Shown here: piece after piece, positions 1 to 42,964 of the stretch | Layout of the letters: each line of letters opens with the position of its first letter | How positions within the stretch are numbered: the stretch's first letter is position 1 | Assembly (NCBI GenBank): GCA_035652395.1 | Contig: DASRDX010000009.1 | Location: 419,739 to 462,702, forward strand | Source of the DNA: Candidatus Paceibacterota bacterium | GTDB taxonomy: Bacteria > Patescibacteriota > Minisyncoccia > Phycocordibacterales > CAJBRS01 | Direction: 5' to 3' | Length of the DNA: 42,964 bases | Position numbers and translations under genes: made by a program | Notes under the pieces: generated by a model | Seen by the model: only the letters and a program-made list of their open reading frames with translations | Database searches by the model: none | Told to the model about the DNA's origin: nothing

Positions 1-424
1 CCATCCAAACTGCGTCTCGACGTGAAAGATAATCGTTGACGGTGACAATGTGAACGCCTTTGCCTGTTAGGGCGTTTAGATAGGAAGGCAGAGTCGCCAC
101 TAAAGTCTTACCTTCTCCGGTTTTCATTTCGGCAATCTTGCCTTCGTGAATGATCATTCCTCCGATTAATTGAACGTCAAAGGGACGCTGTTTGACTGTG
201 CGCTTGGCTGCTTCGCGAACGACGGCGAAGGCTTCGGGAAGGATCTGCTCAAGCGTCTCGCCTTCGGCGAGACGCTTTTTAAACTCTGAAGTTTTCCCTT
301 TCAGGGCCTCATCTCCTAACGCCGAAATTTCCGCTTCCAAAGCGTTTACTTCTTCAACTTTTGGGCCATAAGTTTTTAAAACTTTAGCGCTAGAGTCACC
401 AAAGAGACTTTTCAGCGAAACCAT
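1..424 (-). CDS. secA: Preprotein translocase ATPase SecA, N-terminal part (cut by window edge)
   Basis: SecA is the motor ATPase that pushes unfolded preproteins through SecYEG. The first 141 residues are present. Visible hallmarks are the N-terminal KSLFG start, the [11 protein letters not shown] segment (residues 62-73), PFDVQLIGG (81-89), Walker A MKTGEGKT (100-107) and VNDYLSRRD (129-137). The remainder lies beyond position 1. The start ATG at 422-424 has an extended -10 box (TGC TATAGT, 433-438) only 8 nt upstream and no Shine-Dalgarno motif, so the mRNA is probably leaderless or nearly so. Codons 49-58 contain a perfect 12-bp palindrome (251-277) that still encodes a normal SecA sequence. 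Identity is near certain. Confidence 0.97.
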
Positions 425-432
425 AGGAAATC

Positions 433-438
433 ACTATA
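433..438 (-). promoter_or_regulatory. -10 box of secA (leaderless-type)
   Basis: TATAGT preceded by TGC (extended -10) with 8 nt between the box and the secA ATG. Transcription would start at or within a nucleotide or two of the start codon. Confidence 0.55.
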
Positions 439-444
439 GCATAA

Positions 445-482
445 AAAAATAATGCCCTCGACGCGCTTCGCATCGAGGGCAT
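445..482 (-). terminator. Rho-independent terminator after the 228-aa gene
   Basis: The 10-nt arm ATGCCCTCGA pairs with TCGAGGGCAT around a GC-rich inner loop (452-482). On the minus strand it is followed by ATTATTTTTTTATG. It ends the transcript of the gene at 519-1205 just before the secA promoter. Confidence 0.8.
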
Positions 483-518
483 AAATCTTAAACTGCAATC
501 TGAGACAGAGAACTTGAA

Positions 519-1205
519 CTACTTGCGAGCGACGAACACGAAGAGGTCGTCAGCGGCCCAGAAGTGACCCGGCTCGCCAAGGTGGCCGCAGAGCCACTGC
601 CCGACATCATTGTGAGCAACATCGAACACGAGCGGATAGCCGTCCGAATCCCGAATATACTCCATTCCGATCCAGAGGCATTCACCACGGGGCTGATCCT
701 TGTATTGCAACCGAAGTTGCGGACCAACTTCAGCCGGACAGAGTCCTAGACCGATTTCTTTGGCACGAGCATAAATGTCTCTTTGGATGGCGCCCTCTTT
801 GAAGTAAAGATCGGCAACTGAAACTACAACGAGGTCGATGTTGTGCATCTTTTTAGCAACTGTGAAATCCTTCTGATCAAGAACATTGTTTCCCCAGCCA
901 TTGATACGATACCCATCGTTTTTTAAGTCACGACGAAAATCGTCAGCGGTCCGTAGCGGTGTTCCGATAACAATACTCTTCCAAACTTTAAAGTTTGCTT
1001 TAAAGTGTGGTAGAATCAGACGCCGAAAGTCGTCGCGTTTGATCTTGCCGAAATCAGAAGTGGCAATTGCTTCGGCAAAGTCGGCAAAGTGACCGCTTTC
1101 TAAGACGCTTTGAAGTTTTTTATGATTGACTCCTTTATCGTCCAGGATTCGGATTATCTTTCCAAGCTGATTTGGTGTAAACACTATACTGTCATCTTTC
1201 TTCAT
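519..1205 (-). CDS. Hypothetical protein, 228 aa
   Basis: I do not recognise a characterised family. The protein is soluble (no signal peptide or membrane segment), starts MKKDDSIVFTPNQLGKI, and has a C-terminal half rich in Trp and aromatic residues (WIGMEYIRDSDGYPLVFD, then WLCGHLGEPGHFWAADDLFVF). Unlike most genes here it has a canonical Shine-Dalgarno start: TGGAGGAATCCAC before the ATG. Its leader of about 100 nt contains a small GAAA-tetraloop hairpin (1231-1244) and an AGCCTA/TAGGTT dyad (1246-1260). It is a single-gene transcript closed by the terminator at 452-482. The different start architecture suggests a different regulatory history from its neighbours. Confidence 0.75.
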   Translation of the reverse strand: MKKDDSIVFTPNQLGKIIRILDDKGVNHKKLQSVLESGHFADFAEAIATSDFGKIKRDDFRRLILPHFKANFKVWKSIVIGTPLRTADDFRRDLKNDGYRINGWGNNVLDQKDFTVAKKMHNIDLVVVSVADLYFKEGAIQRDIYARAKEIGLGLCPAEVGPQLRLQYKDQPRGECLWIGMEYIRDSDGYPLVFDVAHNDVGQWLCGHLGEPGHFWAADDLFVFVARK

Positions 1206-1230
1206 GTGGATTCCTCCAGTTGAACGCTGT

Positions 1231-1260
1231 CTTCCTTTCGGAAGGAGCCTAGTTTAGGTT
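1231..1260 (-). promoter_or_regulatory. 5' leader structures of the 228-aa gene
   Basis: On the minus strand CTTCC-GAAA-GGAAG (1231-1244) forms a stem with a GNRA tetraloop. Next to it lies the dyad AACCTA-AAC-TAGGCT (1246-1260). An almost identical dyad (AACCTA-TCT-TAGGTT) sits upstream of the gene at 5899. The role is unknown; it could be an operator or an RNA hairpin. Confidence 0.35.
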
Positions 1261-1339
1261 GATGTTGCCTTACTTGTATAAGGAACTGTTCTTCAATAAT
1301 ATACCATATTTATCTAAAAAATCAAGTCGCTGACAAAAC

Positions 1340-1365
1340 AAAAACCCCTCTTTTGAGGGGTTTTT
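1340..1365 (-). terminator. Bidirectional-looking terminator
   Basis: AAAAACCCCTC-TTTT-GAGGGGTTTTT is a perfect hairpin with T-runs on both strands. It lies directly downstream of the 35-aa basic-protein gene at 1385-1492 on the minus strand. Confidence 0.85.
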
Positions 1366-1384
1366 GTAAGTAGGAAGAAGATCC

Positions 1385-1492
1385 TTATCTTCGTCGGCGC
1401 TTGGCGGCTTTCTTGGCCTTTCGCTTTGGAGCCTTTCGCTTTGCGGCTTTTCTCTTTTTCTTTGCCATAGATTTTTTTATCGTCTTCTTCAT
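1385..1492 (-). CDS. Tiny Lys/Arg-rich basic protein, 35 aa
   Basis: It begins MKKTIKKSMAKKKRKAAK and ends in four arginines; more than half the residues are Lys or Arg, with the rest mostly Ala. This resembles the C-terminal tail of histone H1-like or AlgP-like DNA-binding proteins and suggests a nucleic-acid-binding polypeptide. The ATG at 1492 is chosen because AGAGGG lies 6 nt upstream; an in-frame ATG at 1498 would abut that motif. A terminator at 1340-1365 closes the transcript, which supports a real gene. No specific function can be assigned. Confidence 0.65.
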   Translation of the reverse strand: MKKTIKKSMAKKKRKAAKRKAPKRKAKKAAKRRRR

Positions 1493-1498
1493 TTCCAT

Positions 1499-1788
1499 CC
1501 CTCTAAAGAAGTTGCGAATGAAACGAATCCGACGAGAGATTATTTTTTAATAGGTTTTCCGATAAAAATTTTTCGACCCCTGCCTAATCCCTTAAAACAG
1601 GAACAAAAATTTTTCCGAAAACTTAATATAATTATCTAACACTGACACTCAATTACAATGGCTTAAGCAATTTAAGTGTGGATAACTACATTTTGGGAAC
1701 AGGAGAGTTTTTGAACAAATTACAGAAATGTTTTTGAAACTTTTCAGTAAAAATAAAATTTGAGAATTATTTTTAATTTCTGGTTGTG
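1499..1788. other. AT-rich intergenic region with an imperfect inverted repeat
   Basis: No gene seen. Around 1553-1623 two arms, GTTTTCCGATAAAAATTTTT and its near-complement AAAAATTTTTCCGAAAAC, flank CGACCCCTGCC. The centre resembles the GCGACCCCGCC core of the tRNA-linked repeats at 7981, 36875 and 37100 and could be a decayed copy. A single perfect DnaA box (TGTGGATAA, 1677-1685) is present, but without neighbouring boxes it does not mark an origin. Confidence 0.4.
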
Positions 1789-2100
1789 TTAGAAATCTAG
1801 TAAAACATCTCGAAAATTTTCAATCCGATCTTTTTTATTTATCTTAATTCCTTCTTTTTTATAAAGTGCCAGTCGCCTCTTCCGATGACGAGCGCTTACC
1901 CAAATCCGTCCATCAGAATAAACAATGCGATGGAAAGGGATTTTGGCTCCCCGCTCATATGCCTTGCCTAAAATAGCTGTTACTGAACGAGCTGATTGTC
2001 TGCCGCCTCCGGCGGCGCGGGCAATGCGCCCGTATGTACTGACTCGGCCGGCCGGAATTGAAAGAGCGATTTTCACTACCCTCTCACTAAAAGTGGTCAT
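1789..2100 (-). CDS. Alkyltransferase-like protein (ATL), MGMT DNA-binding domain
   Basis: This 103-aa protein is the C-terminal DNA-binding domain of O6-alkylguanine-DNA alkyltransferases. SIPAGRVSTYGRIA (14-27) is the helix-turn-helix region, and Arg38 in ARSV corresponds to the 'arginine finger' that fills the gap left by the flipped base. The alkyl-acceptor motif PCHR is replaced by PFHR (55-58), so the catalytic cysteine is missing. ATL proteins, known from E. coli YbaZ and S. pombe Atl1, bind alkylated DNA and hand it to nucleotide excision repair rather than repairing it themselves. The ATG overlaps the stop of the upstream gene by one base (TAATG), indicating translational coupling with the MliC-like gene. 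Confidence 0.88.
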   Translation of the reverse strand: MTTFSERVVKIALSIPAGRVSTYGRIARAAGGGRQSARSVTAILGKAYERGAKIPFHRIVYSDGRIWVSARHRKRRLALYKKEGIKINKKDRIENFRDVLLDF

Positions 2101-2579
2101 TAGTGAACGACGATACAGTTCTGGTAGAGATTTCCCCCTACATTTAAAGAAGCTTCGTCCCCTTCCACATAGAAGGAGTTTTTGGCAGATTCAAAGAGGT
2201 GGGGGCTCGAAGTACTCTGGTTTAAGGTCATTTCACTTTTATCACTAAAGACAATTCTGACGTTCGGCTGATTAAAATAAGCGGTGAAAGTTTTGCCGGC
2301 ATCACATTTGAAAGTGCTAGAATTCTGAAGATTAGGTGTGTAATCTGGGCCGGTACTTCCTCGTATGACCGTATGGATATTCACTGTTCCGGAAGTCTGT
2401 CCAGAAGTCTGATTGGCTGATTGAGATTGATCTGTTGAAGAAGTGGCCGTAAGTGAAGTATTTATATTAGAAGCAACATCTGCACGATGCGAATGTAGAT
2501 AGAAGCCACCGCCAATTGCTAGAGCGGCTACAATGATTATAAGAAGAGGAATAATAAAACCTTTTTGGGAATTTTTCAT
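2100..2579 (-). CDS. Membrane-anchored MliC-like lysozyme inhibitor
   Basis: An N-terminal membrane segment (residues 7-27, FIIPLLIIIVAALAIGGGFY) is followed by a Ser/Thr/Gln-rich linker (40-66) and a compact domain at 88-159. The domain has the MliC/PliC pattern: FKCDAGKTFTAYF, VRIVFSDKSEMTL, a FYVEGDEASL strand and a final cysteine (Cys92 and Cys155 could form the disulfide). MliC-family proteins inhibit C-type lysozyme at the cell surface. It is followed, with a one-base overlap, by the ATL gene. The family call rests on motif pattern and the predicted surface location; the inhibitory activity is inferred. Confidence 0.7.
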   Translation of the reverse strand: MKNSQKGFIIPLLIIIVAALAIGGGFYLHSHRADVASNINTSLTATSSTDQSQSANQTSGQTSGTVNIHTVIRGSTGPDYTPNLQNSSTFKCDAGKTFTAYFNQPNVRIVFSDKSEMTLNQSTSSPHLFESAKNSFYVEGDEASLNVGGNLYQNCIVVH

Positions 2580-2600
2580 AAGATAATGATTAATGAGTGA

Positions 2601-2834
2601 TTATTTTTTCTCGACGACAATTGAGCATTTAGTAAGCATGGCTGCCGCTGCTCCAACGGCAGCCAAAACCGGGGCAATAATGACACCAATAGCTCCCACA
2701 GTTAAAGGAATTTCCAAAATACTTTCTCCTTTCTCATTTTTAATACTGATGCGACGAATATTACCCTGACGAACCAATTCCTTCACTTTCGCCAGAAGTT
2801 CCTCGCCGTTAATTTTAAATTCTTCGGTAGCCAT
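2601..2834 (-). CDS. DUF4342 domain protein, 77 aa
   Basis: Starts MATEEFKINGEELLAKVKELV, followed by ISIKNEKGESILEIPLTVG and a hydrophobic segment with APVLAAVGAAAAMLTKCSIVVEK. This is the DUF4342 pattern: a helical N-terminus, a small beta unit and one membrane-inserting segment. Function is unknown; the N-terminal 'KVKELVRQGN' helix resembles UBA-like folds. The ATG at 2834 is preferred over the in-frame GTG at 2882 because TGC-TATAAT lies exactly 6 nt before it (leaderless start), and the GTG would translate a hairpin. Confidence 0.8.
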   Translation of the reverse strand: MATEEFKINGEELLAKVKELVRQGNIRRISIKNEKGESILEIPLTVGAIGVIIAPVLAAVGAAAAMLTKCSIVVEKK

Positions 2835-2840
2835 CAGGAA

Positions 2841-2846
2841 ATTATA
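2841..2846 (-). promoter_or_regulatory. -10 box, leaderless promoter of the DUF4342 gene
   Basis: TGC-TATAAT with 6 nt to the ATG. Transcription should start on or next to the A of the start codon. Confidence 0.7.
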
Positions 2847-2860
2847 GCACTTTTTAATTT

Positions 2861-2885
2861 GAGGTGGCCGCTTCGCGGCCACCTC
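2861..2885. repeat. Perfect GC-rich palindrome, 11-bp stem
   Basis: GAGGTGGCCGC-TTC-GCGGCCACCTC lies just past the stop of the 170-aa gene (2889). No T-run follows on the minus strand, so it is not a canonical terminator. It has the same GCCGC-TTC/GAA-GCGGC core as palindromes found inside coding regions here. Confidence 0.7.
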
Positions 2886-2888
2886 CTC

Positions 2889-3401
2889 CTAACTCTTAGA
2901 AATCCTAAAAGTAAATCGATAGTCGTTTGGACTGATCGGGGCACTCGCCTTTTTTATCGGCGCCACATTGATAAGCTCTCCCGTCCACCCATACATATTA
3001 ATCGGTTTATTAAGTTCTGCTGTTTGGGTAGTAAATAGCTGTCTTTGCTGGAGCTTGATATTAACCTTGACAGTTCCTGCCCAAATACAATTAACATCTA
3101 CCGGACAGCGGCTATCTTCTACTACCTCTACAACCGTGGCAGTAATTCCACTTCTAGTTACGCTCTGATTTAGTCCGACCGTAAATGTGTCCGGACTAAC
3201 TGCGCCGATGGAAGTGGTTGAAGAAGCGCTGGAAGTTGAAGTGGGCACAAATGGATTTGGAGAAGAGGTGGCGGAATAGTCGGTAGAAGTAGCTTCGCCT
3301 CCCAAGCCGCTAAAGGTAGTAGCACCCCTATTCATCAAATACAAAAGAGTGGCTAAAAGCACAATAATGATAATCAACCAGATAAGAAGCCTTTTTGTCA
3401 T
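2889..3401 (-). CDS. Membrane-anchored extracellular protein with DSRCP...CIWAG motif
   Basis: 170 aa: an N-terminal membrane anchor (residues 4-23), a Ser/Thr/Pro-rich spacer (35-66), and a C-terminal beta-rich domain. The domain holds SRCPVDVNCIWAGTVKVNI, a two-cysteine motif seen in a family of small bacterial extracellular or lipoprotein domains of unknown function. The domain is probably displayed outside the membrane with a Cys-Cys disulfide. AATATAAT directly abuts the ATG. Function is not known. Confidence 0.7.
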   Translation of the reverse strand: MTKRLLIWLIIIIVLLATLLYLMNRGATTFSGLGGEATSTDYSATSSPNPFVPTSTSSASSTTSIGAVSPDTFTVGLNQSVTRSGITATVVEVVEDSRCPVDVNCIWAGTVKVNIKLQQRQLFTTQTAELNKPINMYGWTGELINVAPIKKASAPISPNDYRFTFRISKS

Positions 3402-3431
3402 ATTATATTCGACTCTTTAATTAGTTTAATC

Positions 3432-3983
3432 TTACACCCTAGCCGTCTCGGACATCAATGCATATATTTTTCGAACGGAATTCGGGTTGCGAATGGTCAT
3501 CTGCCGATAAAGCTCGCTGCCAACCATCCTTTTTACAATCCGACTCTTGTTAAAATTTTTCCGATCTATCCTCCAGATTAGGGCACCCTTTACGTATTTA
3601 ATATCTTCGATTTTCGAATTGAAGGGCAGCTCCTTCACCAGACTCTTCTTATCAATTCCCCGCCACAGAAACATTACGTCGCATTTCACCTTCTCATCAT
3701 TAATCCAGATTTTCGGAATGGTTTTGACTATTTTTTTAATCTCTCCGAGGTTCTTCAATAGCACTCTGATAGGCATTTTAAAATCTTTCTCTATAGTTTT
3801 CTCAATCTTTCTGGTCAGATTTTTCTCATTTTTTGACATGGCTTGAAAAATAATATTGCCGGAATTAATAAAAGTTTTAACATTTGAAAAACCCAACGCT
3901 CTGAACGTTTCCGCCAGTTTCTTCATCTCCACTTTCCGATTACCACCGACATTGATGCCGCGAAGGAGAGCTACATACGTCAT
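3432..3983 (-). CDS. DUF1697 family protein
   Basis: 183 aa beginning MTYVALLRGINVGGNRKVEMKKL, continuing with LGFSNVKTFINSGNIIFQ: the diagnostic N-terminal pattern of DUF1697. Full length for the family, cytosolic, no membrane segments. DUF1697 proteins are widespread and uncharacterised. Single-gene transcript between unrelated neighbours. Confidence 0.9.
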   Translation of the reverse strand: MTYVALLRGINVGGNRKVEMKKLAETFRALGFSNVKTFINSGNIIFQAMSKNEKNLTRKIEKTIEKDFKMPIRVLLKNLGEIKKIVKTIPKIWINDEKVKCDVMFLWRGIDKKSLVKELPFNSKIEDIKYVKGALIWRIDRKNFNKSRIVKRMVGSELYRQMTIRNPNSVRKIYALMSETARV

Positions 3984-4020
3984 AAGAATCCATTTATAGA
4001 AATAATATTAACTAATTTTA

Positions 4021-4062
4021 AATAAAAAGACTCGTCTTCTGCTTGCGCATGATGACTGAGTC
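4021..4062 (-). terminator. Terminator after the 238-aa phosphatase gene
   Basis: GACTC-A-GTC pairs with GAC-GAGTC (4029-4062); on the minus strand TTTTTATTT follows immediately. Confidence 0.65.
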
Positions 4063-4085
4063 TGACTTAACCGAGAGAATACTTT

Positions 4086-4802
4086 TTAGGCCAACACTTC
4101 GTTGTACTCTCGTAACTCGAGGCGATTCGTGAATGGATCGAACTGGTAGGTTGTAACACCACAGTTCTTGGGCGATTGCCCCGGAGGCCACTTCTCCGCT
4201 TGATCATATTCCCAATGCTCAAGAAGAGCTCGGAAGCATCGGATGGTTCCTCCGTGAGTCACCACCAAAACCTTCTGTCTGGGTTTTGTCCGAAAAATCA
4301 TGTCCAGAAAGAGTTCGACTCGACTACACATTTGAGCCAAACTCTCACCACCGGGCGGAGCGGCCATAAAACCTCCGAATGTCTCCCAGTATTTTCGCAG
4401 ATATGGGAAATTCGTTTCCACCTCTTCCTCAGTCATGTCATAGGTATATCCCGGATCGCGTTCCCGAATCTGCATTCGCTGACGCAATTCGATCTTTTCA
4501 CGTTCCTCGTTAGTGTACGCTTGAAGAATCCCCTCTCGCGTGCGATTCGTACGAAGGTAACCTGAAGTGTAAGCGTAGTCGAAAACTCCGAATCTTTCAC
4601 GAATTTTTGATCCTAATCGCAGAGCATGCTCCCAGCCTGCCTCCGTCAGATCGATCTTGTGATCTGGAATTCCGACCACCTTACTTCGGGCATCGTCATC
4701 GGCAAAATATGTTGAGCCCTTCTTTGCTTCGTTCCGAAGTGATTCTGCGTGGCGAACCAGCACCAGAAGCGCTGGCCGGCGCATTACTTTATCTTTGTCC
4801 AT
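4086..4802 (-). CDS. Histidine phosphatase superfamily protein (phosphoglycerate mutase-like)
   Basis: 238 aa with the family signature LVRHAES (Arg17, His18, the phospho-acceptor) near the N-terminus, Arg in TSGYLRT (84), PPGGES (149-154) and the second histidine in VVTHGGTIR (His183). These residues form the catalytic phosphate pocket. Substrate cannot be told: members include cofactor-dependent phosphoglycerate mutase, cobalamin phosphatases and general phosphatases. It is divergent from a paralogous phosphatase at 4960, and both genes carry the same 17-nt leader sequence. Confidence 0.88.
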   Translation of the reverse strand: MDKDKVMRRPALLVLVRHAESLRNEAKKGSTYFADDDARSKVVGIPDHKIDLTEAGWEHALRLGSKIRERFGVFDYAYTSGYLRTNRTREGILQAYTNEEREKIELRQRMQIRERDPGYTYDMTEEEVETNFPYLRKYWETFGGFMAAPPGGESLAQMCSRVELFLDMIFRTKPRQKVLVVTHGGTIRCFRALLEHWEYDQAEKWPPGQSPKNCGVTTYQFDPFTNRLELREYNEVLA

Positions 4803-4807
4803 TAAAT

Positions 4808-4952
4808 TGTTCTTTCTTTTGTTGTTCTAATTCGAAATTAACACCTTAAGACAAGAGTGTCAATTTCATTTAAGAGTTGCTTTTAGAGCAGTGTTGGAAC
4901 TATTTTTGAAAATATGATAAGTTCGAAATAGAAATCAACAAAAGAAAGAACA
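4808..4952. repeat. Inverted copies of a shared 5' leader between two phosphatase genes
   Basis: CAACAAAAGAAAGAACA occurs just upstream of both divergent genes: on the minus strand at 4808-4824 and on the plus strand at 4936-4952, identical over 17 nt. Similarity extends further upstream (TTCGAA-TAGAA in both). This suggests an inverted duplication that carried the leader with the gene, or a conserved purine-rich translation or regulatory element. Confidence 0.8.
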
Positions 4953-4959
4953 TAATAAT

Positions 4960-5775
4960 ATGGGGATGCCAAACAACCTTGTCTTAGTCCGACATGGTGA
5001 ATCCGAAGGAAACATTGCCGTGGCCCGCTCCAAAAAGGGCGATCACAGCGCATACGAAGGCGACTTCAAAAATCGTCACAGCTCCTTGTGGAGACTCTCT
5101 GCTTTAGGAGTTAAACAAGCCCAACTTACCGGTGAGTGGATCAGAGAAAACGTCACTCATATCAGACCTCAATTCCACCGATTCTATACATCGGAGTATC
5201 TGAGGGCGATGGAAACAGCCGCCTTGCTGGATATACCTGAGGCCAAGTGGTTCACGGAATTCTATCTTCGTGAAAGAAACTGGGGATCACTCGACAGGGT
5301 TTCGGTGAAAGAACGAGAAGAAAAGTTCCAGGAAGCGATGATGGAAAGAGAGATTGATCCGTTTTACTGGACTCCTCCCAATGGCGAATCGCTAGCGGAG
5401 CTTTGCCTGCGGGTTGATCGAGTGCTTAATACCCTCCATCGAGAATGTAACGGTCAGAACGTTATCATCGTTTGTCACGGTGAAGTGATGTGGGCGTTTC
5501 GAGTACGACTGGAGCGTATGTCTCAAGAGCGTTTTCGAAAGTTGGATCAATCGAAAAAGCCAAGTGACAGGATCCACAACTGTCAGGTCATTCACTACAC
5601 CAGAATCAATCCATTTAGAATCGGAGCTCCTACCTCTTCCTATCTAAGTTGGATGCGATCAATCTGTCCGTGGAACTTAAAGTTCTCAACCAAGTGGCAC
5701 CAAATTAATCGCCTCCGATACTCCAACGAGGATCTACTGGAGAGAGTGAAGAAAACCAAACCGCTAATACACTGA
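4960..5775 (+). CDS. Histidine phosphatase superfamily protein, paralogue
   Basis: 271 aa with LVRHGESEGN (Arg11, His12, Glu14), YTSEYLRAMETA (76-87), PPNGESLAEL (139-148) and the second catalytic histidine in IVCHGEVMW (His173). It is more similar in layout to its divergent neighbour at 4086-4802 than to standard PGM and is longer by a basic C-terminal extension (residues 205-271). The alternative in-frame ATG at residue 3 is possible. Substrate unknown. Confidence 0.87.
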   Translation: MGMPNNLVLVRHGESEGNIAVARSKKGDHSAYEGDFKNRHSSLWRLSALGVKQAQLTGEWIRENVTHIRPQFHRFYTSEYLRAMETAALLDIPEAKWFTEFYLRERNWGSLDRVSVKEREEKFQEAMMEREIDPFYWTPPNGESLAELCLRVDRVLNTLHRECNGQNVIIVCHGEVMWAFRVRLERMSQERFRKLDQSKKPSDRIHNCQVIHYTRINPFRIGAPTSSYLSWMRSICPWNLKFSTKWHQINRLRYSNEDLLERVKKTKPLIH

Positions 5776-5848
5776 GAGATTGACCGAAAACACGAAAGTG
5801 TGAGTAGGTTATTTTATTTTTTGAGCTAGCTGTTTGAGGCGATGTTAG

Positions 5849-5863
5849 AACCTATCTTAGGTT
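5849..5863. promoter_or_regulatory. AACCTA-TCT-TAGGTT dyad upstream of the 151-aa gene
   Basis: A perfect 6-bp inverted repeat with a 3-nt spacer, 35 nt before the ATG at 5899. A near copy (AGCCTA-GTT-TAGGTT) lies in the leader of the gene at 519-1205. Confidence 0.35.
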
Positions 5864-5898
5864 GACTCAATCTTTTCTTTAAATTAACCTGAGGGAAG

Positions 5899-6354
5899 AT
5901 GAATGCAATTTGTTGGCTTCTGGGCCATAGAGTTAAAGGCAGGCTGCTTCACATTTGGATTGATCCAAACAAAAGACCAGTTTGGGAAATATGCTGTTGG
6001 AATTGCCCTGAAGACTGGGATTGCCGGAGACATGTTTGGCAGACGTGGTGTACAAGATGTCTAGCCCCTGGCAAATATCTTGATAAAAGAAATCTCTACC
6101 AGAGAACCGTTCCTTGCTGGATTAATCGTTGGAGAAACCGAATCTTCTTTGCTGTAATGCCATTAATTTGGCAATGGAGGTATCGACGAGAAAACCGAGA
6201 GTTTGAGCTAATTACTATCGGTTGGCTTGACGGCCGAAGTGCTCTTGCAACAGCTTTAAGCCAGAAGGAAAAGAATCCCGTTAAAGTCGCTGATATGGTT
6301 GAATATCTCAACCAAAAAGCTAAAGAAAAATTTAGGGCCTTCGACGACCGATAA
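5899..6354 (+). CDS. Hypothetical Cys/Trp-rich protein, 151 aa
   Basis: No family recognised. The N-terminal half holds seven cysteines in CW/CC-type pairs: ICW, ICCWNCPEDWDC (roughly 31-42) and WCTRC (50-54). The spacing is compatible with a zinc ribbon or knuckle. A central aromatic segment (RIFFAVMPLIWQWRY) could be membrane-associated. The C-terminal third is charged and helical. The start ATG follows GAGGGAAG, a weak Shine-Dalgarno-like motif. A terminator hairpin overlaps the stop codon. Confidence 0.6.
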   Translation: MNAICWLLGHRVKGRLLHIWIDPNKRPVWEICCWNCPEDWDCRRHVWQTWCTRCLAPGKYLDKRNLYQRTVPCWINRWRNRIFFAVMPLIWQWRYRRENREFELITIGWLDGRSALATALSQKEKNPVKVADMVEYLNQKAKEKFRAFDDR

Positions 6355-6380
6355 TTAAATATTAATCGGTCATTTTATTT
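6346..6380 (+). terminator. Terminator of the 151-aa gene
   Basis: GACCGAT pairs with ATCGGTC (6346-6371), followed by ATTTTATTT. The stem begins within the last codons of the gene. Confidence 0.65.
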
Positions 6381-6395
6381 AATTTCACTAGCTGC

Positions 6396-6413
6396 CCGTC
6401 TGGTAGGAGGTTG
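6396..6413. repeat. Direct repeat copy 1
   Basis: CCGTCTGGTAGGAGGTTG, repeated exactly at 7077-7094. The two copies bracket the methyltransferase gene at 6435-7055. Confidence 0.7.
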
Positions 6414-6434
6414 GAATTTTCTATAATTCCCTTA

Positions 6435-7055
6435 CTACTTCCTCGTGTTCTTTTGTCCAATAATCTGAAGCCAGTCTGTTCTGCCAACGGTTTTGATATT
6501 TCGATACATAACATTTAATTTACAAATTCTAAAGTAATTCTCAAGCTCATCCATTCGATAATAACTAAAAAATCTCGCGTAATCATATCCGTAGTCATTC
6601 TCTGTCACAATTTCTTCTTCTCTTCCATTAGGACGCATCCCTTTTACAGCAATATAAATATATCCGTTTACTTTCAAAACTGAAACGAGTCTTTCTATAA
6701 CGTCCACAATTTCTTTTTTTGGTATATGCAGGAGAGAGGCTTGGGCAAAGACTCCATCAAAATGAGTCTTCAGAGTCCCAACATCTTTCATATCCATAAT
6801 ATGAAAAGTGGCGAGTGGAGCTTGTTGTTCTGCAATTTCTAAAAGTTTCTCTGAAAAATCTACTCCGATGACTTTCATTCCTCGATCGATTAAATACTTT
6901 GACTTAACTCCGGCTCCGCATCCAGCATCTAGGACTACGTCACCAGACTTTAGCAATGAGATAAAATGATTAGTACCGTCAATCCACCAATCATCAAGGT
7001 GATGATCTTGGAACCAATCTGTGGCGATTTTATTATAGGTCTCCTTTAGATTCAC
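6435..7055 (-). CDS. Class I SAM-dependent methyltransferase
   Basis: 206 aa. Motif I is VVLDAGCGAGVKSKYL (residues 40-55), followed by KVIGVDFSEKLLEIA (acidic residue binding the ribose), FDGVFAQASLLHIP (motif II/III region) and GYIYIAVKG. This is the UbiE/Methyltransf_11-type fold; the substrate is unknown. The gene runs opposite to its neighbours and is flanked by 18-bp direct repeats (6396 and 7077), as though it were a mobile or duplicated single-gene cassette. Confidence 0.9.
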   Translation of the reverse strand: MNLKETYNKIATDWFQDHHLDDWWIDGTNHFISLLKSGDVVLDAGCGAGVKSKYLIDRGMKVIGVDFSEKLLEIAEQQAPLATFHIMDMKDVGTLKTHFDGVFAQASLLHIPKKEIVDVIERLVSVLKVNGYIYIAVKGMRPNGREEEIVTENDYGYDYARFFSYYRMDELENYFRICKLNVMYRNIKTVGRTDWLQIIGQKNTRK

Positions 7056-7076
7056 CTATTAATTATATACGAGCGG

Positions 7077-7094
7077 CCGTCTGGTAGGAGGTTG
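7077..7094. repeat. Direct repeat copy 2
   Basis: Second exact copy of CCGTCTGGTAGGAGGTTG, in the divergent space between the methyltransferase gene and the gene at 7141. Similarity to copy 1 continues on both sides with mismatches. Confidence 0.7.
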
Positions 7095-7140
7095 AACTTT
7101 CTTATCTGTATGGTAATGTCGAATTAGAAGGAGTTAGATC

Positions 7141-7701
7141 TTGAAATTAATCTTACCAAAAACCTTAGTGCCAGACTCAGAAATTAATGGCGGCATATTC
7201 TTTCTCGCTGGTCCCATTAAGGGAGGAGATGATTGGCAGAAGGATTGCTGTGAACTACTGGAGCAAAAAATTGGTCCGGACGTGACCATAGTCAATCCTT
7301 GTCGATACGCGGAGGACCACCCTCTCTACCGATATAAAATGGCCGGAAATGAAAACTATTTTCCCCGGCAGACTCTTTGGGAAAGACATTACTTGGCTCG
7401 TGCTTCTGTGGGGGGATGTATCCTTTTCTTTTGTCCTTGCCAAAGCTTAACGAATCCGAGAAAGGATAATCAACCGTATGCTCGCGACACCTACGGGGAA
7501 TTGGGTGAATGGCGAGGTCGTTTGATGAATAACCCAAACTTGAATGTTGTGGTTGGAGCTGCCACTGGATTCCCCGGTTACAGTGTGATCCAGACAAACT
7601 TTAATGAGGCGCTGAAAACTCATTTCCACATTCATGTCTCTTTGGATAAAACCGTTGATGCCGCAATCGAGAAATCTCATCTCGCTATCATCCCCGAGTG
7701 A
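7141..7701 (+). CDS. Nucleoside 2-deoxyribosyltransferase-like protein
   Basis: 186 aa. FLAGPIKGGDDWQ (21-33) is the N-terminal nucleotide-binding signature of the NDT/NDT2 family, and YARDTYGELGEW (roughly 118-129) supplies the catalytic-type Glu; the central WERHYL and GCILFF segments also fit. NDT enzymes exchange bases between deoxynucleosides in salvage. The start is a TTG at 7141, chosen because AAGGAG lies 7 nt upstream; no ATG is placed as well. The gene has a long leader that includes the direct repeat at 7077. A strong terminator overlaps its stop. Confidence 0.75.
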   Translation: MKLILPKTLVPDSEINGGIFFLAGPIKGGDDWQKDCCELLEQKIGPDVTIVNPCRYAEDHPLYRYKMAGNENYFPRQTLWERHYLARASVGGCILFFCPCQSLTNPRKDNQPYARDTYGELGEWRGRLMNNPNLNVVVGAATGFPGYSVIQTNFNEALKTHFHIHVSLDKTVDAAIEKSHLAIIPE

Positions 7702-7718
7702 TAGCGATTTTATTTTTT
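7682..7718 (+). terminator. Terminator overlapping the stop of the 186-aa gene
   Basis: TCGCTATCA (7682-7690) pairs with TGATAGCGA (7699-7707), followed by TTTTATTTTTT. The TGA stop is part of the stem. Confidence 0.85.
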
Positions 7719-7733
7719 GCTGCGGGTCAGGGA
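7717..7733 (-). pseudogene. 3'-end fragment of tRNA-Gln
   Basis: TTGCTGCGGGTCAGGGA is an exact 17-nt copy of the 3' end of the intact tRNA-Gln (7874-7890): the acceptor 3' strand plus part of the T-stem, with 4 nt past the discriminator. The rest of a tRNA is absent. Confidence 0.75.
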
Positions 7734-7835
7734 AAAGATTTCACATTGTCGGAATATTGGAGTGTGGAGGCTCTTTAGCCATAGAATTACTCTCCCCTGC
7801 TGGTATTGTTCGAGAGTTCGCTGACACAACACCGA

Positions 7836-7873
7836 GTAAAATTTTGAATATGAAAATATATTCAAAATTTTAC
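7836..7873 (-). terminator. AT-rich 16-bp hairpin after tRNA-Gln
   Basis: GTAAAATTTTGAATAT (7836-7851) and ATATTCAAAATTTTAC (7858-7873) form a perfect stem with a 6-nt loop, starting 3 nt beyond the tRNA discriminator base. It is probably a terminator or a 3'-processing structure. Confidence 0.55.
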
Positions 7874-7876
7874 TTG

Positions 7877-7947
7877 CTGCGGGTCAGGGACTCGAACCCC
7901 AATACCATGCTCCAGAGGCATGTGTCCTACCATTAGACGAACCCGCA
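7877..7947 (-). tRNA. tRNA-Gln(CTG)
   Basis: Full cloverleaf: acceptor TGCGGGT/ACCCGCA, anticodon stem CATGC/GCATG with loop CTCTGGA (anticodon CUG), T-arm GGGG-TTCGAGT-CCCT. Discriminator G; CCA is not encoded. Fragments of this same tRNA lie on both sides (7717-7733 and 7970-8133). Confidence 0.95.
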
Positions 7948-7969
7948 ATATAATAATTGTAACTGATTT

Positions 7970-8133
7970 GTCAGGCACTCGGTCACAAATAATTTTCTGC
8001 TGAAAATTTTCGCGACCCCGCCTCACTCGCCCAAAGCCGTTAAGGCGAACTCCGGCCTTGCGCTTGGGCCCCACCCCAAGCTCACCCCAATGCCATGCTT
8101 CAGTGAGGCATTCCTACATTAGACGAACCCGCA
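7970..8133 (-). pseudogene. tRNA-Gln copy interrupted in the T-loop by repeat A
   Basis: Reading the minus strand, 8133-8084 matches the 5' part of tRNA-Gln (acceptor, D-arm with GCGGGTTCGTCTAATG, a distorted anticodon arm, TTGGGGT). Then about 100 nt of unrelated sequence containing the structured repeat follows, and then CGAGTGCCTGAC (7981-7970), which matches the tRNA from the T-loop onward with one mismatch. The 3' acceptor strand is lost. It cannot give a functional tRNA. Confidence 0.6.
7981..8031 (-). repeat. tRNA-linked structured repeat, copy A
   Basis: Minus-strand hairpin: arms 8017-8002 and 7997-7981, tetraloop AGCA, one bulged A and two G-U wobbles. It is preceded on the same strand by GAGGCGGG. 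Copies B (36875) and C (37100) share the fold, the bulge and the wobble positions. Confidence 0.8.
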
Positions 8134-8143
8134 ATGTATGAAA

Positions 8144-8170
8144 GAAGCAGCCGCCAAAGGCGGCTGCTTC
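8144..8170 (-). terminator. Hairpin after the 41-aa gene
   Basis: GAAGCAGCCGCC-AAA-GGCGGCTGCTTC, a perfect 12-bp stem; on the minus strand TTTCAT follows. A plausible terminator for the gene at 8206-8331. Confidence 0.6.
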
Positions 8171-8205
8171 CAAGATATCGTTTTTTTAAATGAAAATCAA
8201 TTCAT

Positions 8206-8331
8206 TTAGTGGCTCTTCCTCCCCAGATTATGGGTGATTCGGCGTTTGACGTTCTTAATCTCTAAACGCTTCTTAGTCTTTTTTGATCGGCCGGTCTTAT
8301 TGCGAATATCAACTGATGCTCTTTTAGCCAT
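8206..8331 (-). CDS. Small basic protein, 41 aa
   Basis: MAKRASVDIRNKTGRSKKTK followed by KRLEIKNVKRRITHNLGRKSH. About 40% Lys/Arg with no acidic cluster or hydrophobic segment, so probably an RNA- or DNA-binding polypeptide, possibly ribosome-associated like other tiny basic proteins. No named family recognised. It lies between the terminator of the cold-shock gene and a hairpin of its own, which supports an independent gene. Confidence 0.65.
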   Translation of the reverse strand: MAKRASVDIRNKTGRSKKTKKRLEIKNVKRRITHNLGRKSH

Positions 8332-8361
8332 GTAATTAAAATAAATTATTAATCTAAAAAG

Positions 8362-8388
8362 AAAAAACCGTCCTCTGGACGGTTTTTT
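8362..8388 (-). terminator. Terminator after the cold-shock gene
   Basis: AAAAAACCGTCC-TCT-GGACGGTTTTTT, 12-bp stem with T-runs in both directions, 9 nt past the stop at 8397. Confidence 0.9.
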
Positions 8389-8396
8389 CTTTAAGG

Positions 8397-8594
8397 TTAG
8401 GCTCGGGCTACGTTTGTAGCGGATGGGCCTTTGTCACCATTTGTGACGTCAAAAGTGACGGCATCGCCGGTTTTCAACTCTTCAAATGTAACACCTTTTA
8501 GTTCCTTGGAGTGAAAAAACAGATCCTTTTCCTCGCCTTCGCGAGCAATGAATCCATATCCTCTATCCGTCAGAGTTTTAATTGTTCCTGTCAT
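8397..8594 (-). CDS. Cold-shock domain protein (CspA family)
   Basis: 65 aa from MTGTIKTLTDRGYGFIAREG. The RNP1-like motif is RGYGFI (11-16) and the RNP2-like motif DLFFHS (24-29), giving a single OB-fold that binds single-stranded nucleic acid. An in-frame ATG at 8612 would add six residues; the second ATG matches the family start. The leader of about 150 nt with an 11-bp hairpin (8644-8670) is typical of cold-shock genes, where RNA structure controls translation. Confidence 0.92.
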   Translation of the reverse strand: MTGTIKTLTDRGYGFIAREGEEKDLFFHSKELKGVTFEELKTGDAVTFDVTNGDKGPSATNVARA

Positions 8595-8599
8595 AAGAT

Positions 8600-8745
8600 T
8601 TTTAGACTTCAATACTGAAGACTCGACTGCGTCTCCGATAACTTATCTTCATTACTAATTAATGAAGATATGTTCTCGAAAGTTAAGTCAGTCGTCTAAA
8701 ACGGCCTCAATAAACCAAGGAGATTAGTTATGCTCTCATGTTAGC
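8600..8745 (-). promoter_or_regulatory. Long structured 5' leader of the cold-shock gene
   Basis: The stem TATCTTCATTA/TAATGAAGATA with loop ATTAG (8644-8670) lies mid-leader, followed by a TCTTCA/TGAAG element just before the start codon. E. coli cspA uses a comparable leader as an RNA thermosensor; a similar role here is inferred. No gene is seen in this stretch. Confidence 0.4.
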
Positions 8746-8774
8746 AGGAAATAAAAGATTTGTCAATCTTTCTT

Positions 8775-10412
8775 CTATTTTTTCTTGGTGCCGGCCGCTT
8801 TAATAAAAGCGGTAAAAAGAGGATGCGGTCGCAATGGTCTGGCTAAAAATTCGGGATGAAATTGAGTGCCGAGAAAAAACGGATGAGCTTCTTTTGGTAA
8901 TTCGGCGATCTCCATCAATTTACCGTCAGGTGAGGTGCCAGAGAAAATCAGACCGGCTTTTTCCAGTGGCTCAATATAATTATTGTTTACTTCGTAACGA
9001 TGACGGTGCCGTTCGGAGACTCGAGCTTCGCCGTAAGCCAAAGCCGCCACAGTCCCCTTCTTTAATTTGCACGGCCAAGCACCCAGTCGCATTGAGGCAC
9101 CGTATCTTCCCTCTTCCATATGTTTTTTCTGGTGCTCCATTATGTCGATAACCGGATTTTTAGTTTTTGGTTTGATCTCGGTAGTATGAGCGTCTTTTAA
9201 TTTCAAAACATTTCTGGCAAATTCCACTACCATTAACTGCATTCCGTAACAGAGACCGAGATACGGAATCTTATTCTCGCGGGCAAATTGAATCACCTTT
9301 AGTTTTCCATCTATTCCAGTTTCTCCGAAACCGCCCGGAACCAAAACGCCGTCATAATTTTTCAATTCTTTTACTTTAGCCGGACTAGCTTCAAAATGTT
9401 TGGAGTTAAGCCAAGTCAATTTCACTTTTACTCCCGCTTCGTAGGCCGAGAACTTGATGGCTTCAATAACAGAGACATAGGCATCAGAAAGAACGAAGTT
9501 CCCCGTATCAAAGTATTTCCCGACAACTGCAATATTAACTGTCTTTTTGCCATTTTTGGAGCGACGGACGAAAGTTGCCCAATCTTTTAGATTAGTTCCG
9601 CGCTTTTTAAGTTTCAACAGGTTGGCAATATGATCTCCTAATTTATCTTTCTCGAAATTCAGAGGCACATCATAAATACTTTCAATATCGGGAGCGGAAA
9701 TGACATTCCCCGCCGGAATATTGCAGGAAATGGCCAGTTTTTCCTTGCGTTTCTTATCAAGTGGCACTTCGCTGCGGGCAATAATCAAATCCGTCTGTAC
9801 TCCATAGGAGTTGAGTTGGCGAATAGCATTCTGGGTTGGTTTAGTTTTCATCTCGCCGATATTGTTTGGGATCGGCAGGAAACTAACCATAATAAAAAGA
9901 ACGTCTTCCGGATGCTTCACTTTAAGTACGCGGGCAGCTTCAATAAACATGATGTTCTGATAGTCGCCTACTGTGCCACCAATTTCAATAATAGAGATAT
10001 CGGATTTGTTACTACGGGCCGCATTCTGGTACCGATGAATGATTTCATCTCGAATGGTGTCGGCGTCAATGCATCGGCCGCCAAAACCGAGAGCTCTCTC
10101 CTTATCAATCACATGTTTGTAAATCATGCCGCTTGTCATGTAATCGGCGTTGGAAAGATCCCGGTTCATGAAGCGTTCGTAATTGCCCATGTCCTGATCA
10201 GTTTCCAGACCGCTATTTAAAACAAAAACCTCACCGTGTTCGGTGGGGTTCATGGTGCCGGCATCAACATTCAGATATGGATCGACTTTGATGATGTTGA
10301 CGTTGAAACCTTTGGCGGCAAGGATAGTGCCGATAGAAGAGGTAGTGATACCTTTGCCGACGCCACTCATGACGCCTCCGATGACAAAGATATACTTATG
10401 GGTTCCTCGCAT
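8775..10412 (-). CDS. pyrG: CTP synthase
   Basis: 545 aa, full length. Converts UTP to CTP using glutamine. The amidoligase domain holds the P-loop GGVMSGVGKG (12-21), DPYLNVDAGTMNPTEHGEVFV (44-64) and EIGGTVGD (143-150). The glutamine amidotransferase domain has the nucleophile Cys388 in GLCYGMQ and the His519/Glu521 pair in QFHPE. The start is supported by TAGAAT exactly 6 nt before the ATG, again a leaderless layout. Monocistronic. Confidence 0.98.
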   Translation of the reverse strand: MRGTHKYIFVIGGVMSGVGKGITTSSIGTILAAKGFNVNIIKVDPYLNVDAGTMNPTEHGEVFVLNSGLETDQDMGNYERFMNRDLSNADYMTSGMIYKHVIDKERALGFGGRCIDADTIRDEIIHRYQNAARSNKSDISIIEIGGTVGDYQNIMFIEAARVLKVKHPEDVLFIMVSFLPIPNNIGEMKTKPTQNAIRQLNSYGVQTDLIIARSEVPLDKKRKEKLAISCNIPAGNVISAPDIESIYDVPLNFEKDKLGDHIANLLKLKKRGTNLKDWATFVRRSKNGKKTVNIAVVGKYFDTGNFVLSDAYVSVIEAIKFSAYEAGVKVKLTWLNSKHFEASPAKVKELKNYDGVLVPGGFGETGIDGKLKVIQFARENKIPYLGLCYGMQLMVVEFARNVLKLKDAHTTEIKPKTKNPVIDIMEHQKKHMEEGRYGASMRLGAWPCKLKKGTVAALAYGEARVSERHRHRYEVNNNYIEPLEKAGLIFSGTSPDGKLMEIAELPKEAHPFFLGTQFHPEFLARPLRPHPLFTAFIKAAGTKKK

Positions 10413-10418
10413 TAATTC

Positions 10419-10424
10419 ATTCTA
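10419..10424 (-). promoter_or_regulatory. -10 box, leaderless promoter of pyrG
   Basis: TAGAAT, 6 nt (GAATTA) before the ATG at 10412. Confidence 0.6.
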
Positions 10425-10465
10425 CTGGAAAGCTCCGGATCGGCAATTGTGGATATCTATTCCGA

Positions 10466-10493
10466 TTGACTTAATGACGAGGGATTGTAATAT
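10466..10493 (+). promoter_or_regulatory. Sigma-70 promoter of the two-gene membrane-peptide operon
   Basis: TTGACT (10466-10471), 16-nt spacer, TAATAT (10488-10493). The predicted start site lies about 3-4 nt before the ATG at 10504. Confidence 0.6.
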
Positions 10494-10503
10494 CAAATAC
10501 AGA

Positions 10504-10617
10504 ATGACTAGTCCTGCTAAAAAAGCGTTAGCTTTTGCCATTGTCTTTTTACTTCTAGGAGGTGCCTTAGCGTTAGTCGTCGAGTACCGTTTATGGGAGT
10601 ATCATTTACATTTATGA
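10504..10617 (+). CDS. Small single-pass membrane protein, 37 aa
   Basis: A basic N-terminus (MTSPAKK) precedes one membrane helix (ALAFAIVFLLLGGALALVV, residues 8-26) and a short aromatic tail. Its stop overlaps the start of the next gene (ATGA), so the two are translationally coupled. A promoter sits immediately upstream and a terminator closes the pair, which is good support despite the small size. Function unknown. Confidence 0.65.
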   Translation: MTSPAKKALAFAIVFLLLGGALALVVEYRLWEYHLHL

Positions 10618-10760
10618 GAAACCCCGACGAAGAATCTCAACCCGCTCTGACTATCCTCGCCTCTCTCAGTATCGGCATTTGCTTTCTCTTCATCTTCATA
10701 CATCTATGGGCGGCCCGTCTCAAAACCGAAAGACAGACTGAGGCAAAAAGAAAAAACTAG
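10614..10760 (+). CDS. Small single-pass membrane protein, 48 aa
   Basis: MRNPDEESQP, then a membrane helix (ALTILASLSIGICFLFIFIHLW, 11-32) and a basic tail ending KRKN. It starts by a 4-nt overlap with the preceding 37-aa gene. The opposite charge pattern (acidic outside end, basic tail) suggests the two peptides could assemble in the membrane. Function unknown. Confidence 0.65.
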   Translation: MRNPDEESQPALTILASLSIGICFLFIFIHLWAARLKTERQTEAKRKN

Positions 10761-10761
10761 G

Positions 10762-10795
10762 AGCTGGTGCGATGAGAGCACCAGCTATTTTATTT
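10762..10795 (+). terminator. Terminator of the membrane-peptide operon
   Basis: AGCTGGTGC (10762-10770) pairs with GCACCAGCT (10778-10786); ATTTTATTT follows. Confidence 0.85.
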
Positions 10796-10797
10796 AG

Positions 10798-10826
10798 AAA
10801 GAGCGGCGCCTGCGGCGTCGCTCTTT
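10798..10826 (+). terminator. Second hairpin, possible tandem terminator
   Basis: AAAGAGCG-CGCC pairs with GGCG-CGCTCTTT around TGC with one internal mismatch, followed by TCTT. Confidence 0.5.
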
Positions 10827-10847
10827 TCTTCCCTATTCTGCCCATTT

Positions 10848-10971
10848 ATGGTTAGCGGGTGCTAGCTCCAAAGTAAACATCTTATGTGAGTGCAGCCGCT
10901 AACCGTAGATAGGTACAATTCCCCCGTATTATACCGAGACCGGTGCCCAAAAACTAGTCAGTTTTTGGGCA
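10848..10971 (+). ncRNA. Candidate structured RNA element 1
   Basis: GGTTAGCGG (10850-10858) pairs perfectly with CCGCTAACC (10896-10904), enclosing the 13-mer CAAAGTAAACATC (10869-10881). A 12-bp stem-loop at 10944-10971 (TGCCCAAAAACT/AGTTTTTGGGCA) ends the region. ATGGTTAGC and the 13-mer recur in element 2 at 11051-11078. No convincing promoter is visible on this strand, so whether it is transcribed is uncertain. No open reading frame of note. Confidence 0.35.
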
Positions 10972-10995
10972 GCTTTATAGAGAGGGTTGACGATG

Positions 10996-11024
10996 TTGCA
11001 TTTTAAGGCGAAGTATGCTATACT
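10996..11024 (+). promoter_or_regulatory. Sigma-70 promoter of the candidate small RNA
   Basis: TTGCAT (10996-11001), 17-nt spacer ending in TGC (extended -10), TATACT (11019-11024). Confidence 0.7.
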
Positions 11025-11030
11025 ATAGGC

Positions 11031-11115
11031 AATGTGAGAGCTGATTATTAATGGTTAGCTCACCACAAAGTAAACATCGCAAAAGGGCCGCCGCAAGGCG
11101 GTCCTTTTGTTTTCT
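11031..11115 (+). ncRNA. Candidate small RNA, about 85 nt
   Basis: It is bounded by a good promoter (10996-11024) and a rho-independent terminator (AAAAGG-CCGCC-GCAA-GGCGG-CCTTTT, 11081-11108). It contains ATGGTTAGC (11051-11059) and the 13-mer CAAAGTAAACATC (11066-11078), both shared with element 1. GTGAG near the 5' end can pair with CTCAC before the 13-mer, leaving the 13-mer single-stranded. No Shine-Dalgarno or sizeable ORF. Not recognisable as SRP RNA, 6S RNA, tmRNA or RNase P. Confidence 0.5.
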
Positions 11116-11121
11116 AGTCAA

Positions 11122-11144
11122 GAAAGCCGCCTACGGCGGCTCTC
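11122..11144 (-). terminator. Terminator of the O-antigen ligase gene
   Basis: AGCCGCC-GTA-GGCGGCT on the minus strand followed by TTCTT, immediately after the stop at 11146. Confidence 0.65.
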
Positions 11145-11145
11145 T

Positions 11146-13389
11146 CTACTTAATAGGCAACGGATTCTTCCCTGCCCTAATCTGGCTAATATAGCCATCA
11201 AGCTGGCTAAGATATTCCGGATGAACTTTCTCCAACTTTTGAATCTCTAAAATAGCGGCATTGGACTGGCCCATTACCATGTAGAAACCGGCTGCTCCTA
11301 AATAATTCTGCGGATCACTGGAACTTGCTGCCTGTCGAGCGTGATAAATATCGATTGCGCTCTGATATTGTTTGGCTATGAAGTAGGCTTTCAATAATCG
11401 GTCATCATTTAAAACTGTCATGTCAGCGCCCTGAAGAAGGTTTTTAGCTTCGGCGAAATGCCCGGTATAGATAAGAGTCATGGCGTAAGTGGTATGCGCC
11501 TCATCATATGAAGGAGCCGAGTCATAGGCTTTCTTTAAAATATTTAAAGAGTCATTGTTATCTCCTTGAGCCAAATAATTTAAACCCAATTCAAACATAA
11601 TTGACTGCTTGGCTGGAGACAAGGACAGAGCCTTCACCAGATATCCATTAGCTTTCTTAAGCGAGTCTTGATCTCCAACGTGATCTAGGGCATAGCCGTA
11701 AAAAAGAAAGTATCGAGCGTCATTGGGTGTCCGTTTCAGCTGATCATCCATTTGATTTTCGGCGAAAGTAATGATTTTGGTTTTTGTACCAACATCTAAA
11801 TTTTGATCCGAAGCAACGGCTGGCAGAACTAAAAGTATTTGCTCGCGAGCTTCAGCTGAACCAAAAGTGTGTGGGATAAGAGCTCTCTGGAAATCTGAAT
11901 AGATGGCGCCGACATTACCTGACTGTTCATCAAGCAAGGCTTGAATAAGAGCGGCGGAAGCAACGTAAGGGCGATAGACTCCAAACCACAGAGCGCAGAT
12001 CGCCACAATGACAACAATTGGAGCCAGAGCAAAGTTGGCGACATCAGGATGAATAGTCCGATGATTTCTAACGGCATGAATGTGTTCAAACTGCACTCGA
12101 TTAATGTAAGCCATCATACTGAAGAAGAGAATGTAACTCGTTATGCTGTCGAAGACGAAGAAGTTGTGAATGAAATAGGCGATCAAGAGACCCGTTAAGA
12201 TGGCTTTCTCTTCCAAATTAAAATCGCTATTTCTTTTCTTCCACAAGGCATAAATTAGGATGCCGAACATAGCTAAATATGAAAGCAGGCCAAGAATACC
12301 GCCTTGCGTCAGCCAATCTAGAAATACATTGTGGGCTCGGTCAAACCATTGCTCCTGCCCATACATGGCCGGTGTGTAATAAAAATTGAAAATATAGTTG
12401 AAATTTTCCTGCCCCCAACCAAGAATTGGCCGTGCCTCAAAACCTTTGAGAGCCGCTCCCCAAATAAGCAGACGTCCACCTCCTCCAGCCCCCGATTCGG
12501 CATATTCTTTGATATGACCGGTTAAGAGAGCGTCCACCGGCTCGGTTAAGCGAGAAAATGATGAGTGATTCTTTATTAAAGGAGTGTTCTGAAAAGCTAC
12601 AATGAAAACCAGAGCCACAACTATTAATCCCAAAAGAGAGCGGCCGGCATATCGAATAACTTTTTCTTCCTTTTTAGAGAAAGCAAAAACTATGGCAATT
12701 AAAACAAAACCACCTCCTACTCCCAACAAGGCACTTCGCGTACCAGTTAAAAGTAGAATGTAGAAATCGAAGATAATAGCTAGAACATATCCCCCACTGA
12801 TCCATTTCCAATTTGCACTTCGGCTTCTCACGGCACGCATCATATAAATGAGCAGCAAGAAGATATTGAAAATCATCAGAGCGCCAAGGTAGGTGGAATT
12901 ACCAAGAGTGGCATCTATTCGTTCTATGCCACTATGAAAATGCTGGTAGAGTCCGACAAAACCAAGAACAATTCCAATTGCAAAGATGAGGTGAAAAAGA
13001 CGATTCCACAATTTCCGACTGTTTAAAAGCGAGCTGGCTACGAAAAATAGAGCCCAAAGATGGAGAAAGGTAATGTAACCTTCCATTCGCTCAAAGTTAC
13101 TCCAGAAACTTTTGTAAAAATTTTCACCAAAAAGATCGGCAAAAAACATGATGACCATGAAAAGGCTGACGGCGATAACAATCGGGCTTCGCCAACGTGG
13201 TCGGTAATTAGTATCTCGAAAAGCTAAGATGGCCCAACAGACGAAAGCAATTTCCACTAAAAGCCTGAAAATAAAATTTTTGCCGGTAATGTACGGGAAA
13301 AAGAGCGAAGTGCTAACAATCAGGGCAAGAAGCGGCAGCAAAAAGAGACACGAAATGCCAATATATCGGAGAGTTTTGTTCAGAGCCAT
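11146..13389 (-). CDS. O-antigen ligase-like membrane protein (Wzy_C) with TPR domain
   Basis: 747 aa. The first ~440 residues contain about ten to twelve membrane helices with the Wzy_C core: a large loop with the RLLIWGAALKGFEARPILGWGQENF segment and the conserved FDRAHNVFLDWLTQGGILGLL motif. The C-terminal ~300 residues are soluble TPR-like helices (for example AKQSIMFELGLNYLAQGDNNDSLNILKKAY). Family members polymerise or transfer lipid-linked glycans, or glycosylate proteins, on the outer face of the membrane; the TPR part may bind the acceptor. It is divergent from the glycan operon, with start codons only 20 bp apart, and has TGC-TATATT 7 nt before its ATG. Confidence 0.85.
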   Translation of the reverse strand: MALNKTLRYIGISCLFLLPLLALIVSTSLFFPYITGKNFIFRLLVEIAFVCWAILAFRDTNYRPRWRSPIVIAVSLFMVIMFFADLFGENFYKSFWSNFERMEGYITFLHLWALFFVASSLLNSRKLWNRLFHLIFAIGIVLGFVGLYQHFHSGIERIDATLGNSTYLGALMIFNIFLLLIYMMRAVRSRSANWKWISGGYVLAIIFDFYILLLTGTRSALLGVGGGFVLIAIVFAFSKKEEKVIRYAGRSLLGLIVVALVFIVAFQNTPLIKNHSSFSRLTEPVDALLTGHIKEYAESGAGGGGRLLIWGAALKGFEARPILGWGQENFNYIFNFYYTPAMYGQEQWFDRAHNVFLDWLTQGGILGLLSYLAMFGILIYALWKKRNSDFNLEEKAILTGLLIAYFIHNFFVFDSITSYILFFSMMAYINRVQFEHIHAVRNHRTIHPDVANFALAPIVVIVAICALWFGVYRPYVASAALIQALLDEQSGNVGAIYSDFQRALIPHTFGSAEAREQILLVLPAVASDQNLDVGTKTKIITFAENQMDDQLKRTPNDARYFLFYGYALDHVGDQDSLKKANGYLVKALSLSPAKQSIMFELGLNYLAQGDNNDSLNILKKAYDSAPSYDEAHTTYAMTLIYTGHFAEAKNLLQGADMTVLNDDRLLKAYFIAKQYQSAIDIYHARQAASSSDPQNYLGAAGFYMVMGQSNAAILEIQKLEKVHPEYLSQLDGYISQIRAGKNPLPIK

Positions 13390-13409
13390 GTGCTAAAATA
13401 TAGCATAAG
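13390..13409. promoter_or_regulatory. Overlapping divergent leaderless promoters
   Basis: Only 20 bp separate the two divergent start codons. On the minus strand TATATT (13397-13402) precedes the ligase ATG by 7 nt. On the plus strand TAAAAT (13394-13399) precedes the epimerase ATG by 10 nt. Both transcripts must begin at or almost at the start codon, and their RNA polymerases would compete. Confidence 0.6.
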
Positions 13410-14489
13410 ATGGCTCAAACTAAAACTATTTTAATCACCGGCGGTGCTGGATTTATCGGTTCCCATCTTGCTCTGACGCTAAAAAAAATTAACCCTCAAA
13501 ATGAGATCATTTCTCTGGATAATTTCAGCCGAAACGGATCAAGATTAAACATTCCAAAATTAGAAGCGGCAAGAGTTAGGGTTTTGGAAGAAGATGTTAG
13601 AAATCGGGAAGCAATTCTTTCCCTGAAAAATATTAATTTAATAATTGATTGTGCGGCAGAACCCTCGGTAATGGCTGGTCGCGATGAGAAGGTCTTAGAA
13701 ATAGTTGACATCAATCTTAATGGAACCATGAATTCTCTGGAATTGGCCCGACAACAAAAAGCCGATTTCATATTTTTATCCACCAGCCGAGTCTACCCTA
13801 TTGAAACAATCGATGATCTTAAGGTTGAAGAGACGGAGACTCGTTTTAATTTAAAACCTGATCAAAAGATTACCGGCGTCTCGAAGAATGGAATTAATGA
13901 AGACTTTCCGTTACAACCTGAAAAGAACCGCACCCTCTATGGTGCCACTAAACTGGCGGCGGAATTTTTAATCAGAGAATACGCCACAAATTTCGGAATT
14001 AAAACCGTTATTAACCGCTGCGGCCTAATCAGCGGAGCGGGTCAGTTCGGTAAAAGTGACCAAGGTGTCGTGGCGCTGTGGGTAGCCTCCCATTATTTCG
14101 GAAAACCTCTTTCATATATTGGTTATGGCGGAACCGGCAAACAGACGCGGGACATTCTTCATGTAGAAGATCTATCAGAGGCCATAGACTGGCAAATCAG
14201 AAATCTAGAAAAAAGTAATGGCCAAATCTTTAACCTAGGCGGTGGCTTAAAAAATAGTTTGTCTTTAAGAGAAATGACCAATATTTGCCAAGAGATAACT
14301 GGTCGGAAAGTTTCCATATCACCTGTTAAAGATGGGCGGGCGGGCGATATTAAAATATATATTACTGACTATAGTAAATTCAAAACTCTTTCGGGATGGG
14401 AACCGAAGAGAACGGCAAAAAAGACGGTGACTGACCTTTTTAAATGGATTTCGGAAAATAAGAATGAGCTTGAAAAGGTTTTAACTTAA
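13410..14489 (+). CDS. NAD-dependent sugar epimerase, CDP-paratose 2-epimerase-like (SDR)
   Basis: 359 aa extended SDR. The NAD-binding motif is TGGAGFIGSH (9-18). CAAEPSV, STSRVYPI, ITGVSKNGINEDFPL, LYGATKLAAEF (catalytic Tyr/Lys) and INRCG-ISGAGQFGKSDQGV match the CDP-paratose (CDP-tyvelose) 2-epimerase subfamily closely. It probably makes a nucleotide sugar for the surface glycan; whether the substrate is CDP-paratose is inferred from family only. First gene of the plus-strand operon, 3 nt before the next gene. Confidence 0.85.
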   Translation: MAQTKTILITGGAGFIGSHLALTLKKINPQNEIISLDNFSRNGSRLNIPKLEAARVRVLEEDVRNREAILSLKNINLIIDCAAEPSVMAGRDEKVLEIVDINLNGTMNSLELARQQKADFIFLSTSRVYPIETIDDLKVEETETRFNLKPDQKITGVSKNGINEDFPLQPEKNRTLYGATKLAAEFLIREYATNFGIKTVINRCGLISGAGQFGKSDQGVVALWVASHYFGKPLSYIGYGGTGKQTRDILHVEDLSEAIDWQIRNLEKSNGQIFNLGGGLKNSLSLREMTNICQEITGRKVSISPVKDGRAGDIKIYITDYSKFKTLSGWEPKRTAKKTVTDLFKWISENKNELEKVLT

Positions 14490-14492
14490 ATT

Positions 14493-15335
14493 ATGTCTCG
14501 ATACCCCACCTTAAAACTGAGAGAAAGAGAGATCCCTAACTATGAAATCTTTCAATGGGATATTGAAGATAATCTGCCACAAATCATTGGTGGGAAGAGG
14601 TCAAACGTTATTGTTGTGGGTGCATGGCGAGGCGAGGAGATAATTTCTTTCCTTAAATGGCCCAATCCAAACATTTGGGCGTTTGAACCCAATCCTCACA
14701 ACTTTCATTATCTTAAAGAAAATTATAAAAAGAATAAGGAGGTCCACTGTTTTAATTGGGCTTGTGGAGAGACGAACGGTGTAACTAATCTATATGAAGC
14801 TAATATTACCGGTAATGATTCCCTGCTCGAGATTAGAGAAAGTGAAAGAATAAAAATCAAAAAAATACATAAAGTGGAGGTGCGGAGGCTAGATAGCATT
14901 GAGAGTCTTGCTGGGAGGGATTTTGATCTACTCTGGATTGACGCGCAGGGATTTGAGCTTCCGATTCTCAAAGGAGCGGGATCCTTATTGAATCAGACAA
15001 AAGCCCTTTTTTTGGAGTTGAATGAAGACGACAGAACTTACAAAGAATCCACGCGGGCCCTAGATTTAGAGACATTTTTAAAGGAAAAAGGATTTTATAA
15101 TGCCCATCAGGAAAAACACGATGAAACCGGAAGCGGCCTGGCCCTTTTCTTAAGACATGAGATAAAAACTACTTTTTTTGACCAGCAAAATATTGATTTG
15201 AGAATAAAATCTTTAATCGAGAACCGTAGACAATTTATCTTTATTCCGACCAACCCATTTTTTAGATTTCTGCGTAAGTTACTTCCGGAGAAGATAAAAA
15301 ACAAAATAAAAAGACACCTTAAAAAAACTCATTAG
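14493..15335 (+). CDS. FkbM family methyltransferase
   Basis: 280 aa. The SAM-binding region NVIVVGAWRGEEIISFL (38-54) is followed by FEPNPHNFHYLKENY, HCFNWACGE, VRRLDSI and the family hallmark DLLWIDAQGFELPILKGAGSLL. FkbM enzymes O-methylate sugars or other polyketide/glycan hydroxyls, which fits the glycan locus. The basic C-terminal tail may contact membrane. Its end overlaps by 4 nt the convergent gene at 15332. Confidence 0.9.
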   Translation: MSRYPTLKLREREIPNYEIFQWDIEDNLPQIIGGKRSNVIVVGAWRGEEIISFLKWPNPNIWAFEPNPHNFHYLKENYKKNKEVHCFNWACGETNGVTNLYEANITGNDSLLEIRESERIKIKKIHKVEVRRLDSIESLAGRDFDLLWIDAQGFELPILKGAGSLLNQTKALFLELNEDDRTYKESTRALDLETFLKEKGFYNAHQEKHDETGSGLALFLRHEIKTTFFDQQNIDLRIKSLIENRRQFIFIPTNPFFRFLRKLLPEKIKNKIKRHLKKTH

Positions 15336-16255
15336 GATTTTTGGTAATACACCCTGATAAAGTGGTTCAGAATTCTTCTAATTAGCCAGAAAGGATACCT
15401 AACTATGGCATAAAGCCACCAATAAATTGGATCGATGTAGCTTTTCCGGTGAGGAGCAAGCAGATCTATATTGATCCACTTATCGCCATTCAAAACATTC
15501 TCAATATTGTATTTTCTGGCCCGGAATAAATACAAGAAATCCACCTTTCGATAAGATCCGTAACGTAATTCCACTACCGTTCGTTCAATTTTTGACAAAG
15601 ATCCTTTGCCGGTTGAAATTCCGCCGCCAATATCCAAATAATAGCCGAGCTGGCCCTGACATTTGACTCCGTCGAATTCGGTTGACATTCTGGCCGAGAA
15701 ATCAAAATCCGCGGCCGAAAAATATTGCTCGTCAAAGTAGCCGATTTTTTCATTCACTTCTTTGCGCCACATATAATAAGGGCCGAGCGGCATGCTTCTA
15801 ATGAATTCCCTCTTATCGAATTCCGGCAAAGTAATATTTCGTCCGGTTTTTTTCTGCCATTCGTTCACCATAATGAAATCTCCATAAGTAAAAGCTGCTT
15901 CCGGATGAGCATCCAAGGCTGATTCTTCTAGAGTCAGGGACTCCGGCGTTCTTAAATCATCTATATTCCAGATGCAAAGATACTTTCCTTTGGCCGCATA
16001 GATACCGCGATTCATGGCTGCCGCTACATTCTCGTTGGGTCCCACAACATAATTCAATAGGCCCGGATTTTTAACTTGAAAATCAGCCACCATTTTCTTT
16101 TCTCTTTCATTGGGATTGTAATGAACCAGCACCACTTCTACTCTTTCTCGGTTAGTCTGAGCGGCCAGAGAATCCAGAAAAGCCGGCAGGAGTTTCTCCC
16201 CGTTTTTATAACAAGTGGTTATGGCGCTAATTTTAATTTCCCTATCATTTTTCAT
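15332..16255 (-). CDS. Glycosyltransferase family 2
   Basis: 307 aa. GT-A fold start KISAITTCYKNGEKLLPAFLDSLAAQTN, then NENVAAAMNRGIYAAKGKYLCIWNIDDLRTPESL, where NIDD holds the metal-binding DxD-type acids. It ends with basic and aromatic residues (WWLYAIVRYPFWLIRRILNHFIRVYY), a likely membrane-associating tail. It is the only gene on the opposite strand within the operon. The donor sugar cannot be deduced. Confidence 0.88.
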   Translation of the reverse strand: MKNDREIKISAITTCYKNGEKLLPAFLDSLAAQTNRERVEVVLVHYNPNEREKKMVADFQVKNPGLLNYVVGPNENVAAAMNRGIYAAKGKYLCIWNIDDLRTPESLTLEESALDAHPEAAFTYGDFIMVNEWQKKTGRNITLPEFDKREFIRSMPLGPYYMWRKEVNEKIGYFDEQYFSAADFDFSARMSTEFDGVKCQGQLGYYLDIGGGISTGKGSLSKIERTVVELRYGSYRKVDFLYLFRARKYNIENVLNGDKWINIDLLAPHRKSYIDPIYWWLYAIVRYPFWLIRRILNHFIRVYYQKS

Positions 16256-16281
16256 GCTTTTTTAATACTATACAATATTAA

Positions 16282-17229
16282 ATGCAGGGTATGAAAATCA
16301 TCGCCTTATTGCCAGTCAAAAACGAGGAATGGGTTTTGCCTTTTTATCTAAAGTCAATGCAAGAAATTGCCGATGAAATAATTGCGCTGGACGACAATTC
16401 AACTGACCAGTCACGACAGATTTTAGAATCAGCTGGTGTAAAAATAATTGAAATGAGTGAGGATGAAATATCAACCGAAAAGACGGTTAATATGTCGAGG
16501 CGCCGCAATCTTCTTCTGAGTGCCGCCCGCCAAGCGGGCGGCACTCATCTTGTTTTCCTCGATGCTGACGAAATTTTTTCCAAAAATTTTTCAAGAGATG
16601 GACGAAAAATAATTTCTGGCCTGAAGGCTGGACAAAAACTTTCGATGCGATGGGTTACTCTTTGGAAGTCAGCTCCGTACGAGAGGGTAGATGGAGCTTG
16701 GTATAATTTATATAAAGATTTTATTTTTGCCGACGATGGTCAAGCTACTTTTGAAAATAAAAACTTATCCGAAGGAAGAACTCCCGGTTCAAATGATCAG
16801 GACTTAAAGTTTCCGTCGGAAAAAGGAGTAGTCTTTCACCTTCAGTTCTTGGCTTGGAATAGAAATTTATACAAACAAGCTTGGTATCGAATGCAGGAAC
16901 TGGTGGATGGTCGAAGGAATGCCAAACGAATAAATCATACTTATTCCATCACTTTGGACTCCTCTAGAGTTAAGACAGGTCCCTTGCCAAATGTATACCA
17001 ACAAGAGTTGAGAGGAATTTCCTCCCTAACTGCTAATTATTCGGAATATAAAAAAGAGATTTTGAACTTATTCGATCAATATGGAATTCTTTTTTTTGAG
17101 CCGCTCGAAATTTGGCACATCTCTGATCTTAAAGATGAATTTCTAAAAAGGGTAGGCCGATTACCCAAAAGTCAGACATACGGTCCGATTTTAGTAAAAT
17201 TAAACGCTCTAAGACATAAGTTTAACTAG
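16282..17229 (+). CDS. Glycosyltransferase family 2
   Basis: 315 aa. MKIIALLPVKNEEWVLPFYLKSM, DEIIALDDNSTD and HLVFLDADEIF (DxD, about residues 93-95) define a GT2 enzyme. The ATG at 16282 is preceded by TACAAT at 5 nt (leaderless); the ATG at 16291 is the alternative and matches typical family starts. Codons around 16517-16547 contain a perfect 14-bp palindrome with a 3-nt loop that encodes SAARQAGGTH. Confidence 0.88.
   Translation: MQGMKIIALLPVKNEEWVLPFYLKSMQEIADEIIALDDNSTDQSRQILESAGVKIIEMSEDEISTEKTVNMSRRRNLLLSAARQAGGTHLVFLDADEIFSKNFSRDGRKIISGLKAGQKLSMRWVTLWKSAPYERVDGAWYNLYKDFIFADDGQATFENKNLSEGRTPGSNDQDLKFPSEKGVVFHLQFLAWNRNLYKQAWYRMQELVDGRRNAKRINHTYSITLDSSRVKTGPLPNVYQQELRGISSLTANYSEYKKEILNLFDQYGILFFEPLEIWHISDLKDEFLKRVGRLPKSQTYGPILVKLNALRHKFN
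16517..16547. repeat. Perfect 14-bp palindrome inside a glycosyltransferase gene
   Basis: TGAGTGCCGCCCGC-CAA-GCGGGCGGCACTCA, translated in frame without interruption. Confidence 0.85.
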
Positions 17230-17232
17230 CCA

Positions 17233-17991
17233 ATGATAAAAATTGCGGAAAAACCCATCTTGCAGATTCTTTCAGGGCTTGGTTCGGACAAGAAAATATT
17301 GGATGTGGGCGGTGCTATCGCTCCGTTCAAGCGGGCAAATTATCTTATTGATTATGTTCCCTACGAATCAATTAACTGGAGCCAGTTAAAAGGTGATGGG
17401 GAGACTTGTTTTTCCAAAGAGACCTATAAAGAATTTGATATTTGTTCCCGCGCTCCGTTTCCCTTTCCGGACAAATTTTTTGATTACAGCATCTGCTCGC
17501 ATGTGCTCGAAGATATTCGAGATCCTCTATGGGTCTGCTCGGAACTTATTAGAATTAGCAAGGCCGGGTATATTGAGATCCCTTCCAGAATATACGAAAC
17601 CACCTTCGGCCTGGAAGCTAGGGGTCTCGCCGGAGCTTCTCACCATCGCTGGATTATAGAATTAAAGGGGAACATTCTTCAATTTACGTTTAAGTTCATG
17701 CACGTTCATTCCAAGGTGGTGAATAGAAGTAGAATCAGACTTCAGAGAAATGATCCTAGCAACTATCTGCGTTTGGAATGGCAAGAGTCATTCATCTACG
17801 AGGAAAACTGGCTAAATAGCGGGCCAGAGGTGTTTGAATATTTTCTCGGACGACCCATAGATGAAAAAGAAAAATGGAAAATTTATCGAAAACTTGACCC
17901 TCGCCCTTTTCCCTTTCCGTGGCTAAGTTATCTTAAGAATACCAATTTTATTTTTTCGGCAATCTTCAAGGCATTTAAAAGAAATGATTAA
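17233..17991 (+). CDS. Methyltransferase-like protein (SAM-dependent, Methyltransf_11-like)
   Basis: 252 aa. KKILDVGGAIAPFKRANYLIDYVPYES resembles motif I plus the ribose-binding region, and DYSICSHVLEDIRDPLWVCSELIRISKAGYIEIPS the post-I/II region. A distinctive GASHHRWIIE stretch follows. Such genes are frequent in CPR glycan clusters. The stop overlaps the next start by 8 nt, so the two methyltransferases are coupled. Substrate unknown. Confidence 0.7.
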   Translation: MIKIAEKPILQILSGLGSDKKILDVGGAIAPFKRANYLIDYVPYESINWSQLKGDGETCFSKETYKEFDICSRAPFPFPDKFFDYSICSHVLEDIRDPLWVCSELIRISKAGYIEIPSRIYETTFGLEARGLAGASHHRWIIELKGNILQFTFKFMHVHSKVVNRSRIRLQRNDPSNYLRLEWQESFIYEENWLNSGPEVFEYFLGRPIDEKEKWKIYRKLDPRPFPFPWLSYLKNTNFIFSAIFKAFKRND

Positions 17992-18718
17992 AAAGGATTT
18001 GGAAAGTTATAAAGTGCATGACGTTGATTACCAGAGTGTTTTTGATTTGAAGCGATCTCTGGAGATCGTTAAAAGATATGATGAATTAGATACGTATGCT
18101 CAAAACGGTTTTAAAGCGGCCGTCGAGAGAATTGCCGGCAGTATTGACACTCATATTGACATTGGCACCGGCACGGGGTGGTTGCTTTTAAAGACTGCAC
18201 CTTTCTTTTCAAAGGTAATTGGCATTGAGCCGTCCGAGCATGCCGTTGAGACGGCCAAGGAAATAAACAAAAATTCAGCGAACGTTCAATTTATAGAAGC
18301 GGATATGATTGATGGATTGAGAAGGTTGGAAATAGAAAAACCGGTTTTTTTAACGACTGCCATTGTTCTCTCACATATTAAGGATTACTACGTTCGAGAA
18401 TTCCTGAAAGAAATTAACGTGCTGCCAACGGGCTCTGTTCTATATTTTCATGAACCCTATGATTTAAATATCCAGCAGAGACTTTGGTATATTCGCAGTA
18501 AGGAGTGGTGGGCCAGAAATCTTTCGGAATGGCAATTGGAATTCTGGGATTTGGCGGGAGAATATAAATATGGGATTTTCGGGCGAAAAGTCGGTCGAAC
18601 GGAAATAAAGAATACATATCGGATGAGATTCTACGAGAAGGTTGGTTGGTTTTTTAACGGCTTGTGGAATAAAGTTAAGCGCCTCGGTAGAGCGGTTAAA
18701 AAAATATTCAACAGATGA
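17984..18718 (+). CDS. Class I SAM-dependent methyltransferase
   Basis: 244 aa. HIDIGTGTGWLLLKTA (58-73) is motif I, VIGIEPSEHAVETAKE the ribose-binding acid, and VQFIEADMIDGL motif II; SVLYFHEPYD follows. The tail is very basic (KVKRLGRAVKKIFNR). Translationally coupled to the preceding gene. It probably modifies a sugar or lipid carrier of the glycan. Confidence 0.88.
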   Translation: MIKKDLESYKVHDVDYQSVFDLKRSLEIVKRYDELDTYAQNGFKAAVERIAGSIDTHIDIGTGTGWLLLKTAPFFSKVIGIEPSEHAVETAKEINKNSANVQFIEADMIDGLRRLEIEKPVFLTTAIVLSHIKDYYVREFLKEINVLPTGSVLYFHEPYDLNIQQRLWYIRSKEWWARNLSEWQLEFWDLAGEYKYGIFGRKVGRTEIKNTYRMRFYEKVGWFFNGLWNKVKRLGRAVKKIFNR

Positions 18719-18733
18719 TAGACTAAAACGAAT

Positions 18734-19843
18734 ATGAGCCCCAATAAAGATTTTTGGTTCGGCAAGCGTGTATTGGTAACGGGTGGAGAAGGCTTTGCCG
18801 CTTCGCATCTTATAAAAGAACTCTTGAAAAAAGAGGCAGTGGTAGTAACAACCATTAGACATAATCGGCCGCTCCGAACTCTAAAATTGCTTTCTAATGA
18901 TGACGCTTCGCCGGATATTGAGAATTGTGATCTTCTTAATTATCAGGAGATTAGGCGGATATGTGATCGCCACCAAATAGACACTATCTATCATTTGGCG
19001 GCCACAGCTATTGTTAGTGACGCAGCTAACTCCCCTCTTTCGACGGCGGAAAATAACATTATTCCCACTCTTAATCTTTTAGAGGTCGCCAGGATCAATA
19101 ACATTCCTAGGGTTATTGTCGCCTCGACCGATAAATCCTACGGCGACCACGCCACGGATAAATTAGAGCCGTTGCCTTATAAAGAAGGATATACACTGCG
19201 GGGCCTTGATGTATACAGTGCTTCAAAAGTCTCGACTGACATGCTGGCTCAAATGTATGTATTTCAATTCAATCTGCCGGTGGCCATCAGTCGGGCCTGT
19301 AACTTTTTCGGTCCCGGAGATCTGAATTTCACTCGGCTGATTCCTCGAACCATCATGAGGCTTCTGGCCGGCCAAGCTCCGGTTATTAATCTTGGAAATG
19401 AAAAAGTTTTAAGAGAGTACATGTATGTTGACGATATCATCTCCGCTTATTTAATTCTGGGAGAAAGACTCGCAGACTATTACGGGCCCAACCAAAGCAA
19501 TATTCCAAAAAGCGGGCACACTATCTATGGCTGGCCGGCTTTCAACTTTGGCTCTTATACTAAAGAGGAAACGACTCATCTTGAAAAATGCACGAAGATC
19601 AGAAGTGTTCAGGAAGTTATTAGTCTGTTAGCGGCAAAAATAACTAACATTAAACCGGTAACCATAGAAAAGCCGGCCAATTTCATCGAAATTCCGGATC
19701 AATATCTTGATTCTTCGAAAATCAGAGGGCTCGGATTTAAACCAAAAGTGGAATTTGAGGAAGCGATTGATCTAACTCTGGCATGGTATAAGAAAAATTA
19801 TTCACTCTTGGAGAAAAATGCCTACAAATATCTAAATGATTAG
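18734..19843 (+). CDS. NAD-dependent dehydratase, CDP-glucose/GDP-mannose 4,6-dehydratase-like (SDR)
   Basis: 369 aa extended SDR. The cofactor motif is TGGEGFAASH (unusual Ala-Ala in place of I/V-G), with NCDLLNY, YHLAATAIVSDA, ASTDKSYGD and catalytic YSASK. The TDKSYG and GLDVYSASK context is closest to CDP-glucose 4,6-dehydratase (RfbG). It would make a 4-keto-6-deoxy nucleotide sugar, consistent with the RfbE-like epimerase at 13410 and the fucosyltransferase downstream. Exact substrate is inferred. Confidence 0.82.
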   Translation: MSPNKDFWFGKRVLVTGGEGFAASHLIKELLKKEAVVVTTIRHNRPLRTLKLLSNDDASPDIENCDLLNYQEIRRICDRHQIDTIYHLAATAIVSDAANSPLSTAENNIIPTLNLLEVARINNIPRVIVASTDKSYGDHATDKLEPLPYKEGYTLRGLDVYSASKVSTDMLAQMYVFQFNLPVAISRACNFFGPGDLNFTRLIPRTIMRLLAGQAPVINLGNEKVLREYMYVDDIISAYLILGERLADYYGPNQSNIPKSGHTIYGWPAFNFGSYTKEETTHLEKCTKIRSVQEVISLLAAKITNIKPVTIEKPANFIEIPDQYLDSSKIRGLGFKPKVEFEEAIDLTLAWYKKNYSLLEKNAYKYLND

Positions 19844-19845
19844 GG

Positions 19846-21078
19846 ATGTCTCTCTCTGAATTTAATAAAAAAATAAAAAGTCAGAGAAAAATCTACTGGC
19901 TGCTGCGAGAATGGTATGTCGTTTTTTATATAACTTTTTCCAGATGGCTGGACCGGCCAGCTTCCAATTCCAAAAAAAGAATCCTATTTTATCACGATGA
20001 TATTCTCGGTTTTGGCGGAACGGAGAAGTTTCTCCAGATATTGGCGAAATATTTAAATAAGGAAAAATATGATGTCTATCTTTTATATAAGAATTTCAGG
20101 GAGATAAAATCCGGTTATGGAGAAAGATTAAATTACGTCAGAGAAGGTGGAGTAATTACCGTTCCTTTTGATCTAAAAGAGAAAAACCCTAATCCCCCTT
20201 TTTTCATAAAGGGTATGAATCCTGAGATAAAAAAGCTGCTAAAGACCCTGAAAATTAATTTATTGGTGGTAGCCGGTACGGGCGCTGCCCTCTATCCTTT
20301 CAGTGCAATTAAGAACATTCCGATTATTTTATTAAATATATTCGGGCAACCCAATGTTCAGGATAATATCCGCTTTCACCTTTGCATTTCCAAGGAAGTG
20401 GCGGCCAAACTCTCTCCTATCGTGCCGGAAAATAAAATCAAAGTGTTGCCAGTTCCTTCCGAAAGACCACCAGCTGAGTCAAAAAAGATGGGAGAAGACC
20501 TGAGAAGACAATTTAATATTAAGGAGACCGATATGGTCTTCGGACGAATTGGCCGGACGGATAACGGAATTTTTGACAAGATCGGCATTGGTGCTTTCAA
20601 AAAAGTAGTGGCTGAGAATCCAACCGCTCACTACCTTATAATGTCTCCCCCTTCGAAGTTGAAAGAAATTGTTCAACAAGAAGGAATTCCCAATGTTCAC
20701 TTTCTGCCTTCTTCGTCCAGTGAAAAAGACATCTGGGCATTCCATCAATCTATTGATGCTCTGGCGCACTTTCGTCACGACGGTGAATCATTTGGCCTGA
20801 ATATTGTTGAATCAATGCTTTGTGGAAAACCGATTATCACTCATCGCTCTCACATCTGGAATGCTCAATTGGAGTATCTGGAGCCGACATTTTCACGAGT
20901 GGCAGACAAAGATGACGCGGAGCAGTACGCGAATTTTATGGAAGAATTTATTCAATTGAAGAAGGCGGGCCGGCTCGAGGCTTTGGGAGAGGCGGCCCGC
21001 CAGAAAGCGGAAAGATTTTTGATTGAAAATAACATTTCTCGTTTTGAAAAGTGGCTTGATGAATCTGTAGTAAAATAA
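19846..21078 (+). CDS. Glycosyltransferase family 4
   Basis: 410 aa GT-B fold. The N-terminal domain starts RILFYHDDILGFGGTEKFLQILAKYL with the glycine-rich acceptor loop. The C-terminal donor domain has FGRIGRTDNGIFDKIGIGAF and SFGLNIVESMLCGKPIITHRS, the E-x7-E motif of GT4. Probably an intracellular retaining enzyme of glycan assembly. A 9-bp palindrome with a 20-nt loop lies at 20964-21001. Spacing to the next gene is 4 nt. Confidence 0.88.
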   Translation: MSLSEFNKKIKSQRKIYWLLREWYVVFYITFSRWLDRPASNSKKRILFYHDDILGFGGTEKFLQILAKYLNKEKYDVYLLYKNFREIKSGYGERLNYVREGGVITVPFDLKEKNPNPPFFIKGMNPEIKKLLKTLKINLLVVAGTGAALYPFSAIKNIPIILLNIFGQPNVQDNIRFHLCISKEVAAKLSPIVPENKIKVLPVPSERPPAESKKMGEDLRRQFNIKETDMVFGRIGRTDNGIFDKIGIGAFKKVVAENPTAHYLIMSPPSKLKEIVQQEGIPNVHFLPSSSSEKDIWAFHQSIDALAHFRHDGESFGLNIVESMLCGKPIITHRSHIWNAQLEYLEPTFSRVADKDDAEQYANFMEEFIQLKKAGRLEALGEAARQKAERFLIENNISRFEKWLDESVVK

Positions 21079-21082
21079 AGTA

Positions 21083-22342
21083 ATGGAAGGATTCATCAGG
21101 TACTTCAAAAATACCGGTTGGTTATTAAGCCAGCGGCTTTTTGGCATGGTTATTGGTTTCTTCGTTACCGCTATTGTGGTGCGCTATTTAGGACCGGTCA
21201 ATAACGGAATTCTTAATTACGCTATCAGCTTCGTCGGTCTTTTTGGCTTCCTGGCCTCTCTTGGACTCGATCAAGTAATCTATCGGGATTTAATCAAATA
21301 TCCGGAGCGGGAAAATGAATTTCTAGGTACCAGTATTATCTTGCGGCTGGCAGCCGGCTTTCTGGCCATGCTTTTGGCTATTTCCTTCGGACGCATTTTT
21401 AATAGCGACCAGACCATTTTCTATACAATGGCCATCGTCTCCCTAGCCTTTGTTTTTCAGGCTTTCAGCATTATCATTTATTCTTTTCAGGCTAAAGTCG
21501 AGTCACATCTACCTTCAATTGCCACCATGATTGTAGTGGTGATTCTAGCCATCTTAAAACTTCTGGTAGTTTATTATCACAAGGGAGTTTTCTATTTTGG
21601 AGCTATTTATACTCTGGAGCCATTTCTCTACGCCGTTTTTTTTATCTTCTTTTATCAAAAATATTATTCCTCGCCCTTGCGCTGGAATTTTAATAAGAAT
21701 TTGGCTAGAGAGATCGTCATTGAAGCTTTCCCGCTGATGCTCTCTGTCGTTTTTACCACTATTTATTCCCGAATTGACCAAGTCCTTCTAAATTACATGA
21801 TTGACGTAAAGGCCGTCGGTATTTATGATCCGGCCGTTCGACTTTCGGAATTATGGTATTTTATTCCGGCTATTCTAACCGGCTCACTTTTCCCTTCCAT
21901 TATTAACGCTTATCAGACGGACGAGAAGCTTTACGCCAAACGGTTAATCAGATTAACTCTCTTGCTCATGGCCTTGTCAGCTTCAGCTGGAATCTTTGTT
22001 ACGATCCTTGCTCATTTCCTAATGAATCTGGTTTTCGGGCCGGCTTTCGTGACGGGTTATCGTGTCCTTCAATTGTACGTTTGGTCCGGTCTCGGAGTCG
22101 GGATTGGTTTTGTCATCAATCAATTTTTAATCACAGAAAAGATGGTGCGATATGTTCTTTACAGCTCAATCATCGGCATGCTCTTAAATGTCATATTAAA
22201 CCTCTTACTTATTCCTAGTCACGGCATTAACGGCTCGGCTCTAGCCACTTTAATTTCTTATATTTTGGGGCCACTTTCCGTGATGTTGTTTCCTCGAGTA
22301 CGGAAAAGAGTGGCCGTCCTCTTTAGAATTGCCCAGCTATGA
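21083..22342 (+). CDS. Oligosaccharide flippase (Wzx/MATE-like)
   Basis: 419 aa with about 12 hydrophobic segments. It starts with the polysaccharide-biosynthesis pattern NTGWLLSQRLFGMVIGFFVTAIVVRYLGPVNNGILNYAISF. Flippases move lipid-linked glycan units across the membrane, supplying the O-antigen-ligase-like protein at 11146. The stop overlaps the next start by 4 nt (ATGA). Confidence 0.92.
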   Translation: MEGFIRYFKNTGWLLSQRLFGMVIGFFVTAIVVRYLGPVNNGILNYAISFVGLFGFLASLGLDQVIYRDLIKYPERENEFLGTSIILRLAAGFLAMLLAISFGRIFNSDQTIFYTMAIVSLAFVFQAFSIIIYSFQAKVESHLPSIATMIVVVILAILKLLVVYYHKGVFYFGAIYTLEPFLYAVFFIFFYQKYYSSPLRWNFNKNLAREIVIEAFPLMLSVVFTTIYSRIDQVLLNYMIDVKAVGIYDPAVRLSELWYFIPAILTGSLFPSIINAYQTDEKLYAKRLIRLTLLLMALSASAGIFVTILAHFLMNLVFGPAFVTGYRVLQLYVWSGLGVGIGFVINQFLITEKMVRYVLYSSIIGMLLNVILNLLLIPSHGINGSALATLISYILGPLSVMLFPRVRKRVAVLFRIAQL

Positions 22343-23292
22343 TCAATATCATCTCTCGTTCAGTTTTAGAAAAAAAGGTTCGCGGTCCGAAAAAAGTCGT
22401 CACTAACTTAATGGCCGGCCTTGATCAAATCGGTTTTCCTTATGTTTTAAATCGGGCTCTGGATTCTACCAATATGCTTTGGGTACACGACGATATTCAA
22501 GCTCTATCCGAGATAAAAAATCTACCGGAAAGAGTAAAAGTATTGATGGGTCCGAATTTATTTATTAATCCGGAAGAAATTCCATCAAACCTCGATTTGA
22601 ATCGAGCGCTTTATTTACAGCCATCACAAGAGGTAGCGAATATTTGGAGAACGCGTGGCTTTAACCAAACTGAAATTGCCGTCTGGCCAGCCGGAGTAGA
22701 TACTGATCAATTTAAACCACAAAACTCTACGAAAAATACCGTTATGATTTATTTTAAAATGCGTCAGCCATCTGAACTCGAAAAAGTAATAACGGAAGTT
22801 AAAAAATATTCTCCTTATAAAGTATTTGTTTACGGAGATTACAAAGAAGATGATTTTAAAAAGGCTTTGGCGGAAACTAAATATATTATCTGGCTGGGTT
22901 GCCCCGAGAGTCAGGGGTTGGCGCTCTTGGAGGCTTTATCAATGAATATTCCGATTTTAGTGGTGGATGAAGGTAAAAAAGAGTATGGAGTAAAGCTAAC
23001 CTCGGCACCCTATTTCTCGGAACAGTGCGGCCGGAAAATCGAAAGCTTAGACGATTTTCCGGCCGCCCTCTCCCTCTTCGAGAAAGATTGGCCCACTTAC
23101 GCACCCCGCCAGTTTATTCTGCAAAATCTCAATCTGGAAAAACAGGCTCACGAGTTTTTAAATTTTTACCAGGATCATTTTGGCTATTCCATTGATCAGG
23201 GTAAACACGAAAGACTTCAAAATAACAAAGGCTGGCGAAATAATAGTCCGTGGTTCAGGTTCTACCTGCGTCTGAAAGAAATGCTAAAATAG
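22339..23292 (+). CDS. Glycosyltransferase, GT-B type
   Basis: 317 aa. RGPKKVVTNLMAGL resembles the N-terminal acceptor loop, MLWVHDD the middle strand, WPAGVDTDQFKP the interdomain linker, and CPESQGLALLEALSMNIPILV the donor-site E-x7-E motif of GT4-like enzymes. It is shorter than usual (typically about 370 aa). A perfect 15-bp palindrome occupies 23027-23066 within the coding region. Confidence 0.75.
   Translation: MINIISRSVLEKKVRGPKKVVTNLMAGLDQIGFPYVLNRALDSTNMLWVHDDIQALSEIKNLPERVKVLMGPNLFINPEEIPSNLDLNRALYLQPSQEVANIWRTRGFNQTEIAVWPAGVDTDQFKPQNSTKNTVMIYFKMRQPSELEKVITEVKKYSPYKVFVYGDYKEDDFKKALAETKYIIWLGCPESQGLALLEALSMNIPILVVDEGKKEYGVKLTSAPYFSEQCGRKIESLDDFPAALSLFEKDWPTYAPRQFILQNLNLEKQAHEFLNFYQDHFGYSIDQGKHERLQNNKGWRNNSPWFRFYLRLKEMLK
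23027..23066. repeat. Perfect 15-bp palindrome inside a glycosyltransferase gene
   Basis: GCGGCCGGAAAATCG (23027-23041) and its exact complement (23052-23066) enclose a 10-nt loop; the frame is unbroken. Confidence 0.85.
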
Positions 23293-23296
23293 ATGC

Positions 23297-23437
23297 ATGA
23301 AGAGCGAACGCCCAAACATCTTAATCAGACTTTGGCGATTGCTTTATCACGACTATATCTATAAACCGCGGGAAAAACGCTGGATTAAAATGGTGCTAGA
23401 AAAAACCCAAGACAAAGAAATAAAAACCTATGAGTAA
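23297..23437 (+). CDS. Small basic protein, 46 aa
   Basis: MKSERPNILIRLWRLLYHDY then IYKPREKRWIKMVLEKTQDK and EIKTYE. It sits 4 nt after the previous glycosyltransferase and its stop codon overlaps the next gene's start (23430), so it is embedded in the operon and translationally coupled. The amphipathic, Arg/Trp/Tyr-rich N-terminus could associate with the membrane. Function unknown. Confidence 0.5.
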   Translation: MKSERPNILIRLWRLLYHDYIYKPREKRWIKMVLEKTQDKEIKTYE

Positions 23438-24134
23438 AGAGTTGGTTTTAGAAATCAAAAACGGCGGCATTGGCGATCACCTTTTTTATAGCCATATTCC
23501 TCGGATTGCCAAGGAAACTGGCGCTTACGAGAAGGTCTATCTTTCGAATCGCTCTAATCTCCGAAATCCAGATTATCGGCATTTTCTTTGGGAGCTAAAT
23601 CCCCACCTTGACGGCTTTATTGACAAAGGCGGTCGCTACCCTACTTTTCAGGCTGTTCGGGAGGGATCTAATATTCTTGATGAAATCATGTTAGAACTTG
23701 GGCTTGATGATGGCAAACGCTATCACGAGCCGGAGCTTTATTATCAGCCAAAAATGATTCGAGCCTTGGAAAACAGCGTTCTTTACGATCCGAATTATTT
23801 AAGCAGTGCCGGTTTTGTCACCGCTCCGACTCTAATCAATTATTTAAAAGACCATCAAATTCAAGTGAACGCCCAATTAATTATTCGTTCCGGTCCTTCA
23901 ATCCCCATTTTAGATTTTGATTATTATCTGAAAACTACTTCTTTTGAAAATTTTATTGACATCCTTTATTCGGTTAAGGAGCTTTACTGTCTGGTCACTG
24001 GTACCGCCACTTTGGCTTCCGCCCTAAAAAGAAAGGCTACAGTTTTTTACACCAAAGACCAGATGCCGATGTTTAGGCATTCTAAAATTAATAATTATGT
24101 AGAGCTACAGGCGCCGCCTCTAGCCAGAATTTAA
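23430..24134 (+). CDS. Glycosyltransferase family 9-like protein
   Basis: 234 aa. LEIKNGGIGDHLFYSHIPRIAKETGAY resembles the GxGD start of ADP-heptose-type GT-B enzymes, and YCLVTGTATLASALKRKATVFY the nucleotide-sugar site (G-T-A-T/ALK). It is shorter than GT9 enzymes and the match is partial, so it may be a divergent or non-catalytic relative. In operon, 4 nt before the fucosyltransferase gene. Confidence 0.55.
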   Translation: MSKELVLEIKNGGIGDHLFYSHIPRIAKETGAYEKVYLSNRSNLRNPDYRHFLWELNPHLDGFIDKGGRYPTFQAVREGSNILDEIMLELGLDDGKRYHEPELYYQPKMIRALENSVLYDPNYLSSAGFVTAPTLINYLKDHQIQVNAQLIIRSGPSIPILDFDYYLKTTSFENFIDILYSVKELYCLVTGTATLASALKRKATVFYTKDQMPMFRHSKINNYVELQAPPLARI

Positions 24135-24138
24135 AAAA

Positions 24139-25014
24139 ATGATTATCGTCAAATTAAAAGGCGGTATGGGCAACCAAATGTTTCAATATGCTCTGGCTCG
24201 ACGACGGGCGGAAGATTTAAAAGCCCCTTTTAAATTGGATATAACGGGTTTTGAAAATCAGCCTTCTATTGAGACAAAAAGAGACTATCAACTTCATCAT
24301 TTCAATATCATTGAAAATTTCGCTACTCCTGAAGAAATCCGGAAGATAAAATATCCGTGGGGCTTTTTTTCAAAATTAAAAAAGGCTGTTATGGGTAAAA
24401 TCTTACGGCATCAGCACATTGGCTATGAGGCGGAAATTCTTAAGAAAAAAGGGGATGTTTATTTAGATGGATATTGGCATAATGAAAAATACTTTCAATC
24501 AATTAGAAGCATTCTGGAGTGGGAATTTAGCTTAAAAGAGCCTCTTTCAGAAGCTGGAGAGCGGGCGGCGGCCGAAATTAAAGCGGCCGGCGCCTCCGGT
24601 AAAAGCGCCGTCTCACTTCATGTCCGACGCGGGGATTACGCCAGCGATCCGGCCACTCATAAATATCATGGACTAATGACCACCGAATATTACGGCGGAG
24701 CTATTGAGATAATTAAAAGTAGGGTCGGCGATATTAAAGTCTTCGTCTTCTCGGATGAGATTGAGTGGGTTAAGGAGCACATTCCCCTAAAAGATGAACA
24801 TTATTTTGTTACCAATCCAAAGATCCCCTTCTATGAAGAGGTGTATTTGATGAGTCTTTGCGAGCACAACATTATTGCCAATTCAAGCTTTAGCTGGTGG
24901 GCAGCCTGGCTAAATCAAAACCCCAATAAAATTGTGGTGGCTCCTAAAAAGTGGCTGGCTAAAACAGGCAACGATTATTATCACGAAATTCCAGACAGCT
25001 GGATCAAGATATAA
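24139..25014 (+). CDS. Alpha-1,2-fucosyltransferase family protein (GT11)
   Basis: 291 aa. The N-terminus IIVKLKGGMGNQMFQYALARRRAE is the GT11 signature, and VSLHVRRGDY (about residues 157-166) is the HxRRxDY donor-binding motif. IIANSSFSWWAAWLN completes the pattern. The enzyme adds L-fucose (or a related 6-deoxyhexose) from GDP-sugar; it fits the 6-deoxysugar enzymes in this locus. Confidence 0.93.
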   Translation: MIIVKLKGGMGNQMFQYALARRRAEDLKAPFKLDITGFENQPSIETKRDYQLHHFNIIENFATPEEIRKIKYPWGFFSKLKKAVMGKILRHQHIGYEAEILKKKGDVYLDGYWHNEKYFQSIRSILEWEFSLKEPLSEAGERAAAEIKAAGASGKSAVSLHVRRGDYASDPATHKYHGLMTTEYYGGAIEIIKSRVGDIKVFVFSDEIEWVKEHIPLKDEHYFVTNPKIPFYEEVYLMSLCEHNIIANSSFSWWAAWLNQNPNKIVVAPKKWLAKTGNDYYHEIPDSWIKI

Positions 25015-25016
25015 AT

Positions 25017-25826
25017 ATGGAGGACCAAAATCCGCTTGTCAGTATTATCATGCTTACCTACAATCGGGCTAAATATATTAGCGCCGCTATTGAGAGCGTG
25101 ATCAATCAAAATTTTGCTAATTGGGAATTATTGATTGTTGACGGAGGCTCTCGCGACAATACGGAAAATATTATTTCTAAATATTTAAACGATCCGAGAA
25201 TTAAATATCACAAACTGGAAAATAACATGGGCTTAACCGGCAACCGCAATCAGGCTTTGAAGCTGGCGCGCGGTAAGTATATTGCCGTTTTAGACAGCGA
25301 TGACGTCTGGATCAGCGATGAGAAGCTTGGGGCTCAAGTGAAATTTTTAGAAGAAAATAAAAATTATGTTTTAGTCGGTACCAATTTTGAACGCATTGAT
25401 GAAAGTGGCCGTCGCCTTGAAAAGGTGACAGTGGCTATTACTGATCAGGAAATTCGAAATAACATTCTATTAAGAAATGAATTTGCTCATAGCAGTGTAA
25501 TTTTTCTGAAAGAAAAATTACAAAATACAGACTTTTTGCCAGAAAGCGTGGATCCAAAAGTGATATCTGTATACGATCCTTCCCTTTTCATCTGGGAAGA
25601 CTACGACCTATGGCTTCGCCTTGGTCTCCTCGGCAAAATGGCCAATCTACCGGAATTCATGACTGCTTATCGCAAGCACACTGGCAGCATCTCCGGCGCT
25701 CGCAAAATTAAAGGCGCTCTGACTAATCTAAAAATCATTAAGCGTTACAAGAAATTCTACCCTCATTACTTCAAGGCCTGGCTCAAAGGCTGGTTTCGGG
25801 TCTTGGCAAGAGCAATTGGATTTTAA
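25017..25826 (+). CDS. Glycosyltransferase family 2
   Basis: 269 aa. PLVSIIMLTYNRAKYISAAIESVINQNFANWELLIVDGGSRDNT is a textbook GT2 start; YIAVLDSDDVW holds the DxDD metal site, and IWEDYDLWLRL the catalytic-base region (ED). The C-terminus is basic. Last gene of the plus-strand glycan operon. Confidence 0.93.
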   Translation: MEDQNPLVSIIMLTYNRAKYISAAIESVINQNFANWELLIVDGGSRDNTENIISKYLNDPRIKYHKLENNMGLTGNRNQALKLARGKYIAVLDSDDVWISDEKLGAQVKFLEENKNYVLVGTNFERIDESGRRLEKVTVAITDQEIRNNILLRNEFAHSSVIFLKEKLQNTDFLPESVDPKVISVYDPSLFIWEDYDLWLRLGLLGKMANLPEFMTAYRKHTGSISGARKIKGALTNLKIIKRYKKFYPHYFKAWLKGWFRVLARAIGF

Positions 25827-25864
25827 TTGACTTTCCAGACAGTTTTCCCTACTCTCATAAGTAG

Positions 25865-26839
25865 ATGAAAATCATGGATGTCTTTGGTGGAATCACCAAT
25901 ATCATACGTGGCACAGTTTCTGTCACGCGTTTAGGACCGGTTCGGGAACCATACCCGCACGGCGACCTACTTCAACAGGCAGTTCTGCGATGGATTTTTG
26001 AAATGGTTGAAAAGGCTGGAGCAACAGAAATCTACGCTCCGGACCCGATTAAAGAAAATGGTCTAGTCATCGAACCACGACCAATCCGGAAATCCGGTAG
26101 GATTGTTGACCCGGGTTATCCCGAGTTTGATCAGCTAATCACCATCCCCGAAAGCACTGTCCGCTGCTTTCGAGGTATGGATAAAGCTTACGCTGATGGC
26201 ATTATTCTGCCCGATAAAACCGCCATCTTTATGTTTCCGGCAGATTGCCTGACTATAAATGTGGTGGATGTAGTTTTGGGAAAAAGCTCGTTCGAGCATG
26301 GGCCGCGTGAATCCACCCGTCGCAATCTGATACCGGCGGTAATGGAAAAATTCCGGGATTCAAAAAAAGAAAACCTCAGGGTTATGCTGTGCTTTGGCAT
26401 TCAGCCCGAGCATTTTGATCACCCTTTTAACCATCCAGTATTTGGCTCCCATAACCAAGAAATGGTTGAAGAAATCCTAGAGCGCTGGCCCAAAGCCATT
26501 GTTGGCAATCCGAAGGAAGGAAAAATCTGGCTTCATATGCTGGCTGCTCAAAGATTCATGGAATATGGAGTTCCGGCGGAAAACATCTTTTTTGATGATA
26601 TGGATACTTATGCAGAAAGGCGTCCAAATGGCCAATTCGCCTACTGGTCCGCCAGACGAGATCGCAAGGAGCGGGAAAAAAGACAAAAGTCCGACGAGTG
26701 GACACCGTTGGAGACTCCAGCTCTTCAAAGGCCTAGAAACCTTGTAATCTCTATTAATCGCGGAAGCTTCAGCCCAAAATGGGATTGGCGAACTGTTCCA
26801 GGTATTCACCCTGTTTCGGAGATTATGAAAACTATATGA
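25865..26839 (+). CDS. Divergent PgeF/YfiH-type (laccase domain) protein
   Basis: 324 aa. The order of motifs follows the PgeF (polyphenol oxidase/YfiH) fold: a TADC-type site in FPADCLTINVVD, an altered HAGWRG region (FEHGPRESTRRN), a GPxIxP-type segment (CFGIQPEHFDHPF) and a C-terminal YAERRPNGQFAYWSARRDRKER resembling CT...FFSYRRD. Several metal ligands appear changed, so activity is uncertain. PgeF edits misincorporated residues in peptidoglycan precursors; related proteins act on purine nucleosides. Monocistronic, closed by a shared terminator. Confidence 0.55.
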   Translation: MKIMDVFGGITNIIRGTVSVTRLGPVREPYPHGDLLQQAVLRWIFEMVEKAGATEIYAPDPIKENGLVIEPRPIRKSGRIVDPGYPEFDQLITIPESTVRCFRGMDKAYADGIILPDKTAIFMFPADCLTINVVDVVLGKSSFEHGPRESTRRNLIPAVMEKFRDSKKENLRVMLCFGIQPEHFDHPFNHPVFGSHNQEMVEEILERWPKAIVGNPKEGKIWLHMLAAQRFMEYGVPAENIFFDDMDTYAERRPNGQFAYWSARRDRKEREKRQKSDEWTPLETPALQRPRNLVISINRGSFSPKWDWRTVPGIHPVSEIMKTI

Positions 26840-26870
26840 TCCGGATTCTTATTCGGATCATTTTTATTTA
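26836..26870 (+). terminator. Terminator between convergent genes
   Basis: ATGATCCG (26836-26843) pairs with CGGATCAT (26854-26861), then TTTTTATTT on the plus strand. The stop codon of the 324-aa gene lies in the stem. Confidence 0.8.
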
Positions 26871-28784
26871 AATCTCTAAAATCCGACGGAGAACTTCTTC
26901 GGGGACTTCGCGGTTTGAAGGTTTTGAAAGTTCTGGTTTTTTAGCTAAAACTGGCTCTTGTTTTTTAATTTCGGGAGCTGTTTGAGATGGAGTTTGAGGT
27001 TTTGATTCGGCTTGGGTAGATGCGGGCTGCGCTTCTGGCTGACTTTCGACAGCAGGAGGTTGCTGATTAAGAGCATCTCCCATGACGGAGAGCAGGGCTT
27101 CCCGGAGCTGCGACATGTTTTCTTTGGTCGGAGTTTTCTTGTCGTTTTTCACTTCCTCCTTTTTTAAATGATCTAGGGAAATTGCCTTACGCAATTCTCT
27201 TTCACGACGCTCTCGATCTTCGGGCGTTTCCCTATCTCGATTCCGATCTGGGGGATTGTTTCGGGGAATATTTTCACGTCGCGGCATCACTGGAGCAGGT
27301 TGCCGATCATCTCTGTTCTCTCGGGGTCGATCCGCACTAGCCTCACGAGGTCGATTAAAATCGTTTCTTGGCCGCTGATCGCGGCTACGATTTTGACCTT
27401 GGTCTCGGTTTGGGGCGGCCGCGAAGCGGCCGCCCCTCTCGCCCGTCGCCTGCCCTCGAGCACCGCCTCCTATTCCCGAACCACTCAAGGCATTTGCTGC
27501 TTCCTCATGCCAGCGCTTAATGGCCTCTTCCACTTCCCTTCTTGGTCGAGCGTAAGCCGCTCGCGAATGTTCAAAAATTTCCTTTTTAAAGGATACAATC
27601 GGTCTTTCAATCGGTGGCAAAGTGGTAGCAGAAAATGGTTGCGAAGTTACGCCGTCAATCATTAGTTTCAAATAAATCTGGACGAAACCCAAATTAACCA
27701 GATCTTCGGCGGTAAACTGCGGAGCAAATTCCTTTTCCAAGACTTCCGCATCATAAGCTCCGACTCGAAAACAAATCATGGTGCCGACGTTACCGAAGAC
27801 AGCCGCCCTTACTTCTTCCGACATCTGTTCAATATATTGGTGGGCTACCGTCAGATTCAATTTATATTTTCTGGCTTCCGAGAGAATGTCGGCAAAAGAT
27901 TCGTTGGCAAAGTTCTGAAATTCATCCACGTAAAGATAAAAATTGGGCAAGCTGCGCATCTGATGCTCACTCTGATCGGCACGACTCATGGCCGCCAGAT
28001 AGATTTTGGTAATAACCATTGAGCCTAGAAGATTGGCATTCGCTTCCCCCATTCGGCCCTTAGAGAGATTGATGATTACAATTTTTCTCTCATCCATCAT
28101 TTGCCGTAAATCAAAAGTGGACTTGGGCTGACCGATAATATTCCTGATCAGTGGATTGGAAATGAATTGGCCGATTTTATTTTGAATGGCGGCGCCAGCT
28201 TCCTGCATATAACGATCGCCATATTTAGCGAACTCATCAATCCAAAAGGAACGGACGGACGGGTCCGTGATATTATCTACCACTTTCTTTCGGTACTCTT
28301 TATCCGCCAGCATTCGATTAACTCCGATCAGCGTCGAATCAGGATACTCCAAAAGAGCTAGCAAAATATTATTGAGAATGTATTCCATTCGAGCGCTCCA
28401 AGCATCTACCCAGATTTTCTTGAAGGCACTCATCAAACCATTGGCTACAAGATGGCGTTTGTCCGGCCCAACATCCTCCATGACGTTAAAGGAAACCGGA
28501 TGGTCCATGTCGAATGGAGCAAAATACAAAACATCCTTGATTCGATTTTCAGAAACGTAGTCGAGTAATAATTCCGCAGTTTTGCCGTGAGGATCCAGAA
28601 AAGCAAATCCCTCCCCATTCTGAATATCCTGAATGGCCATATTTTCCAGCATGGTAGATTTTCCCATGCCCGTCTTTCCGATAATATACATGTGCTTCAG
28701 ACGGTCTTCTTTTTTGATACCGAATTTTACCCGACGATTGCGCGAATCGGTTTCGGCGAAATATGTAATTCGATTGTCGTCCAT
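26868..28784 (-). CDS. VirD4/TraG-like DNA-translocation ATPase
   Basis: 638 aa. Walker A is GKTGMGKST (36-44), with AFLDPHGKTAELLLDYV next and Walker B in NFYLYVDEFQNFANESFADIL. TVAHQYIEQMSEEVRAAVFGNVGTMICFRVG is the TraM-recognition-type region. There is no N-terminal membrane helix, so it would act as a soluble or recruited ATPase. The final ~200 residues are a low-complexity Arg/Asn/Pro/Gln tail with an in-frame palindrome (27412-27436). No other secretion gene is nearby. In CPR such proteins are often linked to pilus or DNA transport, which remains inference here. Confidence 0.85.
   Translation of the reverse strand: MDDNRITYFAETDSRNRRVKFGIKKEDRLKHMYIIGKTGMGKSTMLENMAIQDIQNGEGFAFLDPHGKTAELLLDYVSENRIKDVLYFAPFDMDHPVSFNVMEDVGPDKRHLVANGLMSAFKKIWVDAWSARMEYILNNILLALLEYPDSTLIGVNRMLADKEYRKKVVDNITDPSVRSFWIDEFAKYGDRYMQEAGAAIQNKIGQFISNPLIRNIIGQPKSTFDLRQMMDERKIVIINLSKGRMGEANANLLGSMVITKIYLAAMSRADQSEHQMRSLPNFYLYVDEFQNFANESFADILSEARKYKLNLTVAHQYIEQMSEEVRAAVFGNVGTMICFRVGAYDAEVLEKEFAPQFTAEDLVNLGFVQIYLKLMIDGVTSQPFSATTLPPIERPIVSFKKEIFEHSRAAYARPRREVEEAIKRWHEEAANALSGSGIGGGARGQATGERGGRFAAAPNRDQGQNRSRDQRPRNDFNRPREASADRPRENRDDRQPAPVMPRRENIPRNNPPDRNRDRETPEDRERRERELRKAISLDHLKKEEVKNDKKTPTKENMSQLREALLSVMGDALNQQPPAVESQPEAQPASTQAESKPQTPSQTAPEIKKQEPVLAKKPELSKPSNREVPEEVLRRILEI
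27412..27436. repeat. Perfect 11-bp palindrome inside the VirD4-like gene
   Basis: GGGGCGGCCGC-GAA-GCGGCCGCCCC, in the low-complexity tail region. Confidence 0.85.
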
Positions 28785-28842
28785 ATTATGCTAAGGAACT
28801 TAGGCCTTATATGAGCATTTTACAATTTTCCGGACGAGAATA

Positions 28843-29067
28843 CTATTGGCTCGAGGAACTATCGTTTTCTATAAAAGTGGAGGCTTTAGGGCCTTTATTG
28901 GAGCGCGGCATTCTGGCCATTTGTTCCCGATAAATAAAATAGGAGGAGACAGCCACAATTAAGGCCAAAACAATAATGAAAAAAGCTCGCCATGATGGCG
29001 GAAATCCCAGAAGCGGAATAATGGCAATGACAACGGCCAGAACAATATTAGTAATATATTTGTTCAT
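28843..29067 (-). CDS. Small two-helix membrane protein, 74 aa
   Basis: Two adjoining membrane segments (IVLAVVIAIIPLLGFP and AFFIIVLALIVAVSSYFIY) precede a polar, Ser-rich tail. Its ATG is preceded by TATAAT at exactly 6 nt (leaderless). Function unknown; lies between rsmI and the VirD4-like gene. Confidence 0.7.
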   Translation of the reverse strand: MNKYITNIVLAVVIAIIPLLGFPPSWRAFFIIVLALIVAVSSYFIYREQMARMPRSNKGPKASTFIENDSSSSQ

Positions 29068-29073
29068 ATTCGC

Positions 29074-29079
29074 ATTATA
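29074..29079 (-). promoter_or_regulatory. -10 box, leaderless promoter of the 74-aa gene
   Basis: TATAAT with GCGAAT between it and the ATG at 29067. Confidence 0.65.
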
Positions 29080-29760
29080 TCATTTTTTAGCCTCGACGAT
29101 TACTACGAACTCTCCCCTGACTTTATCCGGATTATTCTGGAAATAAAGAAGAATCTCAGAGGAGGTGCCGGAAACAATTTCTTCGTAGATTTTAGTGAGT
29201 TCGCGAGCAATTACTATTTGACGCTCGGCCGAAAGATGCCGGCCGAGCGCTTCCAGAGTTTTCAGAATACGATGGGGCGATTCGTAGAAGACGGTTGGTC
29301 GCCGCGAAGCGGCGACCTCTTTAAACAAAGTCTCTCTGCCCTTCTTGTGTGGTAGAAATCCTAAAAATAAAAAATCCGAAGCTGGCAGTCCGGAAACGGA
29401 GAGGGCCGCCGCCAAGGCGGCGGCCCCCGGCACCGGTGTTATCTTTATTTCTGGAAATCTCTCTCGAATTTTGGAAATAAGTAAACTGCCCGGATCAGAA
29501 ATAGTCGGTGTGCCAGCGTCTGAGACCAAAGCCAAAGTCTTTCCTTCTTCGATCATGTCAAGGATTTTGTCAATCTTGGAAAGTTTTGACTGAGAATGGT
29601 ACGACATGGTGACCGTATTGATGCCGTATTTGGCCATAAGGCGTTTTGTCACTCGAGTATCCTCACACAAAATTAAATCAACCTCTTTTAGAAGCCTGAC
29701 AGCCCGAAAAGTTATATCCTCCAAATTTCCGATTGGAGTGGCGATTACATAAAATGTCAT
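29080..29760 (-). CDS. rsmI: 16S rRNA (cytidine-1402-2'-O)-methyltransferase
   Basis: 226 aa tetrapyrrole-methylase fold. YVIATPIGNLEDITFRAV (4-21), LCEDTRVTKRL, SYHSQSK, ALVSDAGTPTISDPGSLLI and VPGAAALAAALSVSGLP are the RsmI signatures. It 2'-O-methylates C1402 in the ribosomal decoding centre. It is shorter than the usual ~280 aa because the C-terminal domain is missing. Four nt after the preceding gene, so co-transcribed with it. Two perfect palindromes lie in frame (29297-29317 and 29403-29426). Confidence 0.95.
   Translation of the reverse strand: MTFYVIATPIGNLEDITFRAVRLLKEVDLILCEDTRVTKRLMAKYGINTVTMSYHSQSKLSKIDKILDMIEEGKTLALVSDAGTPTISDPGSLLISKIRERFPEIKITPVPGAAALAAALSVSGLPASDFLFLGFLPHKKGRETLFKEVAASRRPTVFYESPHRILKTLEALGRHLSAERQIVIARELTKIYEEIVSGTSSEILLYFQNNPDKVRGEFVVIVEAKK
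29297..29426. repeat. Two perfect palindromes inside rsmI
   Basis: GGTCGCCGC-GAA-GCGGCGACC at 29297-29317 (9-bp stem) and GGGCCGCCGCC-AA-GGCGGCGGCCC at 29403-29426 (11-bp stem). Both are read through in frame. Confidence 0.85.
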
Positions 29761-29764
29761 TGAG

Positions 29765-30313
29765 TTATTTAATCAATACTAGCTGGTTATTCTGAAACTT
29801 GTATCGATGAATACCGTGAAGAGAGGCGCAGCAATGCGGATCATTTGGAGCCAGAATGTCTAATTCCAAGTCTATAGTCCTATCCTGATTAATAGTGACT
29901 TTTCGAATATTTCTAACGGTATTGCCTTTTGTCAGAGGAATATCCAAGGCCTTGGTTTGAAGAATGTTATTTTGCTTGAATATGACAAAAAGCTCGTCCA
30001 TGGAATCGCCACGAGCGGTAGTAATAATGGCCAGACCATCTCGAATTTTATCGCCGTTAATATCTCCAAGGGCAGACTGATCAATGCTAGAAGAAATGTG
30101 GGCCGTCTTGTCCTCGGCCTTGCCATTTTTAAAATTAGCACTAACCTCCCCCTGCCAGACTTGATATGTTCCATTTAAAATATCCGAAGAGGTAACATCC
30201 TGATAAGTGGGTCTGTTTCCGGCCTTAGCCGAAAGATTAAATAATCCAATAATTACTAAAACGAAAATCAGTGCAACGACAATGTGGATTCGATATTTGT
30301 AAATGATGTCCAT
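29765..30313 (-). CDS. Membrane-anchored extracellular protein, 182 aa
   Basis: An N-terminal membrane anchor (VALIFVLVIIGLFNLSA, about 13-29) is followed by a beta-rich extracellular domain with SALGDINGDKIRDGLAIITTARGDSMDELFVIF, similar to an FG-GAP/dockerin-like calcium loop, and a CCASLHG stretch near the end. Function unknown. Leaderless promoter: TATATT 6 nt before the ATG. rsmI follows directly. Confidence 0.65.
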   Translation of the reverse strand: MDIIYKYRIHIVVALIFVLVIIGLFNLSAKAGNRPTYQDVTSSDILNGTYQVWQGEVSANFKNGKAEDKTAHISSSIDQSALGDINGDKIRDGLAIITTARGDSMDELFVIFKQNNILQTKALDIPLTKGNTVRNIRKVTINQDRTIDLELDILAPNDPHCCASLHGIHRYKFQNNQLVLIK

Positions 30314-30319
30314 CGTTTA

Positions 30320-30325
30320 AATATA
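30320..30325 (-). promoter_or_regulatory. -10 box, leaderless promoter of the 182-aa gene and rsmI
   Basis: TATATT preceded by CGC, 6 nt (TAAACG) from the ATG at 30313. Confidence 0.6.
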
Positions 30326-30332
30326 GCGGAAA

Positions 30333-31880
30333 CTATCGGCTTTTCAAGGCATTGAGAAGATCCTTATGAATCCCGTCAAAAGAACCATTGGACATAATTA
30401 GAATGACATCCCCGGACTGGAGATGCGGCAGAGCGGCTTTCAAAAGCTCTGCCGCCTTTGGATAGAAGGTGGCTTTGGGTAGGCCGCCATTATCGAGCGC
30501 GCCATTTTCTGAGGCGCGCTCGATAATGGCGGCCGCTACCTTCTCTTCATCGATAAAATCATCCTTACTGTCATTATGCCGAAGTGGCGGCACGGAGAGA
30601 TATACTAGATCGGCCTGATCAAAAGCTTTGCCGTACTCTTCTTCAAATAGTTTTCGACGGCTGGTGTTTGAGCGCGGCTCAAAAAAAGCTATTAATCGCC
30701 TTTTTGGAAACTTTTCTCTAATAGAAGCAATGGTTTCTCGAACCGCCGTGGGGTGATGAGCAAAATCGTCAACAACACTGATACCGTTCACTTCGCCGAC
30801 AATTTCCTGTCGTCTCTTCATGCCGGCAAAGCTCCCTAGCCCCTGACGAATTTCTTCAAATGATAGGCCATTGGAAAGAGCCATACCGCAGACCGCTAAA
30901 GTATTTAAGATGTTGTGTCTTCCGTGCAGAGTAGTCTTAACTCGCCCCAACTCTTTTTTATTAGCAAAAAGTGAGAAAGATTCTCCGTCGGAAGTCGTTT
31001 CAATATTTCGAGCTTCCAATTGATTGTCATCTAGAAATCCGTAAAAGTGAATGTTGCATTTGACACTCGCCGCTAAGGCTCTGACATTTTTATCATCTCC
31101 CCACAAAAATAGATGCCCGTCTTCCGGAATACTCTCGGCCAAAAAACGAAAAGCTTGAGTATAATCCGCCAGATCATCGTAGATATCGATATGATCAAAT
31201 TCCAATGAAGTAATGACGGCACTGGTGGGATGATAATGCAGAAACTTTGGAGATTTATCAAAATAGGCCGTGTCGTACTCGTCCCCTTCTACAATGACCG
31301 TATTTCCTTTGCCATAGGCATAAGTTTTATCGGTATTTTTCAAAACTCCTCCCACTAAATAAGTTGGATCTTTTCCGGCATCTTCGAATAAATGAGCCAA
31401 AAGACCAGTGGTAGTGGTTTTGCCGTGAGTCCCCGCCACCACTAAAGATTTTCGGGTGCCGCCCTTGGCGGCACCCGAAATAAAGAACAGATCAAAAGCC
31501 TCGGCAATTGAAAGGGTTGGAAGATTGTTTTCCCGAGCATATTTGGCTTCCGGATTATTTGGCCCAGAGAAATTACCAATAACTACTAAATCCGCTCCTG
31601 CTAAATTTTCGGCTTTAAATCCTTCAAAAAGTGGAATGCCAAGAGCAACGATCTGATCGCTCATAGGCGGATAAGCGGCCTCGTCAGAGCCCGTGACTTC
31701 ATACCCCGCTTCTTTTAGTAGACCGGCCAAAGAGCCCATGGCCGTGCCGCAAACACCGGTCAGATGAATTTTTCTGACGGAGGACGCTGCCTGTGGCAGC
31801 GTCCTCTTAAACATCCTCAACTCCCGATCTGCCAGCCTTTGAAGCTTCTTCTGATAATAGAGTTCGGCGTCAGGGGTCAT
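30333..31880 (-). CDS. mpl: UDP-N-acetylmuramate:tripeptide ligase (Mpl)
   Basis: 515 aa Mur-ligase family. IHLTGVCGTAMGSLAGLLKEAGYEVTGSD is the Mpl-type Rossmann start, GTHGKTTTT (150-158) the ATP P-loop, and VEGDEYDTAYFDKSPKFLHYHP plus LEFDHIDIYDD are diagnostic of Mpl rather than MurC. Mpl joins recycled L-Ala-D-Glu-DAP tripeptide to UDP-MurNAc, so the cell probably recycles wall peptides; a role as the cell's MurC cannot be excluded. The gene holds four perfect palindromes. It follows an 89-aa gene by 14 nt in the radC transcript. Confidence 0.88.
   Translation of the reverse strand: MTPDAELYYQKKLQRLADRELRMFKRTLPQAASSVRKIHLTGVCGTAMGSLAGLLKEAGYEVTGSDEAAYPPMSDQIVALGIPLFEGFKAENLAGADLVVIGNFSGPNNPEAKYARENNLPTLSIAEAFDLFFISGAAKGGTRKSLVVAGTHGKTTTTGLLAHLFEDAGKDPTYLVGGVLKNTDKTYAYGKGNTVIVEGDEYDTAYFDKSPKFLHYHPTSAVITSLEFDHIDIYDDLADYTQAFRFLAESIPEDGHLFLWGDDKNVRALAASVKCNIHFYGFLDDNQLEARNIETTSDGESFSLFANKKELGRVKTTLHGRHNILNTLAVCGMALSNGLSFEEIRQGLGSFAGMKRRQEIVGEVNGISVVDDFAHHPTAVRETIASIREKFPKRRLIAFFEPRSNTSRRKLFEEEYGKAFDQADLVYLSVPPLRHNDSKDDFIDEEKVAAAIIERASENGALDNGGLPKATFYPKAAELLKAALPHLQSGDVILIMSNGSFDGIHKDLLNALKSR
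30482..30534. repeat. Perfect 22-bp palindrome inside mpl
   Basis: Arms 30482-30503 and 30513-30534 are exact reverse complements with a 9-nt loop. The frame reads AAAIIERASENGALDNGG across it. It is the longest palindrome in the window. Confidence 0.9.
31450..31480. repeat. Perfect 14-bp palindrome inside mpl
   Basis: TTTCGGGTGCCGCC-CTT-GGCGGCACCCGAAA, translated as part of ISGAAKGGTRKS, just before the P-loop. Confidence 0.85.
31780..31806. repeat. Perfect 12-bp palindrome inside mpl
   Basis: GAGGACGCTGCC-TGT-GGCAGCGTCCTC, in the N-terminal coding region. A further 10-bp palindrome lies at 30425-30455. Confidence 0.85.
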
Positions 31881-31894
31881 GAAATGGCTTGAAG

Positions 31895-32164
31895 TTACTG
31901 ACTCTCTAAAGTTCTCTTCAGATCAATCAGTTCCTTAAGAATTTTAGCTAATTCGGCAGCTTCAGTTTCTGAAAATTCTGCTTTGACTTCAAACTGTCCC
32001 AGTCTTCGTAAGAAAAACTTATATAGATCCGTAAAATGATTTTCAAATGTTGAAGCCGTATCTTCCTGGATAACTTGGTACAGACTTCCGTCTTCCAAGT
32101 ACTGGTCATGTCTTGGAATAAGGTAGAACCTTTCTTTAGTAATTACTTTGTGTCTTTTTTGCAT
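31895..32164 (-). CDS. Hypothetical protein, 89 aa
   Basis: MQKRHKVITKERFYLIPRHD then a helical C-terminal half (FENHFTDLYKFFLRRLGQF and ETEAAELAKILKELIDLKRT). An upstream in-frame ATG at 32227 would overlap radC; the ATG at 32164, 13 nt after the radC stop, is preferred. Probably co-transcribed with radC and mpl. No family recognised. Confidence 0.6.
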   Translation of the reverse strand: MQKRHKVITKERFYLIPRHDQYLEDGSLYQVIQEDTASTFENHFTDLYKFFLRRLGQFEVKAEFSETEAAELAKILKELIDLKRTLESQ

Positions 32165-32177
32165 AATAAATCGTCGA

Positions 32178-32924
32178 TCAATAAGAAGCTTCAATACTGG
32201 CGAATTTCTCGCCAGATACAATGACATGATCGACTAGACTAATACCTATTAATTTACCCGCGTTGATTAATTGTTTAGTAATTTCAATATCAGCCTTACT
32301 TGGTTTGACACTGCCGGAGGGATGATTATGAACTAAAATAATAGCCGCTGCTCCGAATTCAATTGCCGGCTTAAAGACTTCTCGGGGGTGAATGATGTTT
32401 GAATTAAGTGTGCCGATGGAAATTACTTCGTCATGGATAACTTTCTGATGAGTATTCAGATAGATGCCGCGCAAATGTTCCTTAGAGAGGTTGTGCATGT
32501 CTCGAACATATTGGTGAACATCGCGAGCGGTGCGAATAACAGCCGGCGCCATATTATTTTTTTCAAAGAATCGGCGACCGAGTTCGGCGGTAGCCGCAAT
32601 AGTAACTGCTTTAATTAGCGGAATATCCAGATCTTTAGCCATGACTTTCGGGTCAATATGGCTGGCAAGACTGCGTTCGCCATATTCTTTTAGAACTCGT
32701 CCCGACATCTCCAGAACATCCTCTTTTACAGTACCGGTACCTAGCACAACGGCCACTAATTCCTGCAGAGACAGAGCGCCGGGGCCATATTTTAGAAGCT
32801 TCTCCCGAGGCTTGCCCTCGTCAGGCATTTCCTTGATTTTCAGAATATATTTACGATCTTGGAGATTCCCGTCTATCAAAAATAGATCATTATCTTCAAC
32901 TTTATACAAAGCGGTTGATTTCAT
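32178..32924 (-). CDS. radC: RadC-family JAB-domain protein
   Basis: 248 aa. The N-terminal helix-hairpin region EKLLKYGPGALSLQELVAVVLGTG (41-64) is followed by the JAB/MPN+ domain with Glu166 in DEVISIGT and the metal-binding H-x-H-x10-D set His199, His201 and Asp212 in VHNHPSGSVKPSKADI. RadC proteins are common metalloprotease-like proteins long linked to DNA repair or transformation, but the activity is not settled. Leaderless promoter: TGC-TATAAT 6 nt before the ATG. Confidence 0.93.
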   Translation of the reverse strand: MKSTALYKVEDNDLFLIDGNLQDRKYILKIKEMPDEGKPREKLLKYGPGALSLQELVAVVLGTGTVKEDVLEMSGRVLKEYGERSLASHIDPKVMAKDLDIPLIKAVTIAATAELGRRFFEKNNMAPAVIRTARDVHQYVRDMHNLSKEHLRGIYLNTHQKVIHDEVISIGTLNSNIIHPREVFKPAIEFGAAAIILVHNHPSGSVKPSKADIEITKQLINAGKLIGISLVDHVIVSGEKFASIEASY

Positions 32925-32930
32925 GGCTAA

Positions 32931-32936
32931 ATTATA
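32931..32936 (-). promoter_or_regulatory. -10 box, leaderless promoter of radC
   Basis: TGC-TATAAT, with TTAGCC before the ATG at 32924. Confidence 0.7.
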
Positions 32937-32997
32937 GCACTTTGATTTAAAATTTTGTTAAAGAAACTATAAAATTTAAGGGCTAATCTGAATGGCT

Positions 32998-33555
32998 TTA
33001 TTGAAGGATCTTAGACATTAATTGATCAATTTTCTGATAAAAATCTTCAAAATCTTTGTAATCTGAAAGTGAGTAATCAGCCATTGCTAAAACGGCATTC
33101 ACATTGCAATCGTTGATATTCTGATTTTTTTCTTCATCTTCTTGTTCCGCTCTAAATTGTTCAAAACTTATTTGATCGCTGGCTCTTTTTCGCTTAGCCG
33201 CCCACTGATAGCGTTGCTCAATTGGAACGTCTAGAGCGATTAATTTTCCACCAGCCTTCTTTAAAGTCTCGGCTTCGCCGAGACTGCGAATGCCGCTGAT
33301 AATAAGCCGCGGGTGGGGATCTTTCAAGGCTTCTTTCATTAAATAATCACCACCAAATTTTTGACGCAATTGCGTGGCCGTCTCTCTTACCAGCGGTCGA
33401 GTCATTTCTCCTAAATTATTTTCCTTGATATAAGTTCTAACGATATCACTGGTTGAAAGATGGGAAAACTCATAATGATCAACTAAATAATTCGATAGAG
33501 TGTCCTTACCGCTGGCCGGATAACCGGTGACACCGAGAATAATTCTTTTGGGCAT
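32998..33555 (-). CDS. P-loop kinase, dephospho-CoA kinase-like
   Basis: 185 aa. Walker A is GYPASGKDT (11-19); HLSTSDIVR, RLIISGIRSLGEAETLKK and ALDVPIEQRYQWAAKRKRASD (LID region) follow the CoaE/adenylate-kinase-like layout. It is more likely a general nucleoside or dephospho-CoA-type kinase than a canonical CoaE, since the CoaE DxP segment is altered. TGC-TATACT lies 6 nt before the ATG. A 9-bp palindrome is at 33265-33285. Confidence 0.72.
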   Translation of the reverse strand: MPKRIILGVTGYPASGKDTLSNYLVDHYEFSHLSTSDIVRTYIKENNLGEMTRPLVRETATQLRQKFGGDYLMKEALKDPHPRLIISGIRSLGEAETLKKAGGKLIALDVPIEQRYQWAAKRKRASDQISFEQFRAEQEDEEKNQNINDCNVNAVLAMADYSLSDYKDFEDFYQKIDQLMSKILQ

Positions 33556-33561
33556 TTTTAA

Positions 33562-33567
33562 AGTATA
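33562..33567 (-). promoter_or_regulatory. -10 box, leaderless promoter of the kinase gene
   Basis: TGC-TATACT, with TTAAAA before the ATG at 33555. Confidence 0.65.
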
Positions 33568-33579
33568 GCAAGATAGGAA

Positions 33580-33613
33580 AAGAAAAAGAGGGAAGCCGCA
33601 AGCGGCTTCCCTC
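33580..33613 (-). terminator. Terminator of the lipoprotein gene
   Basis: GAGGGAAGCCGC-AA-GCGGCTTCCCTC (33588-33613), then TTTTTCTTTTCC on the minus strand. Confidence 0.88.
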
Positions 33614-33637
33614 TTCTATTCAAATGTTCAAAACTGT

Positions 33638-34897
33638 CTACAGTCTCTGGGCTGGCATTTTGGCAGATGCTAATGTCAAGCGCTCACGTTCCGGCGCCTG
33701 TTTCTGTGGGAGGTAAACAGTCCTACCTCGACCATCGAATACTTTCACTCCGTGCCTGTTGGCACCATAAAGCGGAATGTAGTCGGAATCCGTTCCATCC
33801 TCCGATACTAAGATCGGCACAGCGTGGAAACTAGGATCCAGAATATAGCGTTTGCCATTATATTGCCCTTCAGCCCAACAGTGGGTATTCCATTGGTTCT
33901 TCCAGTTATCGTCTCCGAGAAACTGGATATTATAGTCCCTACGCGGACGATTTCGATGTTGTCCGATTACCCACTGAATGTCAGGATCCCCTGCCAGCAC
34001 CTCCATGATCAGCAATGATTTCCCCAAACATACCTGATAAGCCGGCGTCGACTGATCCTTCGGCACGAAGTAGAAACCCTTCTTTTGCCAAGCCATTGGT
34101 AAATATGGCAGCATCGGACGCGGATCAACCGCCTTCACAGCATGCACCGCCTTCATTTGTTCGATCGCTTCAAACAGATGATTCGTCTTGTTGGTTTTCA
34201 CCCGACTGAGAAGGTTAAAGCGGTACTGACACCAATCGTAGTAAAGCGTCGGTATGGTCACTTGAGTCGCGCCTTCAGCCATTTTGTTCGAAAACTCCGA
34301 GGATTTGGAGAGATTGGAAGGTTTCAGAGGAGCCTGCCCGAACAAAGATTTGTTGACGTATGTTCGCGTAATCGGCCCGACGATGCCGTCGTCCTTCAAA
34401 TTGTGATCTTTCTGAAACTTGGCGGTTACCTTCTCCGTCAGATAGCCGTAGTTCCCTTTTGGTACGCCTTTCGGCATAAAGGGGTAGCCATTCTCTTCCA
34501 AAAAGGTCTGCCAAGCGGCCACTTCCATGCCGGTGTCGCCGAAGCCCAGATTCTGACTGAATCGATGAGGATTAACCTCCACCTGATTTTCCGAACTGAT
34601 TTTCGCAGATTGAAGAGCGGACGGTTCGACGTCGTCGCTTATGGCTGAATCGGGAGCTGGGGTCGAGACTGAGTAGCCTTTCGCCAACGTGCTGTTCGGC
34701 TTCGGTTGATTGGAGGCGATCTGTTCGATCATGTCTCCATTTCCTGACTGGCCAGTCTTGGCCGCCAGTTGATGGTGGGCTCCGTCTCTCGGATTTTTAT
34801 CATCCGAGCTAACACCTTGAGTGGTATTACAGGCTGAGTTAAGCAGCCCGATCACCAAAACAGAAGCCACAAAGGTGGCCTTGATAATTCTTTTCAT
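33638..34897 (-). CDS. Lipoprotein with peptidoglycan-binding and transglutaminase-like domains
   Basis: 419 aa. A signal peptide with lipobox LLNSA-Cys23 predicts lipid anchoring on the outer face of the membrane. Residues ~115-185 form a PG_binding_1 domain (GFGDTGMEVAAWQTFL, KVTAKFQKDHNL, GIVGPITRTYV). The C-terminal domain shows a Cys290-His339-Asp354 arrangement (VCLGKSLL, NTHCWAEG, RYILDPSF) like transglutaminase/papain-fold enzymes. It could crosslink or cleave wall-linked proteins or peptides; activity is inferred. The gene has a strong AGGAGGT Shine-Dalgarno and a long leader, unlike its leaderless neighbours. Confidence 0.78.
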   Translation of the reverse strand: MKRIIKATFVASVLVIGLLNSACNTTQGVSSDDKNPRDGAHHQLAAKTGQSGNGDMIEQIASNQPKPNSTLAKGYSVSTPAPDSAISDDVEPSALQSAKISSENQVEVNPHRFSQNLGFGDTGMEVAAWQTFLEENGYPFMPKGVPKGNYGYLTEKVTAKFQKDHNLKDDGIVGPITRTYVNKSLFGQAPLKPSNLSKSSEFSNKMAEGATQVTIPTLYYDWCQYRFNLLSRVKTNKTNHLFEAIEQMKAVHAVKAVDPRPMLPYLPMAWQKKGFYFVPKDQSTPAYQVCLGKSLLIMEVLAGDPDIQWVIGQHRNRPRRDYNIQFLGDDNWKNQWNTHCWAEGQYNGKRYILDPSFHAVPILVSEDGTDSDYIPLYGANRHGVKVFDGRGRTVYLPQKQAPERERLTLASAKMPAQRL

Positions 34898-35040
34898 TTC
34901 TACCTCCTAGTTGAGATTGTTGAAATTTGTTGAGTTGATGGCTCTCTCGGACTGCCCTTATAGACAGCTTTCAATGAGCACGTTACTGTAAATAACCTTA
35001 AGTTTTAATGAATTTTTGTCAAGTAAATAAAAACTGCGCC

Positions 35041-35280
35041 TTAATTGGCCGCAGTTATTGTCCTAGTTTTCGTCTTTTTTGGTCGTGATGCATCCTGGAT
35101 GATTTTACGTAGAAGCTTTAGAGATTGGGTCCCGTGGGGATCCATTTTTCGAACATTTCTCGCTGCTTCTTCCCAACTTTCGTCTCGATCGGAAACATCA
35201 CATGGATGTTGCTCTTCGCGGGCCACATGCAAATCATCAGTTGCCCTGCTGTAACCAGCTCCTTCAATTAATCGCGGCAT
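35041..35280 (-). CDS. Hypothetical protein, 79 aa
   Basis: A polar, charged protein, MPRLIEGAGYSRATDDLHVA at the start, KTKTRTITAAN at the end; no cysteine pairs or membrane segment apart from a single Cys. GGAGGAAAAG immediately upstream of the ATG is a good Shine-Dalgarno motif. The start lies inside the end of the previous ORF (17-nt overlap), indicating coupling. Function unknown. Confidence 0.55.
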   Translation of the reverse strand: MPRLIEGAGYSRATDDLHVAREEQHPCDVSDRDESWEEAARNVRKMDPHGTQSLKLLRKIIQDASRPKKTKTRTITAAN

Positions 35281-35452
35281 CTTTTCCTCCTGGAATTACT
35301 GCCATCTTCCCCTCGCGAGAAATGGTGTATGTTTCTATCACCGATCCCTTGTGATCATCTCCGACAAGAGGTCTGACATTTGGTCGTGGTTGAAAAGAAA
35401 GGCCAGCAACTTCTAAATTCCTGATCATTTCATCTTCTTCAGACGATTTCAT
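35264..35452 (-). CDS. Hypothetical protein, 62 aa
   Basis: MKSSEEDEMIRNLEVAGLSF then QPRPNVRPLVGDDHKGSVIE and a C-terminal AVIPGGKDAAIN. Its last codons contain the ribosome-binding site of the next gene. A TATAAT lies 10 nt before the ATG, between it and tRNA-Ala(CGC). Function unknown. Confidence 0.5.
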   Translation of the reverse strand: MKSSEEDEMIRNLEVAGLSFQPRPNVRPLVGDDHKGSVIETYTISREGKMAVIPGGKDAAIN

Positions 35453-35475
35453 TCTAAAAAATATTATAACACAGG

Positions 35476-35546
35476 TGGACTCGACGGTAATCGAAACCGT
35501 GTCTCCGCAATGCGAATGCGGTGTATTGCCACTATACTACGAGCCC
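35476..35546 (-). tRNA. tRNA-Ala(CGC)
   Basis: Acceptor GGGCTCG/CGAGTCC with the G3-U70 pair that marks alanine tRNAs; anticodon stem CCGCA/TGCGG with loop TTCGCAT (anticodon CGC). Discriminator A; CCA not encoded (ACC followed by T). Confidence 0.93.
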
Positions 35547-35547
35547 A

Positions 35548-35874
35548 TTATTTTTCTAAGATAAAGTCTCTTAAAGCTCTCTCAAAAAGTGAGCTGTCCC
35601 AATTTATCAGTCGATAGCTTTCCTTTTCAGGACTTCTCTCGGAACGGGCAAAATCGCAGAAACTCATAATGCAAAGCTTTTCATCATCCCATGATATTGA
35701 AGAATATAGATCAGTCGCCTTAGATGGAAAGTGTTTCTGAAACTGCTCAAAAATAAAATTCTGAATATCATTTTGGTTTTCAAAGCCATCACTATTATTT
35801 TTTTCTATGATAGCGCTGCTTATATCCTTAATAGCCGCTTCAATAATATTTGGTTCAGATTCTAGTGAAGACAT
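35548..35874 (-). CDS. Hypothetical protein, 108 aa
   Basis: An acidic protein, MSSLESEPNIIEAAIKDISS, with a helical N-terminal half and a C-terminal FCDFARSERSPEKESYRLINW. Ends 2 nt before the tRNA-Ala(CGC) 5' end, so the tRNA may be processed from the same transcript. Not recognised. Confidence 0.55.
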   Translation of the reverse strand: MSSLESEPNIIEAAIKDISSAIIEKNNSDGFENQNDIQNFIFEQFQKHFPSKATDLYSSISWDDEKLCIMSFCDFARSERSPEKESYRLINWDSSLFERALRDFILEK

Positions 35875-35885
35875 ATTATTAAAAG

Positions 35886-36185
35886 TTAATATCGATCCTT
35901 ATCTCGGGTGGTTACCTTATCGAAACTCTTGCGAATAGCCTTGTCTAAATCAATATCATTAGAATTTGCCAGACAGATTAAAGTATAGATGATATCGCCA
36001 ATTTCTTCCTCTAAATCCTGCTTGGCTTCATCATCTTTTTTCTTTTTCGGCCCATAAATGTGATTGATCAGGCGGGCCAATTCCCCACCCTCTTCAAACA
36101 ACCGCACAATTATTTCGTGCGGTGTCCAATATTGCCAGTCTTTTTCCTTGAACCATTTATCCAGTTCTTGTTGGTAATTTTTCAT
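35886..36185 (-). CDS. MazG-like NTP pyrophosphohydrolase
   Basis: 99 aa all-alpha protein. The metal-binding pattern E-x2-E ... E-x2-D is Glu32/Glu35 in EEGGE and Glu61/Asp64 in EEEIGD, the MazG core. Such single-domain enzymes hydrolyse non-canonical or excess NTPs. One nt separates it from the Nudix gene; together they look like a nucleotide-sanitation pair. Confidence 0.85.
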   Translation of the reverse strand: MKNYQQELDKWFKEKDWQYWTPHEIIVRLFEEGGELARLINHIYGPKKKKDDEAKQDLEEEIGDIIYTLICLANSNDIDLDKAIRKSFDKVTTRDKDRY

Positions 36186-36186
36186 A

Positions 36187-36609
36187 TTAAGCGTCCCAGA
36201 AATTTTTTCCGGTTTTTAATGATTCAAAGTAAGTTGGAAGAGGAGCAAATAGCGGCGTTGGCAATTTATTCGTATCGTACCAATTCCAACTTTCTATCTT
36301 ATTTGGCTCAACTATCTTTGGTTCACCATTTTTCCAATCAGCGATTAACCCCACATCAATATAATGTTTCGGCGCGTATTCTTTTAGATTCACTAATCGT
36401 AGAAAACGGATGTTTTCAATTTCCATTCCAGTTTCTTCCCTTACTTCCCGTCTAGCGCATTCTTCAAAGGATTCCATGTATTCCAGATGTCCACCCGGCC
36501 ATGCATATTCACCTTCTCCATGTGAACCTCGTCTTTTTCCGAGTAAGACCTTGCCGTCTTTAAAAATCATGACCCCGACACCAACTTTTGGGAATAGTTG
36601 TTCAGACAT
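36187..36609 (-). CDS. Nudix hydrolase
   Basis: 140 aa from MSEQLFPKVGVGVMIFKDGK. The Nudix box is GGHLEYMESFEECARREVRE followed by ETG, with the REVREETG metal-binding helix, and an upstream LLGKRRGSHGEGEYAWPGG strand. Likely a nucleotide-diphosphate (8-oxo-dGTP/ADP-ribose type) hydrolase. The ATG at 36609 is chosen because an upstream in-frame ATG (36621) would lie inside tRNA-Ala. The start codon is just 1 nt beyond the encoded CCA of that tRNA, so tRNA 3' maturation would itself create a leaderless mRNA. Confidence 0.9.
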   Translation of the reverse strand: MSEQLFPKVGVGVMIFKDGKVLLGKRRGSHGEGEYAWPGGHLEYMESFEECARREVREETGMEIENIRFLRLVNLKEYAPKHYIDVGLIADWKNGEPKIVEPNKIESWNWYDTNKLPTPLFAPLPTYFESLKTGKNFWDA

Positions 36610-36610
36610 T

Positions 36611-36686
36611 TGGTGGACCATACCGGAATCGAACCGGTTACCTCTTCCATGCCATGGAAGCGCTCTACCAAGTGAGCTAATGGCCC
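36611..36686 (-). tRNA. tRNA-Ala(GGC)
   Basis: Acceptor GGGCCAT/ATGGTCC with G3-U70; anticodon stem CTTCC/GGAAG with loop ATGGCAT (anticodon GGC); T-arm CCGG-TTCGATT-CCGG. CCA encoded at 36613-36611. Directly upstream of the Nudix gene. Confidence 0.95.
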
Positions 36687-36714
36687 AATGTATTCCCTAT
36701 TGTAATGCAAAAAG

Positions 36715-36761
36715 TTCTTCCTGCCATCCGGAAAGCGCCTTACCAAGTGAGCTAATGGTCC
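36715..36761 (-). pseudogene. 5' half of a tRNA-Ala(GGC)-like gene
   Basis: From 36761 downward it matches tRNA-Ala(GGC) through the D-arm (CCATTAGCTCACTTGG identical) and a distorted anticodon arm still containing GGATGGCA, then stops: no T-arm or acceptor 3' strand. It lies immediately upstream of the intact tRNA. Confidence 0.7.
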
Positions 36762-36782
36762 GTGATTTTATTTTATCAAATT

Positions 36783-36854
36783 TCGGAGCACTGGGATTTG
36801 AACCCAGAGTCCTACGAACCCGAATCGTAGATGTTACCGTTACACCATGCTCCG
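36783..36854 (-). tRNA. tRNA-Pro(CGG)
   Basis: Acceptor CGGAGCA/TGCTCCG, anticodon stem TACGA/TCGTA with loop TTCGGGT (anticodon CGG), T-arm CTGGG-TTCAAAT-CCCAG. Discriminator A; CCA not encoded. The 3' fragment of tRNA-Leu begins right next to its 5' end. Confidence 0.92.
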
Positions 36855-37005
36855 GTGGGCACGGGAGAGGATTTGGTCACAAATATTTGCCTGCTGGCAA
36901 ATTTCGCGACCCCGCCTCGCGCCGACGCGCTCCGGCTTTCAAATCTCCCCGCGCCTCTCAATGATTACCTCTCGATGTGCCCCCGGCACATCTTGCGGAT
37001 CATTG
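36855..37005 (-). repeat. tRNA-linked structured repeat, copy B, with tRNA-Leu fragments
   Basis: Order on the minus strand after tRNA-Leu: a hairpin GATGTGCC-GGG-GGCACATC framed by AATGAT/ATCATT; an inverted copy of the tRNA-Leu 3' part ending at the T-loop (36955-36938); GAGGCGGG; the core hairpin (36911-36875, loop AGCA, one bulged A, two G-U wobbles); then a direct copy of the tRNA-Leu 3' end starting at the T-loop (36875-36855). The two tRNA pieces form an inverted repeat around the core. Confidence 0.75.
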
Positions 37006-37087
37006 TGGGCACGGGGAGATTTGAACTCCCAATCCTTGCGGAATACGTCTCTGAAACGTACGTGTATACCAGTTCCACCACGTGCCC
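37006..37087 (-). tRNA. tRNA-Leu(CAG)
   Basis: 82 nt with a long variable arm (class II). Acceptor GGGCACG/CGTGCCC, anticodon stem TACGT/ACGTA with loop TTCAGAG (anticodon CAG), T-arm GGGAG-TTCAAAT-CTCCC. Discriminator A; CCA not encoded. Confidence 0.95.
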
Positions 37088-37099
37088 TATTTATAGTGT

Positions 37100-37145
37100 G
37101 GTCACAGATAATTTCCTCGCCGGTCGCTCAGAAATTTCCGCGACC
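37100..37145 (-). repeat. tRNA-linked structured repeat, copy C
   Basis: Between tRNA-Ile and tRNA-Leu. Arms 37145-37131 and 37115-37100, a longer 15-nt loop, the same bulged A and two wobble pairs as copies A and B, preceded by GAGGCGGG. The sequence linking it to tRNA-Ile contains an inverted copy of the tRNA-Ile 3' end (37187-37196). Confidence 0.78.
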
Positions 37146-37186
37146 CCGCCTCGCCTGTTTTTGTTACTACAAAAACATGGCTGCGG

Positions 37187-37242
37187 CTCGCACCAGTCTC
37201 CAAAAACCTAAAGCAGTTTAGGTTTTTGTTGCTGGTGCGCGC
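37187..37242 (-). other. Hairpin that takes in the tRNA-Ile 3' end
   Basis: CTGGTGCG-GC (tRNA-Ile 3' strand, 37232-37242) is complementary to GC-CGCACCAG (37187-37196), and CAAAAACCTAAA pairs with TTTAGGTTTTTG (37201-37228, loop GCAG). It could act as a terminator, or as an alternative fold that hides the acceptor strand before processing. Confidence 0.55.
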
Positions 37243-37308
37243 ACTAGGGGTCGAACCTAGGACCTCACGAGTATCAGTCGTGTGCTCTACCAACTGAGCT
37301 ATACGCGC
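37233..37308 (-). tRNA. tRNA-Ile(GAT)
   Basis: Acceptor GCGCGTA/TGCGCGC, anticodon stem CACGA/TCGTG with loop CTGATAC (anticodon GAT), T-arm CTAGG-TTCGACC-CCTAG. CCA encoded at 37235-37233. Confidence 0.95.
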
Positions 37309-37542
37309 ATTTAACAGAGTTAAAAGATAACAAAAAATGTTGAAAAATAAAAGCGACAGCGCCGAAGCATGATGCGACGGCGCTGTTGGAGATGATAAAG
37401 CATTGAATCCCTGAAGAAGAAGGAGGATGGCAACCATAAGGGCGATGAAACCTACTCCAATGAGAAGGGACAATCCCACATCTTTAAAAAGTCGCCCCCA
37501 ACTTTGATCATCAGGATCAATACGATGAGTATAAAAAGACAT
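37309..37542 (-). CDS. Small membrane protein, 3' end uncertain
   Basis: From MSFYTHRIDPDDQSWGRLFK there are two membrane segments (VGLSLLIGVGFIALMVAILLLL and ALSLLFFNIFCYLLTLL). The frame stays open through a terminator-like hairpin (ACAGCGCCG/CGGCGCTGT near 37352-37387) and then through the whole tRNA-Ile gene to 37102. The part within the tRNA is not believable as protein, so only the pre-tRNA part is listed. Either the gene lost its stop codon when the tRNA region rearranged, or the reading frame is fortuitous. Confidence 0.4.
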
Positions 37543-37589
37543 AACCTATTTACATAATACCATATCTAAATAAAAAGTCAATAAAGACA

Positions 37590-37617
37590 AAGGCGCTTCA
37601 CTAAAGTGAAGCGCCTT
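37590..37617 (-). terminator. Strong hairpin after the 38-aa gene
   Basis: AAGGCGCTTCACT-AA-AGTGAAGCGCCTT, a perfect 13-bp stem; TTGTCTTTATT follows on the minus strand. Confidence 0.65.
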
Positions 37618-37633
37618 GAAAGCTGCAAGAATC

Positions 37634-37750
37634 TTAATGAAGATTCAGTGGATAGACCGGCTTGTTTTGGATCACGCGGACCACTTGAGCCGGAATGTCT
37701 CCGTAAAAGTACAGAGCTATCGCGAAGGCATAGCAAACAAAAAGTTTCAT
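37634..37750 (-). CDS. Small hydrophobic protein, 38 aa
   Basis: MKLFVCYAFAIALYFYGDIP then AQVVRVIQNKPVYPLNLH. The first 16 residues form one membrane-inserting or signal-like segment. A consensus promoter (37759-37787) would start transcription about 2 nt before the ATG, and a hairpin lies 17 nt after the stop, so a real leaderless mini-gene is likely. Function unknown. Confidence 0.55.
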   Translation of the reverse strand: MKLFVCYAFAIALYFYGDIPAQVVRVIQNKPVYPLNLH

Positions 37751-37758
37751 TCTTTTAT

Positions 37759-37787
37759 ATTCTATCATATATACCGAGGAAAGTCAA
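37759..37787 (-). promoter_or_regulatory. Sigma-70 promoter of the 38-aa gene
   Basis: TTGACT (37787-37782), 17-nt spacer, TAGAAT (37764-37759), 8 nt from the ATG. Confidence 0.7.
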
Positions 37788-37792
37788 CCAAG

Positions 37793-37820
37793 AAAAAGCG
37801 GCCCTAACGGGCCGCTTTTT
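37793..37820 (-). terminator. rRNA transcript terminator
   Basis: AAAAAGCGGCCC-TAAC-GGGCCGCTTTTT, perfect 12-bp stem with T-runs on both strands, directly after the 3' arm of the 16S processing stem. Confidence 0.9.
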
Positions 37821-37845
37821 AGCATTCTTTCTTTTGTTCCGTTCT
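37819..37845 (-). other. 16S rRNA precursor processing stem, 3' arm
   Basis: Complementary over 27 nt (one position able to form G-U) to 39587-39613, upstream of the 16S gene. Such stems bracket 16S rRNA and are cut by RNase III. Confidence 0.85.
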
Positions 37846-38007
37846 TACCTCGCCGAAGCTCTTTCGAGCGAAGGCGGGTCTGTCTTCCCAGATGCCAGAT
37901 CATCTTTCAGAATGTAGATCATCATTCATCATATACTCGATCGAGATATACGATATCGACACCTTCAGCCCAGCACTTTGCAAGCAAAGTGCTGGACGTT
38001 TTTCAAT

Positions 38008-39554
<1,547 letters not shown>

Positions 39555-39586
39555 AATTTTAAAGAAAAATTTCTTTGAAATTTTTT

Positions 39587-39613
39587 AGAACGGAACAAAA
39601 GAAAAAATGCTAA
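39587..39613 (-). other. 16S rRNA precursor processing stem, 5' arm
   Basis: Pairs with 37819-37845 (AGAACGGAACAAAAGAA and following), 33 nt upstream of the 16S 5' end. Confidence 0.85.
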
Positions 39614-39811
39614 TTTTTTCTTTCATTTCCCAGCTCGAATCGTTTAAATTTTGTGTGATCCCACTTCGCTCTGAAACAGAGCTCCGCGAGATTGACTTGC
39701 ACTGTCTCCAGGTTAATAGAGACAATACGTTCTTACTTATGAATAATTTCAATGAACAAACCGCCGCTTCTCCAAAAAGCGTTTTAATGCAATTAGATAA
39801 GCGGTAGGAGT
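39614..39811 (-). other. 16S rRNA leader
   Basis: About 200 nt between the promoter and the processing stem. It contains no ORF of note. Small hairpins are present (for example around GGAGACAGTGC); no clear boxA was found. Confidence 0.5.
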
Positions 39812-39839
39812 AGTATAGTCACTTAAAAAAGGATGTCAA
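39812..39839 (-). promoter_or_regulatory. Sigma-70 promoter of the 16S rRNA
   Basis: Perfect TTGACA (39839-39834), 16-nt spacer, TATACT (39817-39812) on the minus strand, about 260 nt upstream of the mature 16S. Confidence 0.85.
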
Positions 39840-39937
39840 GTTTTGGCTTAAAATAAGGGTATTTGGGCTAGCGGAGATAAGAAATAAGCCGGCGAATTTA
39901 AGGAGTTTGGGTCTATCGAGAATTTGATTTCCCAATA

Positions 39938-42900
39938 TTAATTGGAAGAGGTTGAAGAAGCTTCGGCAGATGGAGTGGATGTATCGGGAGCAGGTGGAGT
40001 TGGTTCCGGCGTAACTGTATCAGTGGAAGAAGCACTCACCGAAGAAGTAGAGGAAGCGTCTTCTATTACAGTATGGTCGCTTCCGCCGTTCTCTCCCCCA
40101 TTATCTGGAACAATCACTGTATTGTTGTTGGAATCAGTAGTAATTATTGTGCCACTACCCGGTGCGCCAGTTGCATCGCTACTGGTAGGGGTTGAAGTTG
40201 CCGATTCATCTGGACACTCGCCCGGGTCAGTCTTCATTGTTCCGTTTTGCATAGTAATGCAATAGTAGTCTCCCGTGACTTTATCCTTAATGGTAATCCC
40301 TTCTTCTACTTTTACATGCTTTACCGTCAATCTCTCCACAAACACATTCTTCAAGTAAGCAATACCATCCACTACCTCAGCGCCAAAGGACTGAAGAGCT
40401 CCGAGAATCTCTCCTCCAAGAGAGGTGTGATTAGTTCCGAGATTGGTGAGAGATTCAATGGAAGAGACTCGGATCTCTAGGGAGGCTAGGGCTTCAGTGG
40501 TGGAAGCATTTTGATCCTCGAGCTTCTTTGAAAGAGCCTGTATTCCTACTAGAGCAATGCCGGCGGGATCAATGGTGGAGATGGAGGTGTTGGAGTTTCC
40601 AACGTGAAAGGTCTCATAGAAGTCTTGAGCTACCGGACCAATGTGTTTAACTGTGGAGTCTTCACTCTTGTAGTTCCATTCTGTGACTGGGAGAGAATTG
40701 ATTTTCTTTAAGATATCTTCTCCATCTAATGGAGTGAGGTTCTCCTTGAGATTCCTGTCTGAAGCGTTAGTCCAGGTACCTCCGGTTGAGAGGCAGGCGC
40801 CGTTTGAGGCGAGGACGCTCTTGTCTCCATTAATAGAGAGCCAGCCATTGCAATATCCTATCTGTGAGGAAGAGGAGGTGGCGTTAGTGAGGCAGGCGCC
40901 GAAGGCGGAGGAACAGAGACCACTTGCCGTATTACAAAAACCCACTGCGGTTGTGGAGGTGCCAGAGGCGATATTAGTATCTCCAAAAGCCGAGCTGTGA
41001 TAACCGCTCGAGGTATTACTATAGCCGGAAGCAGAGGAACAATTGCCGGAGGCATTATTCAAACGCCCAAGAGCTGTAGCACTTAACCCGCTGGCGGTGT
41101 TTTGAGCACCGAAAGCGGATGCGCAAGTGTTAGAAGATGTATTTAAAAACCCGAACGCTGACGAACGATTGCTGGAGGCGGTATTTTGATATCCAAAAGC
41201 GGAAGCACAACCTCCAGAGGCAATGTTACGATGACCAAAAGCATTTGCACAAGTACTACTAGCTATATTTAAAAATCCTATGGCTGAAGCTCCTATGGCT
41301 GAAGCGGTGTTTAAATATCCAGAGGCCGAACTTCGACATCCATTTGCAATATTACAAAAACCAAACGCACTTGATGAGGTACCGGAGGCAGTATTGGTAA
41401 AGCCGAAAGCGGAGCTACAATTTCCCGTTGCTTTATTTTGATTTTCAAAAGCTGTTCCCGCTCCAAAAGCGGAGCTGTAACCACCACTGGCTAATGTATA
41501 GCCTCCAAAAGCATAGCTATTATCGCCACTCGAACAGTCTTTGTAGCCAAAAGCAGCAGAACTAAGGCCAGATGATTCATTGCAGTTACCTAAAGCAGAA
41601 CTGTTACTTCCTGAGGAAAAATTATTTATTCCAAAATCTATAGAGGAAATACCGCAAGCTCGGTTACTCATTCCAAAAGCTAAACCTTGGCAACCCGACG
41701 CAGTATTATTTGCTCCAAAAGCGGAACTGCTGATTCCAGAAGCGTTGTTAGAATAACCGGAAGCGAGGCTGTATATTCCACTAGCACTATTGTGGTAACC
41801 AAAAGCAGAACTCCGACAACCCGAAGCAGTATTTATTGCGCCGAAAGCCGCACTTTGATAACCCGTAGCATGATTATAATAACCTGAAGCAGAACTATAG
41901 TATCCAGAGGCTGTATTAAAATTACCCAAAGCTGAACTTAGATACTGACCGCTGGCAGTGTTGCAGTAACCGAAAGCTGAACTTCGATATCCTCCTACGG
42001 TATTGTAGTAACCAGAGGCGGTACTGTTACCTCCCGAAACTGTATTACAAAACCCAAGAGCAGTAGCGCCTGCATTAGAGGTTGTGTTATGAAAACCAAA
42101 AGCGGAAGAGTTACAGGCTGTGGCAAAGTTGTAATATCCCGAAGCAGTGGATGCTATGCCGGAAGCTAGATTTTGATTACCCAGAGCAGTGGACTGATTG
42201 GCGGTAGAACAATTTCCAAAACCCACTGAGGTTGAAAAAGGGGCGCATGCTACGTTGTTACCTCCGAACGCATTGGAATTATCGCCTCCCGCGTGGTTGG
42301 CGTAACCAACGGCGACAGAGTAAGAACCCGAAGCAGTATTGCTATTTCCAAAAGCACTGCCGTATTGAGCCGAGGCGGTGTTGTGATAACCAAAAGCATT
42401 AGTTTGATATCCACTAGCTGTATTGCATATACCAAAAGAAGATGCAAAACATCCAGAACTATATCCCTCAATCTGTACTGATAAGGAACTATTTCCAATC
42501 GCACAAGAATTGGTCCCCATGGCTATTCCTCCATTTCCGAGGGCGCAGTTACGGTTTCCTATGGCTATGCTGGAATTTCCGGCCGTGACAAATCCGGTAT
42601 TATTAGCATTACCAATAGCAATACTTCCATTAAAGGCAGCGTTAGCAACATTACTAATTCCTATTGCAATATTCGAATATCCTCCGACTGCTCCCAGGGC
42701 ACAATTGGAATTACCAATCGCTACTCCACAGGTAGTAGTGGCACAATTGCGCCAACCGAAGACTGAACTACAATTTCCACTCGCCACATTGCAATAGCCC
42801 ACGGCACTAGCGTTCGTTCCAGGAGCAGAGTTTCCAAACCCCACCACAATTGGATTGAGGCTGTTGACGTTAGTGGAGAAGTTGTTCTGGATGTTTGTAA

Positions 42901-42964
42901 CATTGTTTTGGATATTAGTGATCTGTCCTTGGAGATTCTGGACATCCGCCTGTGAGGGTGAACC
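39938..42964 (-). CDS. Giant Cys-rich YadA-like head-repeat protein with peptidase S74 chaperone domain (5' end beyond window)
   Basis: The frame is open to the window edge, giving at least 1008 residues; the apparent GTG start at 42847 is not the true start. Upstream of it is a coiled-coil-like stretch (VQNLQGQITNIQNNVTNIQN). About 650 residues follow of ~14-residue Hep_Hag/YadA-head repeats (S-A-x-G-x-x-N-x-A-S-G), most with Cys at GYCN and SGxCSSA positions. Next is an S74 intramolecular chaperone: SDRNLKENL (Ser/Lys catalytic pair), LPVTEWNYK, HIGPVAQDFYETF, GIALVGIQALSKKLED. The tail is Ser/Thr/Pro-rich. It is predicted to form a trimeric surface fibre whose chaperone cuts itself off after folding. 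Confidence 0.88.
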   Translation of the reverse strand, partial: GSPSQADVQNLQGQITNIQNNVTNIQNNFSTNVNSLNPIVVGFGNSAPGTNASAVGYCNVASGNCSSVFGWRNCATTTCGVAIGNSNCALGAVGGYSNIAIGISNVANAAFNGSIAIGNANNTGFVTAGNSSIAIGNRNCALGNGGIAMGTNSCAIGNSSLSVQIEGYSSGCFASSFGICNTASGYQTNAFGYHNTASAQYGSAFGNSNTASGSYSVAVGYANHAGGDNSNAFGGNNVACAPFSTSVGFGNCSTANQSTALGNQNLASGIASTASGYYNFATACNSSAFGFHNTTSNAGATALGFCNTVSGGNSTASGYYNTVGGYRSSAFGYCNTASGQYLSSALGNFNTASGYYSSASGYYNHATGYQSAAFGAINTASGCRSSAFGYHNSASGIYSLASGYSNNASGISSSAFGANNTASGCQGLAFGMSNRACGISSIDFGINNFSSGSNSSALGNCNESSGLSSAAFGYKDCSSGDNSYAFGGYTLASGGYSSAFGAGTAFENQNKATGNCSSAFGFTNTASGTSSSAFGFCNIANGCRSSASGYLNTASAIGASAIGFLNIASSTCANAFGHRNIASGGCASAFGYQNTASSNRSSAFGFLNTSSNTCASAFGAQNTASGLSATALGRLNNASGNCSSASGYSNTSSGYHSSAFGDTNIASGTSTTAVGFCNTASGLCSSAFGACLTNATSSSSQIGYCNGWLSINGDKSVLASNGACLSTGGTWTNASDRNLKENLTPLDGEDILKKINSLPVTEWNYKSEDSTVKHIGPVAQDFYETFHVGNSNTSISTIDPAGIALVGIQALSKKLEDQNASTTEALASLEIRVSSIESLTNLGTNHTSLGGEILGALQSFGAEVVDGIAYLKNVFVERLTVKHVKVEEGITIKDKVTGDYYCITMQNGTMKTDPGECPDESATSTPTSSDATGAPGSGTIITTDSNNNTVIVPDNGGENGGSDHTVIEDASSTSSVSASSTDTVTPEPTPPAPDTSTPSAEASSTSSN

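Follow-up and report, generated by a model that had tools for sequence, protein, structure and literature searches.

The repeat that lies behind the tRNA-Leu gene in the window (the whole stretch of 42,964 nucleotides analysed here, carried by a genome of 794 kb that its relatives place with the Patescibacteria) is one copy of what is apparently a family of abundant, gene-less mobile elements that has gone undescribed so far. The elements are roughly 100–200 bp in length, contain no open reading frame, and supply essential tRNA genes with a new 3′ end, the sequence of which apparently comes from other genomes. They are present in about 80% of the sampled genomes of one order (119 of 148, by a covariance model built here, with 0–26 copies per genome), and they span Patescibacteria and Elusimicrobia.

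Repeat B at the tRNA-Leu Gene

The arrangement described in the first-pass annotation of this DNA is borne out. On the minus strand, which holds all of the features of the repeat, an intact tRNA-Leu gene is followed by a terminator-like hairpin, the 3′ half of the tRNA in inverted form (X′), a core, and the 3′ half once more in direct orientation (X2). The tRNA-Leu(CAG) gene (37005–37087) is recognized by ARAGORN and Rfam and, given an empty site in the congener G001, is read as a target gene restored to function. The tRNA-Leu 3′ half from T-loop position 57 on (X, 37004–37022) is read as a copy borne by the element. The hairpin GATGTGCC..GGCACATC (36974–36992) corresponds to the position of the terminator in other copies; its sequence, and the folding of X on X′ in those copies, identify it as the probable tip of an X–X′ palindrome. 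X′ itself (TTCAAATCTCCCCGCGCCTC, 36938–36957) complements the target from T54 on, as judged from its sequence and from a comparison of own with other tRNAs that is given below. The core (36875–36936) is predicted by covariation to form a three-way junction whose stem P1 is made by X′ and X2, and the covariance model matches repeat B at C9:456601-456688 with 80.2 bits. X2 (36855–36874) starts with AAATC, abuts the tRNA-Pro gene directly, and by alignment to the G001 empty site is the displaced and now degenerate original 3′ half of the tRNA-Leu gene.

Both tRNA pieces had been said to break at the same position of the T-loop. They are indeed both broken within the loop, but not at the identical base: X2 runs from R57 and X′ reaches to T54, such that X′ is 3 nt longer and adds the complement of T54–C56 (GAA, the reverse complement of TTC). 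In the same part of the window, positions 36695–36762 hold the 5′ half, now degenerate, of another tRNA-Ala copy, beside an intact tRNA-Ala gene.

Structure of the Element

Read in the sense of the target gene, the order is X, a terminator, often a hairpin termed P0 with a loop that is frequently AACTGCTT, then X′, the core and X2, and the core follows the consensus A-GCC-GGAG-P2-GAGGC-GG-GGTCGC-P3-GTGACC. X and X′ together make one long hairpin that has the terminator at its tip and from which P0 branches at the boundary between T-stem and acceptor; in an alternative pairing, X′ joins X2 and closes the core as P1. Covariation backs P1, P2 and P3, with 14 of 22 pairs changing on both sides as compared to 9.1 ± 1.4 for shuffled and 6–9 for slid pairings, and with 92.6% versus 79% for paired cells, although the P1 covariation arises in part because both arms of P1 copy the tRNA. 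P2 reads GCC/GGC in some copies and GGC/GCC or GAC/GTC in others, and P3 likewise alternates between GGTCGC/GTGACC and GGCCGC/GTGGCC. The conserved fold of the core belongs to the sense strand: a G·U pair is invariant (35/35), and in all 35 cases folding is better for the sense than for the antisense strand.

Break Points and the Inverted Arm

Blind detection recovered X2 in 84 copies. In 79 of these it starts 16–21 nt short of the tRNA end, with the break in the T-loop, and in 63 it directly follows GTTC, with other sequences preceding it elsewhere. The first-pass annotation had named scattered break points as the pattern that would speak against insertion, and what is found is a cluster at 56|57 together with a second class of breaks at the tRNA 3′ end, to which many of the 52 copies without an X2 match belong. 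P1 is weak in this second class.

The last three bases of X′ track the T-loop triplet of the gene behind which the element lies, being GCA where the loop has TGC and GGA at the one locus where it has TCC. Since the end of X′ follows the loop in this way, the overhang of 3 nt is a rule and not a matter of chance. Over 79 copies, X′ matches its own tRNA in preference to other tRNAs both in its T part (P = 2e-26) and in its acceptor part (P = 5e-7).

Further Copies in the Window

The core word GCGACCCCGCCTCGC occurs three times in the window, as compared to an expectation of 0.04. Copy A (7970–8133, minus strand) is an element within a broken tRNA-Gln copy, and the split in the T-loop that had been noticed there is confirmed, in that the 5′ part ends in ..GGGGT and the 3′ part begins with GAGT after the core. 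It comprises the tRNA 5′ part (8084–8133), a hairpin (8062–8083), the core (7981–8057), and a 3′ remnant (7970–7980). Neither X nor X′ is present, and an intact tRNA-Gln gene (7876–7947) comes next. The same layout, an element in a broken gene copy with an intact copy behind it, is seen at tRNA-Arg in G001, at a tRNA-Glu and at 5S rRNA, and is referred to here as class A.

Copy C (37100–37232, minus strand), which is absent from the earlier annotation, stands behind tRNA-Ile and has an orthologous copy in G001. It belongs to class 2, the class that breaks at the tRNA 3′ end rather than in the T-loop, and consists of a hairpin (37200–37227), an inverted arm (37189–37198) and a core (37100–37187).

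Occupied and Empty Sites

That the elements insert site-specifically, as had been suggested from the window alone, is supported by sites in the congener that are empty and have an intact T-loop, and by the concentration of break points. In G001, a single base separates the tRNA-Leu and tRNA-Pro genes, and the tRNA-Leu 3′ half and its flank align with X2 and its flank in the window; X2 is therefore the original gene end and the unit from X through the core is the insert. In G000, the sites at Leu-CAG, Leu-TAA, Tyr, His, Asp and Arg-TCG hold an element where those of G001 are empty, the opposite is true of Val-TAC and Lys-CTT, and at tRNA-Ile both genomes carry one. The unit at tRNA-Lys-TTT in G001 has a second copy at a site that is not a tRNA gene (91% identity over 146 nt), and this site has only CGGACA in common with the tRNA end.

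A syntenic empty site was sought for the orphan copies and was not found. At three loci (L008 1350–1650, L189 and L190), an orphan copy has as its neighbour a repeated motif, CCCTATGGGGTCAT, which is found again in G001 and is possibly the 3′ end of an RNA gene.

Target Genes Other Than tRNAs

The same core occurs at the T-loop of what was read by eye as tmRNA (TTCGATTCCCGCCATCTCCAC) at several loci, and at the 3′ end of the protein-coding gene topA, where several relatives have it inserted at one and the same codon (..GT|KTIPERC). One further element (L276, near 580 on the minus strand) stands at the 3′ end of a gene ending in AGCACCCATCAGCCGCGC and is accompanied by a displaced copy of that end.

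The similarity of X and X2 extends over about 20 nt in tRNA genes and about 60 in topA; identity is 91% inside the tRNA and 38% just past its end. When X of topA is compared with the untranslated X2, the ratio of synonymous to non-synonymous codon differences is 15:0 in G432 and 10:3 in G000, and it is 13:1 in G033, but there at a different hairpin element. In two young topA cases a single synonymous codon separates X from X2, and the X2 of a sixth case (G032) has decayed. A simple local duplication of the target site is disfavoured because the similarity stops at the gene end and because three topA pairs differ synonymously. The latter differences, being almost only synonymous, suggest that the element brought a foreign gene end with it; on the simplest reading of these sequences, X would have a coding history in another genome and would have come in together with the element. 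Alternatively, frequent precise excision could have kept X2 under selection, and, if so, the element would again be a live mobile one.

The different hairpin in G033 (L225) is of a third kind, without the core, and is found at the same topA codon with a displaced, coding-like gene end. Behind topA in G420 there is a gap of 2.2 kb, the open reading frames of which show no integrase-bearing element.

Family Size and Distribution

The genome that carries the window has about eleven copies by the core pattern, nearly all behind tRNA genes and one in 5S rRNA. Across GTDB species the pattern was found in 81 stretches, from many Parcubacteria, from Saccharibacteria and Berkelbacteria, and from 15 records titled as Elusimicrobia. 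A total of 183 unique copies were mapped with their flanks, 136 of them behind an intact tRNA gene, with 20 isotypes represented; at some loci the elements form tandem arrays.

Searches of Rfam with the window and eight further loci returned only tRNA and rRNA at the gathering score, and no credible match to the element was obtained for 36855–37232 with E values up to 10. A strict scan for the core in viral sequences gave no matches, and looser scans led to eight contigs; among the matches listed, only L317 contains a real copy and is an Elusimicrobia-like contig, the others being chance matches in GC-rich phage DNA, so that a viral origin was rejected. No element was found in plasmid and phage records, and the literature searched contains no description of such elements.

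Proposed Mechanism and Alternatives

We consider it likely that the unit [X–terminator–(P0)–X′–core] constitutes an integrative element without genes, which enters its target in the way of a tRNA island when a folded circular form of it undergoes crossover. The layout parallels both tRNA-integrated islands and integron cassettes, and for this reason a single crossover of a small folded circle is proposed. In its free form the element would be a small circle, with X and X′ paired into a rod and the core as its cap, and one crossover between the core|X junction and the junction of the target 5′ part with X2 would produce the insertion, leaving the target gene functional and displacing X2, as islands integrated in tRNA genes do. 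As R″ does in a folded integron attC, X′ would supply the second strand of the site or else guide the element to its target. Class A copies, which have neither X nor X′, and class 2 copies, with their weak P1, count against the proposal.

The recombinase would act in trans, and a host tyrosine recombinase is the leading candidate, a choice that, taken alone, we regard as possible but somewhat doubtful. Such an enzyme is encoded in all 14 of the element-bearing genomes tested, and is the single one in 10 of them; it is a weak candidate because every control genome has one too. No recurrent mobility gene was found near roughly 80 element loci, which speaks against an autonomous form. A small protein with HTH and LAGLIDADG-like features is encoded within 4 kb of five loci (L079 6026–6695, L046, L076, L094 and L078), possibly by coincidence.

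How X′ comes to match a new target is a separate matter, for which templated correction within palindromes is a possibility. More tentatively, and in our view with the chances rather against it, X′ may be a natural re-addressable guide, in the form of RNA or folded single-stranded DNA, that chooses the insertion site and is rewritten when the target changes; if this were true, one core could reach most tRNA genes as well as tmRNA and topA and leave them unharmed. The elements in general, as a folded structure with a target-matching arm, would constitute a minimal means of integration, and possibly a new programmable insertion system.

Among the alternatives to crossover of a folded circle, RNA-guided insertion would make the X′–core transcript a guide RNA, with X′GAA as the guide and the three-way junction as its scaffold, and would have an enzyme cut or reverse-splice 3 nt inside the end of the guide. 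This would account for an X′ that crosses the break by exactly 3 nt and tracks the T-loop triplet, for the invariant G·U pair and the sense-strand specificity of the fold, and for an orphan insertion whose site matches the arm; yet the element loci show no linked gene for a nuclease or an RNA-binding protein, X′ and the core sit behind the tRNA terminator, and guiding alone leaves the carried X unexplained, so we judge it unlikely. Single-strand transposition by an HUH/Y1 enzyme, of the type that yields palindromic IS200/IS605 derivatives, would have the GAA at the hairpin foot pair with TTC in the target. The hairpin ends, the 3-nt pairing at the insertion point and the lack of terminal inverted repeats are as one would expect of it, but the direct copies X and X2, the long target-matched arm and the many unrelated targets are not, and it is very improbable that the elements move in this way.

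The first-pass annotation had also offered copying by template switching from a tRNA 3′ end, to which reverse transcription or fold-back at the terminator may be added. X, terminator and X′ do form a near-perfect fold-back with the terminator at its tip. The claim is nevertheless not supported by topA, a protein gene that carries the element and whose X and X2 differ synonymously, the two ends apparently having gone separate ways as coding sequence prior to being joined. Reverse transcriptase is also not co-distributed with the elements, since a search for PF00078 gave no match in five of nine element-bearing genomes, including G314 with eight strict-pattern copies and G129 with four; in this the elements differ from retroelements such as group II introns, retrons and DGRs. 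We hold such an origin to be highly improbable. It is scarcely credible that the elements are not mobile at all and represent an RNA with a regulatory or processing role that is attached to tRNA genes, or a local duplication. The conserved, covarying structure, its nearly constant sense orientation with the tRNA, and the orthologous tRNA-Ile copy in two species agree with that idea; against it are eight tRNA sites that differ in occupancy between congeners in both directions, as well as the tandem arrays, the non-tRNA copy, the topA copies and the range of 0–26 copies per genome. Neither chance nor local duplication fits the repeats, and the same holds for plain terminators and for decayed islands.

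Comparison with Known Systems

Islands and phages integrated in tRNA and tmRNA genes share several traits with the elements: the 3′ end of the tRNA, tmRNA or protein gene is restored by sequence that the insert carries, a displaced fragment remains in the same orientation, and tandem arrays are formed. An intact tRNA gene with a same-orientation 3′ fragment, and a restoring sequence that is carried, are the marks of a tRNA island and are present here. Williams reportedly distinguished, in 2002, a T-loop and a 3′-end sublocation of integration within tRNA genes, the same two that the elements use. The elements differ from tRNA islands in having no integrase or any other gene, in measuring roughly 100–200 bp where islands exceed 2 kb, and in having one structured core at many targets along with an inverted target end. 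The Islander search rejects candidates that lack an integrase or are shorter than 2 kb (PMC4383910), so a search of this type would miss them.

With integron cassettes and their attC sites (PMC2727003), the elements have in common a target-matching box that comes first and a folded, strand-specific structure that comes last, a first arm that complements the box across the cut, and variable terminal hairpins. In contrast to cassettes, they possess no conserved R boxes, no GTT cut (G|TTRRRY) and no cargo gene, may lack an attI platform, and have many dispersed targets and a long target-specific arm. Elements that use host Xer recombinases, of the CTX phage type or as Xer modules, rely on a host enzyme in trans, as the present family would, and CTX phage integrates as single-stranded DNA (PMC3089051). 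These, however, insert at dif, whereas the elements described here are in tRNA genes, topA and other gene ends. Palindromic elements derived from IS200/IS605 are short, gene-less, hairpin-rich and interspersed, and in this they resemble the present family; the latter differs in its target-matched arm and carried gene ends, and has no fixed tetranucleotide target.

Other Repeats in the Window

The window also contains a whole stretch of imperfect 42-base repeats (40920–42790). A second, unrelated hairpin family, GAGTAATTCTATGGC..GCC..ACTCC, is represented at 7721–7875 (minus strand) and at L173, a fragment of a tRNA-Val 5′ half in G000; it, too, lies between a tRNA gene and a displaced tRNA 3′ end, with the break near the T-loop.
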